Assembly (NCBI GenBank): GCA_026984795.1
Contig: JALSRK010000028.1
Coordinates: forward strand, 62,001-126,000
Source of the DNA: Solibacteraceae bacterium
GTDB lineage: Bacteria; Acidobacteriota; Terriglobia; Bryobacterales; Bryobacteraceae
DNA length: 64,000 bases
Reading direction: 5' to 3'
In this document: positions 1 to 64,000 of the stretch, piece after piece
Position numbering within the stretch: position 1 is the stretch's first letter
Layout of the letters: each line of letters starts with the position of its first letter
Program-made: the position numbers and the translations under genes
Notes under the pieces: generated by a model
The model's database searches: none
Told to the model about the DNA's origin: nothing
The model's input: only the letters and a program-made list of their open reading frames with translations

Positions 1-935
1 ATTCCTCGGTGGACGACGTCTACGCCCGTCCCATCGCGGAGCAATTCCAGAAGGAGACCGGCATCGAGGTGCGCTTCGTTCCCGACACGGAAGAGACGAA
101 GAGCACCGGGCTGGTGAACCGCCTGATTGCCGAGAGGGAGCGGCCCCAGGCCGACGTCTTCTGGAGCGGCGATCCGGTGCGGGCGGCGTTGCTGAAACTC
201 AAAGGCGTCACGGCCCCCTACCAATCGCCCAACGCCGAGGGGCTGCCGCGGCAGTACAGCGATCCGGAGTGGCACTGGACGGGTTTCTCGGCGCGGGCGC
301 GGGTGTTGGTCTACAACACGAATCTCGTGGCGCCGGACGAAAGGCCCTCCTCCATCATGGATCTGCTCGACGAGCGCTTCCGCGGCCAGGCATGTATCGC
401 CAACCCGCTGTTCGGCACTACCTCGATGCACGCCGCGGCTCTGTTCCAGGTGCTGGGGGAAGCGCGAGCCAAGGAGTTCTTCGAAAAGTTCATCGCCAAC
501 GGCGGGACCATCGTTTCCTCGAACGGCGAGGTGCGGAGGCGGGTGGCCGCGGGCGACTTCGCGGTCGGCATCACCGATACCGACGACGCCCACGTAGCCC
601 TACAGGAGGGCAAACCGGTTGGGGTGGTCTTTCCGGACGCCGGCGGCATGGGTACGCTGGTGATTCCCAATGCCGTGATGCTCATCCGCGGCGCTCCACA
701 CCCGGAAGCAGGCAAGAAGTTCATCGACTATCTGTTGAGGCCGGAGACGGAACTGGCCCTGGCCGAGAGCATCGCGGCCCAGATTCCGCTGCGGCCGGGC
801 GTGAAGCCTCCCGAAGGGGGCTACAGCTTGGACGAGATCACCCCGATGAAGGTGGACTACGTGCTCCTGGCCAAGGAACTGGAGAAACTCAGCCGGGGTT
901 TTCTGAAAGAATGGGTTGACGCCAACCTGAAATGA
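1..935 (+). CDS. Fe3+-type ABC transporter substrate-binding protein (5' truncated by window edge)
   Basis: This is a periplasmic solute-binding protein of the iron(III)/phosphonate extracellular binding family (FbpA-like). It would capture the ligand and deliver it to the permease encoded directly downstream. The visible part opens with a region around SVDDVYARPIAEQFQKETGI, which normally lies shortly after the signal peptide. The reading frame is open to base 3, so the true start and signal peptide lie left of the window and the internal GTG at position 9 is not a real start. About 310 residues remain. The stop overlaps the permease ATG (ATGA), so the genes are translationally coupled. The ligand is inferred from family resemblance; Fe3+ is most likely, but thiamine or 2-aminoethylphosphonate relatives cannot be excluded. 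Confidence 0.85.
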   Translation, partial: SSVDDVYARPIAEQFQKETGIEVRFVPDTEETKSTGLVNRLIAERERPQADVFWSGDPVRAALLKLKGVTAPYQSPNAEGLPRQYSDPEWHWTGFSARARVLVYNTNLVAPDERPSSIMDLLDERFRGQACIANPLFGTTSMHAAALFQVLGEARAKEFFEKFIANGGTIVSSNGEVRRRVAAGDFAVGITDTDDAHVALQEGKPVGVVFPDAGGMGTLVIPNAVMLIRGAPHPEAGKKFIDYLLRPETELALAESIAAQIPLRPGVKPPEGGYSLDEITPMKVDYVLLAKELEKLSRGFLKEWVDANLK

Positions 936-2509
936 TTTCCAGCGGGGTGCTCGAGCGGCCGGGGGTGTGGAGGGCTGGGGGAATCGGCCTGGCGCTGGTT
1001 CTGGCCGCCGCTCCTTCGATGGCGCTCGTGGCGTTGCTGCCCGGCGGCGGCGTCGAGCTCCGGCAACTCGCCGGGCCGGGCTTCCTGACCGCCCTGGGCC
1101 GTAGCTTTCTGGTGGCCGCCGCGGCGGCGCTGGTTTCGTTGGGAGCCGGGCTTCCGGCGGGTCTGGCGGCTGCTCTGTTCGAGTTTCCTCTTCGCCGGCC
1201 GCTGCTGGCGGCGCTGGCCCTGCCGCTGCTCGTCCCCTCGTTCTTGTGGGCCATCGGGCTCTCGATGTTGCGCATCGAGGCGGGGCTGCCCAAAGACGGG
1301 CTGCTTTCCGGCGCCACCGGATGCGTGATCGCCTTCGCCGCGCTGGGGATCCCCCTGGTGTGCTACACGAGTTACGCCGCCGCCCGCGGCATCTCGCGAA
1401 GCCAGGTGGACGCGGCCCGGCTGGCGGGTGGAGACCGGGCCGTGGTGCGATACGCCGCCGGGAGCACGCTGCCGGCGGCCGCCCTCGCAGCGCTGCTCGC
1501 CGGGGTGTTGGCGCTGGCCGATCCCGGGCCGGGGCAGATCCTCGGATACTCGGGCGTGGCCACCCAGATCCTGACCAGCTTCTCGGCGCTCTACGATTTC
1601 CGGCTTGCCGCCGCCCAGTGCCTGGCGCTGGGCGGGCTGGCGCTGGCGGTGATGGGACCAGCGGCATGGTGGGGAGCGAACAGGCTTTCCGAGCAACTGC
1701 TCGCCCGGGACGTCGAGCCCGCCGCGCCCCGCCGGAACGCCGTAGTCTCGATCGGCGGTCCGGCCCTGCTGGGCTCACTCGTTCTCACGCTGACCGTCCT
1801 TCCGCTGGCCGGGTTGCTGTGGCCTGTATGGCGCCGGCCGATGGTCCAGCGAGCGCTTCAGGATGTCGTCAGAACCGCCGGCGACACGGCGCTCTACGCC
1901 GGGCTGGCCGCACTGGTCTCCGTGATGTTGGCGGTGTTCCTGGCGGTGTGCGCCGGCCGGGACCCGCGATTGCGGCGGCTCCTGCTCACCGGGCTGCTCG
2001 TTCTCTTCGCTCTGCCTCCGTCGCTGAGCGCGCTGGGCATCGTCCGGCTGGGCAGCCTGGCTCCGGAACAGTTCGACGCCTTGCTCCGGAGCCGGGCGAC
2101 AGTGGGGTGGGCGCTGGGTCTGAGGTTCCTGCCCGTCGCCACGATCGTTCTGTTGCGCGCGGCCGGCTCCTTTTCTGCTTCCTGGGTCTCGGCGGCGGCG
2201 GTGCACGGCGTGGGCCTGGGCCGCTACCTGCGGAAGGTGCTCGTACCGATGCTGATGCCCGCCGCAGCGGTGGCCGCGGCGCTCGTCGCCTTGCTGGCGA
2301 CCGCCGAGCTGGGGACGGCGTTGCTGTTGCAGCCCCCCGGGGCAGGCTCGCTGACGGTGGCGATCTTCACGGTGATGGCCAACGCTCCGGAGTCTCTGGT
2401 GGCTACGTTGTGCCTGCTCTATATCGGCGGAGCCTTCGTGATTCTGCTAACAGTATGGGGGATCGTTCTGCGCCGGCGGGCGCCGGCCGGCGAGGCGGGG
2501 AGGCGATGA
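932..2509 (+). CDS. ABC transporter permease, FbpB-type (two fused permease domains)
   Basis: This is an inner-membrane permease of about 525 residues, long enough for the fused double-domain arrangement (about 12 membrane helices) typical of Fe3+ importers. The sequence is rich in long Ala/Leu/Val/Gly stretches. The two halves each contain the loop expected to dock on the ATPase, for example the region around LAGGDRAVVRYAAGS in the first half and AAAVHGVGLGRYLRKVLVPM in the second. It overlaps the binding-protein gene by 4 nt and is followed 39 nt later by the ATPase, giving a complete binding protein-permease-ATPase importer. The domain assignment comes from composition and context. Confidence 0.85.
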   Translation: MISSGVLERPGVWRAGGIGLALVLAAAPSMALVALLPGGGVELRQLAGPGFLTALGRSFLVAAAAALVSLGAGLPAGLAAALFEFPLRRPLLAALALPLLVPSFLWAIGLSMLRIEAGLPKDGLLSGATGCVIAFAALGIPLVCYTSYAAARGISRSQVDAARLAGGDRAVVRYAAGSTLPAAALAALLAGVLALADPGPGQILGYSGVATQILTSFSALYDFRLAAAQCLALGGLALAVMGPAAWWGANRLSEQLLARDVEPAAPRRNAVVSIGGPALLGSLVLTLTVLPLAGLLWPVWRRPMVQRALQDVVRTAGDTALYAGLAALVSVMLAVFLAVCAGRDPRLRRLLLTGLLVLFALPPSLSALGIVRLGSLAPEQFDALLRSRATVGWALGLRFLPVATIVLLRAAGSFSASWVSAAAVHGVGLGRYLRKVLVPMLMPAAAVAAALVALLATAELGTALLLQPPGAGSLTVAIFTVMANAPESLVATLCLLYIGGAFVILLTVWGIVLRRRAPAGEAGRR

Positions 2510-2548
2510 CCGGGATTTGATCGCGGGGGCCGGGCGGTCCGGGAGGCC

Positions 2549-3307
2549 ATGGATTCACTCGTCGAGTTGCGAAAGGTTTCGAAGCGCTACGGTGCGCTCA
2601 CCGTCTTCGAAGGCGTTTCGCTCGAGGTCAAGCGGCTCGAGCACCTGGCTCTGGTCGGGCCTTCGGGGTGCGGCAAGTCCACGCTGCTGCGGTTGATCGC
2701 CGGCCTCGCGCTTCCCACGGGGGGCGAAGTGTGGCTGAACGGCCGGCGGGCATCCGTTCCGGGAAGAATCGAGGTTCCTCCCCACGAGCGCCGGCTCGCG
2801 ATGGTGTTTCAAGACCTGGCCCTGTGGCCCAATCTGTCGGTCCGGGACAACGTCGTGCTCGGGCTCTCGGGGATGCGGTTGGCGGGCCGGGAGCGCGTCC
2901 GGCGGGCTGTGGAGACCCTGGAGCTTTGCGGGATCGCGTCCCTGGCGGACCGGAAGCCGGCGTCTCTGTCCGGGGGACAGCTCCAGCGGGTGGCGCTGGC
3001 CCGGGCCCTGGCGGTGCATCCGGAACTGCTGCTGCTGGACGAGCCCTTCACGGCGCTGGATTTGACCACGAAGGCCCGGATCACCGCGGAGATCCGGCGG
3101 CTCTGCGCCGAACGGCGGGTCACCATCGTCATGGTCACCCACGACCCGATGGAGGCGACGGCGATGTGCTCGCGCGGCGCGGTCCTGGAAGGGGGGACCA
3201 TCCGCGAAGAGGGCGATTTCCGGGAGCTATTAGAGCGGCCGGTTTCGGAGACCCTTCGGGCGTTCTTGAGCCAGCTTCCGAACCGGCCCGGCGGCCGGCG
3301 GCGCTGA
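2549..3307 (+). CDS. ABC transporter ATP-binding protein (Fe3+/spermidine type)
   Basis: This 252-residue ATPase energises the upstream permease. It has a Walker A motif (GPSGCGKSTLL, about residue 36), a Q-loop (MVFQDLALWPNL), an ABC signature (SLSGGQLQRVALARAL), a Walker B motif (LLLLDEPFTALD) and an H-loop (MVTHDPMEA). No C-terminal TOBE-like regulatory domain follows, so it is shorter than the typical 350-residue FbpC. The ATG at 2549 follows a purine-rich GGGAGG. The pattern QDLALWPNLSVRDNV is usual for Fe3+ and spermidine/putrescine importers. Confidence 0.9.
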   Translation: MDSLVELRKVSKRYGALTVFEGVSLEVKRLEHLALVGPSGCGKSTLLRLIAGLALPTGGEVWLNGRRASVPGRIEVPPHERRLAMVFQDLALWPNLSVRDNVVLGLSGMRLAGRERVRRAVETLELCGIASLADRKPASLSGGQLQRVALARALAVHPELLLLDEPFTALDLTTKARITAEIRRLCAERRVTIVMVTHDPMEATAMCSRGAVLEGGTIREEGDFRELLERPVSETLRAFLSQLPNRPGGRRR

Positions 3308-3348
3308 CCCGCATTCCCGGGAGCCGGAGCCCGGGACGGGCCGGCTGG

Positions 3349-3354
3349 TATCAT
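3349..3354 (+). promoter_or_regulatory. Putative -10 box (TATCAT) of the aldo/keto reductase gene
   Basis: TATCAT ends 10 nt before the ATG at 3365, with no Shine-Dalgarno sequence in between. The spacing fits a leaderless or nearly leaderless transcript. It is one of several similarly placed hexamers in this window. Confidence 0.35.
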
Positions 3355-3364
3355 CGTGGGCGAG

Positions 3365-4336
3365 ATGCGTTACCGGACACTCGGACGGACTGGATTCGAA
3401 CTGAGCGAGATCGGCTATGGAGCCTGGGGTATCGGCGGCAAGCAGTGGCTGGGCGCCACCTACGACGAGTCGTTGGCGGCTCTGCGGCGGGCCATCGAGC
3501 TGGGGCTGAACTTCATCGACACGGCGCTGGCCTACGGCGACGGGCACAGCGAGCAGCTCGTCGGGAAGGCGGCGAAAGAGGCGGACAGGCGCATCTACAT
3601 CGCCACGAAGGTTCCACCGAAGAACCAGCTCTGGCCGGCGCGGCCGGGCATAGGCATCGAAGAGGTCTTTCCGTACGACTACATCATGGCCTGTGCGGAC
3701 GAGAGCCTGCGCAACCTGGGCGTGGAAACGATCGACCTGCTGCAGCTTCACGTCTGGAACCCGGAGTGGATCGGCCGGGACGAGTGGAAGCGGGCCTTCG
3801 AGGACCTGAAGCGGGCCGGGAAGGTGCGGGCCGTGGGCGTCTCCATCAACGACCACGATCCGGACTCGGCGCTCGAGCTGGTGCGCACGGGGCTGATCGA
3901 TTCGGTCCAGGTGATCTACAACATCTGGGACCAGTCGCCGGAGGAGAATCTGTTCCCGGCGTGCCAGGAGCACCAGGTCGGCGTGATCGCGCGGGTGCCG
4001 CTGGACGAAGGCGGGCTGACAGGCACGATCACGCCGGAGACGGAGTTCCCGCCGGGCGACTTCCGGGCGCTGTACTTCAAAGGCGACCGCAAGCGGCAGG
4101 TCTGGGAGCGGGTGGAGGCTCTGAAACGGGACCTGGCCGGGGTTCCGGGAACGCTGCCGGAGATCGCCCTGCGGTTCTGCCTGTCGCACCCGGCGGTGAC
4201 GAGCGTGATTCCGGGGATGCGGCGCATCCAGACGGTGGAGTCGAGCTGCTCGGTGAGCGACCTTGGGCCGCTGGACGCCGAGACGCTGGCGATCCTGAAG
4301 AAGCACCGCTGGCCGCGGAACTTCTATCCGGAGTGA
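3365..4336 (+). CDS. Aldo/keto reductase family oxidoreductase
   Basis: This is a cytosolic NAD(P)H-dependent oxidoreductase with a TIM-barrel fold, about 323 residues. The start MRYRTLGRTGFELSEIGYG is the classical aldo/keto reductase N-terminus. The tetrad Asp and Tyr are visible in FIDTALAYGDGHSE, a Lys in ATKVPP, and the His in LLQLHVWNPEW. The C-terminal cofactor region contains SVIPGMRRIQTVESS. The frame stays open to a GTG at 3356, but the ATG at 3365 matches the family start. The substrate is unknown; related proteins act on sugars and other carbonyl compounds. Confidence 0.88.
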   Translation: MRYRTLGRTGFELSEIGYGAWGIGGKQWLGATYDESLAALRRAIELGLNFIDTALAYGDGHSEQLVGKAAKEADRRIYIATKVPPKNQLWPARPGIGIEEVFPYDYIMACADESLRNLGVETIDLLQLHVWNPEWIGRDEWKRAFEDLKRAGKVRAVGVSINDHDPDSALELVRTGLIDSVQVIYNIWDQSPEENLFPACQEHQVGVIARVPLDEGGLTGTITPETEFPPGDFRALYFKGDRKRQVWERVEALKRDLAGVPGTLPEIALRFCLSHPAVTSVIPGMRRIQTVESSCSVSDLGPLDAETLAILKKHRWPRNFYPE

Positions 4337-4360
4337 GGCTCCGGGACGGCGCCCCGGCGG

Positions 4361-5692
4361 TTACCGCAGCGCCGCCAGCAGCTTGCCGGTGCGGCTCAGC
4401 AGGCGGTAGCGGGCGAGCTGGAGGGCGTAGCGCGCCTCGTAGAAGGCGATCCACTTCTGGTTCTCGACGAAGCGCGCGGCTTCCACTTCCCGGATGGAGG
4501 CGTGGCCCTCGTCCATCTTGGCGAGCGCGATGTCCAACTCTTTGCGGGCCAGGTCGAGTTCCATCCGCGCCAGTTCCAGATCCCCTTGGGCGCGCCGGAC
4601 CTCCTGGAAGCGGCGCCGGGCTTCGACGTCGATGCGACTGCGGGCGGCGGCCAACCGGGTTTCCAGCTTGCGCACCTCGAGCTGGGCCTGCGAGATGGTG
4701 GCCTTGTAGGCGGGGCCCATGAAGAGGGGCACCTGGAAGGAGACGCCGATCTGGGCGTTGTGGCGCTGGAAGCGGCGGAAGAACTCCTCGAAGTTGTTGA
4801 ACCTGGCGAACAGGCCGTACTTGGCCACCAGGCTCATCCGGGGCAGCCGCTCGCTCTTCTCGGCCTTGACGGCGAACCCTTTGGCGCGCAGGGAAGCTTG
4901 CAGGCGGCGCAGCTCCACGTCGGCGTCCAAGGCGGCCGCGGCGGCTTCTTCCTCGGAGAGCGGCAGCGGGGCCTTCGGCGGCCCGTCGTCTCCGGCGGCC
5001 TGGACGCGGTCGCCGGCCGGGTAGCCGAGGACGGAGGCGAGGCGGGCTTCGGCGTAGCGGCGGTCCGCCTCGGCGGCCTCGAAGCGGCGGCGGGCGCGGG
5101 CGACGTCGAGTTCGGCCCGCTGGACCTCGACCGGCAAGGCGCGCCCGGCTTCGGCGCGGAGGCGGAGCGCTTCGGCCACGCGCTGGAGTCCTTCGGCCTG
5201 GGCGCGCATCGTCTCGGCGACGCGGGCGGCGCGCTCGACCTCGAGGAACAGCTCGACGGTGCGCAGCACGGCCTCTTCCTGCTTCTCCTCGGCGCTCAGG
5301 GCGGCGCTCCTGGCCTCTTCGCGGGCCTCGGCGAGCCGGTAGCGGCGGGAACGGTCGAAGACCGAGGCGACGCCGGTGACGTCGATCACCGAGGGGGCCT
5401 GCTGGTCCACGGTCATGGGGAAACCGTAGGTGGCGGCCAGCCCGCTGCCGACGAAGACCTTGGGGATGAAGGGATCGCGGGCCACATCGACCTGGCGGGC
5501 GGCCTTGCCGGCCTCGAGCCGCGCCAGCACCAGGTCCGGGTTCTGTTTCAGGGCCAGCTCGACCGCCTGCCGCAGCGTCAGGGTGTGCGTGGCCGCGTTG
5601 ACGGGGCCGCCGGCGGCGGTCAGCAGACCGGCCAGCATGGTCAGAGCGATTCGCGTCGTGGAGCGTGTCATACGTTTCGTCATCAGGTTCAC
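4361..5692 (-). CDS. TolC-family outer membrane efflux protein
   Basis: This 443-residue outer-membrane channel protein has a signal peptide (residues about 8-33, ending near VNAA) and the two long alpha-helical repeats typical of the OEP/TolC family. These are Ala/Arg/Glu-rich heptad stretches around residues 150-230 and 340-430. The first mature segment, LTLRQAVELALKQNPDLVLA, is the usual OEP opening. It is the last gene of the minus-strand set TPR protein, MacB-like permease, TolC, with 55 nt to the permease. It would form the outer-membrane exit of a tripartite exporter whose adaptor and ATPase are not adjacent. Confidence 0.9.
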   Translation of the reverse strand: MNLMTKRMTRSTTRIALTMLAGLLTAAGGPVNAATHTLTLRQAVELALKQNPDLVLARLEAGKAARQVDVARDPFIPKVFVGSGLAATYGFPMTVDQQAPSVIDVTGVASVFDRSRRYRLAEAREEARSAALSAEEKQEEAVLRTVELFLEVERAARVAETMRAQAEGLQRVAEALRLRAEAGRALPVEVQRAELDVARARRRFEAAEADRRYAEARLASVLGYPAGDRVQAAGDDGPPKAPLPLSEEEAAAAALDADVELRRLQASLRAKGFAVKAEKSERLPRMSLVAKYGLFARFNNFEEFFRRFQRHNAQIGVSFQVPLFMGPAYKATISQAQLEVRKLETRLAAARSRIDVEARRRFQEVRRAQGDLELARMELDLARKELDIALAKMDEGHASIREVEAARFVENQKWIAFYEARYALQLARYRLLSRTGKLLAALR

Positions 5693-5747
5693 AGGACAAT
5701 CTCTTCGATCGCCGCAAACGGCGCGTGCGGGCTTCGCGCCGGCGGCG

Positions 5748-6953
5748 TCACTCGTACCGCAGCGCCTCCGTGGGATTGAGCCGCGCCGCCCGGTTCGCGG
5801 GCAGCAGCCCGAAGACGGTTCCCACCAGGAAGGAGACGGCGAAGGCCACGGCGACCGAAAGCGCGGAAACCGGGACCTGGATCTCCTCCACGGCGTAGTT
5901 CACCGCCGCCGGGATCGAGATTCCCACCACGATGCCGGCCAGCCCTCCGGCGACGCTGATCAGGATCGCCTCGAAGAGGAACTGGCGGAGGATGTCGCGC
6001 CGGGAGGCCCCCACCGACATGCGGATGCCGATTTCGCGGGTCCGCTCGGTCACCGTGACCAGCATGATGTTCATGATGCCGATGCCGGAGATGACCAGCG
6101 AGATGGCGGCGACCAGAATCAGCACGATGGTGAGGATCCAGGCGATGTTCGAGGCGGCTTCGAGGATCCCGGTGAGGTTCTCCACCGTGTAGCGCGCTCC
6201 GGGGCGGTGGCGGCTTTCGAGGATCGAGCGCACGGCGGCGGTGAGCGGCACCACGTCCTCGGCGCGCTTCACCTGAACGTACATCGGGTCGATGCGTTCG
6301 ACGGGGGTGAAGTAGCGCAAAAGAGTGATCGGGATCAAGACGGTTTCCCGGGAGAGTTCGGAAAGGCCGAAACTCTCGGTCTTTTCCCGGAACGTGCCGA
6401 TGACGGTGAACTGCAGTCCGTGGATCTTGATCCTCCGGCCGACGGCCGCCTGCCGGCCGCCGTAGAGCCGCGTGGCGAGGCGTTCGGTGAGCATGGCCAC
6501 TTTCCGGCGGAGGGCGACGTCTTCGGCGTCCATGAACCGGCCGGCCAGCAGGACGAGGTTGCGCACGGCGGGGTATTGTTCGTCGGAGCCGATCACTTTG
6601 ACGTCCTCCTCGCGGCCCTGGATCATCATGGTGTCGTAGGTGGTCATGACGCCGGTGGCGGCAATGATGCGGTCGCCGAGGGCTTCGCGCACCGCCTCGA
6701 CGTCCGCCATCTTGATGAAGTCCGCCTCGGCCGCCCGGACCGCCTTGCTGCCGGCCTCGTAGTAGGCGTAGATCATGTTCGAGCCGATGCCGCGGATCTG
6801 CTCGAGCACGTAGTCGCGGCTGGTGAGCGAGATGGTCACCACCAGGATCACCGAGGCGTTGCCGATGACCAGGCCCAGGGCGGTGAGGAACGTACGCAAG
6901 CGATTCGCCTGCAGGGCGTCCCAGCTCGAGCGCAGGGCTTCGTCGAACCGCAT
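5748..6953 (-). CDS. MacB-like/FtsX-family ABC exporter permease without its ATPase
   Basis: This 401-residue inner-membrane protein has the MacB layout. An N-terminal helix (about residues 20-42, FLTALGLVIGNASVILVVT) is followed by a periplasmic MacB_PCD domain (about 43-270) and a C-terminal FtsX domain with three helices. The FtsX part includes the conserved region around TERTREIGIRMSVGASRRDI. Canonical MacB proteins carry an N-terminal ATPase, which is missing here, and no ATPase gene lies next to it. Its start overlaps the stop of the TPR gene (TGATG), so the two are coupled. Lipoprotein, peptide or macrolide export are all possible. Confidence 0.88.
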   Translation of the reverse strand: MRFDEALRSSWDALQANRLRTFLTALGLVIGNASVILVVTISLTSRDYVLEQIRGIGSNMIYAYYEAGSKAVRAAEADFIKMADVEAVREALGDRIIAATGVMTTYDTMMIQGREEDVKVIGSDEQYPAVRNLVLLAGRFMDAEDVALRRKVAMLTERLATRLYGGRQAAVGRRIKIHGLQFTVIGTFREKTESFGLSELSRETVLIPITLLRYFTPVERIDPMYVQVKRAEDVVPLTAAVRSILESRHRPGARYTVENLTGILEAASNIAWILTIVLILVAAISLVISGIGIMNIMLVTVTERTREIGIRMSVGASRRDILRQFLFEAILISVAGGLAGIVVGISIPAAVNYAVEEIQVPVSALSVAVAFAVSFLVGTVFGLLPANRAARLNPTEALRYE

Positions 6954-7825
6954 CAGTCTCTCTCCAGTTTCGCCAACAACTCGCGAGCTTCCCAGCGCGG
7001 CGGATCATCGGGGGTGATGCGGGCTTCGAGATAAGCGCGGAGCAGGCGGCGGGCCTCGGTGCGGTTACGTTTCGCTTTCAGGTAGGTCTTGGCGCGAACG
7101 AAGAGGATCTTCGGCGCGCCCGGGTGCAGGCGTTCCGCGCGGGCGAACAGCTCCTCGGCCTCCCGGCGGCGGCCGCGCTCACTGAGAAAAGCGGCGAGAT
7201 CCAGCAACCGTCCGACGCGTTCCGGCTCGAGCTCGAGCGCGCGGCGGAGGTGGGATTCGGCGGCCTGCCAGTCCTTGCGTTTCCGGGCCAATTCGGCTTG
7301 TGCCCATTCGTACTCGGCGGCGTCGAGTTCCCGCAACCGCTCCGCCAGGCGCACAGCTTTCTGTGCGCCGCCGCCGAGGAAGCCCGGGGCCTGGAGATAG
7401 AACAGGAAGAGGTCGACGAGGGCTTCGGCGTTGCGCGGGTCGAGTTCGACGGCTTTTTCGAAAGCCTGGCGGGCCCTCTTCGCCCGGCCGAGGGCCCTGA
7501 GCACGTTGCCCTTCTCGGCCTGCCGCCCGTAGGCCCGGCCGAGCCAGTTCCACCAAGGCGACCGGGACGGATCGGCGGCGACGGCCTGGCGGAGGGCATC
7601 CACCGCCTTGGAGAACTCGCCCTCTCCGTAGTAGGCCTTCCCGAGCAAGGCCCAGGCGGCGGGGGACTTCTCGGGCAGCGGGGCCAGCCGCTCGATCACG
7701 CCGCGGTAGTCGGCGCGCTGGAACAGAGCTTCGGCGGCCGCCAGCGGCCCGGCGAAGCCCGGCGTCGAGAGCAGCAAGAGAAGTAGCGGGATCAGAGTGC
7801 GCAGAGACGGCACGACTCGCTTCAT
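6953..7825 (-). CDS. Secreted tetratricopeptide-repeat protein
   Basis: This 290-residue protein has an N-terminal signal peptide (hydrophobic residues about 9-25, followed by GFAGPLAAAEALF) and then tandem TPR units. Examples are the segments around AWALLGKAYYGEGEFSKAVD, ARQAFEKAVELDPRNAEALV and ESHLRRALELEPERVGRLLD. TPRs mediate protein-protein contacts, here presumably in the periplasm. It is the first gene of the TPR-permease-TolC operon and overlaps the permease start, so it may be an assembly or accessory factor of that exporter. No enzymatic motif is visible. Confidence 0.85.
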   Translation of the reverse strand: MKRVVPSLRTLIPLLLLLLSTPGFAGPLAAAEALFQRADYRGVIERLAPLPEKSPAAWALLGKAYYGEGEFSKAVDALRQAVAADPSRSPWWNWLGRAYGRQAEKGNVLRALGRAKRARQAFEKAVELDPRNAEALVDLFLFYLQAPGFLGGGAQKAVRLAERLRELDAAEYEWAQAELARKRKDWQAAESHLRRALELEPERVGRLLDLAAFLSERGRRREAEELFARAERLHPGAPKILFVRAKTYLKAKRNRTEARRLLRAYLEARITPDDPPRWEARELLAKLERD

Positions 7826-7919
7826 TTTCGCTGATTGCCGGACGGCAGTTCAGGCCCGCGCGGCCGGGCTCCTGGAGCGTTGCCTCGCTGGGCCTTGGGC
7901 CCACTGGCGCGAGGTGAGG

Positions 7920-8150
7920 ATGAGTCCCGACCCGCGCCAGGCGCTCTGCTATCAGTGCCACGCGCCCCGGGCTGGGATGGCGTCCGGCTCCGGCGACGAC
8001 CGCACGTGCCAGGGCATCCATGAGGGCATCGGCTGTCTGGCCTGCCACGCCGGGCACACGATGGAGACCCGGGCCTCGTGCGCCAACCGCCATCCGGAAG
8101 GTGTGCCGCCGCGGCACTGGAAGAGCCTGGCCAACCAGACGGGGGACTGA
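7920..8150 (+). pseudogene. Relic of a multihaem cytochrome c-like protein
   Basis: A short frame encodes two CxxCH haem-binding motifs, LCYQCH and CLACH, separated by about 30 residues. A third site reads CANRH instead of CxxCH; a single TGC-to-CGC change would explain this. The frame ends soon afterwards, while multihaem cytochromes of this kind continue for many more residues. The same frame is open upstream of the ATG at 7920, and residues that look homologous (around [17 protein letters not shown]) extend towards the divergent TPR gene start. No signal peptide is visible, so haem attachment would not be possible as it stands. I read it as a decayed fragment; a small diverged gene is the alternative. 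Confidence 0.5.
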
Positions 8151-8208
8151 CATAGGCCGGCGCTTCGCCCCAAGCGGTTCTATACACTCGAACGAGGAGA
8201 TGCCGAGC

Positions 8209-10194
8209 ATGGATGATCTGTCTTTCCTCGACCTCGTGGAGTCCCGGGACGATTCGATCTACGATGTGCCCACCCGCGCGCCGGGGCCGCCGGGGCGGCT
8301 GCCGCTGACGCCGGAGATGCTTGCCGCCGGCCCGTCGGGGGACGTCTTCGGGTTGGGCATGAACGCGGCGATGGGCTGGGACCCGGCAAAGCTGGAGGGG
8401 CCGCAGGTGCTGCTGCTGAGTACGCACGGCGGCATCCGGGCGCCGGACGGCTCGCCCATCGCGCTGGGCTATCACACGGGCCACTGGGAGGTGGGCCTGC
8501 TGGTGGAGGAGGCGGCTCGGGAGCTGGCCGCGCGGGGGGCCGTTCCGTTCGCCGGCGCCTGCACCGACCCGTGCGACGGCCGCACCCAGGGCACGCCGGG
8601 AATGTACGACAGCCTTCCGTACCGCAACGACGCGGCGGCGGTCTTCGGGCGGCTGATCCGCTCGCTGCCTGCGAGGAGCGCGGTGCTCGCCGCGGCCACC
8701 TGCGACAAAGGCCTGCCGGCGATGATGATGGCGTTCGCCGGGACGCGGGGCCTGCCTTGCGTGCTGATGCCCGGCGGCGTGACGCTGCTGCCGGAAGAGG
8801 GCGAGGACGCCGGGCGCATCCAGAGCATCGGCGCGCGCTACGCCCACGGCGAGGTGACGCTCGAATACGCACAGGCGATGGCTTGCCGGGCCTGCGCCTC
8901 GCCCGGCGGGGGCTGCCAGTTTCTGGGGACGGCGGCGACGTCGCAGGTGATCGCCGAGGCGCTGGGGCTGGCGCTGACGCACGCCGCGCTGTCGCCTTCG
9001 GGACAGCCGATCTGGCTCGATATGGCCCGGCGCTCGGCCCGGGCGACGCTGCGGCAGCTCGAGCGCGGGCTCACGGTCAAGGACATCCTTACCGAAGCCT
9101 CCATTCACAACGCTCTGGTGACCCATGCCGCCTTCGGCGGCTCGACGAACCTCGTCATCCACCTGCCGGCGATCGCCCACGCCGCCGGATTGCCCCGGCC
9201 GACGGTGGAGGATTGGGAAGAGGTGAACCGCCGGATCCCGCGGCTGGTCGATGTGATTCCGAACGGGCCCCAGGGCTTCGCCACCGTCCAGGTGTTCCTG
9301 GCAGGCGGCGTTCCCGAAGTGATGCTCCACCTGCGGCGCGCCGGGCTACTGGAGCTGGACGCGCTGACGGCGGCGGGCGAGACGCTGGGCACGATGCTCG
9401 ACTGGTGGGAGCGCTCCGAGCGCCGGGCGCGGCTGCGGCGCTTGCTCCGGGAGCGGGACGGGATCGATCCGGACGAGGTGATCATGGATCCGGATACGGC
9501 GGCCCGCCGGGGGCTGACGTCCACGGTGTGCTTTCCCCGGGGTAACCTGACCCCCGGCGGCGCGGTGATCAAGAGCACGGCCATCGATCCGTCGGTGGTG
9601 GGTCCGGACAACGTCTTCCGGATGACGGGCCCGGCGCGGGTCTTCCTCACCGAGAAGGCGGCCATCGCGGCGGTGAAGAGCAGCGGCCCGGACCGGGTGA
9701 AGGAGGGCGAGGTGATGGTGCTGATCTGCCGCGGGCCGATGGGCTCGGGTATGGAAGAGACGTTTCAGCTCACCGCGGCGCTGCGGTATCTGCCGTTCGG
9801 CAAGCACATCGCGCTGCTCACCGACGCCCGCTTCAGCGGCGTCTCCACCGGGGCGTGCATCGGGCACGTCACGCCGGAGGCGCTGGCCGGCGGCCCGATC
9901 GGCAAGGTGCGCGACGGCGACATGATCGAGATCGTCATCGACCGCAACCGCCAGGAAGGCTCGGTGAACCTGGTGGGCGAGAACGGGCGGGTCGAGGGCC
10001 GCGAGGCGGGCGACCGCATCCTGGGCGAACGGCCTCCGCGCGAGGATCTGGCCCCGGATCCCGAGCTGCCGGCCGCGACGCGGCTTTGGGCGGCGCTTCA
10101 GGACGTGAGCGGCGGCACGTGGGGCGGCTGCGTCTTCGACACCGACGAGATCCTGCGGGTCATCGAGGCCGGAAAGAAGGCGCTGGGCCGATAG
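8209..10194 (+). CDS. YjhG/YagF-family dehydratase (IlvD/Edd superfamily; D-xylonate dehydratase-like)
   Basis: This dehydratase of about 661 residues matches the YjhG/YagF group, which is longer than ordinary IlvD (about 560). It would remove water from a sugar acid such as D-xylonate to give a 2-keto-3-deoxy acid, using a [4Fe-4S] or [2Fe-2S] cluster. The cluster cysteines are visible in [23 protein letters not shown] and the C-rich [17 protein letters not shown]. The C-terminus has the conserved [16 protein letters not shown]. The frame is open further upstream, but ATG 8209 is preferred because GAGGAG lies 9 nt ahead. Neighbours with sugar-acid chemistry elsewhere in the window fit a catabolic role. 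Confidence 0.88.
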
Positions 10195-10903
10195 CCAGGG
10201 GGTCCGGGCGGCTCTCGCGGAGGCGCGCCACCAGGGGCTCGTTCAGGAAATCGACGAACTCTTTGAGCGCCCGGAAGCGCTTCAGGATCTCGCGCTGCAG
10301 TTCCGGGCCGAGGGCCCGCTCCGGGGGCAGGGAGACGGAGAAGAGCCACTGCTGCTTGCGGAGCAGGTCTACGGCCGGGTGGTCCGGAGAGAAGCCTTTC
10401 GGGGCGCGGCTGAGCTCCTCGCCGTAGAGTTCGCCCATGAGGGACCGCAGGCGGCGGGAGCGCAGGATCTTCTCCAGGCGCTCGTGGTTCGCGGCGATGT
10501 GGCTGCGGATCGCCAGCAGCTCTTCCCGGCCCGGCCGGTAAGCGCCGCCGGCCACGAGCACCTCCTTGGCGGAGACGTGGAAGTAGTAGCCGCCGCCGAT
10601 GTGCCGGGCGAGGGGGCGCCGGGGGAAGGTGGCGCCGATCTGCAGCTTGTAGGGAGTCTTGTCCTTGCTGAAGCGGGTGTCGCGGTAGATCCGGTAGATG
10701 GCCTTCTTGGGGTCGGTGACGTGCTCTGGGGAGAAGCGCAGCAGCTCGAGGTTGACGGCCTCGACCAGCGCGGTCATCGGCCCCTTGACCTTCTCCTCGT
10801 AGAAGGCCTTGTGCTCCTGGAACCACTCCCGGCGGTTGTTCCGCTCCAGCTCGGAGAAGAACCGGATCATTTCCGGTGGGAAGCCTGGAAAGCGCCGCGC
10901 CAT
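10160..10903 (-). CDS. DUF2461 domain-containing protein
   Basis: This 247-residue cytosolic protein belongs to the DUF2461 family (TIGR02453), which has no established function. Typical features are the opening [20 protein letters not shown], the central [16 protein letters not shown] and the aromatic [18 protein letters not shown]. Its 3' end overlaps the 3' end of the convergent dehydratase gene by about 35 nt. It starts only 26 nt from the divergent murB start, so the two share a very short promoter region. A GAGGAG lies upstream of its ATG. Confidence 0.85.
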
Positions 10904-10915
10904 CAGGTGCTCCTC

Positions 10916-10921
10916 TATAAT
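10916..10921 (+). promoter_or_regulatory. Consensus -10 box (TATAAT) of murB
   Basis: A perfect TATAAT ends 8 nt before the murB ATG at 10930. Transcription would start at or next to the start codon, so the mRNA is probably leaderless. There is no Shine-Dalgarno sequence between the hexamer and the ATG. Confidence 0.5.
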
Positions 10922-10929
10922 CGTGGTGG

Positions 10930-11895
10930 ATGCCAGCCGTCGAGGAGGCGCTCGAGCGCCTCGCCGCCATTCCCAATGTAACCGTTCATTCCCGGGAACC
11001 GCTCAGCCGCCATACGCGCTTCGGCATCGGGGGGCCGGCGGCGGTCTTCGCGGAGTTTGCGGACCGCGATGCGTTCATCGAAGCGCTAGGGGCCGCCCGG
11101 GCGACGGGTCTGCCGGCGCTGGTGATCGGCGGCGGGACGAACCTGGTGGCGGCCGATGAGGGGTTCCCGGGCATCGTGCTGCGCTACACGGGCGACCGCA
11201 TCGAGGCCGTGGGCGGGAGCGTCGAAGCCGAAGCCGGGGCGGAGCTGCAGGCGCTGGTCGATTTCACCATCGAGCGCGGCCTGGCCGGCCTGGAGACGAT
11301 GACGGGGATTCCGGGCTCGGTGGGGGCGGCGGTCTACGGCAACGCCGGGGCCTATGGGCGGTCGATTTCCGAGGTGGTGCGGGAGGTGGAGTTCTTCGAC
11401 GGGGAGCGGGTACGGAGCCTGCCGCGGGCCGGCTGCGAGTTCGCCTACCGGGAGAGCATCTTCAAGCGCCGCAAGGAGTGGGTGATCCTGAAGGCGGCGC
11501 TGGAGCTGGAGCCGGGCGACGCCGGGGCGCTGCGGCGCAGGGCGGAGGAGATCCGCGCCGTGCGGGACCGCAAGTATCCGCCGTCGATGCGCTGCGCCGG
11601 GAGCATCTTCAAGAACCTGCTGGTGGCCGAGCTCCCGCGGGAGGTCGCGGCCAGGATCCCGCCCGAAGTGATCCGCGAGGGCAAGGCGCCGGCGGGCTAT
11701 TTCCTGGAGCAGGTGGGGGCCAAGGGGATGCGCCGGGGCGGAATCTCGGTGGCCGACTACCACGGGAACCTGATCTACAACGCGGGGGGAGGGACGGCGC
11801 GCGACCTGCGGGCTTTGGTCGAAGAATTGAAGCGCCGCGTCCGGGAGCGGTTCGGCATCGAACTCGAAGAAGAGATCCAGTACGTGGGCTTTTGA
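10930..11895 (+). CDS. murB: UDP-N-acetylenolpyruvoylglucosamine reductase MurB
   Basis: MurB is the FAD-dependent enzyme that reduces UDP-GlcNAc-enolpyruvate to UDP-MurNAc in peptidoglycan precursor synthesis. The 321-residue protein has the FAD-binding elements LVIGGGTNLVAADEGF and GIPGSVGAAVYGNAGAYG, and the late catalytic region CAGSIFKNL. Near the C-terminus, GGISVADYHGNLIYNAGGG closes the substrate site. YRESIFKRR corresponds to the short type II-like loop. It stands alone rather than in a mur/fts cluster. Start ATG 10930 sits 8 nt after a TATAAT. Confidence 0.93.
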   Translation: MPAVEEALERLAAIPNVTVHSREPLSRHTRFGIGGPAAVFAEFADRDAFIEALGAARATGLPALVIGGGTNLVAADEGFPGIVLRYTGDRIEAVGGSVEAEAGAELQALVDFTIERGLAGLETMTGIPGSVGAAVYGNAGAYGRSISEVVREVEFFDGERVRSLPRAGCEFAYRESIFKRRKEWVILKAALELEPGDAGALRRRAEEIRAVRDRKYPPSMRCAGSIFKNLLVAELPREVAARIPPEVIREGKAPAGYFLEQVGAKGMRRGGISVADYHGNLIYNAGGGTARDLRALVEELKRRVRERFGIELEEEIQYVGF

Positions 11896-11927
11896 GGGGC
11901 CGGTGCGGGATCCCTTCAGCCCCGCTC

Positions 11928-13745
11928 TCAGGCGGCTTTCGGGCCCTGGCCCTTGTACAGCGACTGGACGACCTTCGCGTGATTTTTCAGAACCTGGGCC
12001 CGGCGGACCTTCATGGTCGGCGTCAGCTCGCCGGCATCGATCGTGAAGTCGCGCTCCAGCACGTGGTACTTGCGGATGCGCTCGAAGTCGGCCAACTGCC
12101 GGTTCACCCGGTCCACGATCTTCTTGACCTCCTGGGTCACCGCCGGCTCCCGCACGATCTCGGCCATGGGGCGTTTGGCGGCTCCCTTCATGCCGGTCAG
12201 GGACTCGACGGCCTGAGGGTTCAGCGTGAACAGGGCGGCGACGTAAGGCATCTTGTCGCCGAGCAGGAGCACCTGGTTGATGAGCGGCTCCACCTTGAAG
12301 AGCGTCTCGATCTTGGCCGGGTAGATCTTCTTGCCGTTGGAGGCGACCAGGACTTCCTTCTTGCGGCCGGTGATGTAGACGTAGCCCTCTTCGTCGATGG
12401 TGGCGACGTCGCCGGTATGGAGCCAGCCGTTGCGGAGGACCTCGGCGGTGGCCTTCGGATCTTTGTAATAGCCGCTGAACAGGGTGGGGCTCTTGATGAG
12501 CAGCTCGCCGTCTTCGGCGATCTTGAATTCGACCCCGGGGAAGGGCTTGCCGATGGAGCCGGAGACGGGACGGTCCATCGGATTCAGACACACGATGCCG
12601 CCCTCGGTGAGGCCGTAGCCTTCGTAGATGGGCATGCCGATGGCGGCGTAGAAATCGGCCAGATCCCTGCCCAGCGGGGCGGCCCCAGAGATGGGCAGCT
12701 TCAGCCGGTCGCCGAAGCGCCGGCGGATCTTGCGGAAGACGAGGCGGTCGGCGAGCTTCAGCGTGCGCTGCATCCAGGCGGGAACCGGTTGGCCGGCCTG
12801 CTTGCGGCGGGCGGCCTCGAGGCCCACGCCCAACGCCCCGTAGAACATCTTACGGGTCAGGATCCCGCGCTTGCGGATTTCGGTGCAGATGCTCGCGTAG
12901 ATCCGCTCCCAGACGCGCGGTGGGGCTACGAAGAAGGTGGGCCGCACCTCGCGCAGTTCGTGGGGCAGCTTGCTCAGGCCGGCCGAAAACCAAACGGGCA
13001 TGCCCATGCGCAGGGGCACGAACTGCATTGCCACCCGCTGGGTGATGTGGGCCGAGGGCAGGAACGCGATGGTGGCGTCGTCAGGCCCGACAGGAATCAC
13101 TTCGGGTCCCATGTCCACGTTGGCGACGAGGGAGCCGTGCGTGACAAGGCCCATTTTCGGCTCGCCGGTGGCGCCGGATGTCAGGTAGAGGATAGCCGGA
13201 TCCTCCGGGCGGACCTCGGCGCGGATGGAGGCGAGCAGCTCGGGATCTTCCGCCATGGCGGCGGCGCCGAGCTCCCGCAGCCTATCGAGCGCTACGGCGC
13301 CTTCGGCCTCGCCTTCGATGAGGATCCACTTGACGTCCAGGCCGTCGGTGCCCGCACCTTGGACGAGCTTGCGCATGTCTTCCAGCGTTTCCGCCACGAC
13401 GGCTTTCGCTTCGCAGGCGCGGATGGTGTTGACGAGCTTGTGCACCGGATAGCTCGTGTAGAGGGCCGCGGCCACGGCCCCGGCCGTCATGATCCCGATA
13501 TCGGCCAGATAGAACTCGGCCCGGGTGCTCGAGTGCAGCGCCACGACGTCGCCTTTGCCGATGCCCAGGCTCCGCAGCCCGGCGGCGATCTCTTCGACGG
13601 CCTGGCGATACTCTATCCAACTGTAAATGCGGTATTTCCCGCGGCTCTTCTCCCTGCTCGGCTGGTAGAGGGCAGGCCGGGTTCCCCAGCTCTCTGCCGC
13701 CTCTTCGACCAGGCTGTAGACAGTCCGATCCCCCATCGGCAACAT
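11928..13745 (-). CDS. AMP-dependent long-chain acyl-CoA synthetase (FAA1-like)
   Basis: This acyl-adenylate/CoA ligase of about 605 residues activates fatty acids with ATP and CoA. The P-loop reads YLTSGATGEPKMGLVTHGS, the adenylate motif is GYGLTEGG, and the hinge region shows WLHTGDVATIDEEGYVYITG followed by the catalytic lysine region around NGKKIYPAKIE. The frame runs upstream to 14039, but that extension overlaps the HlyD gene in an unlikely composition. ATG 13745 (MLPMGDRTVYSLVEEAA) matches the usual start of this family. It follows the HlyD gene by 79 nt on the same strand. Confidence 0.9.
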   Translation of the reverse strand: MLPMGDRTVYSLVEEAAESWGTRPALYQPSREKSRGKYRIYSWIEYRQAVEEIAAGLRSLGIGKGDVVALHSSTRAEFYLADIGIMTAGAVAAALYTSYPVHKLVNTIRACEAKAVVAETLEDMRKLVQGAGTDGLDVKWILIEGEAEGAVALDRLRELGAAAMAEDPELLASIRAEVRPEDPAILYLTSGATGEPKMGLVTHGSLVANVDMGPEVIPVGPDDATIAFLPSAHITQRVAMQFVPLRMGMPVWFSAGLSKLPHELREVRPTFFVAPPRVWERIYASICTEIRKRGILTRKMFYGALGVGLEAARRKQAGQPVPAWMQRTLKLADRLVFRKIRRRFGDRLKLPISGAAPLGRDLADFYAAIGMPIYEGYGLTEGGIVCLNPMDRPVSGSIGKPFPGVEFKIAEDGELLIKSPTLFSGYYKDPKATAEVLRNGWLHTGDVATIDEEGYVYITGRKKEVLVASNGKKIYPAKIETLFKVEPLINQVLLLGDKMPYVAALFTLNPQAVESLTGMKGAAKRPMAEIVREPAVTQEVKKIVDRVNRQLADFERIRKYHVLERDFTIDAGELTPTMKVRRAQVLKNHAKVVQSLYKGQGPKAA

Positions 13746-13824
13746 GCTACCAAATCGGCTTTCAGGACCAGCGGGGCGGACGGCGGGTCGAGGAGGTTCG
13801 GGAAGAAAAACCGGCTGGCGGGGC

Positions 13825-15144
13825 TTAGCTCCCAGGCCGCTCCAGGGCGACGACGTCACCCCTGCGGAGGCCGCTGCGCACTGCAGCGTAGAGATGATTC
13901 CGGATGCCGAGCTCGACCGGCCGCTTTTCAAAGCGCTCCCCGCGCTTGACGTAGACGAACTCCCGCCCGTCTCCCTGGAACACCGCCGCCAGCGGTACAA
14001 GAGTCGCGTTTTCCTCGCGCCCGATAACGACGTCGGCATACGCGGAGAGGTCCGGGATCAGTTTCGGGTGGGAGCCGTTGATCCGGATGCGGACCGGGAG
14101 GGTGCGGACCCAGGGACTCTGGCGGCTGCTCTTGGCCAAGGCGCCGATGCTGTAGACTTCGCCGGTGAGATGCACGTCCGGAAAAGCGTCGAGACCGATG
14201 CGGGCCCTCTGGCCGATCTTGATCAGGTTGCTGTCCACCTGGCTGATCTTGCCTTCGACCTGCATCGTACTCGTGTCCATCACTTTGAGGAAAATCAGCC
14301 CCGGGTGGAGCCGGTCGCCGTTCTGCACCAGGCCGAACTCGCCGTTGCGGAAGATCTGCTGACGGACCACCATCCCATCCACAGGCGCTTTCACCGTATA
14401 GCGCTGGAGATCATAGATGTGACGGTCACGGTGCCGCTTGTGCCGCTCGGTAGTCAGCTCCAGGATCCTAATTTCGGCACGGTAAGCCGCTTTCTTGAGT
14501 TCGAGGTCTTTGAGCTGCTGCTCGTAGGCGGCCCGTGTTTCCTCCACACCGAGGTTCAGGATCTCCTGGTCGATCATCGTGCGGATCTCGGCCGCCCGCG
14601 CCTCGGCCACCCATTTCTGCCAGGTGGCTTTGGCGACGGTCACGTTCTGCTGCAGGGTGGCGAGTTCGGCTTGCTGTTCGGCGCGGCGTTTGCGGACATC
14701 GGCCTCCGAAGCGACGACGATGGCCTGCACGTCATCGATGTGGTCTTTCAACCCCCGGGCGTCGATGCGGGCGATCACTTCGCCCTTCTTGACCATCTTG
14801 CCGGATGGGGCCAGTTCGAGCAGAATCATGGCCATCCGGTCCGGACCCCGCTGGCGCGGCGCGGTGATGTTGACGAAGCGAATCGAAGACGTCGTGCCGG
14901 CGATCCGGATGACCTGTTCGAGAGGGCCCACAGTGACCACCCCCGTCCGGACCGCCGCGGTTTGAGCCGCAGGCGGACCCTGAGCTGCCGGCTTCAGCCG
15001 GGTCCACGCAAGATATGCCCCTCCGGCGACAACGAGAACCGCGAGGAGCCCGAACCACCACCGGCCGGGTCCCCGGGCCGGCGCGGGCCGTTCCCGACCC
15101 GGTTCTCTCACCGGAGCCGGGCTGGGGCGGGGAATCGTGGACAT
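13825..15144 (-). CDS. HlyD-family periplasmic adaptor (membrane fusion) protein
   Basis: This adaptor of about 439 residues belongs to the HlyD/RND-MFP type and would connect an inner-membrane pump with an outer-membrane channel. After a Pro-rich N-terminus comes one membrane helix (WWFGLLAVLVVAGGAYLAWT). Then follow a biotinyl-lipoyl half (residues about 80-130), an Ala/Glu-rich coiled-coil hairpin (about 145-240), the second lipoyl half (around VKAPVDGMVVRQQI) and beta-barrel domains. ATG 15144 (MSTIPRPSPAP) is the sensible start; a longer frame to 15393 lacks a start-like context. No partner pump is adjacent, so it could serve the distant MacB-like permease; that is conjecture. Confidence 0.82.
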   Translation of the reverse strand: MSTIPRPSPAPVREPGRERPAPARGPGRWWFGLLAVLVVAGGAYLAWTRLKPAAQGPPAAQTAAVRTGVVTVGPLEQVIRIAGTTSSIRFVNITAPRQRGPDRMAMILLELAPSGKMVKKGEVIARIDARGLKDHIDDVQAIVVASEADVRKRRAEQQAELATLQQNVTVAKATWQKWVAEARAAEIRTMIDQEILNLGVEETRAAYEQQLKDLELKKAAYRAEIRILELTTERHKRHRDRHIYDLQRYTVKAPVDGMVVRQQIFRNGEFGLVQNGDRLHPGLIFLKVMDTSTMQVEGKISQVDSNLIKIGQRARIGLDAFPDVHLTGEVYSIGALAKSSRQSPWVRTLPVRIRINGSHPKLIPDLSAYADVVIGREENATLVPLAAVFQGDGREFVYVKRGERFEKRPVELGIRNHLYAAVRSGLRRGDVVALERPGS

Positions 15145-15301
15145 GGGAGCCTCGAGGCGTATTCTCAGGATACCGGAAGCCCTGTATCTGGGAAGACGCT
15201 GTGTTCCGATCCCGAGGTTACGGGGTCCAGGTTCCGCTCCGGAACCCGGCTGACGCCGCCGGTCCACGGGACCGAGTGCGCTAGGCTGAAGGGAGTTGTC
15301 G

Positions 15302-16162
15302 ATGATCCCTCTACGTCTTGGTATTGTTCCCGCCCTGGCGGCGATGCTCTCATGTGTGCCGGCCGCCGACGGCCCGATCCGCGAGGCCGTCACGTTTTAC
15401 GCTTCCTTCGACAAAGGGGCGGAAGCCGACTTCGGCGCCCATCCTGAGCCCCGGTTGGAGTTCGAAGGCGCTGCGCCCTTGGTGGCCGGCGCCCACGGCC
15501 GGGCGCTCCGGATCGACAACCCGGGCCAGGGCGCTGCCGTTTCCTACCCGGCCCAGGGGAACCTGCCCGATCCGCGAGCTGCGTGGAGCGGTACGGTGTC
15601 GTTCTGGTTCCAGGCAAAACGCGGGAGCGGCGCCGACGCTGTGCAAACTCTGGTGAGCGTCACCACCCGGTGTGGCTCTCCCGGAGGGCTTCGGGTGGAA
15701 TACGTGGCCGGCCGCCCCCCGGAGCTCCGTCTTGGCGCGAGTTCGGCCCAGGGTGGAGAAGCACGGCCTCAGCCGGCGGTCGTGGCCCAGCTCAGGGACC
15801 GGGCCCCAAGCGATTGGCGGCACGTGGCCGTCACTTGGGCCAACTTCGACTCCGGGCGCAGCAACGCTTGGGTGGCTCTGTATCTGGACGGTGACATGGC
15901 CGGGACGGTGACGAACGCGACTTTCCGGTCGGGCATGGAGGCAGGGGAAGGGTCTTTGTGCGTGGGGGAGAACTACCAGGGGGCCATCGATGAACTTGCT
16001 GTTTTGAGCCGCCCACTCAGTCAGAAGGAGATCCGCCGGCTCTTCTCGGAGCCGGCGCTGCTGGCTGTGTTGAAGGATGGCCCCCGCCGCCGGCGCGCCG
16101 CCGGCACTGAGACGGCGAGAAACAACGGCTGGTTCGGATACCCGGCCTTTCTGGGGCGTTAG
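15302..16162 (+). CDS. Secreted LamG/concanavalin A-like domain protein
   Basis: This protein of about 286 residues has a signal peptide (residues 1-22, ending near PAADG) followed by one laminin-G-like (LamG/Con A-like lectin) jelly-roll domain covering residues about 30-245. Typical signatures are GTVSFWFQAK, DWRHVAVTWANFDSG, ALYLDGDMAG and GAIDELAVLSRPLSQKEI. Such domains bind carbohydrate or act as adhesion modules. No catalytic domain is attached. ATG 15302 follows GGGAG at 15291; a TTG at 15296 is the alternative start. Confidence 0.8.
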   Translation: MIPLRLGIVPALAAMLSCVPAADGPIREAVTFYASFDKGAEADFGAHPEPRLEFEGAAPLVAGAHGRALRIDNPGQGAAVSYPAQGNLPDPRAAWSGTVSFWFQAKRGSGADAVQTLVSVTTRCGSPGGLRVEYVAGRPPELRLGASSAQGGEARPQPAVVAQLRDRAPSDWRHVAVTWANFDSGRSNAWVALYLDGDMAGTVTNATFRSGMEAGEGSLCVGENYQGAIDELAVLSRPLSQKEIRRLFSEPALLAVLKDGPRRRRAAGTETARNNGWFGYPAFLGR

Positions 16163-16165
16163 AAT
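16160..16165 (+). promoter_or_regulatory. Putative -10 box (TAGAAT) for the gene at 16175
   Basis: TAGAAT ends 9 nt before the ATG at 16175 and overlaps the stop codon of the preceding gene. There is no Shine-Dalgarno sequence in the gap, so a leaderless transcript is plausible. Confidence 0.35.
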
Positions 16166-16174
16166 GAAGGTTTC

Positions 16175-16777
16175 ATGCGTGCGACACTGCTGGTCCCGAC
16201 CGCGCTGCTGTTTTCGCTCGGCTCTCCTCTGTTGGCGCAATCAGGCCATTCCTCCGGTTCCGGATCCCAAGTTCAGAGGGGCTCCGAACAGCCGCCGCCG
16301 CCCCTCCCCCCGCTGAAGGACATTGAACGGGCCGCAGAGGACGAATCCGGCCACATCCATTACCACAAGCATCACGCGGCGCTCTTCGTGGGCGGGAGCC
16401 ACTTCAAAGAAGAAGATGGCTTCACGGTCGGGGGCGACTACGAGTACCGCCTGCACCGGCTCCTCGGCCTTGGCTTCGAGGGTGAATACGCCGGCGGAGA
16501 CTTGCGGGAGACCGTGGTGGTCTTCCCCGTGTTCTTTCATCCCGGCGCGGGCTTGAAGCTCGCTGCCGGCCCGGGCTTCGAGCGCGCCAAGGAAGAGGCC
16601 GCAGGGTCAGAACTGCGCGCTGCCGAAGAAACACGCACGAACTTCCTGTTTCGCGTCTCGATCCTGTATGACTTCCTGGTCAAGGAGCGTTTCACGATCA
16701 CGCCGAACGTTTCGCTCGATTTCGTCAACGGCCGGCAGGTGTGGGTCTACGGCGTCAGTTTCGGCGTCGGCTTCTGA
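16175..16777 (+). CDS. Small outer-membrane beta-barrel-like protein
   Basis: This 200-residue protein has a clear signal peptide (residues 1-22, ending SPLLAQ). A Pro-rich linker follows, then alternating polar/hydrophobic beta strands with aromatic girdles, for example around FFHPGAGLKLAAGPGFERAK and FRVSILYDFLVKERFTITP. It ends in a strand with terminal Phe (YGVSFGVGF), a C-terminal signature of outer-membrane barrels. A His-rich stretch (HIHYHKHH) lies at about residues 63-70. No specific family is recognised. It resembles 8-stranded OmpA/OmpW-like barrels. Confidence 0.7.
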   Translation: MRATLLVPTALLFSLGSPLLAQSGHSSGSGSQVQRGSEQPPPPLPPLKDIERAAEDESGHIHYHKHHAALFVGGSHFKEEDGFTVGGDYEYRLHRLLGLGFEGEYAGGDLRETVVVFPVFFHPGAGLKLAAGPGFERAKEEAAGSELRAAEETRTNFLFRVSILYDFLVKERFTITPNVSLDFVNGRQVWVYGVSFGVGF

Positions 16778-16805
16778 TCTCCGGCGGGGCCGCCGCCCGG
16801 GCCGT

Positions 16806-18281
16806 TCACTCGAACACCTTCTCCACCGGGATGATCTCGAAGCCGTCCTCGCGGAAGGGGATCTTCCAGCGCTCGACGATCTTGTCTTCTTCCAGAATCT
16901 CTTTGGGTTTCGGCGAGTTGTACTTCATCGGCGAGGGCTCGCCGCTCAGAAACTTGCGCTTCAGCTCCTTGCAGCCTTTGGCGACGACGACGATCCAGAG
17001 ATCGTCCGTGCGCAGGTGCTTGCGGATGGCGCGGTTCACGTCCTCGCGGGTGAGCTTCGCCAGACCCTGCTTCAGGTACGAGTTGTAGTCCGGAATCCCG
17101 TACCAGAGGCTGTCGATGGCGTAGCCGAGCTCGGCGTCTTTGGTCTTGGTGAGGATGTTGACGTACTTCGAGAGGAAGCTGCGGGTGCGCTCGAAGTCTT
17201 CCTCGGGGATGCCTTCCCGGACCAGCTTGTCGAGCTCGTACATGGCCAACCGCAGGGCGAAGTGGGCGGTGGGAGGCTCGACGGGCCGGATCCAGATCTG
17301 GAAGATCTGCTGCGGCCGGGCCAGGTTCGGATCCGGTTCGAACTGGAACATGCCCCGGGGGAAGTACTCGATGTAGGAGTAGTCCCCGTAGTTCAGCCCC
17401 CGTAGCTGCCGCATCCGCTGAAAGAGCCGGCCGCCGCTCGAGCGGTGGTGACCGAAGTAGGTGCTGGCCACCAGTAGCGGGATGTAGTCCGGGTGGCCGC
17501 GGGTCACCTCGATGGGGAAGCCGATCGAATAGGCCACGCTGCGGGTGTTCTTCTCGATCATCCGGACGTGGATGCCTTCGATCTTCTTCGGGGCCGGCCG
17601 CTTCACTTCGCTGCGCTTGCCCTCCGGGAGTTTCGCAAAGTCCTTCTTCACCCGGGCCAGAAACTCCGGCGAGTAGCCGCCGGCGATGCCGAAGACCAGG
17701 TTGGCCTGGGTGTAGTTGTTGCCGTAGAAGGCCTTCAGATCGTCCAGCGTGATGCGCTTCAGGCCGGAGACCGTGCCGGCGTTGTGATGCCCGTAGGGGT
17801 GGTCCTGGTAGATGGCCTGATAGAGGACCTCCTTGCCCAGCTCCTCGTCGTTGGCTCCGCGCAGGCTCACGCGAAGGAAGTTGATCTGCTGGTCCCGGAG
17901 GCGCCTCAGGTCGGTTTCCCGCCAGCCGGGATCGAGGAGCATGTCGCGGAAGATCCGGTAGAACTCATCTAGGTTGTCCACGTGGGTGACCGCCGAGAAG
18001 GTGGTCATCTCCTTGTCCACCTGGTAATGGACCGAGGTGGCCATGGGGAACATGCGCTCGAGGATCTCCTCGTAGGTCAGCTTCCTGGTACCGCCCTCGG
18101 CCAGCATTGCGGCCGTCAGCGACGCCAGGCCGGGCTTGCCGGCCGGATCCGAGGCGGCCCCGGTGAGGAAGACCACCCGGAAGGTGACCAGCGGCGAGTC
18201 GCCGGGCATCTCGACGAAGCGAGGAGCCGCCGCCGCCATAGCCGTCATCATCAAACCCGCTGCCAGGATGCGGCCCGTCAT
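16806..18281 (-). CDS. M16-family peptidase subunit lacking the HxxEH motif
   Basis: This 491-residue secreted protein (signal peptide ending about MAAAAPR) has the M16 insulinase fold with two homologous domains. The zinc motif HxxEH is absent: the equivalent N-terminal region reads GLASLTAAMLAEGGTRK. The C-terminal half carries the Arg/Tyr pair region (RGLNYGDYSYIEYFPRG) used in substrate binding. Such inactive subunits pair with an active M16 subunit, as in mitochondrial processing peptidase-like heterodimers. Its start overlaps the stop of the upstream active subunit gene (18278-18281), which fits stoichiometric co-expression. Confidence 0.88.
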   Translation of the reverse strand: MTGRILAAGLMMTAMAAAAPRFVEMPGDSPLVTFRVVFLTGAASDPAGKPGLASLTAAMLAEGGTRKLTYEEILERMFPMATSVHYQVDKEMTTFSAVTHVDNLDEFYRIFRDMLLDPGWRETDLRRLRDQQINFLRVSLRGANDEELGKEVLYQAIYQDHPYGHHNAGTVSGLKRITLDDLKAFYGNNYTQANLVFGIAGGYSPEFLARVKKDFAKLPEGKRSEVKRPAPKKIEGIHVRMIEKNTRSVAYSIGFPIEVTRGHPDYIPLLVASTYFGHHRSSGGRLFQRMRQLRGLNYGDYSYIEYFPRGMFQFEPDPNLARPQQIFQIWIRPVEPPTAHFALRLAMYELDKLVREGIPEEDFERTRSFLSKYVNILTKTKDAELGYAIDSLWYGIPDYNSYLKQGLAKLTREDVNRAIRKHLRTDDLWIVVVAKGCKELKRKFLSGEPSPMKYNSPKPKEILEEDKIVERWKIPFREDGFEIIPVEKVFE

Positions 18282-19618
18282 TTCGAGTCACCTCCACTCA
18301 AGGTCACGATGGTGCGCCTGTTTTCCTGGAAGTATTTCCGGGCGATGCGCTGGATGTCTTCGGGAGTGACTTTGTCATAGAGGGCATAGAGGTTGTTGAT
18401 GGTTTCCGGCGTCCGCCGCAGCCCGATGTAGGCGGCCAGGGTGGAGGCGATGGCCTCGCTGTTGTCCAGGCTCAGGGCGAAGGAGTAGCGCAGGTGGCGC
18501 TTCACCGCTTCGAGCTTCCCGGCGTCTACGGGCTTTTCGCGGAACTCCCGGCACTGGGCGAGGATCTGGTCGCGGACGTAGGCGACGTCGTCTTCCTTCT
18601 TTACCCGGGCGATGACGGTGAACAGTTGGGGGTCCACCCGGTCCGGGTTGTCCACGCCGAAGACGTCAACCTTCTGTTCTTTGATCATCAGTTTCTTGTA
18701 GAGATCCGAGTTCTCCGAGAAGCCGAGGGAGCCGATGATGTCGAGGGTGACCTGGTCGGGCTCGGTGTCGGAGTAGGCGGCCCCCTTGAAGGCCACGGCG
18801 AGCCACGGCAGCGTCGGCGACGGCCAGTCGATGTGCTTGGACCGCGGCTCCTTCTGCGGCGGCTCTTGCGGAATCCGCGCTCTGTAGCTGCCATGCTCCC
18901 AGCCGCCCCAGTACTTGCCGACCAGCGCCCGGACAGCGGCCGGTCTTACGTCGCCCACCACGACAATGGTTGTGTATTCAGGCCGGTACCAGCGGTCGAA
19001 GAACTTCAGGCTGTAGTCGTATTCGTTGGGCATGTCCTCGATGTCTTCGAGGAAGCCCATGGTGGTGTGCTTGTAGGGGTGGACCTCGAAGGCCGTGTCG
19101 CGGAGCACCTCGAAGATCTTCCGGATGGGGAACTGGCTGTTCTTGTTGTATTCGCCCAACACGGCGAGGGCCTCGGTGCGGAAGACGGTCTCGGTGTATT
19201 TCAGGTTCTGGAAGCGGTCGGCCTCCATGGCGAGGATCTGCTCGAAGTCTTCTTTTGAGAAGGTGGTGTGATAGACGGTACGGTCGTCGGTGGTGTAGGC
19301 GTTCGAGGCGGCCCCGGCCTGCTTCAGCACGGCTTCGTAACGTTCCGGCGGGTACTTTTCCGTACCCCGGAACATCATGTGCTCGAACAGGTGGGCGAAG
19401 CCGCTCTTGCCCGGCTCGACCTCGTTGCGCGAGCCGGCCGCCACCACGATGTAGAGGGCGACCACGTTGGGGAAGTCGGTCGGCACGGTGACGAGGCGGA
19501 GGCCGTTGGGGAAGTCGTACTGATCATACTTCCAGGGGAAGGCCTTCTTCACCGGACCGGCCTGGGCCAGAACCACGCCGCCCAACAGGAGGATGGGCAA
19601 CACTGCGCTGCGGAACAT
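18278..19618 (-). CDS. M16-family zinc peptidase, active subunit
   Basis: This secreted zinc metallopeptidase of about 446 residues has a signal peptide (residues 1-20). It carries the inverted zinc motif HLFEH at residues 76-80, and a third ligand Glu is expected in the region around TEALAVLGEYNKN. The C-terminal inactive M16 domain follows. It would act in the periplasm on peptides or small proteins, together with the catalytically silent partner encoded next. ATG 19618 is preceded directly by a GTG at 19621. A TATGAT hexamer lies 8 nt upstream of the ATG. Confidence 0.9.
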   Translation of the reverse strand: MFRSAVLPILLLGGVVLAQAGPVKKAFPWKYDQYDFPNGLRLVTVPTDFPNVVALYIVVAAGSRNEVEPGKSGFAHLFEHMMFRGTEKYPPERYEAVLKQAGAASNAYTTDDRTVYHTTFSKEDFEQILAMEADRFQNLKYTETVFRTEALAVLGEYNKNSQFPIRKIFEVLRDTAFEVHPYKHTTMGFLEDIEDMPNEYDYSLKFFDRWYRPEYTTIVVVGDVRPAAVRALVGKYWGGWEHGSYRARIPQEPPQKEPRSKHIDWPSPTLPWLAVAFKGAAYSDTEPDQVTLDIIGSLGFSENSDLYKKLMIKEQKVDVFGVDNPDRVDPQLFTVIARVKKEDDVAYVRDQILAQCREFREKPVDAGKLEAVKRHLRYSFALSLDNSEAIASTLAAYIGLRRTPETINNLYALYDKVTPEDIQRIARKYFQENRRTIVTLSGGDSK

Positions 19619-19626
19619 CACTTTCC

Positions 19627-19632
19627 ATCATA
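19627..19632 (-). promoter_or_regulatory. Putative -10 box (TATGAT) of the M16 peptidase pair
   Basis: On the minus strand TATGAT ends 8 nt before the ATG at 19618, which would place the transcription start at or beside the start codon. Confidence 0.4.
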
Positions 19633-19694
19633 GGGAAAGGCCGCGGCAACTTGCCGGTCCGGAGGTTCGGGCGGGCCGTCCACGGAGACGAAGG

Positions 19695-19719
19695 CAAAAA
19701 AGAACCACCGTTCGGTGGT
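19695..19719 (-). terminator. Rho-independent terminator of the small secreted protein gene
   Basis: Read on the minus strand, a stem with arms ACCACC and GGTGGT (19704-19709/19714-19719) and a 4-nt loop is followed by TTCTTTTTT. It lies about 50 nt beyond the stop of the gene at 19771-20091 and matches a classical intrinsic terminator. Confidence 0.75.
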
Positions 19720-19770
19720 GGTCCTGATCCCCCGTGCTGGACCTCTCATGAGGGCGTCGGCCGCAGGCTT

Positions 19771-20091
19771 CTACTCGAAGACCACTCGCCGGTTCGAATC
19801 GCCGATCTCAACGCCCTCGAGCCAGAGCTTGCCATCCTTCTTTCTAGAAATGATGGCGGTATACAGGTGCTTGTGCTTCACCTTCTCGACCCGTCCATCG
19901 CTGACGACTACCTCATCGCCGTGTTTGAGAACCGCCTTGTCGCCCTGGATCTCGACCGTGTAAACGCCCGGTTTGAGCACCTTATTGCTGACAACGTACT
20001 GATCAGCCAGGGTGATCGAGTGCCGCTCCACCGCCGCCACGGCGGCGATCGCGAGCAACAGCGTGAGCAGTACCGCAATCCCGACTCGCAT
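19771..20091 (-). CDS. Small secreted protein, paralogue of the neighbour at 20244
   Basis: This 106-residue protein has a signal peptide (residues 1-19, cleavage near AVAAVE). The predicted beta-rich mature part includes KVLKPGVYTVEIQGDKAVLK. It shares about a third to a half of its mature residues with the protein encoded at 20244-20594, including the patterns KVL.PG.Y.V.I.GD.A.L, VEK and RVVF. The two are tandem duplicates. The family resembles short exported proteins common in Acidobacteriota whose role is unknown. GGAGG-like sequences precede the ATG. Confidence 0.72.
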   Translation of the reverse strand: MRVGIAVLLTLLLAIAAVAAVERHSITLADQYVVSNKVLKPGVYTVEIQGDKAVLKHGDEVVVSDGRVEKVKHKHLYTAIISRKKDGKLWLEGVEIGDSNRRVVFE

Positions 20092-20243
20092 GGCTCACCT
20101 CCTTTCTCCCGATCTCCCACTAGGCGGGCGCGGGAACACCCCACCTACGCTCGGAATATGAGGGTTCCAGCGCTCACCGGGCGGGTGTCTTGGCCGGGGG
20201 CTGCCGGGAACCGCCCCGGCGGCCCCCGGTCGGTTTACGGCTC

Positions 20244-20594
20244 TTACTTGGCCTGTTTCTGCTCGCCTTGCCCTTTGCCGAACACGACCCTCAGATCTGT
20301 GCCACCGATCAGGATCGCCTCCAGCTTGGGGGTCGGATCACCGCTCTTGGACAACAGCCCTGTATAGGAGTACTTACGGTTGGTCTTCTCAACCTTGGCC
20401 GTGGCGATCACGTTCTGCTTGCCCTTCATGAGCTTGGCCTGATCGCCCTCGATGACGACCTTGTAAGTACCCGGTTGCAGAACCTTGCCCGCGAGAGCGT
20501 ACGGTTGCGTAATGGTGACCTTGTGCTTCTCGACAGCAGCGAAAACGGGAACAGCGATCAAGAGGCAAAGGGTTACCGCCAGGATAGCTCGCAT
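20244..20594 (-). CDS. Small secreted protein, paralogue of the neighbour at 19771
   Basis: This 116-residue protein has a signal peptide (residues 1-19, ending VFAAVE). The mature part KVLQPGTYKVVIEGDQAKLM aligns with the downstream copy. The tail is Lys/Gln-rich (GKGQGEQKQAK) and absent from the paralogue. A GGAGG lies about 7 nt before the ATG. It is on the same strand as its paralogue with 152 nt between them. Function is unknown; the repeated PG.Y...I.GD pattern suggests a small beta-sandwich. Confidence 0.72.
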   Translation of the reverse strand: MRAILAVTLCLLIAVPVFAAVEKHKVTITQPYALAGKVLQPGTYKVVIEGDQAKLMKGKQNVIATAKVEKTNRKYSYTGLLSKSGDPTPKLEAILIGGTDLRVVFGKGQGEQKQAK

Positions 20595-20699
20595 CGCTCA
20601 CCTCCTGAACTGGATTCTCTTCACCCCTATGGACGCATGTTTTCCGCGCAGGTTTCACTCAGGTCCTGCTTGCCCCGCCCGTTTCAGCCGCCCTGAGAC

Positions 20700-21119
20700 T
20701 TAGTCGCCCACCACCGTGACCGTCACCTCCCGCTGCCGGGCCCGGTCGTCGAAATCGCATAGTACTACTTGCTGCCAAGTACCGGTGGCGATCTCTCCGT
20801 TCCGCACCGGGAAGCTCTTGGCCGTGCCCATCAGGGCGCTCCGGAGGTGGGCGTAGCCGTTGTTGTCTCCCCAGCGGGCATTGTGGGCGTAGTCGGAGGT
20901 CGGCGGGGCGATCTTGTCGAGCGCTCGCTGAAGGTCGGCCACGCAGCCGGGTTCGTACTCCAGCGTGGTGATCCCCAGGGTGGAGCCGCGGCCCGAGACG
21001 TTGACGATTCCCTGCCGGATGCCGCTCTCGCGGACGATGCCCTGGACCTGGGCGTCGATGTCGACGACGTCGCAGTGGCCCTTGGTAGAGACGGAGAAAG
21101 TCTTCTGATAGGTCGCCAT
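20700..21119 (-). CDS. YjbQ/UPF0047 family protein
   Basis: This 139-residue protein belongs to the YjbQ (UPF0047) family, members of which have weak thiamine-phosphate synthase activity. The C-terminal signature NNGYAHLRSALMG...GEIATGTWQQVVLCDFD and the final R.REV.VTVVGD are well conserved. The usual PHTTA-type motif is replaced by GRGSTLGITTLEYEPG, so the commonly conserved His is missing. It stands alone between a divergent intergenic gap and the URO-D gene. Confidence 0.85.
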   Translation of the reverse strand: MATYQKTFSVSTKGHCDVVDIDAQVQGIVRESGIRQGIVNVSGRGSTLGITTLEYEPGCVADLQRALDKIAPPTSDYAHNARWGDNNGYAHLRSALMGTAKSFPVRNGEIATGTWQQVVLCDFDDRARQREVTVTVVGD

Positions 21120-21158
21120 GGCTGAAGCTGTCTATGCTATCGCGAAACCGGGCGCACG

Positions 21159-22418
21159 TCACGGCCGCCGGCCGTTGAATTCATGCACGGCGTCGATCAT
21201 GGCGGCGATGTTCTCCACCGGGGTGCCGGCCTGGATGTTGTGGATCGAGTTGAACACGAAGCCCCCGCCTCGGGAGAAAACCTCGCAGCGGCGGAGAACC
21301 TCCTCGCGCACCTGTTCCGGCGTGCCGAAGGGCAGCGTCCGCTGGGTGTCCACCCCGCCGCCCCAGAAAGTCAGCCGGTCGCCGTAAGCCGATTTCAGGT
21401 GTTCGGGCTCCATGTTGGCCGCCGAGCACTGGACGGGGTTCAGGATGTCGAAGCCGGCCTCGATGAAAGAGGGGATGAAGCGCTCCACCGAGCCGCAGGA
21501 GTGCTTGAAGCACTTCCAGCGCGTATGGGCGTGGATCCAGTCGTTGATCCGCTTGTAGTAGGGGAGCCAGAGCTCGCGGAAGGTCTCGGTGGAGCAGAAG
21601 GTGGATTTCTGGGTGCCGAAATCGGTGCCGCAGAGGAAGACGCCGTCCACGTCGTCGCCGACGGCCTCGTGGATCCAGCGCAGGTTTTCGAGGGCGATCT
21701 CGCACTGGCGGGAGAAGATCTGATGCACATAGTCCTGGCGGATCTTGGTGGACATGTACCATTCGGCGACGTCCCGGATTCCCTTTGGGTGTTTGAGAAA
21801 CGGCGCCGGTACCAGGGCGATGTCGCCGAAAGCCGTGCCGCCGAAGGTGGCCATGACAAAGCGGCCTTTCGTCTTCGCGGCGGCCGCTTCCCGCCGGAAG
21901 TGCTCCAGATCGGCCTCCTCGATAGGCTGGAACTCCTCGAGGTTGTCCTCGACGTTCAGATTGTCCTCGTCGATCGGCTCTTGGCGGATGATGGTGTCGA
22001 AGAAAAACCCGCCTTTCGGCATCTTCCCGCTCGGAGGGGCCGAGGTGTCGCCTTCCGGGTAGATCAGGATATCCCCATTCTCATCCACAGTGGTCCGGAA
22101 GTCTTCGGGCACCAGCACGGTGAGGCCATTGAAGTTCCATTCCTTCCAGTTCTTGTTCTCGAAGCCGAACATGGTCTTGCGCGGGAAGACGCCTTCGACG
22201 TCGAGGCCCATGGCTTCTTTGAGGTCGTCTTCGACGAGGCCGAGCATCTGGTAGGGCTCGTGGACCTTCACCGGATGGCGATCCAGGCCATAGTAGTCGC
22301 GCAGGGCGGCGACGCAACTGACGTGGATGCCGGTGACGGCTGTCGATCCGAAGTCTACGGGGATATGATCCGGCTCCCGATGTTGGAGTGAGGTGAGCAC
22401 GCGTTCCCGACCATTCAT
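21159..22418 (-). CDS. Uroporphyrinogen decarboxylase (URO-D) family protein
   Basis: This protein of about 419 residues has the URO-D TIM-barrel fold. Unlike haem-pathway HemE, it belongs to the group related to corrinoid methyltransferases (MtaA/CmuA-like) that is abundant in Acidobacteriota and Planctomycetota. Visible signatures are the start MNGRERVLTSLQHREPDHIP, the central DGVFLCGTDFGTQKST, the ligand-like KCFKHSCGSVERFIPS and the late GGGVDTQRTLPFGTPEQV. ATG 22418 has AGGAG 9 nt upstream; a frame open to 22931 is an artefact. The substrate is unknown; methyl transfer or an unusual decarboxylation is possible. Confidence 0.85.
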   Translation of the reverse strand: MNGRERVLTSLQHREPDHIPVDFGSTAVTGIHVSCVAALRDYYGLDRHPVKVHEPYQMLGLVEDDLKEAMGLDVEGVFPRKTMFGFENKNWKEWNFNGLTVLVPEDFRTTVDENGDILIYPEGDTSAPPSGKMPKGGFFFDTIIRQEPIDEDNLNVEDNLEEFQPIEEADLEHFRREAAAAKTKGRFVMATFGGTAFGDIALVPAPFLKHPKGIRDVAEWYMSTKIRQDYVHQIFSRQCEIALENLRWIHEAVGDDVDGVFLCGTDFGTQKSTFCSTETFRELWLPYYKRINDWIHAHTRWKCFKHSCGSVERFIPSFIEAGFDILNPVQCSAANMEPEHLKSAYGDRLTFWGGGVDTQRTLPFGTPEQVREEVLRRCEVFSRGGGFVFNSIHNIQAGTPVENIAAMIDAVHEFNGRRP

Positions 22419-22592
22419 GACCAGAAGCTCCTTATGTAGCATATGACGGGCACGCGTGCCGGGACGGCGCCTCCGGGCGTCGGTGGGACGATGGGAGCCG
22501 GGTGGTAGCAGTACCTCGCGGGGTGGCCACGGGTTTCCTTTTCGCCGGGAATGCTTTATGCTGATCCCATTGAATTCAAGGAGGAAATGCAA

Positions 22593-23354
22593 ATGGCACA
22601 ACCACCACCCGTAACTCCCCAAGGCGGACCCCCGGCGAAGAAGACGAGCCCCTGGCTCTACGTCTTGATCGGATGCGGCGGACTGATCGTCGTCGCCGGG
22701 ATCGCTATGGTGGCGCTGGGAGTCTTCGCCGTTCACAAGGCAAAAGAAGCGGGTCTCGACCCAGAGCTTCTTCAGGAGCAGCCCGCCCTGGCGGCGGCCA
22801 AGATCTACGCCGCGGTGAATCCAGATGTCGAGATCGTCGAGGTGGATGAGGACGGCCAGCGGGTTACTTTCCGCGAGAAGAGCAGCGGCAAGGTGGCGAC
22901 CGTGACGCTCGACGAACTCAAGAAAGGGCACATTGTCTTCGAATCTGCAGAAGGGGAGCGGGTGACAATCGGAGGCCAGGGGGGGTCCCTGGTGGTGGAA
23001 TCCGACAAGGGCAAGGTCACCATCGGGGCAGGAGCGGAGGTAAAGCTACCGTCCTGGCTGAAGCCGTATCCGGGCGCCGAAGCTAAGGCTACGATGAGCA
23101 GCACGGCTCCGGGGGAGCGCAGCGGCTCGGTGGGATTCTCGACCAGCGACTCCGTCGAAAAAGTCGCCTCCTTTTTCGAGGAGGGCTTCAAGACGGCGGG
23201 ATTGAAGGTGACCACTGTGCGCCAACAGGGAGCTGAGGGCTCCGGAGTGATGATCAACGGGGAGTCGCCCGGCGGCAAACGCAGCGCCATGGTGATCATT
23301 GGCCAGGATCAGGGCGCAACTTCCATCACCTTGACCTTCAGCGACAAGGAGTGA
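22593..23354 (+). CDS. Membrane-anchored protein of unknown function
   Basis: This 253-residue protein has a Pro-rich cytoplasmic N-terminus (MAQPPPVTPQGGPPAKKTS) and one membrane helix at about residues 22-46 (WLYVLIGCGGLIVVAGIAMV). A beta-rich extracytoplasmic part with two similar hydrophobic-polar repeats follows. Its C-terminal domain opens with KLPSWLKPYPGAEAK and contains SDSVEKVASFFEEGFKTAGL, a pattern found in secreted proteins of unknown function. ATG 22593 is chosen because AAGGAGG lies 8 nt upstream. No catalytic motif is recognised. Confidence 0.7.
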   Translation: MAQPPPVTPQGGPPAKKTSPWLYVLIGCGGLIVVAGIAMVALGVFAVHKAKEAGLDPELLQEQPALAAAKIYAAVNPDVEIVEVDEDGQRVTFREKSSGKVATVTLDELKKGHIVFESAEGERVTIGGQGGSLVVESDKGKVTIGAGAEVKLPSWLKPYPGAEAKATMSSTAPGERSGSVGFSTSDSVEKVASFFEEGFKTAGLKVTTVRQQGAEGSGVMINGESPGGKRSAMVIIGQDQGATSITLTFSDKE

Positions 23355-23473
23355 AGATCACCGGCCCGGGCTGTGGCGGCGCCAACCGCTGCCCGCCCGG
23401 CCGGCCCGTTTGGCCTCGGCGCCGCCACTCGGATATGATTCGTGAGGACTTTGGTGGATGGGAAAAGCGCATC

Positions 23474-24895
23474 ATGAGGCAAACGGAAAAGTCACACAAG
23501 GGACCGGCCATCGGCCGGCGGACCTTCCTGGGAGCCGGCGCCTCTATGGCGGGCGCCGCTCTCTGGTCCCAGGAGGACCTCGAAGCCGCCACGGCGGCCG
23601 TGCAGACCAACTCGAAACCCTCGCAACTCAAGATCACCGACATGCGCGTGGCCATGGTGAGCAAGGGCGCCGGCCGGGGCATCCCGATCATTCGATTGGA
23701 CACGAACCAGGGGATTCACGGTTACGGAGAGGTCCGCGACGGGGCGAGCAAGACTTACGCGCTGATGCTCAAGAGCCGCATCGTCGGCGAGAACCCCTGC
23801 AACGTGGACAAGGTCTTCCGCAAGATCAAACAGTTCGGCTTCCACGCCCGGCAGGCCGGCGGCGTCTGCGCCGTGGAGATGGCGCTGTGGGACCTGGCCG
23901 GCAAAGCCTATGGAGTGCCGGCCCACCAGTTCCTCGGCGGCAAGTTCCGTGACAAGATCCGTATCTACGCCGACACGACGGAATCCAAGGATCCCAAGGT
24001 CTACGCCGAACGGATGAAGAAGCGGATCGAGATGGGCCTGACGTGGCTCAAGATGGACCTCGGCATCGACCTGATCGCCGACACCCCGGGCACGCTGACC
24101 AAGCCGCTGGGGCTGACGCTGAAGGACGTGCGGCTGAAGCAGCACATGTTCACCGGCATCGAGATCACGCCCAAAGGGATCCAGATGATGGCCGACTATG
24201 TGGCCGCCGTCCGGGAGGTCGTCGGCATGGAAGTGCCTTTGGCCGCCGACCACTTCGGCCACATCGGGGTGAACTCCTGCATCAAACTCGGCCAGGCGCT
24301 GGAACCTTACAACATGGCCTGGCTCGAGGACATGATCCCCTGGCAGTACACCGAACTGTGGAAGAAGATCACCGACTCGATCGACGTGCCCACGCTGACC
24401 GGCGAGGACATCTACCTCAAGGAGCCGTTCCGGGTGCTGTGTGAGAGCCACGCTGTCGACATCATCCATCCGGACCTCGCTACTGCCGGCGGCTTGCTCG
24501 AAACCAAGAAGATCGGCGATATGGCGCAGGAGAACGGCGTGGCCATGGCGATGCACTTCGCCGGCACGCCCGTTTCCTTCTTCGCCAGCATCCACTGCGC
24601 CGCGGCGACAGAGAACTTCCTCGCTCTGGAGCACCACTCCCTGGACGTGCCGTGGTGGGATGACCTGGTCACCGGTCCGGCGAAACCGATCGTCCAGAAA
24701 GGCTTCGTGCCGGTGCCCGAAACCCCGGGACTCGGCGTTGAGCTGAACGAAGAGGCCGTCAAAGAGCACCTCACCGAGCCCGGCTACTTCGAGCCGACGC
24801 CGGAGTGGGACAACGAACGTTCCTGGGACCGGCTCTGGAGCTTCAGCCCACCCCGGCGCCCGAAGCGGCAGGTGGCGAAACTAATGGACGTTTAG
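23474..24895 (+). CDS. Tat-exported enolase-superfamily protein (mandelate racemase/muconate lactonizing type)
   Basis: This protein of about 473 residues begins with a twin-arginine signal (GRRTFLGAGASMAGAAL, residues about 15-31), so it would be exported folded. The enolase-superfamily barrel follows. Metal ligands are visible as D in AADHFGH, E in WLEDMIPW and E in TGEDIYL, with a candidate base in the KMD segment of LTWLKMDLGIDL. GGKFRDKIRIYADTT is the typical barrel entry. The substrate is presumably a sugar acid or other carboxylate. ATG 23474 gives the complete Tat signal. Confidence 0.85.
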   Translation: MRQTEKSHKGPAIGRRTFLGAGASMAGAALWSQEDLEAATAAVQTNSKPSQLKITDMRVAMVSKGAGRGIPIIRLDTNQGIHGYGEVRDGASKTYALMLKSRIVGENPCNVDKVFRKIKQFGFHARQAGGVCAVEMALWDLAGKAYGVPAHQFLGGKFRDKIRIYADTTESKDPKVYAERMKKRIEMGLTWLKMDLGIDLIADTPGTLTKPLGLTLKDVRLKQHMFTGIEITPKGIQMMADYVAAVREVVGMEVPLAADHFGHIGVNSCIKLGQALEPYNMAWLEDMIPWQYTELWKKITDSIDVPTLTGEDIYLKEPFRVLCESHAVDIIHPDLATAGGLLETKKIGDMAQENGVAMAMHFAGTPVSFFASIHCAAATENFLALEHHSLDVPWWDDLVTGPAKPIVQKGFVPVPETPGLGVELNEEAVKEHLTEPGYFEPTPEWDNERSWDRLWSFSPPRRPKRQVAKLMDV

Positions 24896-24973
24896 GAGAC
24901 CGGGCGGCTCGCCGGAGCCCTCAGGCCAGGGCGTGCCGCTGGTCTATGGTATGGCGGTGGATTGGAGACGACG

Positions 24974-25819
24974 ATGAAGATTTCCAGGCGTGTTCTGCTT
25001 ACCGGCGCTTGTTCCGCCTTCTCGCTCGCGGCGAAGCGGCGCTTGCCGGTTCCAGTGGGGCTGCAGCTCTACAGCCTCCGTTACTTGGCGAAAAAGGACT
25101 TGCGCGCAATGTTGACGCTGGTCCGGAAGCTGGGCTTCAAAGAGGTGGAAACTTCCGAGTTCTACGGGCGCACCGCAGCCCAGTTCCATAAGATGCTCGA
25201 GGCGGAGGGGCTGAAAGCCACTTCGATGATGGCCCCCTACGAGCAACTCGGTTCCGGGATCAGCGCCGTCATCGGCGACGCGAAGGAGCTGGGCGTCGAG
25301 TACGTCGTGTGCCCGGTAATTCCTTATAAGCGCCATCTCACGGTGGAAGACATCCGGCGCGCCGCCGCCGATTTCAACCGTTGGGGTGAGAAGCTCGCCG
25401 CCGCGGGCCTTCGCTTCGGCTACCACGCCCACGGGATCGAGTTCGGGCCTTCGCCTGACGGGACTGTCTTCGACACTCTCGCCAAACTCGTGGGGCCGGA
25501 CCGTCTGAACTTCGAAATGGACATTTTCTGGATCGTTTACGCCCGCCAGGATCCAGTCAAGCTGCTTGAGAAGTACCGCGGCCGGTTCCGGCTGATGCAC
25601 CTCAAAGACATGCGCAAGGGCCTCGAATTGGGCGGCTTGCCGTCCGATGTCCGGGAGGAGGCGAGCGTGCCGCTGGGTCAAGGTACGATCGATATCCCAG
25701 CCGTGCTCCGGGCGGCCAGGCGCACCGGCGTCGAGCACTATTACCTCGAGGACGAGGCCCCGGACGCCGACCGTCAGATCCCGGAATCCTTGCGCTACCT
25801 GCAAAGCCTTCAGCTCTGA
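24974..25819 (+). CDS. Sugar phosphate isomerase/epimerase-like TIM-barrel protein (Tat signal)
   Basis: This protein of about 281 residues carries a twin-arginine-like leader (ISRRVLLTGACSAFSL) followed by a xylose-isomerase-like AP endonuclease 2 TIM barrel. Characteristic elements are VGLQLYSLR, LGFKEVETSEFYGR, RFGYHAHGIEF, LNFEMDIFWI and RFRLMHLKDMRKG, which supply the Glu/Asp/His metal ligands. The ending IDIPAVLRAARRTGVEHYYLE is usual for this group. GGAGA lies 5 nt before ATG 24974. It follows the enolase-superfamily gene on the same strand and may act in the same sugar-acid route; the exact substrate is unknown. Confidence 0.85.
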   Translation: MKISRRVLLTGACSAFSLAAKRRLPVPVGLQLYSLRYLAKKDLRAMLTLVRKLGFKEVETSEFYGRTAAQFHKMLEAEGLKATSMMAPYEQLGSGISAVIGDAKELGVEYVVCPVIPYKRHLTVEDIRRAAADFNRWGEKLAAAGLRFGYHAHGIEFGPSPDGTVFDTLAKLVGPDRLNFEMDIFWIVYARQDPVKLLEKYRGRFRLMHLKDMRKGLELGGLPSDVREEASVPLGQGTIDIPAVLRAARRTGVEHYYLEDEAPDADRQIPESLRYLQSLQL

Positions 25820-25917
25820 TCAGGCCCGGTGCAAGACTGCTCGAGCCGTTGCTTGGCGCGCTCAGCGCCGGCGTGCGATCCTTAATAGAGAGACCGCCTG
25901 CCTTTGCCGTCCCGGAA

Positions 25918-27342
25918 GTGAAAGCGTTGAAGATCGGATTCGTCAGCCTGGGTTGTCCCAAGAATCTCGTAGACACCGAGGTAATGCTCGGCCTGCTTGA
26001 GGAGCGCGGGCACGAGCTGACCCCGCGGGCCGAGGAGGCCGACGTCATCGTCGTCAACACGTGCAGCTTCATCGGCCCGGCGAAAGAAGAATCCGTCGAG
26101 GCGATCCTGGAGATGGCCGAGCACAAGAAGGCCGGCCGGGCCAGGCGGCTCATCGTGGCCGGCTGCATGGTGGAGCGCTACCGGGACGAGATCCGGCGGT
26201 CGCTGCCCGAGGTGGATGCGGTCCTCGGCACGAACGAGATCCAGCAGATCGCCGCCGCTTGCGAAGGGCGGCCGGTCTCCGGCCCGCCGCCGGAGCCGTT
26301 CCTGTATCACGAAGCCTCGCCGCGGGTGCTGACGACGCCCCCGCACTACGCCTACATCAAGATCGCCGAGGGCTGCGACCACCCCTGCACCTTTTGCGTA
26401 ATCCCCCAGTTCCGGGGACGTTTCCGGAGCCGCCCGCTGGAGAGCATCCTCGCTGAGGCTTCTGGGCTGTTGGCCCGGGGCGTGCGGGAGATCAACCTGG
26501 TGGGGCAGGACACGACGAGCTACGGCGAAGACCTGGGGATGCGGGACGGACTGGCCACGCTGCTCGAGCGCCTGGCCGGGCTGCCGTCGCCCGGCAAGAA
26601 GTGGATCCGCTTCCTCTATGCCTACCCGAACCGCGTGACCCAGCGGCTGCTCGATACGATCGCCGCCCACGAGGAGATCGCCGGCTACATCGACCTGCCG
26701 CTGCAGCACGCCAGCCCGCGGATCTTGAAGCGGATGAAGCGCGGTGGCGGCGCCGGGCGGTTCCTGCGGCTGCTCGAGCGCATCCGGAGGACGATTCCCG
26801 GGGTGGCGGTCCGGACGTCGATGATCGTCGGCTTTCCCGGCGAAACCGACCGCGATTTCGAAGAACTCTGCCGGTTCGTCGAGCAGGCCCGTTTCGACCA
26901 CCTGGGGGTCTTCTCCTACTCGGACGAGGAGACGAGCGGGAGCTACCACCTGGACGGCAAGGTGAGCCGCCGGACGATCTACAATCGCCGCCGGCGCCTC
27001 ATGGCGATTCAGCGGCGCATCTCCCGGCGGCGCAACCGGGCCCTGGTGGGGAAGGAGTTCGTGGTCCTGGTGGAGGGGCCTTCGGCGGAAACGGAGCTGT
27101 TGTGGCAGGCGCGGCTGCCGGGGCAGGCCCCGGAGATCGACGGCGTCTGCTATGTCACCGACGACGGTGGCCATCGTCTCGAGCCCGGCCAATGGCGTCG
27201 GTTCCGGGTGGAGCGGGCTTCGGACTATGATTTGATTGGGCCGGTAATCGGTTCGCCGCTGGATGCTGCGAGGGGCGGCGGGGAACAGTTGTTGCGGGTC
27301 TTGCTCGCCGGTGCGGACGATCCTGTGGCGCGTGGCCTATGA
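25918..27342 (+). CDS. rimO: Ribosomal protein S12 methylthiotransferase RimO
   Basis: RimO is a radical SAM enzyme with two Fe-S clusters that methylthiolates an Asp of ribosomal protein S12. The N-terminal MTTase domain shows its three cysteines in SLGCPKNLVDTE, VNTCSFIGPAKEE and AGCMVERYRDE. The radical SAM CxxxCxxC is in GCDHPCTFCVIPQFRGRFRS, and a TRAM domain ends the protein. GTG 25918 is the preferred start; an ATG further upstream would add an unsupported tail. The C-terminus extends about 35 residues past the TRAM domain. It overlaps yacG by 4 nt. Confidence 0.92.
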   Translation: MKALKIGFVSLGCPKNLVDTEVMLGLLEERGHELTPRAEEADVIVVNTCSFIGPAKEESVEAILEMAEHKKAGRARRLIVAGCMVERYRDEIRRSLPEVDAVLGTNEIQQIAAACEGRPVSGPPPEPFLYHEASPRVLTTPPHYAYIKIAEGCDHPCTFCVIPQFRGRFRSRPLESILAEASGLLARGVREINLVGQDTTSYGEDLGMRDGLATLLERLAGLPSPGKKWIRFLYAYPNRVTQRLLDTIAAHEEIAGYIDLPLQHASPRILKRMKRGGGAGRFLRLLERIRRTIPGVAVRTSMIVGFPGETDRDFEELCRFVEQARFDHLGVFSYSDEETSGSYHLDGKVSRRTIYNRRRRLMAIQRRISRRRNRALVGKEFVVLVEGPSAETELLWQARLPGQAPEIDGVCYVTDDGGHRLEPGQWRRFRVERASDYDLIGPVIGSPLDAARGGGEQLLRVLLAGADDPVARGL

Positions 27343-27530
27343 AATGTCCGATTTGCAAGAAAGAGGTCAAGTTCGGCGATCCGTACATGCCGTTTTGCAG
27401 CGAACGGTGCCGGCTGATCGATCTCGGCAATTGGGCTTCGGAAAAGTACGTCATCTCCACTCCCGTCGATCCGGAGGCTGAGATCCTCCGCGAGCAAGAG
27501 CAGGGGCAGGAGCAAGAGGGTGAAGCCTGA
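27339..27530 (+). CDS. yacG: DNA gyrase inhibitor YacG-like zinc protein
   Basis: This 63-residue protein carries the YacG zinc site C-x2-C-x13-C-x3-C (residues 3, 6, 20 and 24), within MKCPICKKEV and MPFCSERCRLIDLGNWASEK. YacG binds GyrB and inhibits gyrase in E. coli. The C-terminal tail is acidic and Gln-rich (EQEQGQEQEGEA). The ATG overlaps the rimO stop and the gene end overlaps pgpA, so all three are co-translated. The family assignment is firm; gyrase inhibition here is inferred. Confidence 0.9.
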   Translation: MKCPICKKEVKFGDPYMPFCSERCRLIDLGNWASEKYVISTPVDPEAEILREQEQGQEQEGEA

Positions 27531-27984
27531 CCCGGCACGCTGGCTCGCGACCTGGTTCGGATGCGGCTATGCTCCGGTCGCGCCGGGCACCGCCGGCTCG
27601 GCCGCGGCGGTCGTCATCGCTTGGGTCTGGTCCTGTCTGTTCCCCTGGAACCAGTGGCACTGGCTCGCGGCCGTGGCGGTGGTGACGCCGCTCGGCGTCT
27701 GGGCTTCCGGCGCCGTGGCTCGCGGCATGGGGCAGGACGATCCGGCTATAGTGGTGATAGACGAGGTTGCCGGCCAGTGGCTCACCCTCGCGGTCGTGCC
27801 CGCGCTCGATTGGAAAAACGCCTTGTCTGCCTTTCTGTTGTTCCGGCTGTTCGATATTTGGAAACCCCCGCCTGTCCGCCGGCTGGAGAGGCTCGGCGGC
27901 GGGTTCGGTATCATGGCTGATGACCTCGCCGCCGGCCTCTACAGTGTGGCGGTGCTGCTGGCGGCGGGCGGCTGGTTGTGGTGA
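27520..27984 (+). CDS. pgpA: Phosphatidylglycerophosphatase A
   Basis: PgpA removes phosphate from phosphatidylglycerophosphate to give phosphatidylglycerol at the inner membrane. The 154-residue protein has the conserved GCGYAPVAPGTAGS loop, the catalytic-site acidic motif VVIDEVAGQWL, and FRLFDIWKPPPVRRLE followed by GGFGIMADDLAAGL. Three to four membrane helices are visible. GTG 27520 overlaps the yacG 3' end by 11 nt. Confidence 0.92.
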   Translation: MKPDPARWLATWFGCGYAPVAPGTAGSAAAVVIAWVWSCLFPWNQWHWLAAVAVVTPLGVWASGAVARGMGQDDPAIVVIDEVAGQWLTLAVVPALDWKNALSAFLLFRLFDIWKPPPVRRLERLGGGFGIMADDLAAGLYSVAVLLAAGGWLW

Positions 27985-29015
27985 AGATGGCGATCAGGAA
28001 ACGAGCATCAGACAACCCCCAGATCACCGCTGTCCACCCCGGGGCGGCGATCCCGGGCGGTGAGTTCCAGATTCGGGGTCGGGGTTTCTCGCAGGAAGCG
28101 CGTCCCACGGTCCGCATCGGTGACCAGCCGGCCCCGGTGGTGATCGGCTCCGACACCTTCATCATCGCCAGGGTGCCCGAGGGCGCCATCGTGGGAGAGC
28201 TCACGGTCGAGAACGGCAGCGGCGGCAGCGCGGTCTGGACCTGCGACATCGGGCTGCAGATCGCCGATTCCTTGCATCCGGTGGCCAACCCGGCGGTCGA
28301 TGCCCAGGGCAACATCTTTGTCACCTTCAGCGGCTCCCGGGGCCAGAAGACTCCGGTGGCCGTGTATCGCGTGGACCTCAACTACAACATCCAGCCGTTC
28401 ATCACCGACCTGATGAACGCTACCGGGCTGGCCTTCGACCGAGAGGGCCTGCTGTATATCTCCAGCCGCCACGACGGCATCGTCTACCAGGCCACCGACC
28501 AAGGGAGCCTCTCGGTTTATGTCGAAGGCATGGGAGTTGCCACGGGCCTGGCTTTCGACACGGACGAAAACCTGTATGTCGGCGACCGCAGCGGAACGAT
28601 CTTCAAGATCAGCCGCGACCGCCAGATCTACGTCTTCACCACCCTCGAGCCGTCCATTTCCGCCTACCACCTCGCCTTCGGCCCAGGGGGCTATCTTTAC
28701 GTCACTGGACCGACGACCTCCAGCTACGATTGTGTCTACCGGGTCTCGCCGGCCGGCGAGGTGGAAGTCTTCTACCGTGGTCTCGGCCGGCCTCAGGGCC
28801 TCGCATTCGACGCCCAGGGAAACCTGTATGTCGCCGCGTCGATGGGCGGACGCAAAGGCGTGGTCCGGATCGATCCGGATCGGAATGCCGAGCTGTTCCT
28901 CTCCGGGCCCAACATCGTCGGCCTGGCCTTCACCCCGTCCCGGGCCATGATCGTGGCCACCAACAATGCGCTGTTCCGGGTGGATGTAGGTATCCAGGGG
29001 CGCCCGTTGCCATGA
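27981..29015 (+). CDS. IPT/TIG domain and NHL-type beta-propeller protein
   Basis: This protein of about 344 residues starts with an IPT/TIG immunoglobulin-like domain (residues about 14-85; AAIPGGEFQIRGRGFS, DTFIIARVPEGA). A propeller follows, built of repeated units such as ATGLAFDREGLLYISSR, ATGLAFDTDENLYVGDR and PQGLAFDAQGNLYVAAS, typical of NHL/SMP-30 propellers. There is no signal peptide, which is unusual for this architecture. It overlaps the pgpA stop, so it is part of the rimO-yacG-pgpA run. Several GTG/ATG codons (27978, 27981, 27987) could be the start. Function is unknown, probably binding. Confidence 0.78.
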   Translation: MKMAIRKRASDNPQITAVHPGAAIPGGEFQIRGRGFSQEARPTVRIGDQPAPVVIGSDTFIIARVPEGAIVGELTVENGSGGSAVWTCDIGLQIADSLHPVANPAVDAQGNIFVTFSGSRGQKTPVAVYRVDLNYNIQPFITDLMNATGLAFDREGLLYISSRHDGIVYQATDQGSLSVYVEGMGVATGLAFDTDENLYVGDRSGTIFKISRDRQIYVFTTLEPSISAYHLAFGPGGYLYVTGPTTSSYDCVYRVSPAGEVEVFYRGLGRPQGLAFDAQGNLYVAASMGGRKGVVRIDPDRNAELFLSGPNIVGLAFTPSRAMIVATNNALFRVDVGIQGRPLP

Positions 29016-29035
29016 TGCGGCTGTGACTGCTGACG

Positions 29036-30274
29036 ATGAACGCTGAAATCATTGCTGTTGGTTCCGAACTGTTGACGCCCGCCCGGGTGGATACCAACTC
29101 CCTCTATCTCACCGAGGAGCTGAACGCCTTGGGGGTGGAGGTGGTGGCCAAGGCGGTCGTCGGTGACGACCGGAAGCGCCTGGCCGAAGCGGTGCGGACG
29201 GCAGTGAGCCGCAGCGAGATCGTCATCACCACCGGTGGGCTCGGCTCGACCGAAGACGACGTCACCCGGGAGGCCGTCGCCGACGCCCTGGGCCGGAAGC
29301 TCGTCTATCATCAGGAGATCTGCGACGCCATCGAGGCCCGCTTTCGCCGCCTCGGTCGCCGGATGGCCCAGATCAACAAGCGCCAGGCCTGGATCATCGA
29401 AGGGGCCGAGGGGCTCGACAATTCCGAAGGCACCGCGCCGGGGCAATGGATCCCCCTCGACGAGCGGAAAGTCCTGCTGCTGCTGCCCGGCCCGCCACGG
29501 GAGCTCAAGCCGATGTTCACCCGCGACTGCGTGCCGCGGTTGCGCAAGATCGTCCCGCCCCAAGTGATCCGTGTGCGCCGATTTCGCGTGGCGGGTATGC
29601 CCGAGTCGGACTTGGACCAGTTGATCTCACCCGTCTACAAACGTTATTCGAACCCCGTCACCACCGTGCTGGCGGCGCCCGGGGACATCCAGATCCACTT
29701 GCGCGCCCGCAGCGCCACTAACGAAGAAGCAGAGCGATTGCTGAAAGAAGTCGGCGCCCAGATCGAGGCCTTGCTCGGCGATCACATTTACTCGCGCGAC
29801 GGCCAGCCGCTGGAAGCCGTCGTCGGCCGGCGGCTGGCGGTGCGTGGGGCGTGGCTGGCGGTGGCCGAGAGCTGCACCGGCGGGTTGCTGGCGCAACGGA
29901 TAACGGCGATACCCGGCGCCTCGAACTATTTCAAGGGCGGCTTCCTCGTTTACACGGACGAAATGAAGCGCGACCTTTTAGGCGTCTCCGCTGCGTTGAT
30001 CGAGAAGGAGACTGCCGTGAGCAAAGCGGTTGCTGAGGCCATGGCCCGTGGAGTGCGGGAACGGACGCGGGCCGATTTCGCCGTCGCCGTAACCGGTGAG
30101 GCCGGTCCAGAGAGTGGTTCCGGGCGCCCGGTGGGAACGGTCTGGGTGGCGGTGCTCAGCCCCGAAGGCATGCGCACGGAACACCGGCAGTGGCTCGGTG
30201 ACCGGGAACGGATCCGCATCCTGGCTGCGCAACAAGCCCTGGACCTGTTACGCCGGACGCTGGAACACCGCTGA
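29036..30274 (+). CDS. cinA: CinA-family protein (competence/damage-inducible; NMN deamidase)
   Basis: This 412-residue protein has the standard two-domain CinA layout. An N-terminal MoCF-like/ADP-ribose pyrophosphatase domain shows GSELLTPARVDTNSLYL and TTGGLGSTEDDVTREA. The C-terminal nicotinamide-nucleotide amidohydrolase domain shows AESCTGGLLAQRITAIPGAS and VTGEAGPESGSGRPVG. It would recycle pyridine nucleotides by cleaving NMN to NaMN. It follows the TIG/NHL gene after 20 nt and is probably the last gene of this run. Confidence 0.92.
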   Translation: MNAEIIAVGSELLTPARVDTNSLYLTEELNALGVEVVAKAVVGDDRKRLAEAVRTAVSRSEIVITTGGLGSTEDDVTREAVADALGRKLVYHQEICDAIEARFRRLGRRMAQINKRQAWIIEGAEGLDNSEGTAPGQWIPLDERKVLLLLPGPPRELKPMFTRDCVPRLRKIVPPQVIRVRRFRVAGMPESDLDQLISPVYKRYSNPVTTVLAAPGDIQIHLRARSATNEEAERLLKEVGAQIEALLGDHIYSRDGQPLEAVVGRRLAVRGAWLAVAESCTGGLLAQRITAIPGASNYFKGGFLVYTDEMKRDLLGVSAALIEKETAVSKAVAEAMARGVRERTRADFAVAVTGEAGPESGSGRPVGTVWVAVLSPEGMRTEHRQWLGDRERIRILAAQQALDLLRRTLEHR

Positions 30275-30323
30275 CAAGGGACACCTGGGAACCGAGGGGC
30301 GTGAACCAATCAACCGGCGCCGG

Positions 30324-30656
30324 CTAATCCGGCCGGACGAATTCGTAGCGCTCCAGCGTGGCCGCCATAGCAATGCCGGCCTCTTCCCCGGAGCCGCTCC
30401 AGCGGTGGTGCCGCACGACTTTCCCGACACAGTGCAACTGTATGGCATGCTGGTGATCGCTGGTTTGCTGGAGCGTGATCATATACTCGATCGGGGAACC
30501 GATCTGGAGTTCGACGTTCGATCGGAACAGCACGCCCCCGGAACTCAGATTCACCGTTTCGCCCTCTTCGTCCAGGCGGCGGTCTCCCTCACGGACCAGC
30601 CTGATCGGCAGGCGTAAGTTGAATCTCTTGCTCTTGCGCTGATCCGACATCTCCAT
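30324..30656 (-). CDS. PilZ domain protein
   Basis: This 110-residue single-domain PilZ protein is a likely c-di-GMP receptor. The RxxxR-type motif lies in KSKRFNLRLPIRLV and the (D/N)xSxxG motif in VNLSSGGVLFRS, separated by about 25 residues as expected. No output domain is fused, so it probably acts by binding a partner. It is divergent from the peroxiredoxin gene and separated from it by an inverted repeat. Confidence 0.85.
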   Translation of the reverse strand: MEMSDQRKSKRFNLRLPIRLVREGDRRLDEEGETVNLSSGGVLFRSNVELQIGSPIEYMITLQQTSDHQHAIQLHCVGKVVRHHRWSGSGEEAGIAMAATLERYEFVRPD

Positions 30657-30729
30657 GATATGGTTTCGCTCTCTCCCAACTCTATTGCGTCGTTGCCGGA
30701 GCGGTCAATAGGACAACTAAGGGGATGGT

Positions 30730-30756
30730 CCTATCGAGTCCTGGTACCTCGATAGG
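30730..30756. promoter_or_regulatory. 9-bp inverted repeat between pilZ and peroxiredoxin genes
   Basis: CCTATCGAG (30730-30738) and CTCGATAGG (30748-30756) are perfectly complementary, with a 9-nt spacer. Lying between two divergent genes without a T run, it looks more like an operator than a terminator. No regulator is identifiable. Confidence 0.4.
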
Positions 30757-30845
30757 CCGGTTCAAGGGTTTCCCCTAGCCTGCGGCGTCTTCCCTGGCGT
30801 TGGTGAGGCGCTCGAATCTTGTGCGTCCCAAAGGCTGTTGACAAA

Positions 30846-31319
30846 ATGTACTTCATGATGATGTTTGCGTCGAAACCGCTCGAACCAGGCACTCCCGCTC
30901 CCCCGTTCATCTGCCCCGACGAGCGGGGGCGCGTATTCATCCTGAACCAGCAGAGGGGCAAGAAGGTGGTGCTCGTCTTCTACCCGGCCGACGACACGCC
31001 GGTGTGCACGAAGCAGCTCTGTGAGCTGCGGGACCATTACGAGGAGATCCGCAAGGCCGGGGCGGTGGTCTTCGGCGTCAACCCCGGCGACGGCGACAGC
31101 CACAAGCGCTTCCAGGAGAAGCACAAGCTGCCGTTTCCGCTCCTGGTGGACGCCGGCAAACGGGTGGCGAAGCTCTACAAGTGCGGCGGCTGGCTGGTGA
31201 AGCGCACCGTCTACATCATCGACGAGCAGGGCGTGATCCGGTACGCCAGGCGGGGCCGCCCGCCGGTCTCGGAGCTGCTCGGGGCGCTGCGGTCGATCGG
31301 CGCGCCGGCGCCGGCCTGA
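30846..31319 (+). CDS. Peroxiredoxin (AhpC/TSA, Bcp-like)
   Basis: This peroxiredoxin of about 157 residues would reduce hydroperoxides with thioredoxin-type donors. The peroxidatic Cys lies in ADDTPVCTKQLCELRDHY, with a second Cys five residues later as in Bcp/PrxQ proteins. The thioredoxin fold is supported by KKVVLVFYPADD, VFGVNPGDGDSHKRF and RTVYIIDEQGVIRY. ATG codons at 30846, 30855, 30858 and 30861 are possible starts. A second Bcp-like protein is encoded at 45986. Confidence 0.85.
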   Translation: MYFMMMFASKPLEPGTPAPPFICPDERGRVFILNQQRGKKVVLVFYPADDTPVCTKQLCELRDHYEEIRKAGAVVFGVNPGDGDSHKRFQEKHKLPFPLLVDAGKRVAKLYKCGGWLVKRTVYIIDEQGVIRYARRGRPPVSELLGALRSIGAPAPA

Positions 31320-31366
31320 GCCCTCGCTCGCCCCCCACGCCGCCGGGTCCCCTCCGGCATCGTCGC

Positions 31367-31372
31367 TATACT
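31367..31372 (+). promoter_or_regulatory. Putative -10 box (TATACT) upstream of gltX
   Basis: TATACT lies 59 nt before the GTG start of gltX in the gap after the peroxiredoxin stop. No clear -35 is visible. Confidence 0.3.
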
Positions 31373-31431
31373 GAGGGTTTGGCCGGCGGATGCGAACCGC
31401 CGTCCATCAAGCTGAGGCAGGACCACACACT

Positions 31432-32931
31432 GTGAACACCGATCGCAAGCCCGTGCGGGTGCGCTACGCCCCGAGCCCCACGGGAGACTTCCACGTCGGC
31501 GGGGCGCGAACCGCGCTGTTCAACTGGCTCTTCGCCCGCCACCACGGCGGGCGGTTCATCCTGCGCATCGAGGACACGGACCGCAAGCGCTACAACCCGC
31601 AGGCCCTTCAATGGCTGCTCGACGGGCTGCGGTACCTCGAGCTCGACTGGGACGAGGGCCCCGAGGTGGGCGGCGGCTACGGCCCGTACGTGCAAACCGA
31701 GCGGCTGGAGATCTACCGCGAGCACTGTGGGCGGCTGCTCGAGGCCGGGGCCGCCTACCGCTGCTTCTGTACGCCGGAGCGCCTGCAGGAGCTGGCCAGG
31801 CAGGCCCAGCAACGTGGTGAGCGGGGCGGCTACGACCGCGCCTGCCGGAATCTCGACCCCGAGGAGGCCGCCCGACGCGCCGAGGCCGGCGAGCCCCACG
31901 TGGTCCGGTTCAAGATGCCGCTCGAGGGCGAGACCACGGTCCACGACGCGATCCGCGGCGACATCACCTTCCCGAACGCGGTGCTGCAGGACACCGTGCT
32001 GATGAAGTCCGACGGCATCCCGACCTACCACCTGGCGAACGTCGTCGATGACCACCTGATGGAGATCTCCCACGTGCTGCGGGGCGACGAATGGGTGAAC
32101 AGTCTGCCGCTGCACATCCACCTCTACCGGGCCTTCGGCTGGGAGCCGCCGGTGATGGCGCATCTGCCGCTGATCCTCAACCCCACGGGCAAGGGCAAGA
32201 TGAGCAAGCGCGAGGAGCGCGCCCCGGACGGCAGCGTCCGGCCGGTCTTTGTCCGCACCTTCCAGGAGCTGGGTTACCTGCCCGAGGCGATGATCAACTT
32301 CCTGGCCCTGCTCGGCTGGAGCTACGACGACAAGACCGAGATCATGAGCCGCCAAGAGCTCATCGAGCGCTTCACGCTCGAGCGGGTTCAAGCCTCGCCG
32401 GCGGTGTGGAACTACGACAAGCTCGACCACATGAACGGCTACTACATCCGCCAACTGGCCCCGGAAGACCTGGCCGGGCGGCTCGTCCCGTTTTTCGAGA
32501 AAGCCGGCTGGAAGGCGGACCGCGAGAAGGTGCTCCAGATCGTGCCCTTGATCCGCGAGCGCATCAAGCGGTTGAGCGACGCCGTCGCCGTGGCCGACTT
32601 CTTTTTCCTCGAAAAGCTCCCGCCTTACGACGCCGCCGAGCTGATTCCGAAGAAAGGCGACGCGGCGATGGCCCTGGCGGCGCTGGAACGCGGGCGCGAG
32701 GCGCTCGGCAAGATCGAGTTCACCCGCGAAGCGATCGAGGCGGCGCTGCGGGGCGAGGCGGAGAAGCTAGGCATCAAGGCGGGGCAGATGTTCCACCCGA
32801 TCCGGGTGGCCATCTCCGGCCGGAAGGTCTCGCCGCCGCTGTTCGAGTCCCTCGAGGTGCTGGGCAAGGAGACGTCGCTCGCGCGCATCGGCGAGGCGAT
32901 CGCGAAGCTGCGGGGGGCAAGCGGAGCCTGA
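31432..32931 (+). CDS. gltX: Glutamate--tRNA ligase
   Basis: This class I aminoacyl-tRNA synthetase of about 499 residues charges tRNA-Glu, and possibly tRNA-Gln if an amidotransferase is present. The HIGH-type motif is in RYAPSPTGDFHVGGARTALF and the KMSKS motif reads GKGKMSKREE. FCTPERLQELARQAQQRG matches the insertion region, and the C-terminal anticodon-binding helices follow. GTG 31432 (VNTDRKPVRVRYAPSPTG) is preferred over an ATG at 31390 because it gives the canonical length and has a purine-rich GAGGCAGG upstream. Confidence 0.93.
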   Translation: MNTDRKPVRVRYAPSPTGDFHVGGARTALFNWLFARHHGGRFILRIEDTDRKRYNPQALQWLLDGLRYLELDWDEGPEVGGGYGPYVQTERLEIYREHCGRLLEAGAAYRCFCTPERLQELARQAQQRGERGGYDRACRNLDPEEAARRAEAGEPHVVRFKMPLEGETTVHDAIRGDITFPNAVLQDTVLMKSDGIPTYHLANVVDDHLMEISHVLRGDEWVNSLPLHIHLYRAFGWEPPVMAHLPLILNPTGKGKMSKREERAPDGSVRPVFVRTFQELGYLPEAMINFLALLGWSYDDKTEIMSRQELIERFTLERVQASPAVWNYDKLDHMNGYYIRQLAPEDLAGRLVPFFEKAGWKADREKVLQIVPLIRERIKRLSDAVAVADFFFLEKLPPYDAAELIPKKGDAAMALAALERGREALGKIEFTREAIEAALRGEAEKLGIKAGQMFHPIRVAISGRKVSPPLFESLEVLGKETSLARIGEAIAKLRGASGA

Positions 32932-32946
32932 GCCCTGGCCCCTGCC

Positions 32947-33306
32947 CTAGTCGTACCGCTTCCCGCTGCGGCGGAACCGCTTGATCTTGCTCAGGTCGAA
33001 CTGCCCCAGATAGACGGGCGACGAGTAGCCCGGCGTGCGGGCGGCGGGACGCCGCGGGTAACCCAGCTCGTCGGTCGGGAACCCCCATATGTCGCCGGTG
33101 TCCAGATCGATGGCCACGCGGCCGAAGACGTTTCTCGAGCCGTCCGGCGCGGCGATCTTGGTGACGTCCGGATCGAACTGCAGCCAGGGCGCCCGGGTGG
33201 GTGCGGCCTCGACCGGCTGCGGATCCCCGATCCCGCGCCCGGCGATCATCACCAGGGCCGCCGCAATCACCGTGAGGATGGCTTTGGTGTAGAAGTCGCA
33301 TCGCAT
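32947..33306 (-). CDS. Small exported protein with a C-terminal YLGQFDL motif
   Basis: This 119-residue protein has an N-terminal hydrophobic segment (AILTVIAAALVMIAG) acting as signal or anchor. A conserved-looking C-terminal half follows with GDIWGFPTDELGYPRRPAAR and PVYLGQFDLSKIKRF. A truncated, decayed copy of the same C-terminal half lies at 35237-35470, so the family is duplicated locally. It is convergent with gltX and divergent from the propeller-like gene. Function is unknown. Confidence 0.65.
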   Translation of the reverse strand: MRCDFYTKAILTVIAAALVMIAGRGIGDPQPVEAAPTRAPWLQFDPDVTKIAAPDGSRNVFGRVAIDLDTGDIWGFPTDELGYPRRPAARTPGYSSPVYLGQFDLSKIKRFRRSGKRYD

Positions 33307-33598
33307 GGCTTCGCTTCCCTCGAAAACTCTGACGCTTCGCCGCTCACGGACGTGGAGGACCTTCTGGGCCCTTCCGCTCTCCGGCTGACGGCAGCCGGCC
33401 GCAGCGCATCCTGCCGGGCTCGCGCTGTGAGCCAGCCGCTCCCGGCGGCCGCACGGCGCCCTCGGCGTGAGAACGCGCGCCGTCTATCATGGGCTTGCGG
33501 CGCCATTCCAGGGATTTCCGTCAGATGCTCGCGATGTGAGGAAACATCTTGTTTTTTTGTTTTTGACTTGGCAGAGAATAGAGCGAGGAGGGATTCCG

Positions 33599-34657
33599 AT
33601 GAAGTACTTGGGTTTGTTCATCATGCTGGCGGGACTGGCGCCGGTGTGCGCCGAAACGGAGATCGCGGCCACCCGAACGTTGGCGTTCACGGCGGACCTC
33701 AGGGCGAACGGCGCTCTTCCCCCTGGGGACAATCTCATCGAGCAGTGCGTGCCTTTCAGGGACTCGCTCTATTTCCTCGTCAAACTGCGGCGTTCGGGCG
33801 ATCGTCAAGGATCGCTGATCGTGATCACCGACGAGTCGGGCCGGCTCCGCCGCCGCTTCCCCCTGGCGGTTGCGAACCCCGTTTCGATCTGCGGCGTTGC
33901 CGAACGGAGGGTGCGGCTGTTTCAGATACCGGACGGCCGGCCGGTGGTGGTGGACTATGACCACTACGGGAACCTTTTGGCCAGTTATGAATCGGAAGTT
34001 CCATTGGCCGGAGTCACGGAGGCTCCTAGTGGGGCTGTGGTGGCGGCGCTGACCGATGGCCGGCTGGCAATCCTGTCGCTGGAGGACGGCAAGGCCGTCG
34101 TTCGGCGCAGCCTCGACATGAAGATTGCCGCCGGAGAGCAGCTCTGTTGGGGGTGCCCGAAACAGTACAAATTACTCCCGGGTGGATTCTCGTGGGTCTG
34201 GTTCTCTCCTGACCGTGTGGGGATGATCTTTCACGGCACCGCGGCGCTGTATTCCTTCGACCTGGCACGCTGGGAGGTTGAAAAGACTCTCCTGCGATCG
34301 CCGAAGATCGAACAGTCCGTCGCATACTTCGACGCGCGGCGGCAAAGGTTGAGGGAACTGTCCCCGCACTCCCGAACAGCCCAGGGGATTGTCGTGCTGT
34401 CCGCGGCAGTGGACAGCGACGGGACTCTACTGGTGCTGTCCTCGCCCCACTGGAACCGCAGGGCGATTGTGGAGAGGTTCGATGCTCGCGGGCGGCACTT
34501 GGAAAGTCTCGTATGCCCGCTGGAGGGTCTCGGGGGCGCTGACGGGCGGCCCATGCCGTATCTCGTCGCTGTTTCAGGAAAGCGCTTGACGCTGATCTGC
34601 CGCCGGCCTGCCCTTCTGGCGGCATACGGCCGCTCTGTCCGGGCGCTCTTGAAATGA
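33599..34657 (+). CDS. Secreted beta-propeller-like protein upstream of a Cys-rich peptide
   Basis: This protein of about 352 residues has a signal peptide (residues 1-18, ending PVCAE). Repeating beta-strand units follow, such as SLIVITDESGRLRRRFPLAV, RPVVVDYDHYGNLLASYES and AVDSDGTLLVLSSPHWNR, suggesting a six-bladed propeller without a named family. GAGGAGGG precedes ATG 33599. Its promoter region (33545-33570) contains unusual T runs for this GC-rich genome. A small Cys-rich peptide gene begins 20 nt after its stop, and the pair probably forms one unit. Function is unknown. Confidence 0.7.
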   Translation: MKYLGLFIMLAGLAPVCAETEIAATRTLAFTADLRANGALPPGDNLIEQCVPFRDSLYFLVKLRRSGDRQGSLIVITDESGRLRRRFPLAVANPVSICGVAERRVRLFQIPDGRPVVVDYDHYGNLLASYESEVPLAGVTEAPSGAVVAALTDGRLAILSLEDGKAVVRRSLDMKIAAGEQLCWGCPKQYKLLPGGFSWVWFSPDRVGMIFHGTAALYSFDLARWEVEKTLLRSPKIEQSVAYFDARRQRLRELSPHSRTAQGIVVLSAAVDSDGTLLVLSSPHWNRRAIVERFDARGRHLESLVCPLEGLGGADGRPMPYLVAVSGKRLTLICRRPALLAAYGRSVRALLK

Positions 34658-34677
34658 TAGAGATATAGGAGGTCGTC

Positions 34678-35010
34678 ATGAGGAGAGTGAGGGCATTTTT
34701 GGTTTGCCTTTGACTATCGGTGGTTATTCTGTTGTCACCGGTGGTGGGAGGTCAAGGAGAGGTGGAAACGAGTCCGTGCTGGTACACGGACGTTACCTGC
34801 TGGGACTGCTCGATGAACATGTGCTGGGGCTCCCCAGACAATAATCTGACGATTTTGGGGGAACTTGTATCGATCGACTGCCAGTTTGGTTATCGCTGCT
34901 ATATAGACGATTTTGAAGAGTGCTATACGCAGTATGGCGTTCTCGGGGCTCAGTGTCCCGACGAGGACCCGGTTCCCGTCCAGTATTACCTCTGCTGCGC
35001 TATTTTCTGA
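34678..35010 (+). pseudogene. Cysteine-rich secreted peptide with an in-frame TGA in its signal peptide
   Basis: An ATG at 34678 with AGGAGG 5 nt upstream opens MRRVRAFLVCL, then TGA (34711-34713). The same frame continues with LSVVILLSPVVGGQGEVE and a mature part holding 10 cysteines (for example SPCWYTDVTCWDCSMNMC and YYLCC near the end). Together the two pieces form a perfect signal peptide plus a peptide of about 85 residues. Either TGA is a recent nonsense change (TGG or CGA by one base) or translation restarts at GTG 34720, which lacks an equivalent ribosome site and a charged N-terminus. Its role is unknown; it follows the propeller-like gene closely. Confidence 0.6.
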
Positions 35011-35050
35011 GACCCAGTGAAATGCCGGAGGTGCCCCGGGGCCAAGCGTG

Positions 35051-35098
35051 GCGCTCCGCACCCCCATGTCGTCCGAAGGCGACTTGAGGGCGGAGCGC
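35051..35098. repeat. Imperfect stem-loop after the Cys-rich peptide gene
   Basis: GCGCTCCGC (35051-35059) pairs with GCGGAGCGC (35090-35098), and an inner stem GTCG/CGAC (35068-35071/35080-35083) caps it. There is no T run. It may be a factor-dependent terminator or transcript-stabilising structure. Confidence 0.4.
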
Positions 35099-35236
35099 AT
35101 GTAGGGAGTAAGTCGGCCAGCGGGGTGTGCATTAGGGCTGCAGCTGCGGCCGGCTGGTGAACCGATCTCCAAGGAGCACCCGCTCGGAGGTTCGGGGAGA
35201 AACTGCTTGGTCTTGCCTCTGCTCGGTCGTCCAGGT

Positions 35237-35470
35237 CTATAGAGCTTCGGGGGCCCGGGGGGCGTCTGGGCGCCGATGGGCTACGGGGTTGCGTTCTTGT
35301 CCGCCGCAGCGGAAGCTCTCGATCGTGCCCAGGTCGAGCCGCCCCAGGTAAGGGACGAAAGCCAGAGCGGCGGCGCGGGTTGCGGGACGTTTCCGATAGC
35401 TCGGTGCACCGGCCGGGAATCCCCGGACATCGGGCGTCTGAAGACCGGCCTCCGCGCCACTGACGGCTGT
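35237..35470 (-). pseudogene. Truncated, decayed copy of the small exported protein at 32947
   Basis: In the minus-strand frame, TPDVRGFPAGAPSYRKRPAT and VPYLGRLDLGTIESFRCGG align with GDIWGFP...YPRRPAAR and PVYLGQFDLSKIKRFRRSG of the intact gene. The signal peptide and N-terminal half are missing. DNA similar to the intact copy's upstream flank (CTGACGGC, and GGGCTCACGCTGTGAGC against GGGCTCGCGCTGTGAGC) lies directly beside the coding remnant, pointing to an internal deletion of a few hundred bases. The rest of 35099-35759 shows no convincing gene. Confidence 0.55.
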
Positions 35471-35759
35471 CGGCGGGCCGTTGGGTATAGGCGACTCCTG
35501 GCAAAAAAACCGCTCCGGGCTCACGCTGTGAGCTACCGGTCCCCGCACACTGAGGCTGGACTCCCCGAAGACGGCGCGTTCTGCCCTGCGAACTGCCCCT
35601 GAGGGCGGGGAGAGGACCGGGTCGCCGCCGCACGGTCCTCCGGGACGCGCCGTCGCGGGGAGTCCGGAATTCAGGGAAACGGAGGCGCCGCCATGCGGAG
35701 AATCTTGTGTGGGTTCTTGGCGCTGGCGGCTCGTCAGAAGACAGGCGGCGGGAGGAGTC

Positions 35760-36278
35760 ATGGTGAGAAACATTCGTGAAGCATTCGGCAATCCGGCGCG
35801 CATCGCGGCGCTCATCGCCTGCGCGGCGCTCGTGAACCAATACGCGCTGGCCGGCGTCGGCAAGATGAACGTGCGCTACCTCGGCGGCTCGTGGACCGAT
35901 GTCCGGCCGGGACAGGAAGGCAAGTTCCACTACACCGACAAGGGCATCGTGTTCCAGTGGAAGGGCACGGCGCCCCACTTGCTCCGCTACGACTCGATCA
36001 CGAGCATCGAGTACGGCCAGAAGGTCGGCCGCCGGATCGGCGCGACGATTGCGCTGGGCGTGACCACGCTCGGTCTGATGGCCTTGCCGCTGCTGCTCTC
36101 GAAGAAACGGAAGCACTTCGCCACCATCGGCTTCCGGGACGAAGACGGCGAGCGCCAGGCGCTGGTGCTCGAGTTCGGCAAGCGCGCCACCAAGGCGGCG
36201 CTGAACACCATGGCGTTGCGCTCGGGTATCGAGATCGAGTTCGAGAGCGAAGAGGCCAGGAAGCACTTCCGGCACTAG
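35760..36278 (+). CDS. Membrane protein of unknown function
   Basis: This protein of about 172 residues has an N-terminal hydrophobic stretch (about residues 13-32, probably a signal peptide or anchor) and a central membrane helix (IGATIALGVTTLGLMALPLLL, about 96-116). The segments between them look like a small PH-like or bacterial-SH3-like beta domain (VFQWKGTAPHLLRYDSITSI). The basic KKRKHF and an acidic C-terminus follow. GGAGGAG precedes ATG 35760. It follows the 750-nt low-content gap. No family is recognised. Confidence 0.65.
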   Translation: MVRNIREAFGNPARIAALIACAALVNQYALAGVGKMNVRYLGGSWTDVRPGQEGKFHYTDKGIVFQWKGTAPHLLRYDSITSIEYGQKVGRRIGATIALGVTTLGLMALPLLLSKKRKHFATIGFRDEDGERQALVLEFGKRATKAALNTMALRSGIEIEFESEEARKHFRH

Positions 36279-36311
36279 GCGCCCGGGGCGCGGCGGAACT
36301 CTCTGCGCGGA

Positions 36312-36317
36312 TATGAT
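36312..36317 (+). promoter_or_regulatory. Putative -10 box (TATGAT) of the GH2 gene
   Basis: TATGAT ends 12 nt before the ATG at 36330. No Shine-Dalgarno sequence is present in the gap. Confidence 0.35.
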
Positions 36318-36329
36318 CGTGTCGAGAAA

Positions 36330-39083
36330 ATGAAGCGCAGAGAGTTCCTTCTTTCAGCGAGCGCGGCGGCTGCTTCGAGCTGGTGGGCGGGCTGCTCCCG
36401 GGGGTCGGCTTCCGGCGAGCGGCTGCCGCTTGCCGGCGAGTGGCAGATCCACCTGGGCGCTTTCGAAGAGGCGCCCGCGGGGGGCTGGCCGGACCGCATC
36501 CGCTTGTCCGGCACCACGGACGAGGCGGGCTTCGGCGTCCAGACCCGGGGCGCCGCTCTGGGCTACCTGACCCGCGCCTGGAAATACATCGGGCCGTGCT
36601 GCTACCGGCGGGAGATCGAGATACCGGCCGGCTGGGCGGGGCGCTCCATCGTCCTGTTCCTGGAGCGCTGCCTCTGGCGCACGCGGGTGTGGGTGGACGG
36701 CCGGCCCGCAGGCACGCGCGACAGCCTGGCGACGCCCCACCAGTACGATCTCGGCCGCCTGGAGCCGGGGCGCCACGAGCTGGCCGTCGAGGTGGACAAC
36801 TCGCTGGCGGTCCTCATCGGCCTCTACGGGCACTCCTACACCGAGCACACGCAGTCGATCTGGAACGGCATCGTGGGGCGGATCGAGCTGCGCGCCCGGG
36901 GGGCGGCGTGGATCGAGAGCCTGCGGATCGACCCGGACGCCGCCGCCCGCAAAGTGCGGGTGCGCTGCCGCCTGCAGAGAGACGAAGACGCCCCGGGCCT
37001 CGGGCGGCTCCGCTTGAGCGTCCGCGCGGCGGGCGGGGGCCGGGTTCTGGCCGAAGAGGCGCTCGAGGTGGATTCGAGCGGCGCGGCTGCGGCGGCGCTC
37101 GAGCTCGGCAGCGGGGCCCGGCTCTGGGACGAGTTCTCGCCGGCGCTCTACGAGCTCGAGGCGTCGTTGACTGGTCCGGACGGGGACCTCTTCGACCGCC
37201 GGAGCGAGCGCTTCGGCCTCCGCGAACTGGGCGCGCGGGACGGCCGCGTCACCTTGAACGGCCGGGGGTTGATGCTGCGGGGGACGCTCGAGTGCTGCAT
37301 CTTCCCCCGCACCGGCTATCCGCCTACCGACGTCGAGTCCTGGCGGCGCCTGATCGCCAAGGCCCGGGACTACGGCCTGAACCACCTCCGCTTCCACTCC
37401 TGGTGCCCGCCGGAGGCGGCGTTCGATGCGGCCGACGAGGCCGGCTTCCTCTTGCAGGTGGAGACGCCGCTGTGGATCGACAAATGGATGGGCGAGCGCA
37501 CGATCCTGAAGACCGAGGAACTGCCGGAGCGGCTGCCGAAGCCCTTCGGCGAGGATCCGGAGGTCGTCGAGTTCATCGAGGCCGAGTTCCGCCGGATTCT
37601 CGAGACCTACGGCAACCACCCGTCGTTCGCCATCCTGTGCGTGGGCAACGAGATCTGCGGCGACTACGAGCTGCTGGGCCGGATGATCGGCGAGGCGAAG
37701 CGGCGGGATGCGCGGCGGCTCTACACGTGCTCCACCGCCCGCCGCCACATGCCCCAGGACGACGTCTACGTCACCCACGCGACGAAGGGGGGCCGCGTGC
37801 GGGGCATCCTCGGCGGCGGGACGTCCCGTGACTTCCGCCAGGCGGCCCAGGCGGTTTCGACACCGGTGATCTCGCACGAGATCGGCCAATGGGTGACCCA
37901 CCCGGACTACGGCGAGCTGCCGCGGTACACCGGGCCGCTCCGGCCCCGGAGCCTGGAGCTCTACCGCAAGCGGCTGGCCGAGAACGGCATGCTCGAGCAG
38001 GCCGCCGACTTCCAGCGGGCCTCCGGGCGTTTCGCCTGGAAGCTGTACAAGGAGGAGATCGAGGCGGCGATGCGGACGCCGCTGGCCGGGTTCCAGCTCC
38101 TGCAGTTGCAGGACTATCCGGGCCAAGGCGAGGCGCTGGTGGGCCTGCTCGATGCGTTCTGGCATTCCAAAGGCATCCTCGAGCCGCAGGAGTTCCGGCG
38201 TTTCTGTTCGGCTACGGTCCCTCTGGCGCGCCTGGAGAAGTTCCTCTGGCGGGGCGGCGAGCGATTCGAGGCCGGGGCCGAGGTGGGCCACTACGGGGCC
38301 GCGGACATCGAGGACGCCGTAGTGGACTGGAAGATCCGCGACGGCTACGGAGAAGTCACCGCCGCGGGCGCTTTCCCGGCGCGGAACCTGCCCACCGGGG
38401 CGCTGACCGCCGTGGGGCAAGTGAGGTTCGAGCTGCCCAGCGTCGCTTTCGCTGGCCGGTGGAACCTGGGGCTTTCGGTCCGGGGAACCGCAGCGGCGAA
38501 CGGTTGGGACTTCTGGGTCTTCCCGGACCAGCTCCGGACCGCGGAAGGCGACGCCGTCGTCGCCCGCAGCTTCGGCGCAGCGCGCCAGGCGCTCGAAGCC
38601 GGCCGGAAGGTGCTGCTCGTGGCCGCGGGCCTGGAGGAGAGCGAAACTGTCCGGGCCACGCGCTTCCTGCCGGTCTTCTGGTCCTTCGCCATGTTTTCCT
38701 CGCAGCCCGGCGTGCTGGGGCTGCTGTGCGATCCTGAGCACCCCGCCCTGGCCGGTTTTCCCACTGAAGACCATTGCGACTGGCAGTGGCGCGAGCTGAT
38801 GGACGGGGGGCGGTCCATCGTTCTGAACGCAGCGCCGCCGGAGCTGCGGCCCATCGTTCAGCCGATCGACGACTTCCACCGGGCCGACAAGCTGGGGGCC
38901 GTCTTCGAGGCGAGGGTGGGGGAAGGGAAGCTGCTCGTCTGCAGCTTCGACATCGAGAGGGATCTGGAGAACCGCCTCGCCGCCCGGCAGCTCCGCCACA
39001 GCCTGCTCAGCTACATGAATTCGCCGGACTTCGAGCCCCAGGCGGAGTTGGATGCCGCTTTGCTGGGGCGGCTTCTCTCTTGA
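36330..39083 (+). CDS. Glycoside hydrolase family 2 enzyme (Tat lipoprotein-like leader)
   Basis: This 917-residue GH2 enzyme has a twin-arginine leader (MKRREFLLSASAAAASSWW) followed by AGC, so it is probably an exported lipoprotein. The jelly-roll sugar-binding domain (residues about 40-190, YRREIEIPAGWAGRSIVLF) and an immunoglobulin-like domain precede the TIM barrel. The acid/base Glu is in ILCVGNEICG (about residue 441) and the nucleophile in PVISHEIGQW (about residue 517). A C-terminal beta-rich region follows. The substrate could be a beta-galactoside, beta-mannoside or beta-glucuronide; the sequence does not decide. Confidence 0.87.
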   Translation: MKRREFLLSASAAAASSWWAGCSRGSASGERLPLAGEWQIHLGAFEEAPAGGWPDRIRLSGTTDEAGFGVQTRGAALGYLTRAWKYIGPCCYRREIEIPAGWAGRSIVLFLERCLWRTRVWVDGRPAGTRDSLATPHQYDLGRLEPGRHELAVEVDNSLAVLIGLYGHSYTEHTQSIWNGIVGRIELRARGAAWIESLRIDPDAAARKVRVRCRLQRDEDAPGLGRLRLSVRAAGGGRVLAEEALEVDSSGAAAAALELGSGARLWDEFSPALYELEASLTGPDGDLFDRRSERFGLRELGARDGRVTLNGRGLMLRGTLECCIFPRTGYPPTDVESWRRLIAKARDYGLNHLRFHSWCPPEAAFDAADEAGFLLQVETPLWIDKWMGERTILKTEELPERLPKPFGEDPEVVEFIEAEFRRILETYGNHPSFAILCVGNEICGDYELLGRMIGEAKRRDARRLYTCSTARRHMPQDDVYVTHATKGGRVRGILGGGTSRDFRQAAQAVSTPVISHEIGQWVTHPDYGELPRYTGPLRPRSLELYRKRLAENGMLEQAADFQRASGRFAWKLYKEEIEAAMRTPLAGFQLLQLQDYPGQGEALVGLLDAFWHSKGILEPQEFRRFCSATVPLARLEKFLWRGGERFEAGAEVGHYGAADIEDAVVDWKIRDGYGEVTAAGAFPARNLPTGALTAVGQVRFELPSVAFAGRWNLGLSVRGTAAANGWDFWVFPDQLRTAEGDAVVARSFGAARQALEAGRKVLLVAAGLEESETVRATRFLPVFWSFAMFSSQPGVLGLLCDPEHPALAGFPTEDHCDWQWRELMDGGRSIVLNAAPPELRPIVQPIDDFHRADKLGAVFEARVGEGKLLVCSFDIERDLENRLAARQLRHSLLSYMNSPDFEPQAELDAALLGRLLS

Positions 39084-39149
39084 CGGGCGACGGTGGCCTT
39101 GGCGCCGTCCGCGCTGGGCGGTCAGCGGCCCGAGGGGTACGCCGCCGGC

Positions 39150-40784
39150 TCAGCAGCCGCCGCAGGTGAACTTGCCGCAGCCGTTTCCGGCGGCCGGCAA
39201 CGGCGTGGAGAACTCCTTCTCGATCTTCTCGCGGAAGGTCGGCCCGCCGTTGTAGGCGCAGAAGGGATAGATGCGGCCGTTGGGGGCGGCGTAGTGGATC
39301 ACGCAGCGCTTCACCCGCTCGATGTCGTAGTTGTAGTGGTCCATGAAGTGCATTCCGGCCACCATGAGGGTCTTGAAGGTGAAGCCCTTCTTCTCGGCCT
39401 CGCCGCGCCCGTAACGCTTGTCCGTCAGGCCCTGCAGCGTCTGGAGGAACTTGGCGAAGGTGAGGCCCTCGGGGGCGCGGTCCTCGTGGAAGTGCCGCTT
39501 GAACTTCGACCAGAGGTTGATCTTGGTGAACAGCTTCACCCGGGCCTTGGAGGCCTTCCGAGACATCAGGTCCATGTCCTGCAGGAAGGCGCCGACGTCC
39601 ACGAACCGGGTGACCGGGGTGGCGCGCTTGTGCTGATCGACGAACAGATAGGTGCCCAGCGAGCAATGCGGGTGGGGCGTCAGGTGGGTGGTCATCTCGC
39701 CCCGGAGCGCGCTGACGAGTTTCGAGAAGGGCGCCACGCAAGCCAGCGGGAACCAATCTTCGTAGGGATCGCAAATGCCCGTCTGCCGGTGGACGTCGTG
39801 GGCGAAGTCCGACATCGTGTAGCGCTTCTGCTCCAGTTCGCGGCGGTTGATGCGCCCCGTGAAGGCGACCGGCTGGTAGCTGATGGCGCTAATGACATCG
39901 ATGTTGTCGATGGCGAACTTGAGGATGTCGCCCACCTCGTGGTCGTTGAAGCCCTTGACGATGGTGGGTACCAGGCAGATCTTCATCCCCGCCTTGCGGA
40001 TGTTCTCGATGGCCTTGAGCTTGGTTTCCATGAGCCGCTGGCCGCGGGTGCGGAGATAGATGTCGTCGGTGACGCCGTCGAACTGGAGGTAGATGGTGTG
40101 CAGCCCGGCCTCCTTGCTCTTCTCGGCGAACTCGAGGTCGGCGAACAGGATGCCGTTCGAGGCGCACTGGATGTGGGAGAAGCCCATCTCCTTGGCCATC
40201 CGCAGAGCGTCGAACCAGGTGGAGGCGATGGTCGGCTCGCCGCCGGAGAACTGCACGATACGGCCGGCCACCGGGCGCTCGTCGCGCAGCGCCTGGAGCA
40301 TTTTGCGGACGTGCTCCTTGTCCGGTTCGTAGAGATAGCCCTGGACGTTGGCGTTGGCGAAGCAGACCGGGCAGGTCAGGTTGCAGCGGTTCGTCAGATC
40401 GACGTTCGCCAGGCCGGTGTGGGAGGTGTGCATCGAGCAGAGGCCGCAGTCGGTGGGGCACTCGGTGGCGTCCGGCACCGCCGGGTTCTCGACGCCCCGG
40501 TTGTCGCCGAAGGTCCATTCCTCCATCTTCCGGTAGAGCTTGGCGTCCGAGTAGACGGTGTCCTTGAAGAAGCCGTGCTCGGGGCAGGTCTTCTCCATCA
40601 CCACCTTGCCGTCCTCTTCGCTGAGGACCGCTTCGATGATCTTCGAGCATTCCGGACACAGCGATTGGGTGATCTTCGGCAGCCCCTTGGGCACGGGCTT
40701 GATGGGGGCTCCGGTGTAGGTGGTCTCCGGCTGCAGGATGTGGAAACCTTCGGCCTTCTTCGGGGCGAATGCTTGGGTGCTCAT
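39150..40784 (-). CDS. Tes-like radical SAM enzyme (tetraether lipid synthase family)
   Basis: This 544-residue radical SAM protein resembles archaeal MJ0619/Tes, which joins lipid tails through C-C bonds to form membrane-spanning tetraethers. The N-terminal cysteines appear in SLCPECSKIIEAV, KTCPEHGFF and ECPTDCGLCSMHTSHTGLAN. The SAM-cluster motif is NRCNLTCPVCFANAN (Cys 134, 138 and 141), followed by FSGGEPT and YLQFDGVTDDIYL. More Cys occur in GICDPYEDWF, the C-terminal FCAYNGG and the final CGKFTCGGC. GGAGG precedes ATG 40784. The neighbours are unrelated, so lipid cross-linking is inferred from sequence alone; related enzymes are implicated in bacterial iso-diabolic acid formation. Confidence 0.8.
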   Translation of the reverse strand: MSTQAFAPKKAEGFHILQPETTYTGAPIKPVPKGLPKITQSLCPECSKIIEAVLSEEDGKVVMEKTCPEHGFFKDTVYSDAKLYRKMEEWTFGDNRGVENPAVPDATECPTDCGLCSMHTSHTGLANVDLTNRCNLTCPVCFANANVQGYLYEPDKEHVRKMLQALRDERPVAGRIVQFSGGEPTIASTWFDALRMAKEMGFSHIQCASNGILFADLEFAEKSKEAGLHTIYLQFDGVTDDIYLRTRGQRLMETKLKAIENIRKAGMKICLVPTIVKGFNDHEVGDILKFAIDNIDVISAISYQPVAFTGRINRRELEQKRYTMSDFAHDVHRQTGICDPYEDWFPLACVAPFSKLVSALRGEMTTHLTPHPHCSLGTYLFVDQHKRATPVTRFVDVGAFLQDMDLMSRKASKARVKLFTKINLWSKFKRHFHEDRAPEGLTFAKFLQTLQGLTDKRYGRGEAEKKGFTFKTLMVAGMHFMDHYNYDIERVKRCVIHYAAPNGRIYPFCAYNGGPTFREKIEKEFSTPLPAAGNGCGKFTCGGC

Positions 40785-41033
40785 GAGTCGAACCTCCGCT
40801 TGTCCAGGGTTGCTGATGCAGGTTTCTGATCGCTGGATGGCCGGAGCGCACGTGCGCCCCCTTGCCACCCGTTAAGTCTAATCGAGTAAACGCCTTAGGC
40901 CAAAGGATCCGCAGCCAGCGGCGGGATTCGCGAGGCGAATTGCGAGAATCAGGCCTGAATAGAGATTCTTTACCGGGGCGTACAGTTTTCCCCGGCTCCG
41001 GCGGCCGGCGCTGCACGGATCCCCGCGGTCCAA

Positions 41034-41039
41034 TAGACT
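41034..41039 (+). promoter_or_regulatory. Putative -10 box (TAGACT) of the DUF1080 gene
   Basis: TAGACT ends 9 nt before the ATG at 41049, with no Shine-Dalgarno sequence in the gap. Confidence 0.3.
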
Positions 41040-41048
41040 GGAACCGGT

Positions 41049-41936
41049 ATGGCTCGCTTGTACAGTCTCTTCCCTCACCGCCGTTCCGGGGTGATTCTGG
41101 TTGCGGCGGCGCTTTCGCTGGCAGCAGGGACGGCCCCCGCCCAACCGAGCCAGCCCAAGGATCCCTGCGCCCGGACGGCGCCGCGGGGCTATTCCGACAC
41201 GCCGGTGTTGCCGGGGCAGAGGTGGAAGGTTCACGACATCAAGCGGCCCACGCCGCGCCGGGTGACGCCGGGCGCGATCGCCCTGCCGGTCCCGCCGCCC
41301 TCGGACGCCATCGTGCTGTTCGACGGCAAGGATCTGTCGGCGCACTGGTGGCAGCGGCCCAAGCGGGGGCCGGACCGGGGCAAGCTCGTCGAGCCGAACT
41401 GGATCGTCCGGGACGGTTACGCCGAAGTGCGCCCGGGCTCCGGGCACCTGATCAGCAAGGAGAAGTTCGGCGACGTGCAGTTGCACGTGGAGTGGATGGT
41501 TCCGGCCGAACCCTGCGGATCGTCCCAGTGGCGGGGAAATAGCGGCATCATGCTGATGAGCCGTTACGAGATCCAGATTCTGGATTCGGTGGACAATCCC
41601 ACCTACGCCGACGGGCAGGCCGGCGCGATCTACGGCCAGTGGCCGCCGCTGGTGAACGCATCCCGGCGGGGCGGCGAGTGGCAAAGCTTCGACATCGTCT
41701 TCGAGGCCCCGAGGTTCGACGGGAACAAGCTGGTCCGGCCGGCCTACGTGACGGTGTTCCACAACGGCGTGCTGATCCACCACCATCAGAAGATCATCGG
41801 TCCGGTGGCCCACCGCAGATGGCGGAAGTACGAGCCGCACGGAGCCGAGGAACCGCTGCTGCTGCAGGATCACGGGGTGCCCGTCCGGTTCCGGAACATC
41901 TGGATCCGCCGCCTGAACGGCTACGACGAGCCGTAA
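41049..41936 (+). CDS. Secreted DUF1080 (3-keto-disaccharide hydrolase-like) protein
   Basis: This 295-residue protein has a signal peptide (ending TAPAQ, about residue 32) and one DUF1080 domain of the concanavalin-like lectin/glucanase fold. Characteristic elements are IVLFDGKDLSAHW, EPNWIVRDGYAEV, GDVQLHVEWMVP, NSGIMLMSRYEIQILDS and VPVRFRNIWIRRL. Members of this family hydrolyse 3-keto-glycosides. Its preceding 265-nt gap separates it from the divergent Tes-like gene and holds no further gene that I can see. Confidence 0.88.
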   Translation: MARLYSLFPHRRSGVILVAAALSLAAGTAPAQPSQPKDPCARTAPRGYSDTPVLPGQRWKVHDIKRPTPRRVTPGAIALPVPPPSDAIVLFDGKDLSAHWWQRPKRGPDRGKLVEPNWIVRDGYAEVRPGSGHLISKEKFGDVQLHVEWMVPAEPCGSSQWRGNSGIMLMSRYEIQILDSVDNPTYADGQAGAIYGQWPPLVNASRRGGEWQSFDIVFEAPRFDGNKLVRPAYVTVFHNGVLIHHHQKIIGPVAHRRWRKYEPHGAEEPLLLQDHGVPVRFRNIWIRRLNGYDEP

Positions 41937-41947
41937 CCGGGTGGCGA

Positions 41948-42250
41948 TCACTTGGGCGGGAAGATCTCTTTGGTAAGGTCTTCGCCCGGACCTTTCGGCC
42001 GGCGCGAGAAGAAGAAACCGGCAGCCCAGGCCGCGGCGGAGGTGCCATAAGCAGCGCCGGCGAACAAGTCGGTGCCCGCGCCCCATTGCAGGGCGGCGGC
42101 GGCCACCAGCGTGCGGATGGTCCAACTCATGGTTCCCATGCCGCGGCGGGCCGGCCGACCGTGGCGGCCCACCGCGCGTCCCCACATGTAGGCGAAGCCG
42201 ACGCACATCAGCCCCAGGAGCACCCGCAGGATCCAGAAGCGTGCCGGCAT
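41948..42250 (-). CDS. Small membrane protein of unknown function
   Basis: This 100-residue protein has two or three hydrophobic segments (FWILRVLLGLMCVGFAYMWG, TIRTLVAAAALQWGAG and AAYGTSAAAWAAGFFF) with an Arg-rich loop (GRHGRPARRG) between the first two. It ends in a charged tail (PKGPGEDLTKEIFPPK). The ATG at 42250 gives the full first helix; a longer frame to 42442 overlaps the divergent methyltransferase gene. No family is recognised. Confidence 0.6.
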   Translation of the reverse strand: MPARFWILRVLLGLMCVGFAYMWGRAVGRHGRPARRGMGTMSWTIRTLVAAAALQWGAGTDLFAGAAYGTSAAAWAAGFFFSRRPKGPGEDLTKEIFPPK

Positions 42251-42368
42251 GCTATTACTGTACGCCGCCCCAGTTCGGCAAGCCAACCGGGGTGGAACGG
42301 GCGGTGTTTTCGGGCAGAATGGTCGGTTTTGCCGCCGCTGGCGGGCGTCGCAGAATAGAAGAAACGGC

Positions 42369-43358
42369 ATGTTGGACGAGGTGCGGCATCGGATTATCCA
42401 GGTGCGGTTCCGCGCTGACGCATGGCGGAGCCGCCTGCTCAAGCCCGGTACGCGCGAATACGATCGCCGGGCGGACCAGGAACTGGAGCACTATCGGGCC
42501 AAGTTCTCCGCCGCCGGCCGGCTGTTCGAGCCGGCGCCCCCAGTCTGGGACGAGATGCAGCGCCGGGCGGCTGTCCTCATCCGCCGCGCCACCGGCTATG
42601 ATCTGCCCGGCTATGTCGCCTCGCGGCTGAGGGCGCGGAAGCAGCCGCGGATGATCTCGCTGGGTTCCGGGGCCGGCGGCGTGGAGCTGGCGATCGCCCG
42701 GCAGGCGCGTCACGCTGAGATCGTTTGCCTGGATCTGAACCGGGAGCTGCTCGAGATGGCCCGGCGGGCGGCGCAGCAGGAGGGGTTGAACATCGAAGTC
42801 CGGCAGGCGGATCTGAACCTGGTGGAGCTGCCGGAGAAGGCGTTCGATCTGGTCTTCTGCCACGCCTCGCTGCACCATGTCCTCGAACTGGAGCATGTCG
42901 TCGAGCAGATCCGGCGCACGCTACGGCCCGGCGGCGAGCTGGTGATCGTCGAGATCGTCACCAGGAACGGGTATCGCATGTGGCCGGAGACGCGCCGCGT
43001 GGCCCAGGCGATCTTTCGCACTCTGCCGGAGCGCTACCGGGTGAACCACACGGCGTATCCGGAGCCCCGTGTGGACCAGCGGCTGTGGGAATCGGACACG
43101 CGGGCCACCGGCATGGAGTGCTTGCGCTCCGAAGAGATCGTTCCACTGCTCGACGGCGCCTTCGAGCCCGTGCATTCGGTGCCGCACTTCTCCCTGTGCC
43201 GGCGCTTCTTCGACACCATGTACGGGCCCAACTACGATCTGGCCCGGCCGCTGGACCGGGCCATCGCCGATTGGATCTGGGAGCTGGACCGGCACTATCT
43301 GGAATCAGGCCGGTTGCGGGGCGAAACACTCTTCGGGGTGTGGCGCTTGCCCGAGTGA
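42369..43358 (+). CDS. Class I SAM-dependent methyltransferase
   Basis: This protein of about 329 residues has a Rossmann-type methyltransferase domain. The SAM motif I is MISLGSGAGGVELAIARQAR, motif II ends in VCLDLNRELLEMARR, and motif IV/post-IV reads FDLVFCHASLHHVLELEHV followed by LRPGGELVIVEI. Helical extensions lie on both sides, and the C-terminal 130 residues may form the substrate site. ATG 42369 is chosen because the frame upstream overlaps the divergent small gene. The methyl acceptor is unknown. Confidence 0.85.
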   Translation: MLDEVRHRIIQVRFRADAWRSRLLKPGTREYDRRADQELEHYRAKFSAAGRLFEPAPPVWDEMQRRAAVLIRRATGYDLPGYVASRLRARKQPRMISLGSGAGGVELAIARQARHAEIVCLDLNRELLEMARRAAQQEGLNIEVRQADLNLVELPEKAFDLVFCHASLHHVLELEHVVEQIRRTLRPGGELVIVEIVTRNGYRMWPETRRVAQAIFRTLPERYRVNHTAYPEPRVDQRLWESDTRATGMECLRSEEIVPLLDGAFEPVHSVPHFSLCRRFFDTMYGPNYDLARPLDRAIADWIWELDRHYLESGRLRGETLFGVWRLPE

Positions 43359-43371
43359 CCCGGAGCCTCGC

Positions 43372-43390
43372 GGGGGCCGTGCGGGCCCCC
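43372..43390. terminator. GC-rich hairpin between convergent genes
   Basis: GGGGGCC (43372-43378) and GGCCCCC (43384-43390) form a 7-bp stem with a 5-nt loop between the convergent methyltransferase and cytochrome genes. No T run follows on either strand, so it is a weak or bidirectional terminator at best. Confidence 0.45.
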
Positions 43391-43431
43391 GGCCGCAGGG
43401 CCGGCTCTGTGGAACGTCTACCCTCGGCGCA

Positions 43432-43785
43432 TCAGAGGGTCTTTAGATAGGCGACCAGATCATCTTTCTCTTCAGCGGTCAGGAGGTCTTCGTAGGCCGG
43501 CATCCCGCTGCCGCCCTTATTGATCACCTCTCTGATGTTCTTTTCGGTGGCCGCCTTGCCGTTGTGAAGCTTTTCCTTCTTGAACAGGCCTTTCAGCCCC
43601 GGCCCCATCTTCTTCTCCTTCTTGTCCGGGTAATGACATACGGAGCATTGCTGGAAGACTTCTTTCCCCTTCTCCGCGTCTCCCTTTTCCGCCTCGCCTT
43701 TAGCGGATAGCGCTACCGGGGCCATGATCAACGCCGCCGCCAGCGCTCCGGCAAGAATCTGGGGTATGTGCTTCAATTCGACCAC
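43432..43785 (-). CDS. Single-haem cytochrome c
   Basis: This 117-residue exported class I cytochrome c has a signal peptide (residues about 8-27, ending VALSAKG). The haem motif QQCSVCHYP follows, and the axial Met is probably in GSGMPAYEDLL. The C-terminal helix LTAEEKDDLVAYLKTL is typical. A Lys/Glu-rich spacer (KGEAEKGDAEKGKE) precedes the haem site. It would transfer electrons in the periplasm and be matured by the Ccm system encoded at 52331-58989. Confidence 0.9.
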   Translation of the reverse strand: MVELKHIPQILAGALAAALIMAPVALSAKGEAEKGDAEKGKEVFQQCSVCHYPDKKEKKMGPGLKGLFKKEKLHNGKAATEKNIREVINKGGSGMPAYEDLLTAEEKDDLVAYLKTL

Positions 43786-43810
43786 CTCCTCATGGGATTC
43801 CGAACTCGAT

Positions 43811-43816
43811 TACAAT
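43811..43816 (+). promoter_or_regulatory. Putative -10 box (TACAAT) of the gene at 43824
   Basis: TACAAT ends 7 nt before the GTG at 43824, again consistent with a leaderless transcript. Confidence 0.4.
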
Positions 43817-43823
43817 CATCGAG

Positions 43824-44480
43824 GTGCAGCCCGCTGTCCTGTTGTTCGCCAAGGCGCCCGTACCCGGCAGAGTGAAGACTCGCCTTCTGGGGCGGCTGGA
43901 TCCGGCCGCCACGGCCGCCTTCCACGCCGCTTGCGTCTCGGACCTTCTCGATGCTCTCGCCGCTTCAGCGCTCGGCGCCGATGTGGAACTGCACTGCGAT
44001 ACTTCAACAGATGCATGGGCCGGTTTCGGAGTTGCAACAAGGCTGCAGGTTCGCGGCGACCTGGGATGCAAGATGCTCGCGGCGCTCAGCCAATCCCTCG
44101 CCCGGGGCCGTCCCCGAGTCGTCATCCTGGGCAGCGACGTTCCGGATCTGCCGGCGGCGCATGTCGAGGAGTTGCTCGGGATCGACGCCGACGTTGCATT
44201 CGGCCCTGCTGAGGACGGCGGCTACTATGCCATCTCCTGCCGCCGCTCGGATCCCCGAATGTTCGATCGGGTGGACTGGTCCACCGGCGAGGAGCTCGAA
44301 CAGACCATCGCCGCTTGCCGAAGGTGCGGCCTGACGGTGGCTACCGGCCCCAGTTGGCACGACGTGGATACCCCGGCGGACCTGGAGCGTCTCGCCCGCT
44401 CGCCGGGGTTGCGTCGCCACACCAGGGAATGGTTCAAGCAGTACGCCCCGGAACTGCTTCAGCGCCCCGGCGGGGCCTGA
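43824..44480 (+). CDS. TIGR04282/DUF2064-type glycosyltransferase-like protein
   Basis: This 218-residue GT-A-like nucleotide-sugar or nucleotidyl transferase fold has the family opening LLFAKAPVPGRVKTRLL, the central LGSDVPDLPAAHVEE and FGPAEDGGYYAISC, and the terminal WHDVDTPADLERL. TIGR04282 members are labelled as arsenosugar biosynthesis glycosyltransferases because of their genomic context. The ArsA-like gene follows 23 nt later, though that may be coincidence. GTG 43824 is preceded by a TACAAT hexamer and no Shine-Dalgarno sequence. Confidence 0.82.
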   Translation: MQPAVLLFAKAPVPGRVKTRLLGRLDPAATAAFHAACVSDLLDALAASALGADVELHCDTSTDAWAGFGVATRLQVRGDLGCKMLAALSQSLARGRPRVVILGSDVPDLPAAHVEELLGIDADVAFGPAEDGGYYAISCRRSDPRMFDRVDWSTGEELEQTIAACRRCGLTVATGPSWHDVDTPADLERLARSPGLRRHTREWFKQYAPELLQRPGGA

Positions 44481-44491
44481 GCTCCGGCCCG

Positions 44492-44497
44492 TACAAT
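44492..44497 (+). promoter_or_regulatory. Putative -10 box (TACAAT) of the ArsA-like gene
   Basis: TACAAT ends 6 nt before the ATG at 44504, with no Shine-Dalgarno sequence in the gap. Confidence 0.4.
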
Positions 44498-44503
44498 GGA
44501 AGT

Positions 44504-45694
44504 ATGCGAATCTTGCTGTTCAGCGGCAAGGGAGGGGTAGGGAAAACCAGCGTCGCCGCGGCTACTGGGATCCGGCTGGCGCAACAGGGCAAGCGGACGC
44601 TCGTAATGAGCGTCGATCCCGCCCACAGCCTCAGCGACGCCTTCGATCTGGGCGAAGAACTCTTTGCCGGCCAGACGGCCGATCCCTACCAGGTGGCCGA
44701 GGGGCTCTACATCCAGGAAGTCAACATCCAGAAGGAGATCAAGCGGCACTGGAAGGAGATCGCCTCCTACGTCGTGGCCATCCTGCGTACGACGGGGATC
44801 AGCGAGGTGGAGGCCGAGGAGCTCGCCATCCTGCCGGGGATGGAGGAGCTCAGCGCCATGATGTACGTCAACCAGTACCGCCGGGAGGACCTCTACGACG
44901 TGGTGGTGCTGGACTGCGCGCCGACGGCAGAGTCGATGCGCTTCGTCAGCATGCCGACGACGCTGGAGTGGTACATGAAGCACGTCTTCCCGTTCCAGCG
45001 CACGGTGGTGAAGGCGGTGCGGCCCATCGCCAACCGGGTCTCGCCGGTGGAGCTGCCGACGGACCGCTATTTCGCCAACGTCCAGGAGCTCTTCGGGCGG
45101 CTCGAGGGCATCGACGAGGTCCTCGAGGATCCCCGGCGCACCAGCGTCCGGCTGGTGACGAACCCGGAGCGCATGGTGCTGCGGGAAACCCAGCGGGCGT
45201 TCGTCTATTTCTCCCTGCACGGCCTGACGGTGGATTGCGTCATCGCCAACCGCGTGCTGCCCACCGAGGTGAGCGACGCCTACTTCGCCGAGTGGCAGCG
45301 GACGCAGGCCGAGATCCTCGACGAGATGGACGCCTACTTCGCCCCGGTGAAGGTGAAGCGCGTTCCCCTGTTCACCCACGAGGTGATGGGGCGGGAGCGG
45401 CTGCTGCAGCTCGCCGACGTGCTCTACCCGGACGGCGAGGACCCGGCGGTCCCCCTAAACCTGGAGCGGCCGTACAGCTTCGCCAAGGTGAACGGCCACT
45501 ACGAGATCCGCTTGCGGCTGCCGTTTGCTTCCAAGGGCGAAGTCGAGTTATTCAAGAAGGGGGACGAGTTGGTGGTGGAGATCGGCACCCTTCGCCGCCA
45601 CATCGGGCTTCCCACGTCGATGGTGGCGCTGACGCCGACACGCGCCAGGCTGGAGAACCAGTTGCTCACGGTGGAGATGAAGGAGGTCTCATGA
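44504..45694 (+). CDS. ArsA/GET3-family ATPase
   Basis: This ATPase of about 396 residues has a deviant Walker A, FSGKGGVGKTSVAAATG (residues about 6-22), then MSVDPAHSLSDAFDLGEEL (switch region) and DVVVLDCAPTAESMRF. The C-terminal 80 residues (around FAKVNGHYEIRLRLPF) look like the HSP20-like alpha-crystallin domain fused to ArsA in Chlorobi and other bacteria. Arsenite transport is unproven: no arsB or arsR is near, and a tail-anchored-protein targeting or other cargo role is equally possible. The stop overlaps the next start (ATGA). Confidence 0.85.
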   Translation: MRILLFSGKGGVGKTSVAAATGIRLAQQGKRTLVMSVDPAHSLSDAFDLGEELFAGQTADPYQVAEGLYIQEVNIQKEIKRHWKEIASYVVAILRTTGISEVEAEELAILPGMEELSAMMYVNQYRREDLYDVVVLDCAPTAESMRFVSMPTTLEWYMKHVFPFQRTVVKAVRPIANRVSPVELPTDRYFANVQELFGRLEGIDEVLEDPRRTSVRLVTNPERMVLRETQRAFVYFSLHGLTVDCVIANRVLPTEVSDAYFAEWQRTQAEILDEMDAYFAPVKVKRVPLFTHEVMGRERLLQLADVLYPDGEDPAVPLNLERPYSFAKVNGHYEIRLRLPFASKGEVELFKKGDELVVEIGTLRRHIGLPTSMVALTPTRARLENQLLTVEMKEVS

Positions 45695-45930
45695 GCGAAA
45701 CCCAGACGCAGCAAGCCGAGCGCCCCAAAGAGCAGGTGAACTGCTTCTGCATGGGGGCCGGTCCGGAGCTGTTCTCGCTCTTCAAGAAGTTCGGTCCGGA
45801 ATCGGCCTTGCAACATTTCCGCAACGCCCGCATCGAAATGCTCAAGGGCATGCGGGCGCTGATCGACCACCGGATCCAGGAGCTCTCGGCCAAGACCGAG
45901 AAGAAGGGAACCAAGGTTCCGGTGGAATGA
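45691..45930 (+). CDS. Small protein coupled to the ArsA-like ATPase
   Basis: This 79-residue soluble protein contains the segment NCFCMGAGPELFSLFKKFGP with a CxC pair, followed by a helical region (HFRNARIEMLKGMRALIDHR) and a Lys-rich tail. AGGAGG precedes ATG 45691, which overlaps the ATPase stop, so the two are translated together. I do not recognise a family. The tight coupling and CxC pair suggest an accessory factor or metal/metalloid-handling partner of the ATPase. Confidence 0.7.
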   Translation: MSETQTQQAERPKEQVNCFCMGAGPELFSLFKKFGPESALQHFRNARIEMLKGMRALIDHRIQELSAKTEKKGTKVPVE

Positions 45931-45985
45931 TCAGGCCGCCCGGCGGCCCGATGATCGTTTGAACCAGCAAGGAGGGGAGTTTCTC

Positions 45986-46468
45986 GTGGCCCAGACCGCA
46001 CTCAAGCTCCAGCCGGGCGACCCGGCGCCCGATTTCGAACTGCTCACCGACGCCGGGGAAACGTTCCGGCTTTCCGATCTCGAAGGCAAGACCGTCGTCC
46101 TCTATTTCTACCCAAAGGCCGACACGCCCGGCTGCACGAAGGAGAGCTGCAGCTTCCGCGACAACATGTCGCGCTTCCGGCGCCGCGGCGTGGTGATCGT
46201 GGGCATCTCGCCGGACAAGGTGGCGAAACAGGCGAAGTTCAAGGAGAAGTACGGCCTGCCGTTCACGCTGCTCGCCGACGAGGACCACAAGGTGGCCGAG
46301 GCCTACGGCGTCTGGAAGCTCAAGAAGAACTACGGCCGCGAGTACATGGGCATCGAGCGGACCACCTTCATCATCGGCAAGGACGGCAAGATCGCCCGCG
46401 TGTTCCCGAAGGTGAAGGTGGACGGGCACGTGGACGAGGTGCTCGCGGCGCTCGAAGAGGTCGCCTGA
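45986..46468 (+). CDS. bcp: Thioredoxin-dependent peroxiredoxin Bcp
   Basis: This peroxiredoxin of about 160 residues has the Bcp peroxidatic motif KADTPGCTKESCSFRDNM, with Cys-x4-Cys, and the strands KTVVLYFYPK, VVIVGISPD and ERTTFIIGKDGKIARVF. It is nearer the canonical Bcp than the paralogue at 30846. GTG 45986 is chosen because AAGGAGGGG lies just upstream; a TTG at 45959 is not supported. Confidence 0.92.
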   Translation: MAQTALKLQPGDPAPDFELLTDAGETFRLSDLEGKTVVLYFYPKADTPGCTKESCSFRDNMSRFRRRGVVIVGISPDKVAKQAKFKEKYGLPFTLLADEDHKVAEAYGVWKLKKNYGREYMGIERTTFIIGKDGKIARVFPKVKVDGHVDEVLAALEEVA

Positions 46469-46483
46469 GGGGCGCGGCCCCGG

Positions 46484-48892
46484 TCAATCCTTCAACTCCG
46501 CGATGGTGGCTCCCGAGCCGCCTTCCGGCGGCGAGGCGGGATAGAACCGCTCGACGTGCGGGTGGCCGGTGAGCAGCTCGGCGATCGCCTTGCGCAGGAT
46601 GCCCATGCCGTGGCCGTGGATGATGCGCACGCGGTCCACCGAGGCCAGCACTGCGCTGTCGATGAACTTGTCCACGCGCTCGCGGGCTTCCTCGGCGTGG
46701 AGCCCGATGACGTTGACCTCCTGCGTAGTGACGTAGGCCCGCGGGCCGGCTTTCAGCGTGACGTTGCGCGGCAGCCGGGCGCCGGTCTCCTGCTGGGGCA
46801 GAATCTCGACGACGTCCTCGCGCGAGACGTGGAGCTTCAGCAGGCCGGCCTCGACCTCGATCCGGTCCTCGTCGAGGAAGCGCCGCACCCGGGCCGGCTG
46901 GCGGACCCCGCGGATCCGGACCACGGCCCCTTCGACGAGGCGCCCCGGAACCGGCCGGCCCTCGCCCGTGCGTTCCATCAGCGGCTCGAGGGATTCCCGG
47001 AACTCGCGCTTGGCCCGGGCCACCTGTTTGCGGGCCGCCGCGGCCACCTTGCGCTCGGCCGCCTCGCGCTCGATCCGGGCAATGGTCTCTTCAGCCGCCG
47101 CCTCGAAGCGCTGGATCGCCTCCTCGGCTCGCCGCTCGATCCCGGCCAGCCGGGCGGTCTCGCGCCGGCGCCATTCGGCCGCCAGCCTCTCTGCCTTCCC
47201 GGCCAGCTCCCGGCGCCGCTCTTCGATCTCGGCTTCGAGCTGGGCCACGCGGTCGAGCTTCTCCCGGAGCTCGTCGATGAAGCGGGCCAGGTCGCGCTCT
47301 CCGGCCGAGAGATTCTCCCGGGCGCGGCCGATGAGCCGCTCCGGGAGCCCCAGGCGCCGGGCGATCTCCAGGCCGGCGGACTTGCCCGGCGCGCCCACCC
47401 GCAGCCGGTAGGTCGGCTCGAGCGTCTCCTCGTCGAACCCCATGGAGGCGTTCAACACGCCCGGCGTCGTCGCGCCGTAGACCTTGAGCGCCAGCAGATG
47501 CGTTGAGGCCAGCGTGAACGCCCCGGCCCGGCGGAACTCGTCCACCACGGCCACGGCCAAGGCCCCGCCCTCGCCGGGATCGGTCGCCCGCCCCAGCTCG
47601 TCGAGCAGCACCAGTGAGCGGGGGCTCACCTCGGCCAGCATCTCCCGGATGCGGGCGATGTGGGCCGAGAAGGTGCTCAGGCTCTCCTCGATCGACTGCT
47701 GGTCGCCGATGTCGGCCAGTACTTTCTCGAAAAGCGGGAACTCGGCTTCGGCGCAGGGCACGGGCAAGCCGGCCTGCGCCATCAGCGCCAGCAGCCCGGC
47801 GGTCTTCAGCGTCACTGTCTTGCCGCCGGTGTTGGGGCCGCTGACGAGCAGCGTGCGGTGGTCGGCGTCGAGGTCGAACGAAATGGGGACGATCGGCTTG
47901 CCCTGACGGCGCAGGACGTCTTCGAGCAACGGATGGCGCGCCTCGCGCAGGTAGAGCCGCGGCCTCTCCGGCGGGCTGAAGCGGGGGATTACGGCGCCGA
48001 ACTCCAGGGCGAAGCGGGCCTTGGCGAAGAGGTAGTCCAGTTCGCCGCAGGCGCGCCGGGCCACCTCGATCTCCGGGGCCGCCGCCCGCAGCTTCTCCGT
48101 CATCTCCCTGAGGATGCGGTGCTCTTCGCGGAAGACCTCTTCGGTGAGGCGGACCAGCTCGTTGTTCAGCTCGATGGTCTCGAACGGCTCGATGAAGAGC
48201 GTGTGCCCGGTGCCGCTGGCCCCGTGGATGACGCCTTCGACGCGCCGCTGCTGGCCGGAGACGATCGGCACCACGTAGCGGTCGTTGCGGATGGTGACGA
48301 ACTCCTCCTGCAGGATGCCTTCTTCCCGGTGGCGGCGCAGGAAGTTCTCGAGGGACTCCTGGATGCGGCGCTTCTGGTGCTCCACTTCCCGGCGGAGGCG
48401 GCCGAGGGCGACGCTGGCCGAGTCGGCCAGGGAGCCGTCCGGCAGGAGCTTGCCGGTCAGCTCGCGCACGAGGGGGCGGAAGTCGGCGATGCGGCGGGCG
48501 TGGGCGGCCAGGCGCGGGTAGACCTCTTCGGAGAAGACTAGGGCGGTGCGGATCTCGCCCGCCTTTTCCATCAGGCGCTTCAGCTCGAGGATCTCGGCGC
48601 CGTCGAGCACCGCCCCTTCGATCCGCAGCTTGGCCAGCGCCTCGCCGCAGTCGGGCAGGCCGGAGAACTTCACCCGGATGGCCGAGCCGCGGGCGGCGGG
48701 CTGGGGGCGCTTGAGGGCCCGCTCGTGCTCGACGGCCTCGGCCAGATCGGCGAAGGCTTCCTCCAAAGCGCCGCGGTCCGTTGAAGGTTCGGCGGCCTCC
48801 AGTTCGGCCTCGCCCAGGGGGCTGGAGACGTACCGGCGCAGGAGCCCCTTCAGCGCGTCGAATTCGAGCAGATCGCCGCTGGTGACCTTCAT
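46484..48892 (-). CDS. mutS2: Endonuclease MutS2
   Basis: This 802-residue MutS2 protein has an N-terminal helical core, a MutS-type ATPase and a C-terminal Smr nuclease domain. The Walker A is VSGPNTGGKTVTLKTAG and Walker B is LVLLDELGRATDPGEGGA. The Smr domain shows VNVIGLHAEEARERVDKFI and RVRIIHGHGMGILRKAI. A long charged coiled-coil (residues about 500-620) lies between them. It suppresses recombination or resolves stalled/collided ribosome complexes in studied species. Its start overlaps the Nudix stop (ATGA), so the start is ATG 48892 and not the longer frame. Confidence 0.92.
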   Translation of the reverse strand: MKVTSGDLLEFDALKGLLRRYVSSPLGEAELEAAEPSTDRGALEEAFADLAEAVEHERALKRPQPAARGSAIRVKFSGLPDCGEALAKLRIEGAVLDGAEILELKRLMEKAGEIRTALVFSEEVYPRLAAHARRIADFRPLVRELTGKLLPDGSLADSASVALGRLRREVEHQKRRIQESLENFLRRHREEGILQEEFVTIRNDRYVVPIVSGQQRRVEGVIHGASGTGHTLFIEPFETIELNNELVRLTEEVFREEHRILREMTEKLRAAAPEIEVARRACGELDYLFAKARFALEFGAVIPRFSPPERPRLYLREARHPLLEDVLRRQGKPIVPISFDLDADHRTLLVSGPNTGGKTVTLKTAGLLALMAQAGLPVPCAEAEFPLFEKVLADIGDQQSIEESLSTFSAHIARIREMLAEVSPRSLVLLDELGRATDPGEGGALAVAVVDEFRRAGAFTLASTHLLALKVYGATTPGVLNASMGFDEETLEPTYRLRVGAPGKSAGLEIARRLGLPERLIGRARENLSAGERDLARFIDELREKLDRVAQLEAEIEERRRELAGKAERLAAEWRRRETARLAGIERRAEEAIQRFEAAAEETIARIEREAAERKVAAAARKQVARAKREFRESLEPLMERTGEGRPVPGRLVEGAVVRIRGVRQPARVRRFLDEDRIEVEAGLLKLHVSREDVVEILPQQETGARLPRNVTLKAGPRAYVTTQEVNVIGLHAEEARERVDKFIDSAVLASVDRVRIIHGHGMGILRKAIAELLTGHPHVERFYPASPPEGGSGATIAELKD

Positions 48893-49281
48893 CTCCGGCG
48901 GTCCCTCATGGCGAAGGCCTTCTCGATCACTTCGCGGGCTCCGGACGTGAGCGGGTACCGGCCCGTTTCGCCTCGCGGCACCCATTCGGCGCGGGCCACG
49001 TCGCTCGCCGCCTGCAGGCGGCCGCCCAGGGGTTCGCACAGGTAGTCGAGAAGCACGTAGTGGTACTCGGGGCGGCCGGCCGCGTCGCGCTGGATGCGTT
49101 CGAAGATCTCGACGAGACCGATGACCTTCACCTCCAGTCCCGTCTCTTCCTTCACTTCGCGGCGGAGGGCGTCTTCGACCAGCTCGCCGGCCTCCACCAC
49201 GCCCCCGGGCAGCGACCAGCGGCCTTTCAGCGGCTCGCGGCCCCGCTCGACCAGGACGACCTTGTCGCCCTGAAGAATCAC
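48889..49281 (-). CDS. Nudix hydrolase
   Basis: This 130-residue hydrolase has the Nudix box GGVVEAGELVEDALRREV followed by KEETGLEV, matching GX5EX7REUXEEXGU. It would cleave a nucleoside diphosphate linked to another moiety. GTG 49281 is the start. The stop overlaps the mutS2 ATG, so the pair is co-translated; a house-cleaning role for damaged nucleotides next to a DNA-processing protein is plausible. Confidence 0.9.
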   Translation of the reverse strand: MILQGDKVVLVERGREPLKGRWSLPGGVVEAGELVEDALRREVKEETGLEVKVIGLVEIFERIQRDAAGRPEYHYVLLDYLCEPLGGRLQAASDVARAEWVPRGETGRYPLTSGAREVIEKAFAMRDRRR

Positions 49282-49330
49282 GGCCCCTACTCCCAGGATA
49301 GGGCGGTCGGGATAGCGGCGGTCGTCGCGG

Positions 49331-50200
49331 CTAATACTGCAGCGCTCCTTTCACGCCCAGGCGCACGGCGTAGACCGAGGTCCGGGCGGTGATGAACAGG
49401 ATGGAGAGGTCCGGCCCGCCGAAGGCGCAGTTCGAGGGGCGCTCGGCGAGTTCCATGGTGTGCACCAGCTCGCCGGCGGGCGAGTAGATGGCCAGCCCAT
49501 TGGCCGCGATGTAGATGTTGCCCTTCTCGTCCACGGCGATGCCGTCGGGCGGCCCGTCGATGCCCTCGATGAGGACCCGCTCGTTCGACGCCCGGCCCTT
49601 CCCATCGAGATCGTAGGCGTAGAGCCGGCGCTCGTCGGTGTTCGAGACGTAGAGGATGCGGCCGTCCGGGGAGAGGCCGATGCCGTTGGGGCGGCCTTCG
49701 GGCCTGGCGATGAGTTCCGCCTCGCCTTTCGGGGTGATGTGGTAGACGCCGTAGAAGTCCAGTTCGCGCGTGTCCTGGGCGCGGCCGAAGGCCGGATCGG
49801 TGAAGTAGACGTGGCCGTCGCGCCGGACGACGACGTCGTTGGGCGCGTTCAGGCGCTTGCCCTCCCAGCGGTCCAGGAGCACTTCGACGCGGCCTTTCTT
49901 GTCCATGCGGATCAGCCGCCGCCCGCGCCCTTCGCAGGTGTAGAGCCGGCCCTTGCGGTCGAAGGCGTTGCCGTTGGCCCCGTTGGAGTCGGCGCGGAAC
50001 AGCTCCGGCTTCTCGACCCCGGGGATGAACTTCCAGATCTTCGCCGCCGGGATGTCGCTGAACAGCAGGTAGCCGTCGCGGGACCAGGCCGGGCCTTCGG
50101 TGAAGGTGTAGCCGGCGGCGATCTTGAGGATCTTGTAGTCGGAGAAGTCCTGGGCCCCGAGCAGGCCGCAGGCGGCGAGGGTGACAATGAGGACTCGCAC
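49331..50200 (-). CDS. Exported SMP-30/gluconolactonase-like beta-propeller protein
   Basis: This protein of about 289 residues has a signal peptide (RVLIVTLAACGLLGAQ) followed by a six-bladed SMP-30/Gluconolactonase/LRE propeller. Blade signatures are FTEGPAWSRDGYLLFSDIPA, RLNAPNDVVVRRDGHVYFTD, RPNGIGLSPDGRILYVSNTD and GPPDGIAVDEKGNIYIAANG. The Glu, Asn and Asp metal ligands typical of lactonases are visible in the first, third and fourth of these. It would hydrolyse a sugar lactone outside the cytoplasm. GTG 50200 gives the signal peptide; a GTG at 50263 that overlaps the neighbouring stop would add a 21-residue leader. Confidence 0.85.
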   Translation of the reverse strand: MRVLIVTLAACGLLGAQDFSDYKILKIAAGYTFTEGPAWSRDGYLLFSDIPAAKIWKFIPGVEKPELFRADSNGANGNAFDRKGRLYTCEGRGRRLIRMDKKGRVEVLLDRWEGKRLNAPNDVVVRRDGHVYFTDPAFGRAQDTRELDFYGVYHITPKGEAELIARPEGRPNGIGLSPDGRILYVSNTDERRLYAYDLDGKGRASNERVLIEGIDGPPDGIAVDEKGNIYIAANGLAIYSPAGELVHTMELAERPSNCAFGGPDLSILFITARTSVYAVRLGVKGALQY

Positions 50201-50259
50201 TGATACCCATAGTAATGAAGCGGACCCCGGGATGGTACCGGTTTCGCGCCGCGCGCCGC

Positions 50260-50610
50260 TCACAACTCGATGGCGTGCTCGAGGTTCTGGGAGAGGAAGC
50301 TCGAGGGGTCGGCCCGGAGGCGGTCGAACTCTTCCTCGGAGTAGATCAGCGTGTCGGTGGGGATCGCCGGCGTGTGGATCTGGTAGCGCGAGCGCTCCAG
50401 CAGGTCCTCAGGCGGGTTCCGCACGACGACGATGAGGTCGGCGTCGCTGTCGGCCGTGTAGTTGCCGCGGGCCAGCGACCCGAACAGCAGCACGCGCACG
50501 ATCTCCGGGTGCGCCTTGCGGGCTTCGGCAGCCGCCCGGCGCAGAGCGCGGAGCACGGCGTCGTAGTCAAGAAATCTGACCGCGGCAGAAGGTGACGATG
50601 GTCTCGGCAT
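50260..50610 (-). CDS. MNT-type nucleotidyltransferase domain protein
   Basis: This 116-residue protein has the minimal nucleotidyltransferase motif GSLARGNYTADSDADLIVV, matching GSxxRGxxxxxSDxDLxV. The catalytic Asp residues are present. Such proteins often act as antitoxins paired with HEPN toxins by modifying them with AMP. Here no HEPN gene is adjacent; instead, a NYN-domain protein gene ends 6 nt upstream on the same strand. Confidence 0.85.
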   Translation of the reverse strand: MPRPSSPSAAVRFLDYDAVLRALRRAAAEARKAHPEIVRVLLFGSLARGNYTADSDADLIVVVRNPPEDLLERSRYQIHTPAIPTDTLIYSEEEFDRLRADPSSFLSQNLEHAIEL

Positions 50611-50616
50611 GGCGGA

Positions 50617-51285
50617 TCAGGAACCGTGCTGTGGCCTCGGGCAGGTGGAACGCAGCCCGTCGATGTGTTCATGGAGATCCGGGGGTATCGGCTTCCACAT
50701 CGGATCGAGAATGAAATCGATTCCCTCGCGCCGGGCGAGTTTCGCCGCAGGCACGAAGTCGGAGTCGCCCGCAAACAAAACAATTTGGTCCACCTGACGC
50801 TTGAAGGCAAGGGAAGCGATGTCGAGGCCGATACGCATGTCGACCCCTTTCTGCTGCACGCTGTAGTAAAGGTCGTGCTCCTGCAAACCATCGACGGTGA
50901 TTTCACGCCTGAGCAGCCGTTTTAACGGTTTCGGGCGGATCTCCCAACGGCCGAAGTTTGCCAAACGGCCAAACCTCAGAGCTACTTTCCGCAGTTTGCG
51001 AAGCTCGTTGTGGAATTCGGACCTGAATTCGAAAGTGGGCGTTTTCGAGAAGTCGATTGGATTCCTCGTGAGAGGATGATGGGCCTTCTTGGCCAGGGGA
51101 GGACAATCATAATAAAAGATCCGGTACAGATCCCGTTTGCCGTGGTCCTTGTCCTCCAGATGAGTCAGCGCCCACGTAAAAAGGTTCTTCGCGACCTGGG
51201 CCGCTGAGTGTTGTCCAACACCGGGGAGTACCGCGGTGTAACGAGCGAGGAAGAATGCGCCGTCGATCAAAATCGCCGTGGGCAT
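50617..51285 (-). CDS. NYN-domain (PIN-like) putative ribonuclease
   Basis: This protein of about 222 residues resembles LabA/DUF88 NYN proteins. The N-terminal Asp is in ILIDGAFFLARYT, the central acidic pair in KGVDMRIGLDIASLAF, and the third in FAGDSDFVPAAKLARREGID. These are the expected PIN-like metal-binding acids. A charged insertion (residues about 70-130) separates them. GGAGG lies 11 nt before ATG 51285 and 5 nt before TTG 51291, so the start is uncertain. The gene is slightly less GC-rich than its surroundings. Confidence 0.8.
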   Translation of the reverse strand: MPTAILIDGAFFLARYTAVLPGVGQHSAAQVAKNLFTWALTHLEDKDHGKRDLYRIFYYDCPPLAKKAHHPLTRNPIDFSKTPTFEFRSEFHNELRKLRKVALRFGRLANFGRWEIRPKPLKRLLRREITVDGLQEHDLYYSVQQKGVDMRIGLDIASLAFKRQVDQIVLFAGDSDFVPAAKLARREGIDFILDPMWKPIPPDLHEHIDGLRSTCPRPQHGS

Positions 51286-51464
51286 AAACAAGAATGCCTC
51301 CGGGTTCGGCCGGCCCCTATTTCGGGGAGGCGTACTGCCGGAGGCCCGATTCCAACTCTTAGATTACACCCGACATGAGGGTCTCGTCAACGGGTTTGGC
51401 GGGTTCGGCCGGCCCGGCCCCCGCTGCGCCGGCCGCGAGGACTCGGTCCGGAAGGGTGCGGCGT

Positions 51465-52202
51465 TCAGCCCGCAAAGTCTACGATCAGCGGCTCGTCCAC
51501 CTTGCGGTTCAGCAGGGCCAGGGCGGCGCGGATGATCCGCTTCTGCAGCTCGGGGTTGTGCGGCTCGCCCAGGGGATAGCCGAGGGGGTAGTCCACGAAG
51601 AGCACCCGCGGCGGCTTCACCTTCTGGGTCACCTCGCGAAGCACGGAGACCGAGACGGTGGGGATGCCGGCCTTCTCGATGACGCTCTGGATCAGTCCCA
51701 CGGACTGATGGCAGAGCGGTCAAACCGGCGTCAGCAGCACCGCGTCCACGCCGTCTTCCCGGAGCTTGGCGGCCACCTCGGGGGCGGTCTGCTTCACCAG
51801 CCGGCCGGGGGCGGGGATCGAGCCCTGGAAGCTGAAGTGGCGGCCGGCGACGCCGCCGATCTCGCCGTTGGCGGCCATCTCCCGCAGCCGGTCCACCGGC
51901 AGCGCCAGGTTGTAGTCGGCCTGGATGCCGTTGGGGTCGAAGGCTTCGCTGCGGTGAGAGATACCGAGCGTCTTCAGGTCGGCGGCGCTGGGGATCTCCC
52001 GGTAGGTGTAGTCGCCGCCTCGCAGTTTTTCGTCGAACGGCGGCTGGTGGGGCAGGGAGAAGGACGCCGTGGTCACGCAGGCGATCGTCGCCTCCCCCAG
52101 CGGCTTCGCCAGGACTGTCCCGGGGCGCCAATCGAAGCTGCGGTACATGTAAGCCCTCATGTAGAGCCGGTAGGAGAGCTTCAGGTCTGAGAGTGATGCC
52201 AT
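51465..52202 (-). CDS. Selenoprotein of the glycine/betaine/D-proline reductase B family (UGA read as Sec)
   Basis: Two apparent ORFs (51720-52202 and 51465-51701) are one gene of 245 residues joined through an in-frame TGA at 51720-51722. Upstream is VDAVLLTPV; after the TGA follows [20 protein letters not shown]. This gives LTPV-U-PLC-HQS, a UxxC redox motif with Sec at residue 161 and Cys at 164. The family (selenoprotein B of glycine/sarcosine/betaine reductases and PrdB relatives) normally has Sec or Cys here. A strong hairpin follows directly. The short length suggests an oxidoreductase related to, but not equal to, the clostridial enzymes. Sec machinery genes are not in this window. 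Confidence 0.82.
51683..51718 (-). promoter_or_regulatory. SECIS element directly after the UGA codon
   Basis: On the coding strand, CGCTCTG (51718-51712) pairs with CAGAGCG (51689-51683). After a 2/1-nt internal bulge, ATCAGTCC (51709-51702) pairs with GGACTGAT (51698-51691), leaving a GTG loop at 51701-51699. The loop starts 18 nt after the UGA with a G, which fits described bacterial SECIS rules as I recall them. A 15-bp near-perfect hairpin at exactly this place is hard to explain otherwise. Confidence 0.82.
51720..51722 (-). other. In-frame UGA, predicted selenocysteine codon
   Basis: TGA lies between two segments of the same reading frame and the same protein family, three codons before TGC (Cys 164). 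The SECIS hairpin begins 1 nt downstream. Confidence 0.82.
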
Positions 52203-52294
52203 GTTGCAGGATCCCCCCGTATGGAGATGCTTCCTCGCGCCGCCTGGTGACAGTTTCGGCCGCCCGTGCTGCTGGGCGGCGGATCGATTACCTG

Positions 52295-52300
52295 TATACT
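52295..52300 (+). promoter_or_regulatory. Putative -10 box (TATACT) of the ccm operon
   Basis: TATACT sits 30 nt before the ccmE ATG in the otherwise GC-rich gap between the selenoprotein gene and ccmE, next to an AT-rich stretch. A clear -35 is not visible. Confidence 0.4.
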
Positions 52301-52330
52301 AAAAATTAAGGATCAGGCGCAGAGGGTGAC

Positions 52331-52753
52331 ATGAACACGTACACCAAGTTTACGCTGATCATCGTGGCCATCATTGGCACACTGGTGTGGCTCGCGGCCG
52401 GCGGCATCAACGAAACGAAGACCTATTACAAGACCGTCGCGGAATTGCAACAGATGGGCAACGCAGCGATGGGCAAACGCCTCCGCGTGGCCGGGGATGT
52501 GGCCGAGGGCTCTATTGTCCGGGAAGGCCGGCAGGTCCGCTTCGTGCTCACCCAGGACGGTCTGGAGCTGCCGGTCGTTTACGACGGAGTCGATCCTCTG
52601 CCGGACACGTTCCGTGATGGTGCACAGGCTTTGGCCGACGGCAGGATGGGTCCGGATGGGGTTTTCCGGGCGAGCAAGATCCAGGCCAAGTGTGCTTCCA
52701 AATACGAAGCTAAACCGGGCGCTTCCGCCCCCAGCCGGCGGTCCTCTCTGTAG
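52331..52753 (+). CDS. ccmE: CxxxY-type cytochrome c maturation haem chaperone CcmE
   Basis: CcmE is a periplasmic, membrane-anchored OB-fold protein that covalently carries haem from CcmC to CcmF. The 140-residue protein has one N-terminal helix (FTLIIVAIIGTLVWLAAGG). The usual HxxxY haem-attachment motif is replaced by CASKY (Cys 121 and Tyr 125), the variant described for Desulfovibrio-type and archaeal CcmE. Preceding strands (KRLRVAGDVAEGSIVREGRQ) match the family. It heads the ccm operon, 26 nt before ccmF. Confidence 0.88.
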   Translation: MNTYTKFTLIIVAIIGTLVWLAAGGINETKTYYKTVAELQQMGNAAMGKRLRVAGDVAEGSIVREGRQVRFVLTQDGLELPVVYDGVDPLPDTFRDGAQALADGRMGPDGVFRASKIQAKCASKYEAKPGASAPSRRSSL

Positions 52754-52779
52754 CCGGACCGCCCTAGCAGGTCTTTTGT

Positions 52780-54795
52780 ATGGAGAATCTGGGATCCCTC
52801 GCCATCATCCTTGCCTTCTGCCTCTCCGTGTACGCGATCGTCGCCTCGGTCACCGGCAAGATCAAACGCAACCCGTTCCTGGTGGTGAGCGGTGAACGCG
52901 CCGTCTACGCCATCTGGTTCCTTCTGACCTTCGCTTCCGCCCTCCTGATTTACGCTCTTCTGACCAGTGACTTCCGCCTCGCCTACGTGGCCGGCCATAG
53001 CAACCGTTCCATGCCCCTGCTGTACAAGTTCGCGGCGTGGTGGGGCGGCCAAGAGGGTTCGCTGCTGCTGTGGGCGTGGATTCTCTCCACCTACTCGGCG
53101 ATTGTCGTGTACACCAACCGGCGGCGGTTCCGCAGCATGATGCCCTATGTCACGGCGACGCTGATGGTGACGCAGTGCTTCTTCTTGATTCTCATCGGCT
53201 TCATCGTCAGCCCGTTCGAGGTGCTGGCCGTGGGCAAAGAGGTCGTCGGCGTCGCGGACGGCAATGGTCTGAATCCCTTGCTCCAGCACTGGGCGATGGC
53301 GATTCATCCCCCGACGTTGTACCTCGGTTACGTCGGCTTCGCCGTTCCTTACGCGTTCGCCATGGCGAGCCTGATCACCCGGCAGCCGGGGGACGCGTGG
53401 ATCCATACGACGAGGCGCTGGACCCTGATCACCTGGGGGTTCCAAAGCGCCGGCATCCTGCTCGGCGCCGGCTGGGCCTACTCGGTTCTGGGTTGGGGCG
53501 GCTACTGGGGCTGGGACCCCGTGGAGAACGCCTCTTTGCTGCCGTGGATCACCGCCACCGCCTTCCTGCATTCCGTGATGATGCAGGAAAAGAAGGGCAT
53601 GATGAAGGTCTGGAACATGGTCCTCGTCTCGGCCACGTTCATTTTGTGTATCTTCGGCACGTTTCTGACGCGCTCCGGCGTCGTCAGTTCCGTGCACGCG
53701 TTTGCCCAGTCGCCAATCGGCACCTGGTTCGTTGGCTTTCTGGCCCTGTTGATCGGCGCTACCGCCTACTTGATCCTCGACCGGCTGGATTACCTGAAGA
53801 GCGAAGCTCGATTGGAAAGCGTCGTCTCCCGGGAATCGGCTTTTCTGTTCAACAACTTGATTCTGTTGGCGAGCTGCTTCGCAGTGCTCTGGGGGACGCT
53901 GTTTCCGGTGATCTCCGAGGCCTTCACCGGTGAGAAGATCAGCGTGGACGCCCCATTCTTCAACCGCGTCAATGTCCCTATCGGCTTGTTCTTGCTGTTC
54001 CTCACCGGTATCGGGCCGCTGATCGCCTGGCGGCGCAGTTCACTCGAGAGTTTGAAGCGCGCCTTCCTCTGGCCGGCCGTCGGCGGAGTGGCCACGGCGG
54101 TGGTTCTGGTCGCCGCCGGGGTGCGCCACTTCTACGCCGTGATGTCGCTGGCTCTGTGCGCCTTCGTGGCCTGGACGATCTTCCAGGAGTTCTACAAGGG
54201 GTCCCGCGCCATACGGTCGCGCACCGGCAAGAATTGGCTCGCCGCGGCGGTGGAGTTGACGCACCGGAACACCCGCCGTTACGGCGGCTACGTCGTCCAC
54301 ATGGGCGTTGTCCTGATGTTCATCGGATTCACGGGTGCGGCGTTCAACAAAGACAAGACGGTCGAGGTGCACGTCGGGGATCATTTCGCGATCGGGCGTT
54401 ATGAGCTGCGGGTGGCCGACATCAATTCCGGAGAGAACCCCAACTACGCGTGGTCCAGCGCCGAAGTCGAGGTCCGGCAGAACGGAAAGTTGATCGACCG
54501 CCTCTATCCGGAAACTCGCTTCTACAAGTCCAGCCGGCAGGGGGCCTCTGAGGTGGCCATCAGACGGCGGTTGCACGAGGATCTCTATTTGAATTTTGCC
54601 GGCCTCTCCGAGGACGGCGACAACAAAGCAGTGATCCAGGCTTACGTCTTTCCTCTTGTCAGCTGGATCTGGATCGGCTTCTGGGTGCTGATGGCTGGAA
54701 CGCTCATTTGCCTCATCCCCAGCAAGACGCGCTTTCAGTTCGCCCGGACCGAGATCGTTGGAATGGTGAAAGAACATGAGCCGGTTCGGCAATAG
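52780..54795 (+). CDS. ccmF: Cytochrome c haem lyase subunit CcmF
   Basis: CcmF is the large polytopic subunit (671 residues, about 13-15 helices) of the System I haem lyase. The WWD haem-handling domain reads GWGGYWGWDPVENASLLPW (about residues 238-256). The His pairs expected nearby are seen in LQHWAMAIHPPTLYLGY and ITATAFLHSVMM. The C-terminal periplasmic domain and the last helix follow. Its 3' end overlaps ccmH by 20 nt. Confidence 0.92.
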   Translation: MENLGSLAIILAFCLSVYAIVASVTGKIKRNPFLVVSGERAVYAIWFLLTFASALLIYALLTSDFRLAYVAGHSNRSMPLLYKFAAWWGGQEGSLLLWAWILSTYSAIVVYTNRRRFRSMMPYVTATLMVTQCFFLILIGFIVSPFEVLAVGKEVVGVADGNGLNPLLQHWAMAIHPPTLYLGYVGFAVPYAFAMASLITRQPGDAWIHTTRRWTLITWGFQSAGILLGAGWAYSVLGWGGYWGWDPVENASLLPWITATAFLHSVMMQEKKGMMKVWNMVLVSATFILCIFGTFLTRSGVVSSVHAFAQSPIGTWFVGFLALLIGATAYLILDRLDYLKSEARLESVVSRESAFLFNNLILLASCFAVLWGTLFPVISEAFTGEKISVDAPFFNRVNVPIGLFLLFLTGIGPLIAWRRSSLESLKRAFLWPAVGGVATAVVLVAAGVRHFYAVMSLALCAFVAWTIFQEFYKGSRAIRSRTGKNWLAAAVELTHRNTRRYGGYVVHMGVVLMFIGFTGAAFNKDKTVEVHVGDHFAIGRYELRVADINSGENPNYAWSSAEVEVRQNGKLIDRLYPETRFYKSSRQGASEVAIRRRLHEDLYLNFAGLSEDGDNKAVIQAYVFPLVSWIWIGFWVLMAGTLICLIPSKTRFQFARTEIVGMVKEHEPVRQ

Positions 54796-55249
54796 CGTCG
54801 TACTGCTCCTGGTCGCGGTTCTCGCGCTGGCGCAGAGTTCCTCGGAGTTGATGACTCCGGATGTGGTGCGCATCGGTTCCCACCTCGCCTGCCTGTGCGG
54901 AGCCTGCAACAACACCGTTGCAAACTGCCCCATGTTGGAGTGCCACTACGCCCGGCCCGCCAAAGAGAAGATTTACCGGATGGTGGCCGAGGGACGCACT
55001 GACGAAGAGATCATTCAATCCTTTGTGGACGAACATGGTCTCCAGGCGCTGGCCGTGCCCCCCAAGGAAGGATTCAACTTGTTAGGCTGGGTGATGCCCT
55101 TCGCGGCGATCGCCTTTGGGCTGTTGGTCATTTGGTGGTTCGTACGGCGGTACCAGGGCGTCCGGGTCGCCGCCTCCGGCGCCGACGATGAAGTGTTCGA
55201 ACGATATCGGGACCGCATAGAAGAAGATCTTTCAAGACTCGATTCATGA
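54776..55249 (+). CDS. ccmH: CcmH/CycL-type cytochrome c maturation protein
   Basis: CcmH reduces apocytochrome thiols or holds them for ligation. The 157-residue protein has a signal peptide (ending LALAQ) and a mature domain with a Cys-rich region, LACLCGACNNTVANCPMLEC. This contains the usual CxxC but with additional cysteines. A C-terminal helix (LLGWVMPFAAIAFGLLVIWW) follows. It overlaps ccmF at its 5' end and the zinc-ribbon gene at its 3' end (ATGA). Confidence 0.9.
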   Translation: MSRFGNSVVLLLVAVLALAQSSSELMTPDVVRIGSHLACLCGACNNTVANCPMLECHYARPAKEKIYRMVAEGRTDEEIIQSFVDEHGLQALAVPPKEGFNLLGWVMPFAAIAFGLLVIWWFVRRYQGVRVAASGADDEVFERYRDRIEEDLSRLDS

Positions 55250-55665
55250 TCACATTCATTGCCGCGCTCCTCACGGTCGGAGCCGTGCTCTATACTCTGC
55301 TCATTCGTGCGGAGGATCTGCCCGAAGAGGCTTCCGCCGCCCCGATGGAGGCATTGGAGAGCCGCCGCGCCCAGATTTACGAAAGCCTCCGCGACCTCCA
55401 GTTCGAGTACCGTACGGGGAAGCTTTCCGAGGCCGACTACCAGATGACGAAGCTGGAACTGCAAAAAGAACTCGCCCGCGTCCTGGCCCGGATCGACGAG
55501 CTCGGCGGTGTCGGATCTGAGGCGCCCCGGCAGGTCGAAAAGACGCCGCCCGTACCGGCTGCCGGGGCGGCGGTGCGCTGTCCCCATTGCGGCGCTGACT
55601 TCGACCGGCCGATGAAGTTCTGCGGCGAATGCGGCAAGCCCCTGGCGGGAGGAAAAGCGGAATGA
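55246..55665 (+). CDS. CcmI-like membrane protein ending in a zinc ribbon
   Basis: This 139-residue protein starts with one membrane helix (MITFIAALLTVGAVLYTLLI). A coiled-coil segment follows that resembles the CcmI linker (LRDLQFEYRTGKLSEADYQM). A C-terminal zinc ribbon has two CxxC pairs, RCPHCGADF and KFCGECGKPL. CcmI normally has TPRs here, so the zinc ribbon would be a replacement. It overlaps ccmH by 4 nt and the next gene by 4 nt, so it belongs to the operon. The assignment to CcmI is tentative. Confidence 0.7.
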   Translation: MITFIAALLTVGAVLYTLLIRAEDLPEEASAAPMEALESRRAQIYESLRDLQFEYRTGKLSEADYQMTKLELQKELARVLARIDELGGVGSEAPRQVEKTPPVPAAGAAVRCPHCGADFDRPMKFCGECGKPLAGGKAE

Positions 55666-56723
55666 CCGGCGGGGACGCCAGATTGTTGCGGGTCGTGTTG
55701 GGCCTTCTCACTCTAGGGACGATCTCCGCGGCCGTGGCGGCGGTTTCCGGAACCGTCATCGACAAGACCAGCCGGAAACCGGTATCCGGAGCCCTCGTCA
55801 CTCTCTACAGAATCAGCCAACAGGGGATGCAGCCGGTCGAGTCGGTAAAGTCCGGTCCTCGAGGCCGCTTCGAGATCGGCGGCGACGTTCGCGGCCCGGC
55901 TCTGCTGCAGGCGATTTACGAGGGCGTTGTCTACAGTAAGATGCTGACGCCGGGCAGCCCGACCAGCGGGATCGAAGTGGACGTCTACCAGGCCACCTCA
56001 AAGCCTGACCGCGTGGCGGTCGAACAACACATGGTGCTGCTCGAACCGATCAGCGGGATCCTTCACGTAAGCGAAAGCATCCTGGTGCAAAACTCCGGCA
56101 ACCGGGCTTTTTACGATGCGAAATCCGGTTCCCTCCAGGTCTGGATCCCTCCCGGGACGCGCGGCGATCCCCGGCTGATGGTGACGGCGCCGCAAGGTAT
56201 GCCCGTTTCGCGCGATCTCGTGCGCGCCGCTGCGGAGGGCGTTTGGAAGATCGATGTTCCGTTGAAGCCCGGTGAGACCCGGTTCGACATCACCTACGTG
56301 TTGCCCAAGGCCGAACCCCTCGTCTTCTCCGGCAAGGTGCTGCACGGCGGCAAACCGGTGCGGCTCGTCACGCCGAATGGGGTGACCTTGTCCGGCGACG
56401 GCGTCACGCAGATCGGCGAAGAGCCTCAAACCCACGCCCGGGTCTATGAAGTCACGGGCCGGGAATACAGCGTGACCGTCACCGGCACGGGCTCTCTCCG
56501 GCTTCCGGAGCAACAGCCTTCCGGCGGTGGAACCGGCATTCAGCAAATCCGGCCGCGGCTCTACGACCGTCTCGTCCTGATCACCGGTCTGGCGCTGTTG
56601 ATCCTGCTCGCCGGGTTCCTGCTGCTCTACCGCCGCCGGATTCCTCCGCCGCCCCCCGAACCCGGCTCTCAGGCGGCTGCGGGCAAGGTCCGCAGGACCC
56701 AGGAGGTCGGACGCCGGGGATGA
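55662..56723 (+). CDS. Membrane protein with a carboxypeptidase-regulatory-like domain, in the ccm operon
   Basis: This protein of about 353 residues has a signal peptide or anchor (LRVVLGLLTLGTISAAVAAV), then a carboxypeptidase-regulatory/CnaB-like beta sandwich (GTVIDKTSRKPVSGALVTLY). A second beta-rich domain follows (LKPGETRFDITYVLPKAEPL). A C-terminal membrane helix (LVLITGLALLILLAGFLLLY) and a basic tail end the protein. It is not a standard Ccm protein, but its ends overlap the zinc-ribbon and ccmA genes, so it is co-translated with them. It may act as a periplasmic scaffold; no catalytic residues are visible. Confidence 0.75.
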   Translation: MTGGDARLLRVVLGLLTLGTISAAVAAVSGTVIDKTSRKPVSGALVTLYRISQQGMQPVESVKSGPRGRFEIGGDVRGPALLQAIYEGVVYSKMLTPGSPTSGIEVDVYQATSKPDRVAVEQHMVLLEPISGILHVSESILVQNSGNRAFYDAKSGSLQVWIPPGTRGDPRLMVTAPQGMPVSRDLVRAAAEGVWKIDVPLKPGETRFDITYVLPKAEPLVFSGKVLHGGKPVRLVTPNGVTLSGDGVTQIGEEPQTHARVYEVTGREYSVTVTGTGSLRLPEQQPSGGGTGIQQIRPRLYDRLVLITGLALLILLAGFLLLYRRRIPPPPPEPGSQAAAGKVRRTQEVGRRG

Positions 56724-57418
56724 GTGCTGTCGCCGTCAGGGACCTTTGGAAGTATTACGGTGATTACCCCGCCTTGCGCGAGATCACTTTTTCGGCGGAG
56801 CAGGGGACTTGTCTGGCTGTGCTCGGCCGTAACGGAGCGGGGAAGACGACTCTGCTCCGCATCCTTTGCGGCCTTTCCCGTGCCGCCCGCGGCGAGATCC
56901 GAATCCTCGGCCGTAGCGCCCGGCACCCGGAAACGCGCGCCCGCGTTGGGATCCTCGGCCACGGCATCGGGATCTACGATGAGCTCTCGGCAATGGAGAA
57001 CCTCCGCTTGTTTGCCCGGCTCTATGGCTTGGCTGACATTGAGAACTCCGCCCGGCATTGGTTGGAGCGGACCGGGCTCGCTCACGTCCGCGACGGTCTG
57101 GTGCGGGAGTTCTCCCGCGGGATGCGGCAGCGCCTCGCCGTCGCGAGGGCGTTCCTGCATGCCCCCGAAGTACTGCTGCTGGACGAGCCGTTCACCGCCC
57201 TCGATGACCGCGCCATCGCCATGCTCCAGGATTTGCTGCGGGAGGCGCTGGATCGCGGCGCGACGGTCTTGATGTCTACGCATCAATTGCGGGAGGCTCT
57301 CGAGCTCGCCACCCACGTCGCGCTGATCAGCCGCGGCCGCCTCGTTCACACCGGAGAACGCACCGCCGAGATGCTCGCCGATCCCGGCTGGCTTTACCGG
57401 CACTACGGGGAGGCGTGA
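56720..57418 (+). CDS. ccmA: Haem exporter ATPase CcmA
   Basis: CcmA is the ATPase of the CcmABCD complex that releases haem-loaded CcmE. The 232-residue protein shows Walker A LGRNGAGKTTLLRILCG, signature EFSRGMRQRLAVARAF, Walker B VLLLDEPFTALDD and H-loop MSTHQLREA. The Q-loop region reads LGHGIGIYDELSAMENL. It lies directly before ccmB, so the transporter subunits are made together. Confidence 0.9.
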   Translation: MSAVAVRDLWKYYGDYPALREITFSAEQGTCLAVLGRNGAGKTTLLRILCGLSRAARGEIRILGRSARHPETRARVGILGHGIGIYDELSAMENLRLFARLYGLADIENSARHWLERTGLAHVRDGLVREFSRGMRQRLAVARAFLHAPEVLLLDEPFTALDDRAIAMLQDLLREALDRGATVLMSTHQLREALELATHVALISRGRLVHTGERTAEMLADPGWLYRHYGEA

Positions 57419-57421
57419 GTA

Positions 57422-58102
57422 GTGCGGTTCCTGCGCCAGGCCGGGACGATCGCCGTCAAGGACCTCAAAGCCGAGCTGCGGACCAAGGAAGCGATCAACG
57501 CTTCACTTTCCTTCGCCCTGGTGATTCTGCTGCTCTTCAGCTTTGCCTTCGATCCCACCGCCGAGCAGACCCGTGAGATCTCCGGCGGCCTGCTGTGGCT
57601 GGTGTTCGCTTTTGCCGGGGCCCTGATCCTCAACCGCAGCTTTTCGCGGGAACAGGCCAACGACTGCCTCGACATCCTGGTGGCCTCCCCGGTCTCTGGA
57701 GCCGCACTCTTCATCGGCAAGGCGGTGGCCAACGCCATCCTCATTCTTGCCGTCGAGGTCGTCTGCTTGCCCGTGTTCGGCGTTTTTTACAACATCACGT
57801 GGACGAAGCGCCCCTGGTGGCTGCTCCTGGTGCTCGTCCTGGCCACCTGGGGCTTGACCGTCATCGGCACGATGTTCAGCGCCCTCACCGTAAACTTGCG
57901 TCTGCGGGAATTGATGCTCCCCGTGCTGGTCTACCCAATGATGATCCCCAGCCTCATGGCCGCCATGCAATTGACGACGCTCTTGATTGCCGGCGAGCCC
58001 GTGACCGGCGAGGACATTGTCTGGCTACGCCTGCTGATCGGGTTTGATATCATCTTCACCGCCCTGGGAATAGGATTGGTGGAGACGGTGTTGGTGAATT
58101 GA
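57422..58102 (+). CDS. ccmB: Haem exporter permease CcmB
   Basis: CcmB is the six-helix permease partner of CcmA. The 226-residue protein has the family start AGTIAVKDLKAELRTKEAIN and the central ALILNRSFSREQANDCLDIL, then hydrophobic segments such as LLLVLVLATWGLTVIGTMF. It starts at GTG 57422, 3 nt after ccmA, and is followed 1 nt later by ccmC. Confidence 0.9.
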   Translation: MRFLRQAGTIAVKDLKAELRTKEAINASLSFALVILLLFSFAFDPTAEQTREISGGLLWLVFAFAGALILNRSFSREQANDCLDILVASPVSGAALFIGKAVANAILILAVEVVCLPVFGVFYNITWTKRPWWLLLVLVLATWGLTVIGTMFSALTVNLRLRELMLPVLVYPMMIPSLMAAMQLTTLLIAGEPVTGEDIVWLRLLIGFDIIFTALGIGLVETVLVN

Positions 58103-58103
58103 G

Positions 58104-58796
58104 ATGGGAACGCGCAACAAGTTGATTTATTTGTTGGCCGCTCTGGGTGGGCTGCTGGTGATCCGCAACCTGTACGTGATCCTGCTGCAGTTCCCCGATG
58201 AAGCCGCTCAGGGCGCCATTTACCGGATCATGTTCTTTCATGTCCCATGCTGGTTCATCTGCTTCACGGCGTTTCTTGCCGCTGGGGTGGCCAGCATCCT
58301 GTATTTGTGGAAGAGACGAATGGTCTTCGACAATGTGGCCGTCTCCGCCGTGGAGATCGGTGTAGTTTTCACCGCGACGGGACTCGTAACCGGTTCGATT
58401 TGGGCCCGGGTGATTTGGGGTATCTGGTGGACGTGGGACCCGCGCCTGACGTGGGCTTTTATCACTCTGCTCGTTTACCTGGGTTATCTCATGCTCCGGC
58501 GCGCCATCGACGATCCCACCGAGCGCGCCAAGAACTCCGCCGTGCTCTGCATCTTCGCCTTCGTCAGCGTGGTGATCACCTACAAGGCGATCGACTGGTG
58601 GCGCACCCAGCACCCCGGCGCCGTGCTGAGCTTCCGTACCGGCGGCGGCAACATCGAGCCGGCCTGGGAGATGATGCTGTTGTGGAACTTCCTGGCTTTG
58701 GGGCTGATCGCTGCCGCCGTGCTGTTGATCCGCCTCAACCAGGAGCAAGTACGGCGTGAGGTGGACGGGCTCCGCCGGCGGGTCCACGAGCTGTAG
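58104..58796 (+). CDS. ccmC: Haem delivery protein CcmC
   Basis: CcmC loads haem onto CcmE. The 230-residue protein has six helices and a WWD motif in ARVIWGIWWTWDPRLTWAF. The flanking His ligands are seen in MFFHVPCWFICF and WWRTQHPG. The start directly follows ccmB. A protein of this family can also resemble CcsA/ResC, but the operon context is that of CcmC. Confidence 0.9.
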   Translation: MGTRNKLIYLLAALGGLLVIRNLYVILLQFPDEAAQGAIYRIMFFHVPCWFICFTAFLAAGVASILYLWKRRMVFDNVAVSAVEIGVVFTATGLVTGSIWARVIWGIWWTWDPRLTWAFITLLVYLGYLMLRRAIDDPTERAKNSAVLCIFAFVSVVITYKAIDWWRTQHPGAVLSFRTGGGNIEPAWEMMLLWNFLALGLIAAAVLLIRLNQEQVRREVDGLRRRVHEL

Positions 58797-58833
58797 CCGG
58801 CCCCCCAGGTGTCCGGCCCGGAGGGAAAGTTTG

Positions 58834-58989
58834 ATGGATGAACGCAATTTCACTTTCATGTTTTACGGCCTCGCAGCCGCCTGGGCGATTCTCGCCGCTT
58901 ACGTCGTTTACCTTGGGGCCCGCGAGGGCAAGATCCGGCGCCAACTCGAAAACCTCAGGCGCATGCTGGAGGAGCGGGATAAGACATGA
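58834..58989 (+). CDS. ccmD: Small membrane protein CcmD-like
   Basis: This 51-residue protein has one membrane helix (FMFYGLAAAWAILAAYVVYL) followed by a charged helix (KIRRQLENLRRMLEERDKT), the usual layout of CcmD, which releases holo-CcmE from CcmC. GGAGGG precedes ATG 58834. It closes the ccm operon, and its stop overlaps the next gene by 4 nt. Confidence 0.8.
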   Translation: MDERNFTFMFYGLAAAWAILAAYVVYLGAREGKIRRQLENLRRMLEERDKT

Positions 58990-60332
58990 ACCGGCGTCAC
59001 TGGTTCCGGCTCGCCGCGGCCGGCCCGGCGGCGAGCCGGTTGAGCGGGCGGCGAGCCGCGGCGCAGGATCAGGCTCAGCGCGCCATCCGCGGGCTGCCGT
59101 CGCCGAAGATCCACGACGTCCAGGTGATCGCCACGGCGCCCCAGGGCCTTCGGCTGGTGGTCGTCAAGATCCTCACCGACCAGGACGGTCTCTACGGTTA
59201 CGGCTGCGCGACCTTCACTCAGCGGGCTGATCTGGTAGTGGCCGCCGTCGAGCGCTACTTGAAACCTTTCGTCATTGGAAAGCCCGCCGACCGGATCGAT
59301 GACCTCTGGCAGGCCATGTACAACTCCTCGTACTGGCGCAACGGGCCGGTGCTGAACAACGCCATCAGCGGCGTGGACATGGCCCTGTGGGACATCAAGG
59401 GCCGCCAGGCCGGCCTGCCCGTCTATCAGCTCCTGGGCGGCAAGTGCCGGGAGGCCGCCGATACCTACACCCACGCTTCCGGCGCCGAAATCCCGGAACT
59501 CATCGACCGGGTGAAGCAGTTCATGGCCCAGGGGTTCCGTCACATCCGCGTTCAGATCGGTGTGCCGGGTATGGCCGGTTACGGGGCCGGGGCGGCTTCC
59601 CGGAAGGTCCCTGCCTTGCATCAAGGGCGTGTCTACGAACCGGCGGCTTACGTCCGCCGGGCCCTGAAGATGTTCGAGGAAGTCCGCAAGGCTGTCGGCT
59701 GGGAAATCGAGCTCCTGCACGACGTGCATGAGCGCATCTCTCCCACCCAGGCCCTCCAGTTCTGTAAAGACGTCGAGCGGTTCCGGCTCTTCTTTCTGGA
59801 AGACCCTCTCTCTCCGGAAGACATCGGGTGGTTCCGGATCCTGCGCCAGCAGTCCTCGGTACCCATCGCCATGGGCGAGCTCTTCAACAGCCCCCACGAG
59901 TGGACCCCGCTCATCAGCGGCCGGCTGATCGACTACATGCGCATGCACGTCTCCCAGATGGGCGGGCTCACTCCGGCCCGCAAGGTCGCCGCCATGGGCG
60001 AGATCTTCGGCGTCAAGACCGCCTGGCACGGCCCCGGCGACGTCTCTCCCATCGGCCACGCCTGCAACATCGCTCTGGACCTTGCCTGCTGGAACTTCGG
60101 CATCCAGGAGTACTCGCCTTTCCGTGACGCCACCCGGGAAGTCTTCGACGGCTGCCCGGTCATGAAAGACGGTTATCTGTACGCCAACGAGAAGCCGGGC
60201 TGGGGGATCGAGGTGAACGAAGAGGCGGCGCGCAAGTATCCCTTCGGCTACGGGGAGCGCGGCTTCAAGAAACGGTACAACGGCGGTTGGGGCGAGATCC
60301 GCCGCCGCGACGGAACGATCATCAAACAGTGA
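58986..60332 (+). CDS. ManD-like mannonate dehydratase (enolase superfamily)
   Basis: This 448-residue enolase-superfamily enzyme resembles D-mannonate dehydratase ManD/RspA. The N-terminus has a Tat-like leader (NRRHWFRLAAAG). The first metal ligand and the catalytic His are in LLHDVHERISP, the Glu ligands in FLEDPLS and AMGELFN, and TAWHGPGDVSPIGHA is the ManD-type loop. The end RRDGTIIKQ is typical of this family. It would dehydrate a sugar acid to a 2-keto-3-deoxy acid. It overlaps ccmD by 4 nt, perhaps only by gene packing. Confidence 0.85.
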   Translation: MNRRHWFRLAAAGPAASRLSGRRAAAQDQAQRAIRGLPSPKIHDVQVIATAPQGLRLVVVKILTDQDGLYGYGCATFTQRADLVVAAVERYLKPFVIGKPADRIDDLWQAMYNSSYWRNGPVLNNAISGVDMALWDIKGRQAGLPVYQLLGGKCREAADTYTHASGAEIPELIDRVKQFMAQGFRHIRVQIGVPGMAGYGAGAASRKVPALHQGRVYEPAAYVRRALKMFEEVRKAVGWEIELLHDVHERISPTQALQFCKDVERFRLFFLEDPLSPEDIGWFRILRQQSSVPIAMGELFNSPHEWTPLISGRLIDYMRMHVSQMGGLTPARKVAAMGEIFGVKTAWHGPGDVSPIGHACNIALDLACWNFGIQEYSPFRDATREVFDGCPVMKDGYLYANEKPGWGIEVNEEAARKYPFGYGERGFKKRYNGGWGEIRRRDGTIIKQ

Positions 60333-61582
60333 CCAGATACCAAGGACTGCTACTGGCGCCGGCCGCCCTCTTGCTCGCCGGCGCATCCTCCAGCGCGGAA
60401 CTCCACATTTCAGCCGACTTCGAGGGCGGCTCGATCGGCGCCTGCCGGAGCGTGGGTGAGAATCATGTCGAATGCAAGGTTAGAGGTGAGACCGACCAGG
60501 ACGGCCGCAACCGGCAGGCCAGTTGGTTCTACTTGCGCCTGGACGGCGCGGCGGGCAAACCGGTGACCATCGACCTCGTCGATCTCGCCGGCGAGTACAA
60601 CTACAAGCCGGCGCCCGGCGGCATCACCGACAAGACGCCTCCCTGGATCAGCTACGATGAAACGCACTGGGAGCCCGCCGCCGGGGTCGAATACCGTGCC
60701 GAACCGCCTCGGCTGCGCGTTCGTTTCACTCCCCGGGCCGAGCCGGTGTGGCTGGCCCGCCTGCCGCCGTATACGAACCGTAATCTGGAGAAGCTGCTCT
60801 CCGAGGTGCGCGACAGCCCGGCCTTGCAAGTCGAGACCATCGGCAAGAGCGCCGAAGGCCGCGACCTCTACCTGCTGACCTTCGAGACCCCGGGCAAGGG
60901 GCCGTCCCCGAAGAAAACCATCTGGCTGATGTTCCGCCAGCACGCCTGGGAAGCAGGCACTTCATGGGTGGCTGAGGGAGCGATCCGCTACTTGGCCGGC
61001 ACGAAGGCGCGCTCGCTGCTGAGGCAGGCGGTGATCAAGATCTTCCCCATGCCGGACCCGGACGGCGTCGCCCGCGGGGGCGTCCGCTTCAACAAGTACG
61101 GCTACGACCTGAACCGCAACTGGGACCGCATCCTCCCGAGAAAGATGCCGGAGATCGCCGCCCATTACGCGGCCGTCCGGAAGTGGCTGGAGAGCGGCCG
61201 CACGGTGGAGATGTTCCTCACGGTCCACAACACCGAAGTGCACGAGTACATCGAGGGGCCGCCGGAGCCGCAAGGGCCGATCGTGAAGGAACTCATGATG
61301 CGGTTCTTCCACTCTTTGCAGTATCAGACTTCCTTCGCCGCCACCCGTCCGCCGCAGCCGGCGAAACCCACTACAGTCCCGGGGCGCAAGGGTTCGATGA
61401 CCGTTTACCAGTTCTTGAGCCGGGAACACGGCATTCCGGCTTTCCTCATGGAGCTGGCGATCGCGCGCAACCCAAAGGTGGGCGGTTTCCGGACGATCGA
61501 AGACTGGCAGCGCTTCGGAGAACAGCTCATCCGAATGCTGGTTTATTCGGTACGCCCTCCGCGGAAGCGACCCTTGCACTGA
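60329..61582 (+). CDS. M14-family zinc carboxypeptidase (AGBL-like N-domain)
   Basis: This exported metallopeptidase of about 417 residues has a signal peptide (ending ASSSAE). An N-terminal beta domain (residues about 22-140) resembles that of cytosolic carboxypeptidases, then the M14 catalytic domain follows. The zinc ligands are in FRQHAWEAG (HxxE) and LTVHNTEVHEY; the substrate-binding Arg is in DLNRNWDR and the catalytic Glu in AFLMELAI. GTG 60329 overlaps the upstream stop (GTGA), so it is translationally coupled. It would trim C-terminal residues from peptides outside the cytoplasm. Confidence 0.85.
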   Translation: MTRYQGLLLAPAALLLAGASSSAELHISADFEGGSIGACRSVGENHVECKVRGETDQDGRNRQASWFYLRLDGAAGKPVTIDLVDLAGEYNYKPAPGGITDKTPPWISYDETHWEPAAGVEYRAEPPRLRVRFTPRAEPVWLARLPPYTNRNLEKLLSEVRDSPALQVETIGKSAEGRDLYLLTFETPGKGPSPKKTIWLMFRQHAWEAGTSWVAEGAIRYLAGTKARSLLRQAVIKIFPMPDPDGVARGGVRFNKYGYDLNRNWDRILPRKMPEIAAHYAAVRKWLESGRTVEMFLTVHNTEVHEYIEGPPEPQGPIVKELMMRFFHSLQYQTSFAATRPPQPAKPTTVPGRKGSMTVYQFLSREHGIPAFLMELAIARNPKVGGFRTIEDWQRFGEQLIRMLVYSVRPPRKRPLH

Positions 61583-61763
61583 GTCGGCACTGCGATCCTG
61601 GATCGTCTGAAGCCCGGTAGCACCATACGGCGCCCGGCGCCAGTCGCTTCCACCACCCGCACCGTCCGGACCCTCCTTCAGACTGACGCCACCGTCGGAC
61701 CCCGTCGTCCCCTGACGCCTGTCGTTTGAATGCCCTGAGCCGCTACTCGCACGGGAGGGGCAG

Positions 61764-61797
61764 CAAAAAAGAAGGACCGCCGGTCGCCCGGCGGCCC
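61764..61797 (-). terminator. Intrinsic terminator of the TonB-dependent receptor gene
   Basis: On the minus strand, CCGCCGG and CCGGCGG arms (61788-61794/61777-61783) form a GC-rich stem that is followed by TTCTTTTTT. It lies about 30 nt beyond the receptor stop. The remaining gap (61583-61763) holds nothing else that I can identify. Confidence 0.78.
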
Positions 61798-61827
61798 CGC
61801 AAACGGGTCGGACTGAAGCCCGCGCTG

Positions 61828-64000
61828 CTAGAACTCGTAACGCAGTGCGAACTGCATGACGCGCGGGTTGGTCAGCATGTAATTGTACTTGCCGAAGCTG
61901 GCGCCCTGGCCGAGCGACCACAGCGAGGCTCCCACGTCGAACTTCGGCGTGTTCGTGATGTTGAAGACCTCCCAGCGGAACTGGATGCTGTGGCCTTCCA
62001 TGGGCAGGAAGAACCGCTTGGCCAGGCCCATGTCGATGGTGAAATAGCCGTCGCCGCGGACGCCGTTACGCTGACCGCTTTCGCCGGCCCAGGAATGCGC
62101 CCACGAGTCGATGGCCGTCACCGGGTTCTTGAAGACGTTCGGTCCCGACGTACCGTCCGGCGCCACGGCATTCTTGTAAACGCCCTGCGTCGGGTTCGGC
62201 CCGACTTGTGTCGCATAGCCTGGATCGTTCCAGTTGGTCGGCCAGGTGCCGCCGTTGCCGATGGAGGCCGGCAAGCCGCTGGTCATGCGCCAGAGGCCGG
62301 AGATCTGCCAGCCGCCCAGAAGCGTGTTGAGGAAACCATTCCAGTTTCCGCCCCACTTCTTGCCGCGGCCGAACGGCAGCTCCACGATCCAGTCGGCGTT
62401 CACCTGGTGGCGCATGTCGAAGTCCGAGTATGACTTCAGTTGGAAGGGATTCCAGGAGTTGACGATGAAGTCCGTGTAAGCTCCGGTCCGCTCAGCCGCG
62501 CTGGCGATGTCCAGCGACTTCGAGAACGTGTAATTCAGGTCGAACTGGATGCCGTTGCTGAACCGCTTGCGGACGGTGAACTGAGCCGCGTGGTAGTCCG
62601 ACCAACCGATCGAACTCCAGGCCGCCAGCGCCGAGTACTGTGGGCTGAACATGGAGAACCGCCCCAGGCGGTTGGCTGGCAGGACCCAGCCCAGTTCCAT
62701 GTCGGCCAGCACGCTGATGAAATCGTACGGACCGCCAAAAGCGATGAACGGTTCGAAGATCTCGTTCATGTAGAAGAGCATGTTCTGGGTGGGAGTGCCC
62801 GGAATGAAATAGTCGGCCGCATCCGGCAGCATGTTTTCAAACCACGGGATCGGCTGTGCCGATTCGATCGGTACGCCGGCGTCCCGCATCCGGCCGAGCT
62901 GGTTGATCGCCTCCCAGTAGCTCTGGCCGGAATCCGGGTCGACGATCACCGTGGGCATCGCCAGGTCCCGCTGGACCAGTGACCGCCGTCCCAGTCGGCC
63001 GACATAGGACGCCTCGACGAAGAGGTTCCACGGAAGTTCACGCCCGATCGAGAAGTTCAGCGTCATGCTGTATGGCGGCTTGATCCGACTGTCGATGCTG
63101 TTCGTGATTGCGAATGCTTCGGGAGCTTCCTGCGGGAAACCGCCCGGAGGAGGCGGCACCAACCCTTCTTCCGGAATATCCCCCAAACTGGTGAACCGCG
63201 GCGCCGTCGATGGATCGAAGGAGCCCGCGGGATTCAAGATCTCGGTGGACAGCCCCAGGGCGTTGGAATCATACAACCGCATGATACCCTGCCCGAAGTT
63301 GTCATAGAACATGCCGAATCCGGCCCGGATCGAGGTCTTGCCCGGTCCGCCGAACAGCTTGCCCCAGAAGCCGCTCGAAGCCTGCGGTGAGTACGCCAGC
63401 GCAATGCGCGGGGCGAAGTTCTTCTTGTGATACGGATACAGCGGCCTCCCTTGCGGGTCGTCCCGCAGTACGTAGGAGACCTTGCCGGCTTCCATCTGCG
63501 ACTTGCCCTGGGCGGCCAGCCCGCCACGTGTATTGAACCAGTCCTGCAGCTCAGGCACCGCCGACGTCTGGAAACCGTTCTTCTCGTAGACCGGCGGGTG
63601 CAGTTCCCACCGGATGCCGGCCGTCAGCGTCAGGCCCCTGGTGATGCGCCAGGTGTCCATGAAGTAGAACTCGTAGTTCTTTTGGCCGAAGTCCCGGAGC
63701 ACCGGGGTGCCCATAGGCATGACGGTACCGTCGAGTTTGTAGTTGTAGTGGCTTTCGATCTGCGTGACGGTGCCTAACAATGCCGCCATCGCATCCCGGG
63801 CGTTGCGGCCGAAGTACGGGGCCGTGTCCGGCGGCGCCAGAGACCCTGAGCCTACCATCCACGAGGAGTTGATGATCGCCCGGTGGAACGAGTTCGCGTA
63901 ATTCGTGCGCTCGTTGGAGATCAGTCGCACCAGGGCGCCGAACTTGAACGAGTGGTTCCCCTTGATCCAGCTCATGTCATCGCGGATGGTGTGCACCGGC
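61828..64000 (-). CDS. Oar-like TonB-dependent receptor, C-terminal part (5' end outside window)
   Basis: About 722 residues of an outer-membrane beta-barrel receptor are visible, with the frame open to the window edge. The region matches Oar-type receptors common in Acidobacteriota, which begin with a carboxypeptidase-regulatory domain and a plug that would lie to the right. Barrel features are WIKGNHSFKFGALVRLIS, WRITRGLTLTAGIRWELHPP, GFGMFYDNFGQGI and TFSKSLDIASAAERTGAYTD. The C-terminus ends YEF, with the terminal Phe expected for BAM recognition. The ligand is unknown, probably oligosaccharide or peptide. Confidence 0.9.
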   Translation of the reverse strand, partial: PVHTIRDDMSWIKGNHSFKFGALVRLISNERTNYANSFHRAIINSSWMVGSGSLAPPDTAPYFGRNARDAMAALLGTVTQIESHYNYKLDGTVMPMGTPVLRDFGQKNYEFYFMDTWRITRGLTLTAGIRWELHPPVYEKNGFQTSAVPELQDWFNTRGGLAAQGKSQMEAGKVSYVLRDDPQGRPLYPYHKKNFAPRIALAYSPQASSGFWGKLFGGPGKTSIRAGFGMFYDNFGQGIMRLYDSNALGLSTEILNPAGSFDPSTAPRFTSLGDIPEEGLVPPPPGGFPQEAPEAFAITNSIDSRIKPPYSMTLNFSIGRELPWNLFVEASYVGRLGRRSLVQRDLAMPTVIVDPDSGQSYWEAINQLGRMRDAGVPIESAQPIPWFENMLPDAADYFIPGTPTQNMLFYMNEIFEPFIAFGGPYDFISVLADMELGWVLPANRLGRFSMFSPQYSALAAWSSIGWSDYHAAQFTVRKRFSNGIQFDLNYTFSKSLDIASAAERTGAYTDFIVNSWNPFQLKSYSDFDMRHQVNADWIVELPFGRGKKWGGNWNGFLNTLLGGWQISGLWRMTSGLPASIGNGGTWPTNWNDPGYATQVGPNPTQGVYKNAVAPDGTSGPNVFKNPVTAIDSWAHSWAGESGQRNGVRGDGYFTIDMGLAKRFFLPMEGHSIQFRWEVFNITNTPKFDVGASLWSLGQGASFGKYNYMLTNPRVMQFALRYEF

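Follow-up and report, generated by a model that had tools for sequence, protein, structure and literature searches.

The window, that is, the whole 64-kb stretch of Solibacteraceae DNA analysed here, holds on its minus strand a frame that runs from an ATG through 160 codons to a TGA, and then through 84 further codons up to a stop (Table 1). Gene calling with translation table 11 divides this gene into two minus-strand ORFs (51720-52202, 160 aa; 51465-51701, 78 aa), as the initial annotation had expected of a standard gene caller. Both ORFs lie in one frame, joined by the TGA at codon 161 in the context LLTPV-U-PLCHQSV, and the earlier proposal of two apparent ORFs linked through a single TGA into one protein with the motif V-U-P-L-C was borne out. 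The neighbouring genes are one with an NYN domain and the divergent ccmE, ccmF and ccmH; no neighbourhood conserved across the selenocysteine (Sec) clade was seen.

Table 1. Coordinates of the probable selenoprotein gene and its features in the window
Feature	Position	Strand	Remarks
Probable selenoprotein gene	52202-51465	minus	ATG at 52202; 245 residues including Sec161; stop TGA 51467-51465
In-frame TGA, predicted selenocysteine 161 (V-U-P-L-C)	51722-51720	minus	Same codon TGA/Cys in homologues
Cys164 codon of the UxxC motif	51711..51713	minus	Column at least 90% conserved in the 61-row alignment A2
Predicted SECIS, apical hairpin of 8 bp (AUCAGUCC/GGACUGAU) with GUG loop	51691..51709	minus	Paired 93.1%; covaries
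Longer hairpin of the window genome, lower stem added	51680..51722	minus	Fold -24.1 kcal/mol

The genome from which the window comes (77 contigs totalling 5.23 Mb, completeness 96.8%) encodes the Sec machinery, the presence of which had been named as a check on the annotation. Specifically, selA (511.5 bits), selB (373 bits) and selD (372.2 bits) all scored over their cut-offs, as did a tRNA-Sec at 79.1 bits, confirmed by ARAGORN as tRNA-SeC(tca), and two more tRNA-Sec matches (49.2 and 47.4 bits) that pass the cut-off of 47. The selD gene (L012, G000:C52:108696-109616) is itself UGA-coded, with an in-frame TGA in AAG-U-ASKL. Across the phylum sample, selB was present in 52 of the 53 genomes with a TGA-containing match (any TGA inside the match, its position confirmed only in the fetched loci) versus 116 of the 215 without a homologue (Fisher p 2.4e-11, a value that ignores kinship). 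It was also present in 26 of the 29 genomes whose homologues all lack a TGA, and selB presence therefore does not single out the Sec forms. In these counts the two genome lists (53 with TGA, 29 without) were compiled by eye, the 116 is 194 - 52 - 26, and all 78 selB-positive genomes (52 + 26) were taken to be over the cut-off from E values of at most 1e-84. The one exception among the 53, G055, has a TGA homologue but selB not over the cut-off, owing either to a gap in the assembly or to decay of the system.

A homologue was present in 82 of the 297 genomes of the phylum sample and in 23 of the 200 genomes of the family sample, with the window's own genome in both. The fetched set comprised 64 loci, made up of 60 of the phylum-sample places listed (not all), the window's own locus and three loci of named records. 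Codon 161 was TGA in all 32 fetched phylum-wide homologues with more than 42.5% identity by tblastn (window included), two of which came from Methylomirabilota; more distant homologues had U, C, S, D or E at this position. The 16 intact orthologues from the same family (53-100% identity) had TGA in 14 cases, that of the window included, and TGC (Cys) in two, L145 (57% identity) and L146 (53% identity); the family sample also included one copy that is split (L147), one fragment (L148) and further homologues at greater distance. The alignment proposed in the initial annotation thus returned relatives with Sec or Cys at position 161. Alignment A2, which underlies the conservation of Cys164 in Table 1, has 61 of 77 compiled rows, with L147, L148, L118 (given as the window), L086 and L090 already left out.

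In a midpoint-rooted tree built without L147, L148, L086, L090 and L134, the two Cys forms are nested among Sec forms, with the Sec form L144 between them. Judged from this placement, the direction of exchange was likely from Sec to Cys, and since the L144-L146 fork had support of 100/45, one exchange and two both fit. The genome of L145 retains selB, and selB was not found at E 1e-40 in that of L146 (G455), nor in two other searched genomes of its genus. Further out, Ser stands at position 161 with the Cys kept in seven side-branch homologues, and Asp or Glu in three, so a chalcogen at this position appears dispensable in some branches of the superfamily.

Several other features were encountered among these relatives. 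The Ser branch (L094, L095, L097, L099, L100, L102 and L103) reads ASRLCHQ, or ASKLCHQ in L103, retaining the second Cys, and several of its loci have related ORFs upstream, of which that of L094 matches DUF4149. Six side-branch homologues (L107, L110, L111, L114, L115 and L116) are preceded, at a similar place, by a short ORF of some 105 codons, and the one at L107 matches AhpC/TSA, a hint at a peroxiredoxin-linked role in that side branch. One homologue, L090 (G219), has two in-frame TGAs and the motif U-P-I-U, making it a possible double selenoprotein, and another, L086 (G099), combines a PrdB-like Sec domain with an HlyD/CusB-type membrane-fusion domain in one frame, which may be a genuine fusion or sequences joined artificially during assembly.

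The 43 nt from the TGA fold with an energy that none of 200 shuffles equalled (z -5.2), an excess that falls as more flank is added (66 nt, z -2.3, 3 of 200 shuffles; 101 nt, z -1.7, 11 of 200). Within the window, however, folds as strong over 43 nt follow 4 of the 1439 TGA sites on both strands, and folds as strong from nt +12 to +33 follow 21 of them, the Sec TGA being counted in each. With other TGAs bearing equally strong folds, the hairpin taken alone is suggestive as SECIS evidence, and it is the comparison of relatives that decides. In alignment A1 (32 rows, 31 distinct, with homologues below 42.5% identity left out), the apical helix, which starts 13 nt beyond the T of the TGA and pairs 51709-51702 with 51698-51691, corresponds to columns 19-26 and 30-37, where 93.1% of cells were paired; slid partners paired in 18-47%. 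Its covariation score was 0.306 versus 0.137 in shuffles, and both-sided changes occurred in 24 cells versus 7.2, with 0 of 500 shuffles as high in either case. Two of the five covariation measures were not above shuffles, namely the number of pairs changed on both sides, where 224 of 500 shuffles attained the observed 3, and the number of further pair types, where 192 of 500 attained the observed 8. At pair 24-32, the combinations A-U, U-A and G-C connect the first base of a Thr, Ser or Ala codon to the wobble base of a Gly codon, a base match that, as read from the alignment, is beyond what coding demands. RNAalifold recovered seven of the apical pairs, and the G of the apical loop was invariant in A1; a conserved loop G is named for bacterial SECIS elements in the Fig. 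4 legend of PMC1794560.

The initial annotation had offered a near-perfect hairpin of 15 bp as the SECIS. A hairpin is indeed present and its apical 8 bp covary, but the 10 pairs of the lower stem are not conserved in the family (47.1% paired versus 47.8% in shuffles), which rules out the whole 15-bp stem; on the comparative evidence, the apical 8-bp hairpin is the predicted SECIS. Sec genes (n = 64) kept on average 6.5 of 7 pairs versus 4.1 of 7 in 15 non-Sec genes, with mean hairpin fold energies of -11.9 and -7.3 kcal/mol, respectively (L147 and L148 left out), a difference that is a trend and not a test because the two groups also differ in kinship. A few Sec genes, L132 and L144 among them, had a weak hairpin. 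No Rfam match at gathering score was found in the 64-kb window, and Rfam may lack a model for such a SECIS.

Two curated models placed the protein in the reductase B family over their cut-offs, in agreement with the earlier assignment. These were NCBIfam TIGR01918 (72.5 bits, cut-off 65.45), which covers residues 32-238 and spans the TGA, and the Pfam GRDB model PF07355 (44.1 bits, gathering 22), which covers residues 12-158 and ends before it. The PrdA model TIGR04480 was silent in the window's own genome, 96.8% complete, in a search in which no control matched either. Moreover, Gly_reductase PF09338, the scope of which we take to be GrdE and PrdA, was silent in 296 of the 297 phylum genomes, own included, and matched only in G132, the genome of the GrdB-like homologue L117. 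The initial annotation had pointed to missing partner proteins as something unusual. No PrdA/GrdE-type partner was found, yet a PF09338-type partner is likewise absent from 81 of the 82 phylum genomes with a homologue, which argues for a stand-alone relative rather than a degraded D-proline or glycine reductase.

The predicted structure of the whole read-through chain had a pLDDT of 96.8 and a pTM of 0.94. A single-protein sequence search returned no solved structures, and a profile search of solved structures returned five matches, the best being a 36-residue stretch of the designed homodimer 7rmy_A (E 3.4e-6) that we take as a chance match. Foldseek with the predicted model gave a best E of 0.02 and nothing at 0.001. 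VIA-align 2 gave a single chain at Z of at least 8, microcystinase C (Z 8.5, 160 residues, rmsd 4.2), and the remainder were mostly LacI-type and other alpha/beta folds at Z below 8, a range given by unrelated models. No solved structure stood out as a clear relative.

Sequence comparison shows the single frame, the Sec machinery, a conserved Sec position, covariation in the hairpin and an exchange of Sec for Cys in orthologues, and it detected no PrdA/GrdE-type partner. On this basis we consider it very probable that this is a working selenoprotein gene, encoding a stand-alone selenol/thiol reductase of the GrdB/PrdB superfamily with SECIS-driven UGA decoding. We infer read-through of the UGA in the organism, the redox chemistry and the role of Cys164. 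SelB and Sec-tRNA would decode the UGA owing to the small hairpin just 3′ of it, and the product would act as a stand-alone superfamily member without a PrdA-type partner. Its Sec161-Cys164 pair would form a selenol/thiol redox centre, in which the selenol of Sec161 would attack a small-molecule substrate and Cys164 would resolve the adduct or a selenenyl-sulfide, with cellular thiol systems re-reducing the centre.

A more tentative proposal is that the window clade (44 tree rows, all Sec but two) forms a selenoenzyme family of its own, independent of any pyruvoyl-type partner and acting on a novel metabolite substrate, which in some strains may come from a neighbouring pair of radical-SAM enzyme and methyltransferase. 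If this is true and environmental PrdB-type selenoproteins are alike, the 'proline reductase' label on them would be wrong. The pair was seen at few loci. In L144 (Sec), L145 and L146 (both Cys), three genes follow one another on a single strand: a radical-SAM gene, then a methyltransferase gene that runs up to the start of the PrdB-like gene, and the latter itself; L139 has the pair close by, on the opposite strand. A search of 40 same-family genomes with L146's radical-SAM protein gave matches of 70% identity or more in four, one being the source genome of the query, and each of these genes is no farther than about 5 kb from the PrdB-like gene. Additionally, in L137 a 26-residue stretch upstream of the gene is 92% identical to the radical-SAM protein and is perhaps its remnant.

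Such associations would fit a pathway in which the PrdB-like protein reduces or releases the product of a Tes/TrsS-like radical-SAM enzyme and a DVU_1556-like methyltransferase, an addition compatible with the stand-alone reductase set out above. We regard this pathway as unlikely, given that only 4 of the 18 homologue-bearing genomes in the same-family search have the radical-SAM gene and that the window's genome has no copy, its best match being the window Tes gene at 33% identity. Both neighbours also score below the cut-offs of the models named, with the methyltransferase of L146 at 132.9 of 155 bits for the DVU_1556 family, its best model, and the radical-SAM protein of L146 at 318.3 of 450 bits for Tes and 315 of 490 for TrsS. 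The window Tes gene (39150-40865, minus strand) scores 590.9 bits with NF045702 (cut-off 450), and Tes, tetraether lipid synthase, is an enzyme of membrane-spanning lipids. TrsS has one table row in the available part of PMC13188914, and no paper describing it was found in the open-licence PMC literature. Even so, these neighbouring genes, present in a few relatives, give an initial clue to the substrate, and the two natural Cys orthologues, one of them in a genome without a selB match, offer a direct comparison of selenium's contribution. The gene, split by standard calling, has relatives that are frequent in the phylum sample, and its nearest clade retains the Sec codon.

Far less probable is that the protein is the PrdB subunit of D-proline reductase, or protein B of glycine, betaine or sarcosine reductase, serving amino-acid reduction. 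The PrdB model TIGR04483 is its best model, and the window protein shares 62 identical residues, Sec161 (as C), Cys164 and His165 among these, with each of three operonic PrdBs encoded next to prdA (T. glycolicus, L. salivarius and E. gilvus). However, it reaches 141.9 bits with TIGR04483 against a cut-off of 300, and 64 of 602.2 bits with the GrdB model TIGR01917, of which only profile positions 209-426 of 431 were matched. The operonic PrdBs read UGTC where the window protein reads UPLC, and the window clade is set apart from them by a branch supported at 99/92 (midpoint root; the long-branch L117 falls on the PrdB side). Two alphaproteobacterial plasmid homologues have the Cys form. With the partner not found, the different motif and the separate branch, the window gene is, by sequence, PrdB-like and not PrdB proper, and a role as a D-proline or glycine reductase subunit was rejected.

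Least credible of all is that two separate genes or a pseudogene lie here, with the TGA a true stop or a sequencing error: table-11 calling does split the gene there, but the same TGA recurs in many separate assemblies, family models run through it, the genome has the Sec machinery and a covarying hairpin follows, and dN was below dS 3′ of the TGA in all 10 pairs compared (five with the window, five among relatives), for example 0.13 versus 1.16 between the window gene and L132. Together, the shared TGA and the purifying pattern downstream exclude the sequencing error that the initial annotation had raised, and rule out a pseudogene.

The stand-alone reductase can thus be set against what is known of its relatives. 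The statement in the initial annotation that selenoproteins of this kind are known mainly from amino-acid-fermenting anaerobes is less well supported than the rest of it. PrdB was the third most abundant known selenoprotein family in the Sargasso Sea set, with 42 genes, in the passages of PMC1088965 that treat it, and GOS samples had 235 Sec versus 110 Cys forms in the corresponding part of PMC2398784, so that marine metagenomes are rich in PrdB-type UxxC selenoproteins, and the window gene is a member of a kind reported since 2005. In PMC1794560, from 2006, 'proline reductase' is also entered for Anaeromyxobacter and for one Geobacter. On the other hand, a passage of a 2026 review (PMC13188914) states that aerobic bacteria rarely retain selenoproteins, which would support the surprise expressed earlier if the host were aerobic. 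A search of the open-licence PMC literature for stand-alone PrdB-like proteins led back to these marine papers and to one on C. difficile, no substrate is named for the stand-alone form in the texts consulted, and the available parts of PMC12013277 and PMC4807772 contain nothing on the PrdB-like family.

Of the characterised systems, the D-proline reductase PrdB of Bacillota (e.g., prdC/prdA/prdB on the Terrisporobacter glycolicus plasmid pTG1) has Sec-x-x-Cys at the same place and 34-38% identity to the window protein over 82-90% of the query. Unlike it, the window protein has UPLC for UGTC, belongs to a separate clade, scores less than half of the PrdB cut-off and comes from a genome in which PrdA was not found. 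Protein B of glycine reductase and its subfamily (PF07355, TIGR01918 and TIGR01917) match the window protein in their Sec-bearing C-terminal half, whereas the N-terminal half of the profiles is unmatched and the PF09338 partner was not found. The marine PrdB-type proteins, entered in the GOS table under pfam07355 with Sec and Cys forms, were named 'proline reductase' by homology; the passages on them are silent on PrdA, a word absent from PMC2398784 in the part available. Likened by their descriptions in those parts of PMC1088965 and PMC2398784, these marine selenoproteins share with the window protein both the Sec in a UxxC motif and the homology to PrdB.
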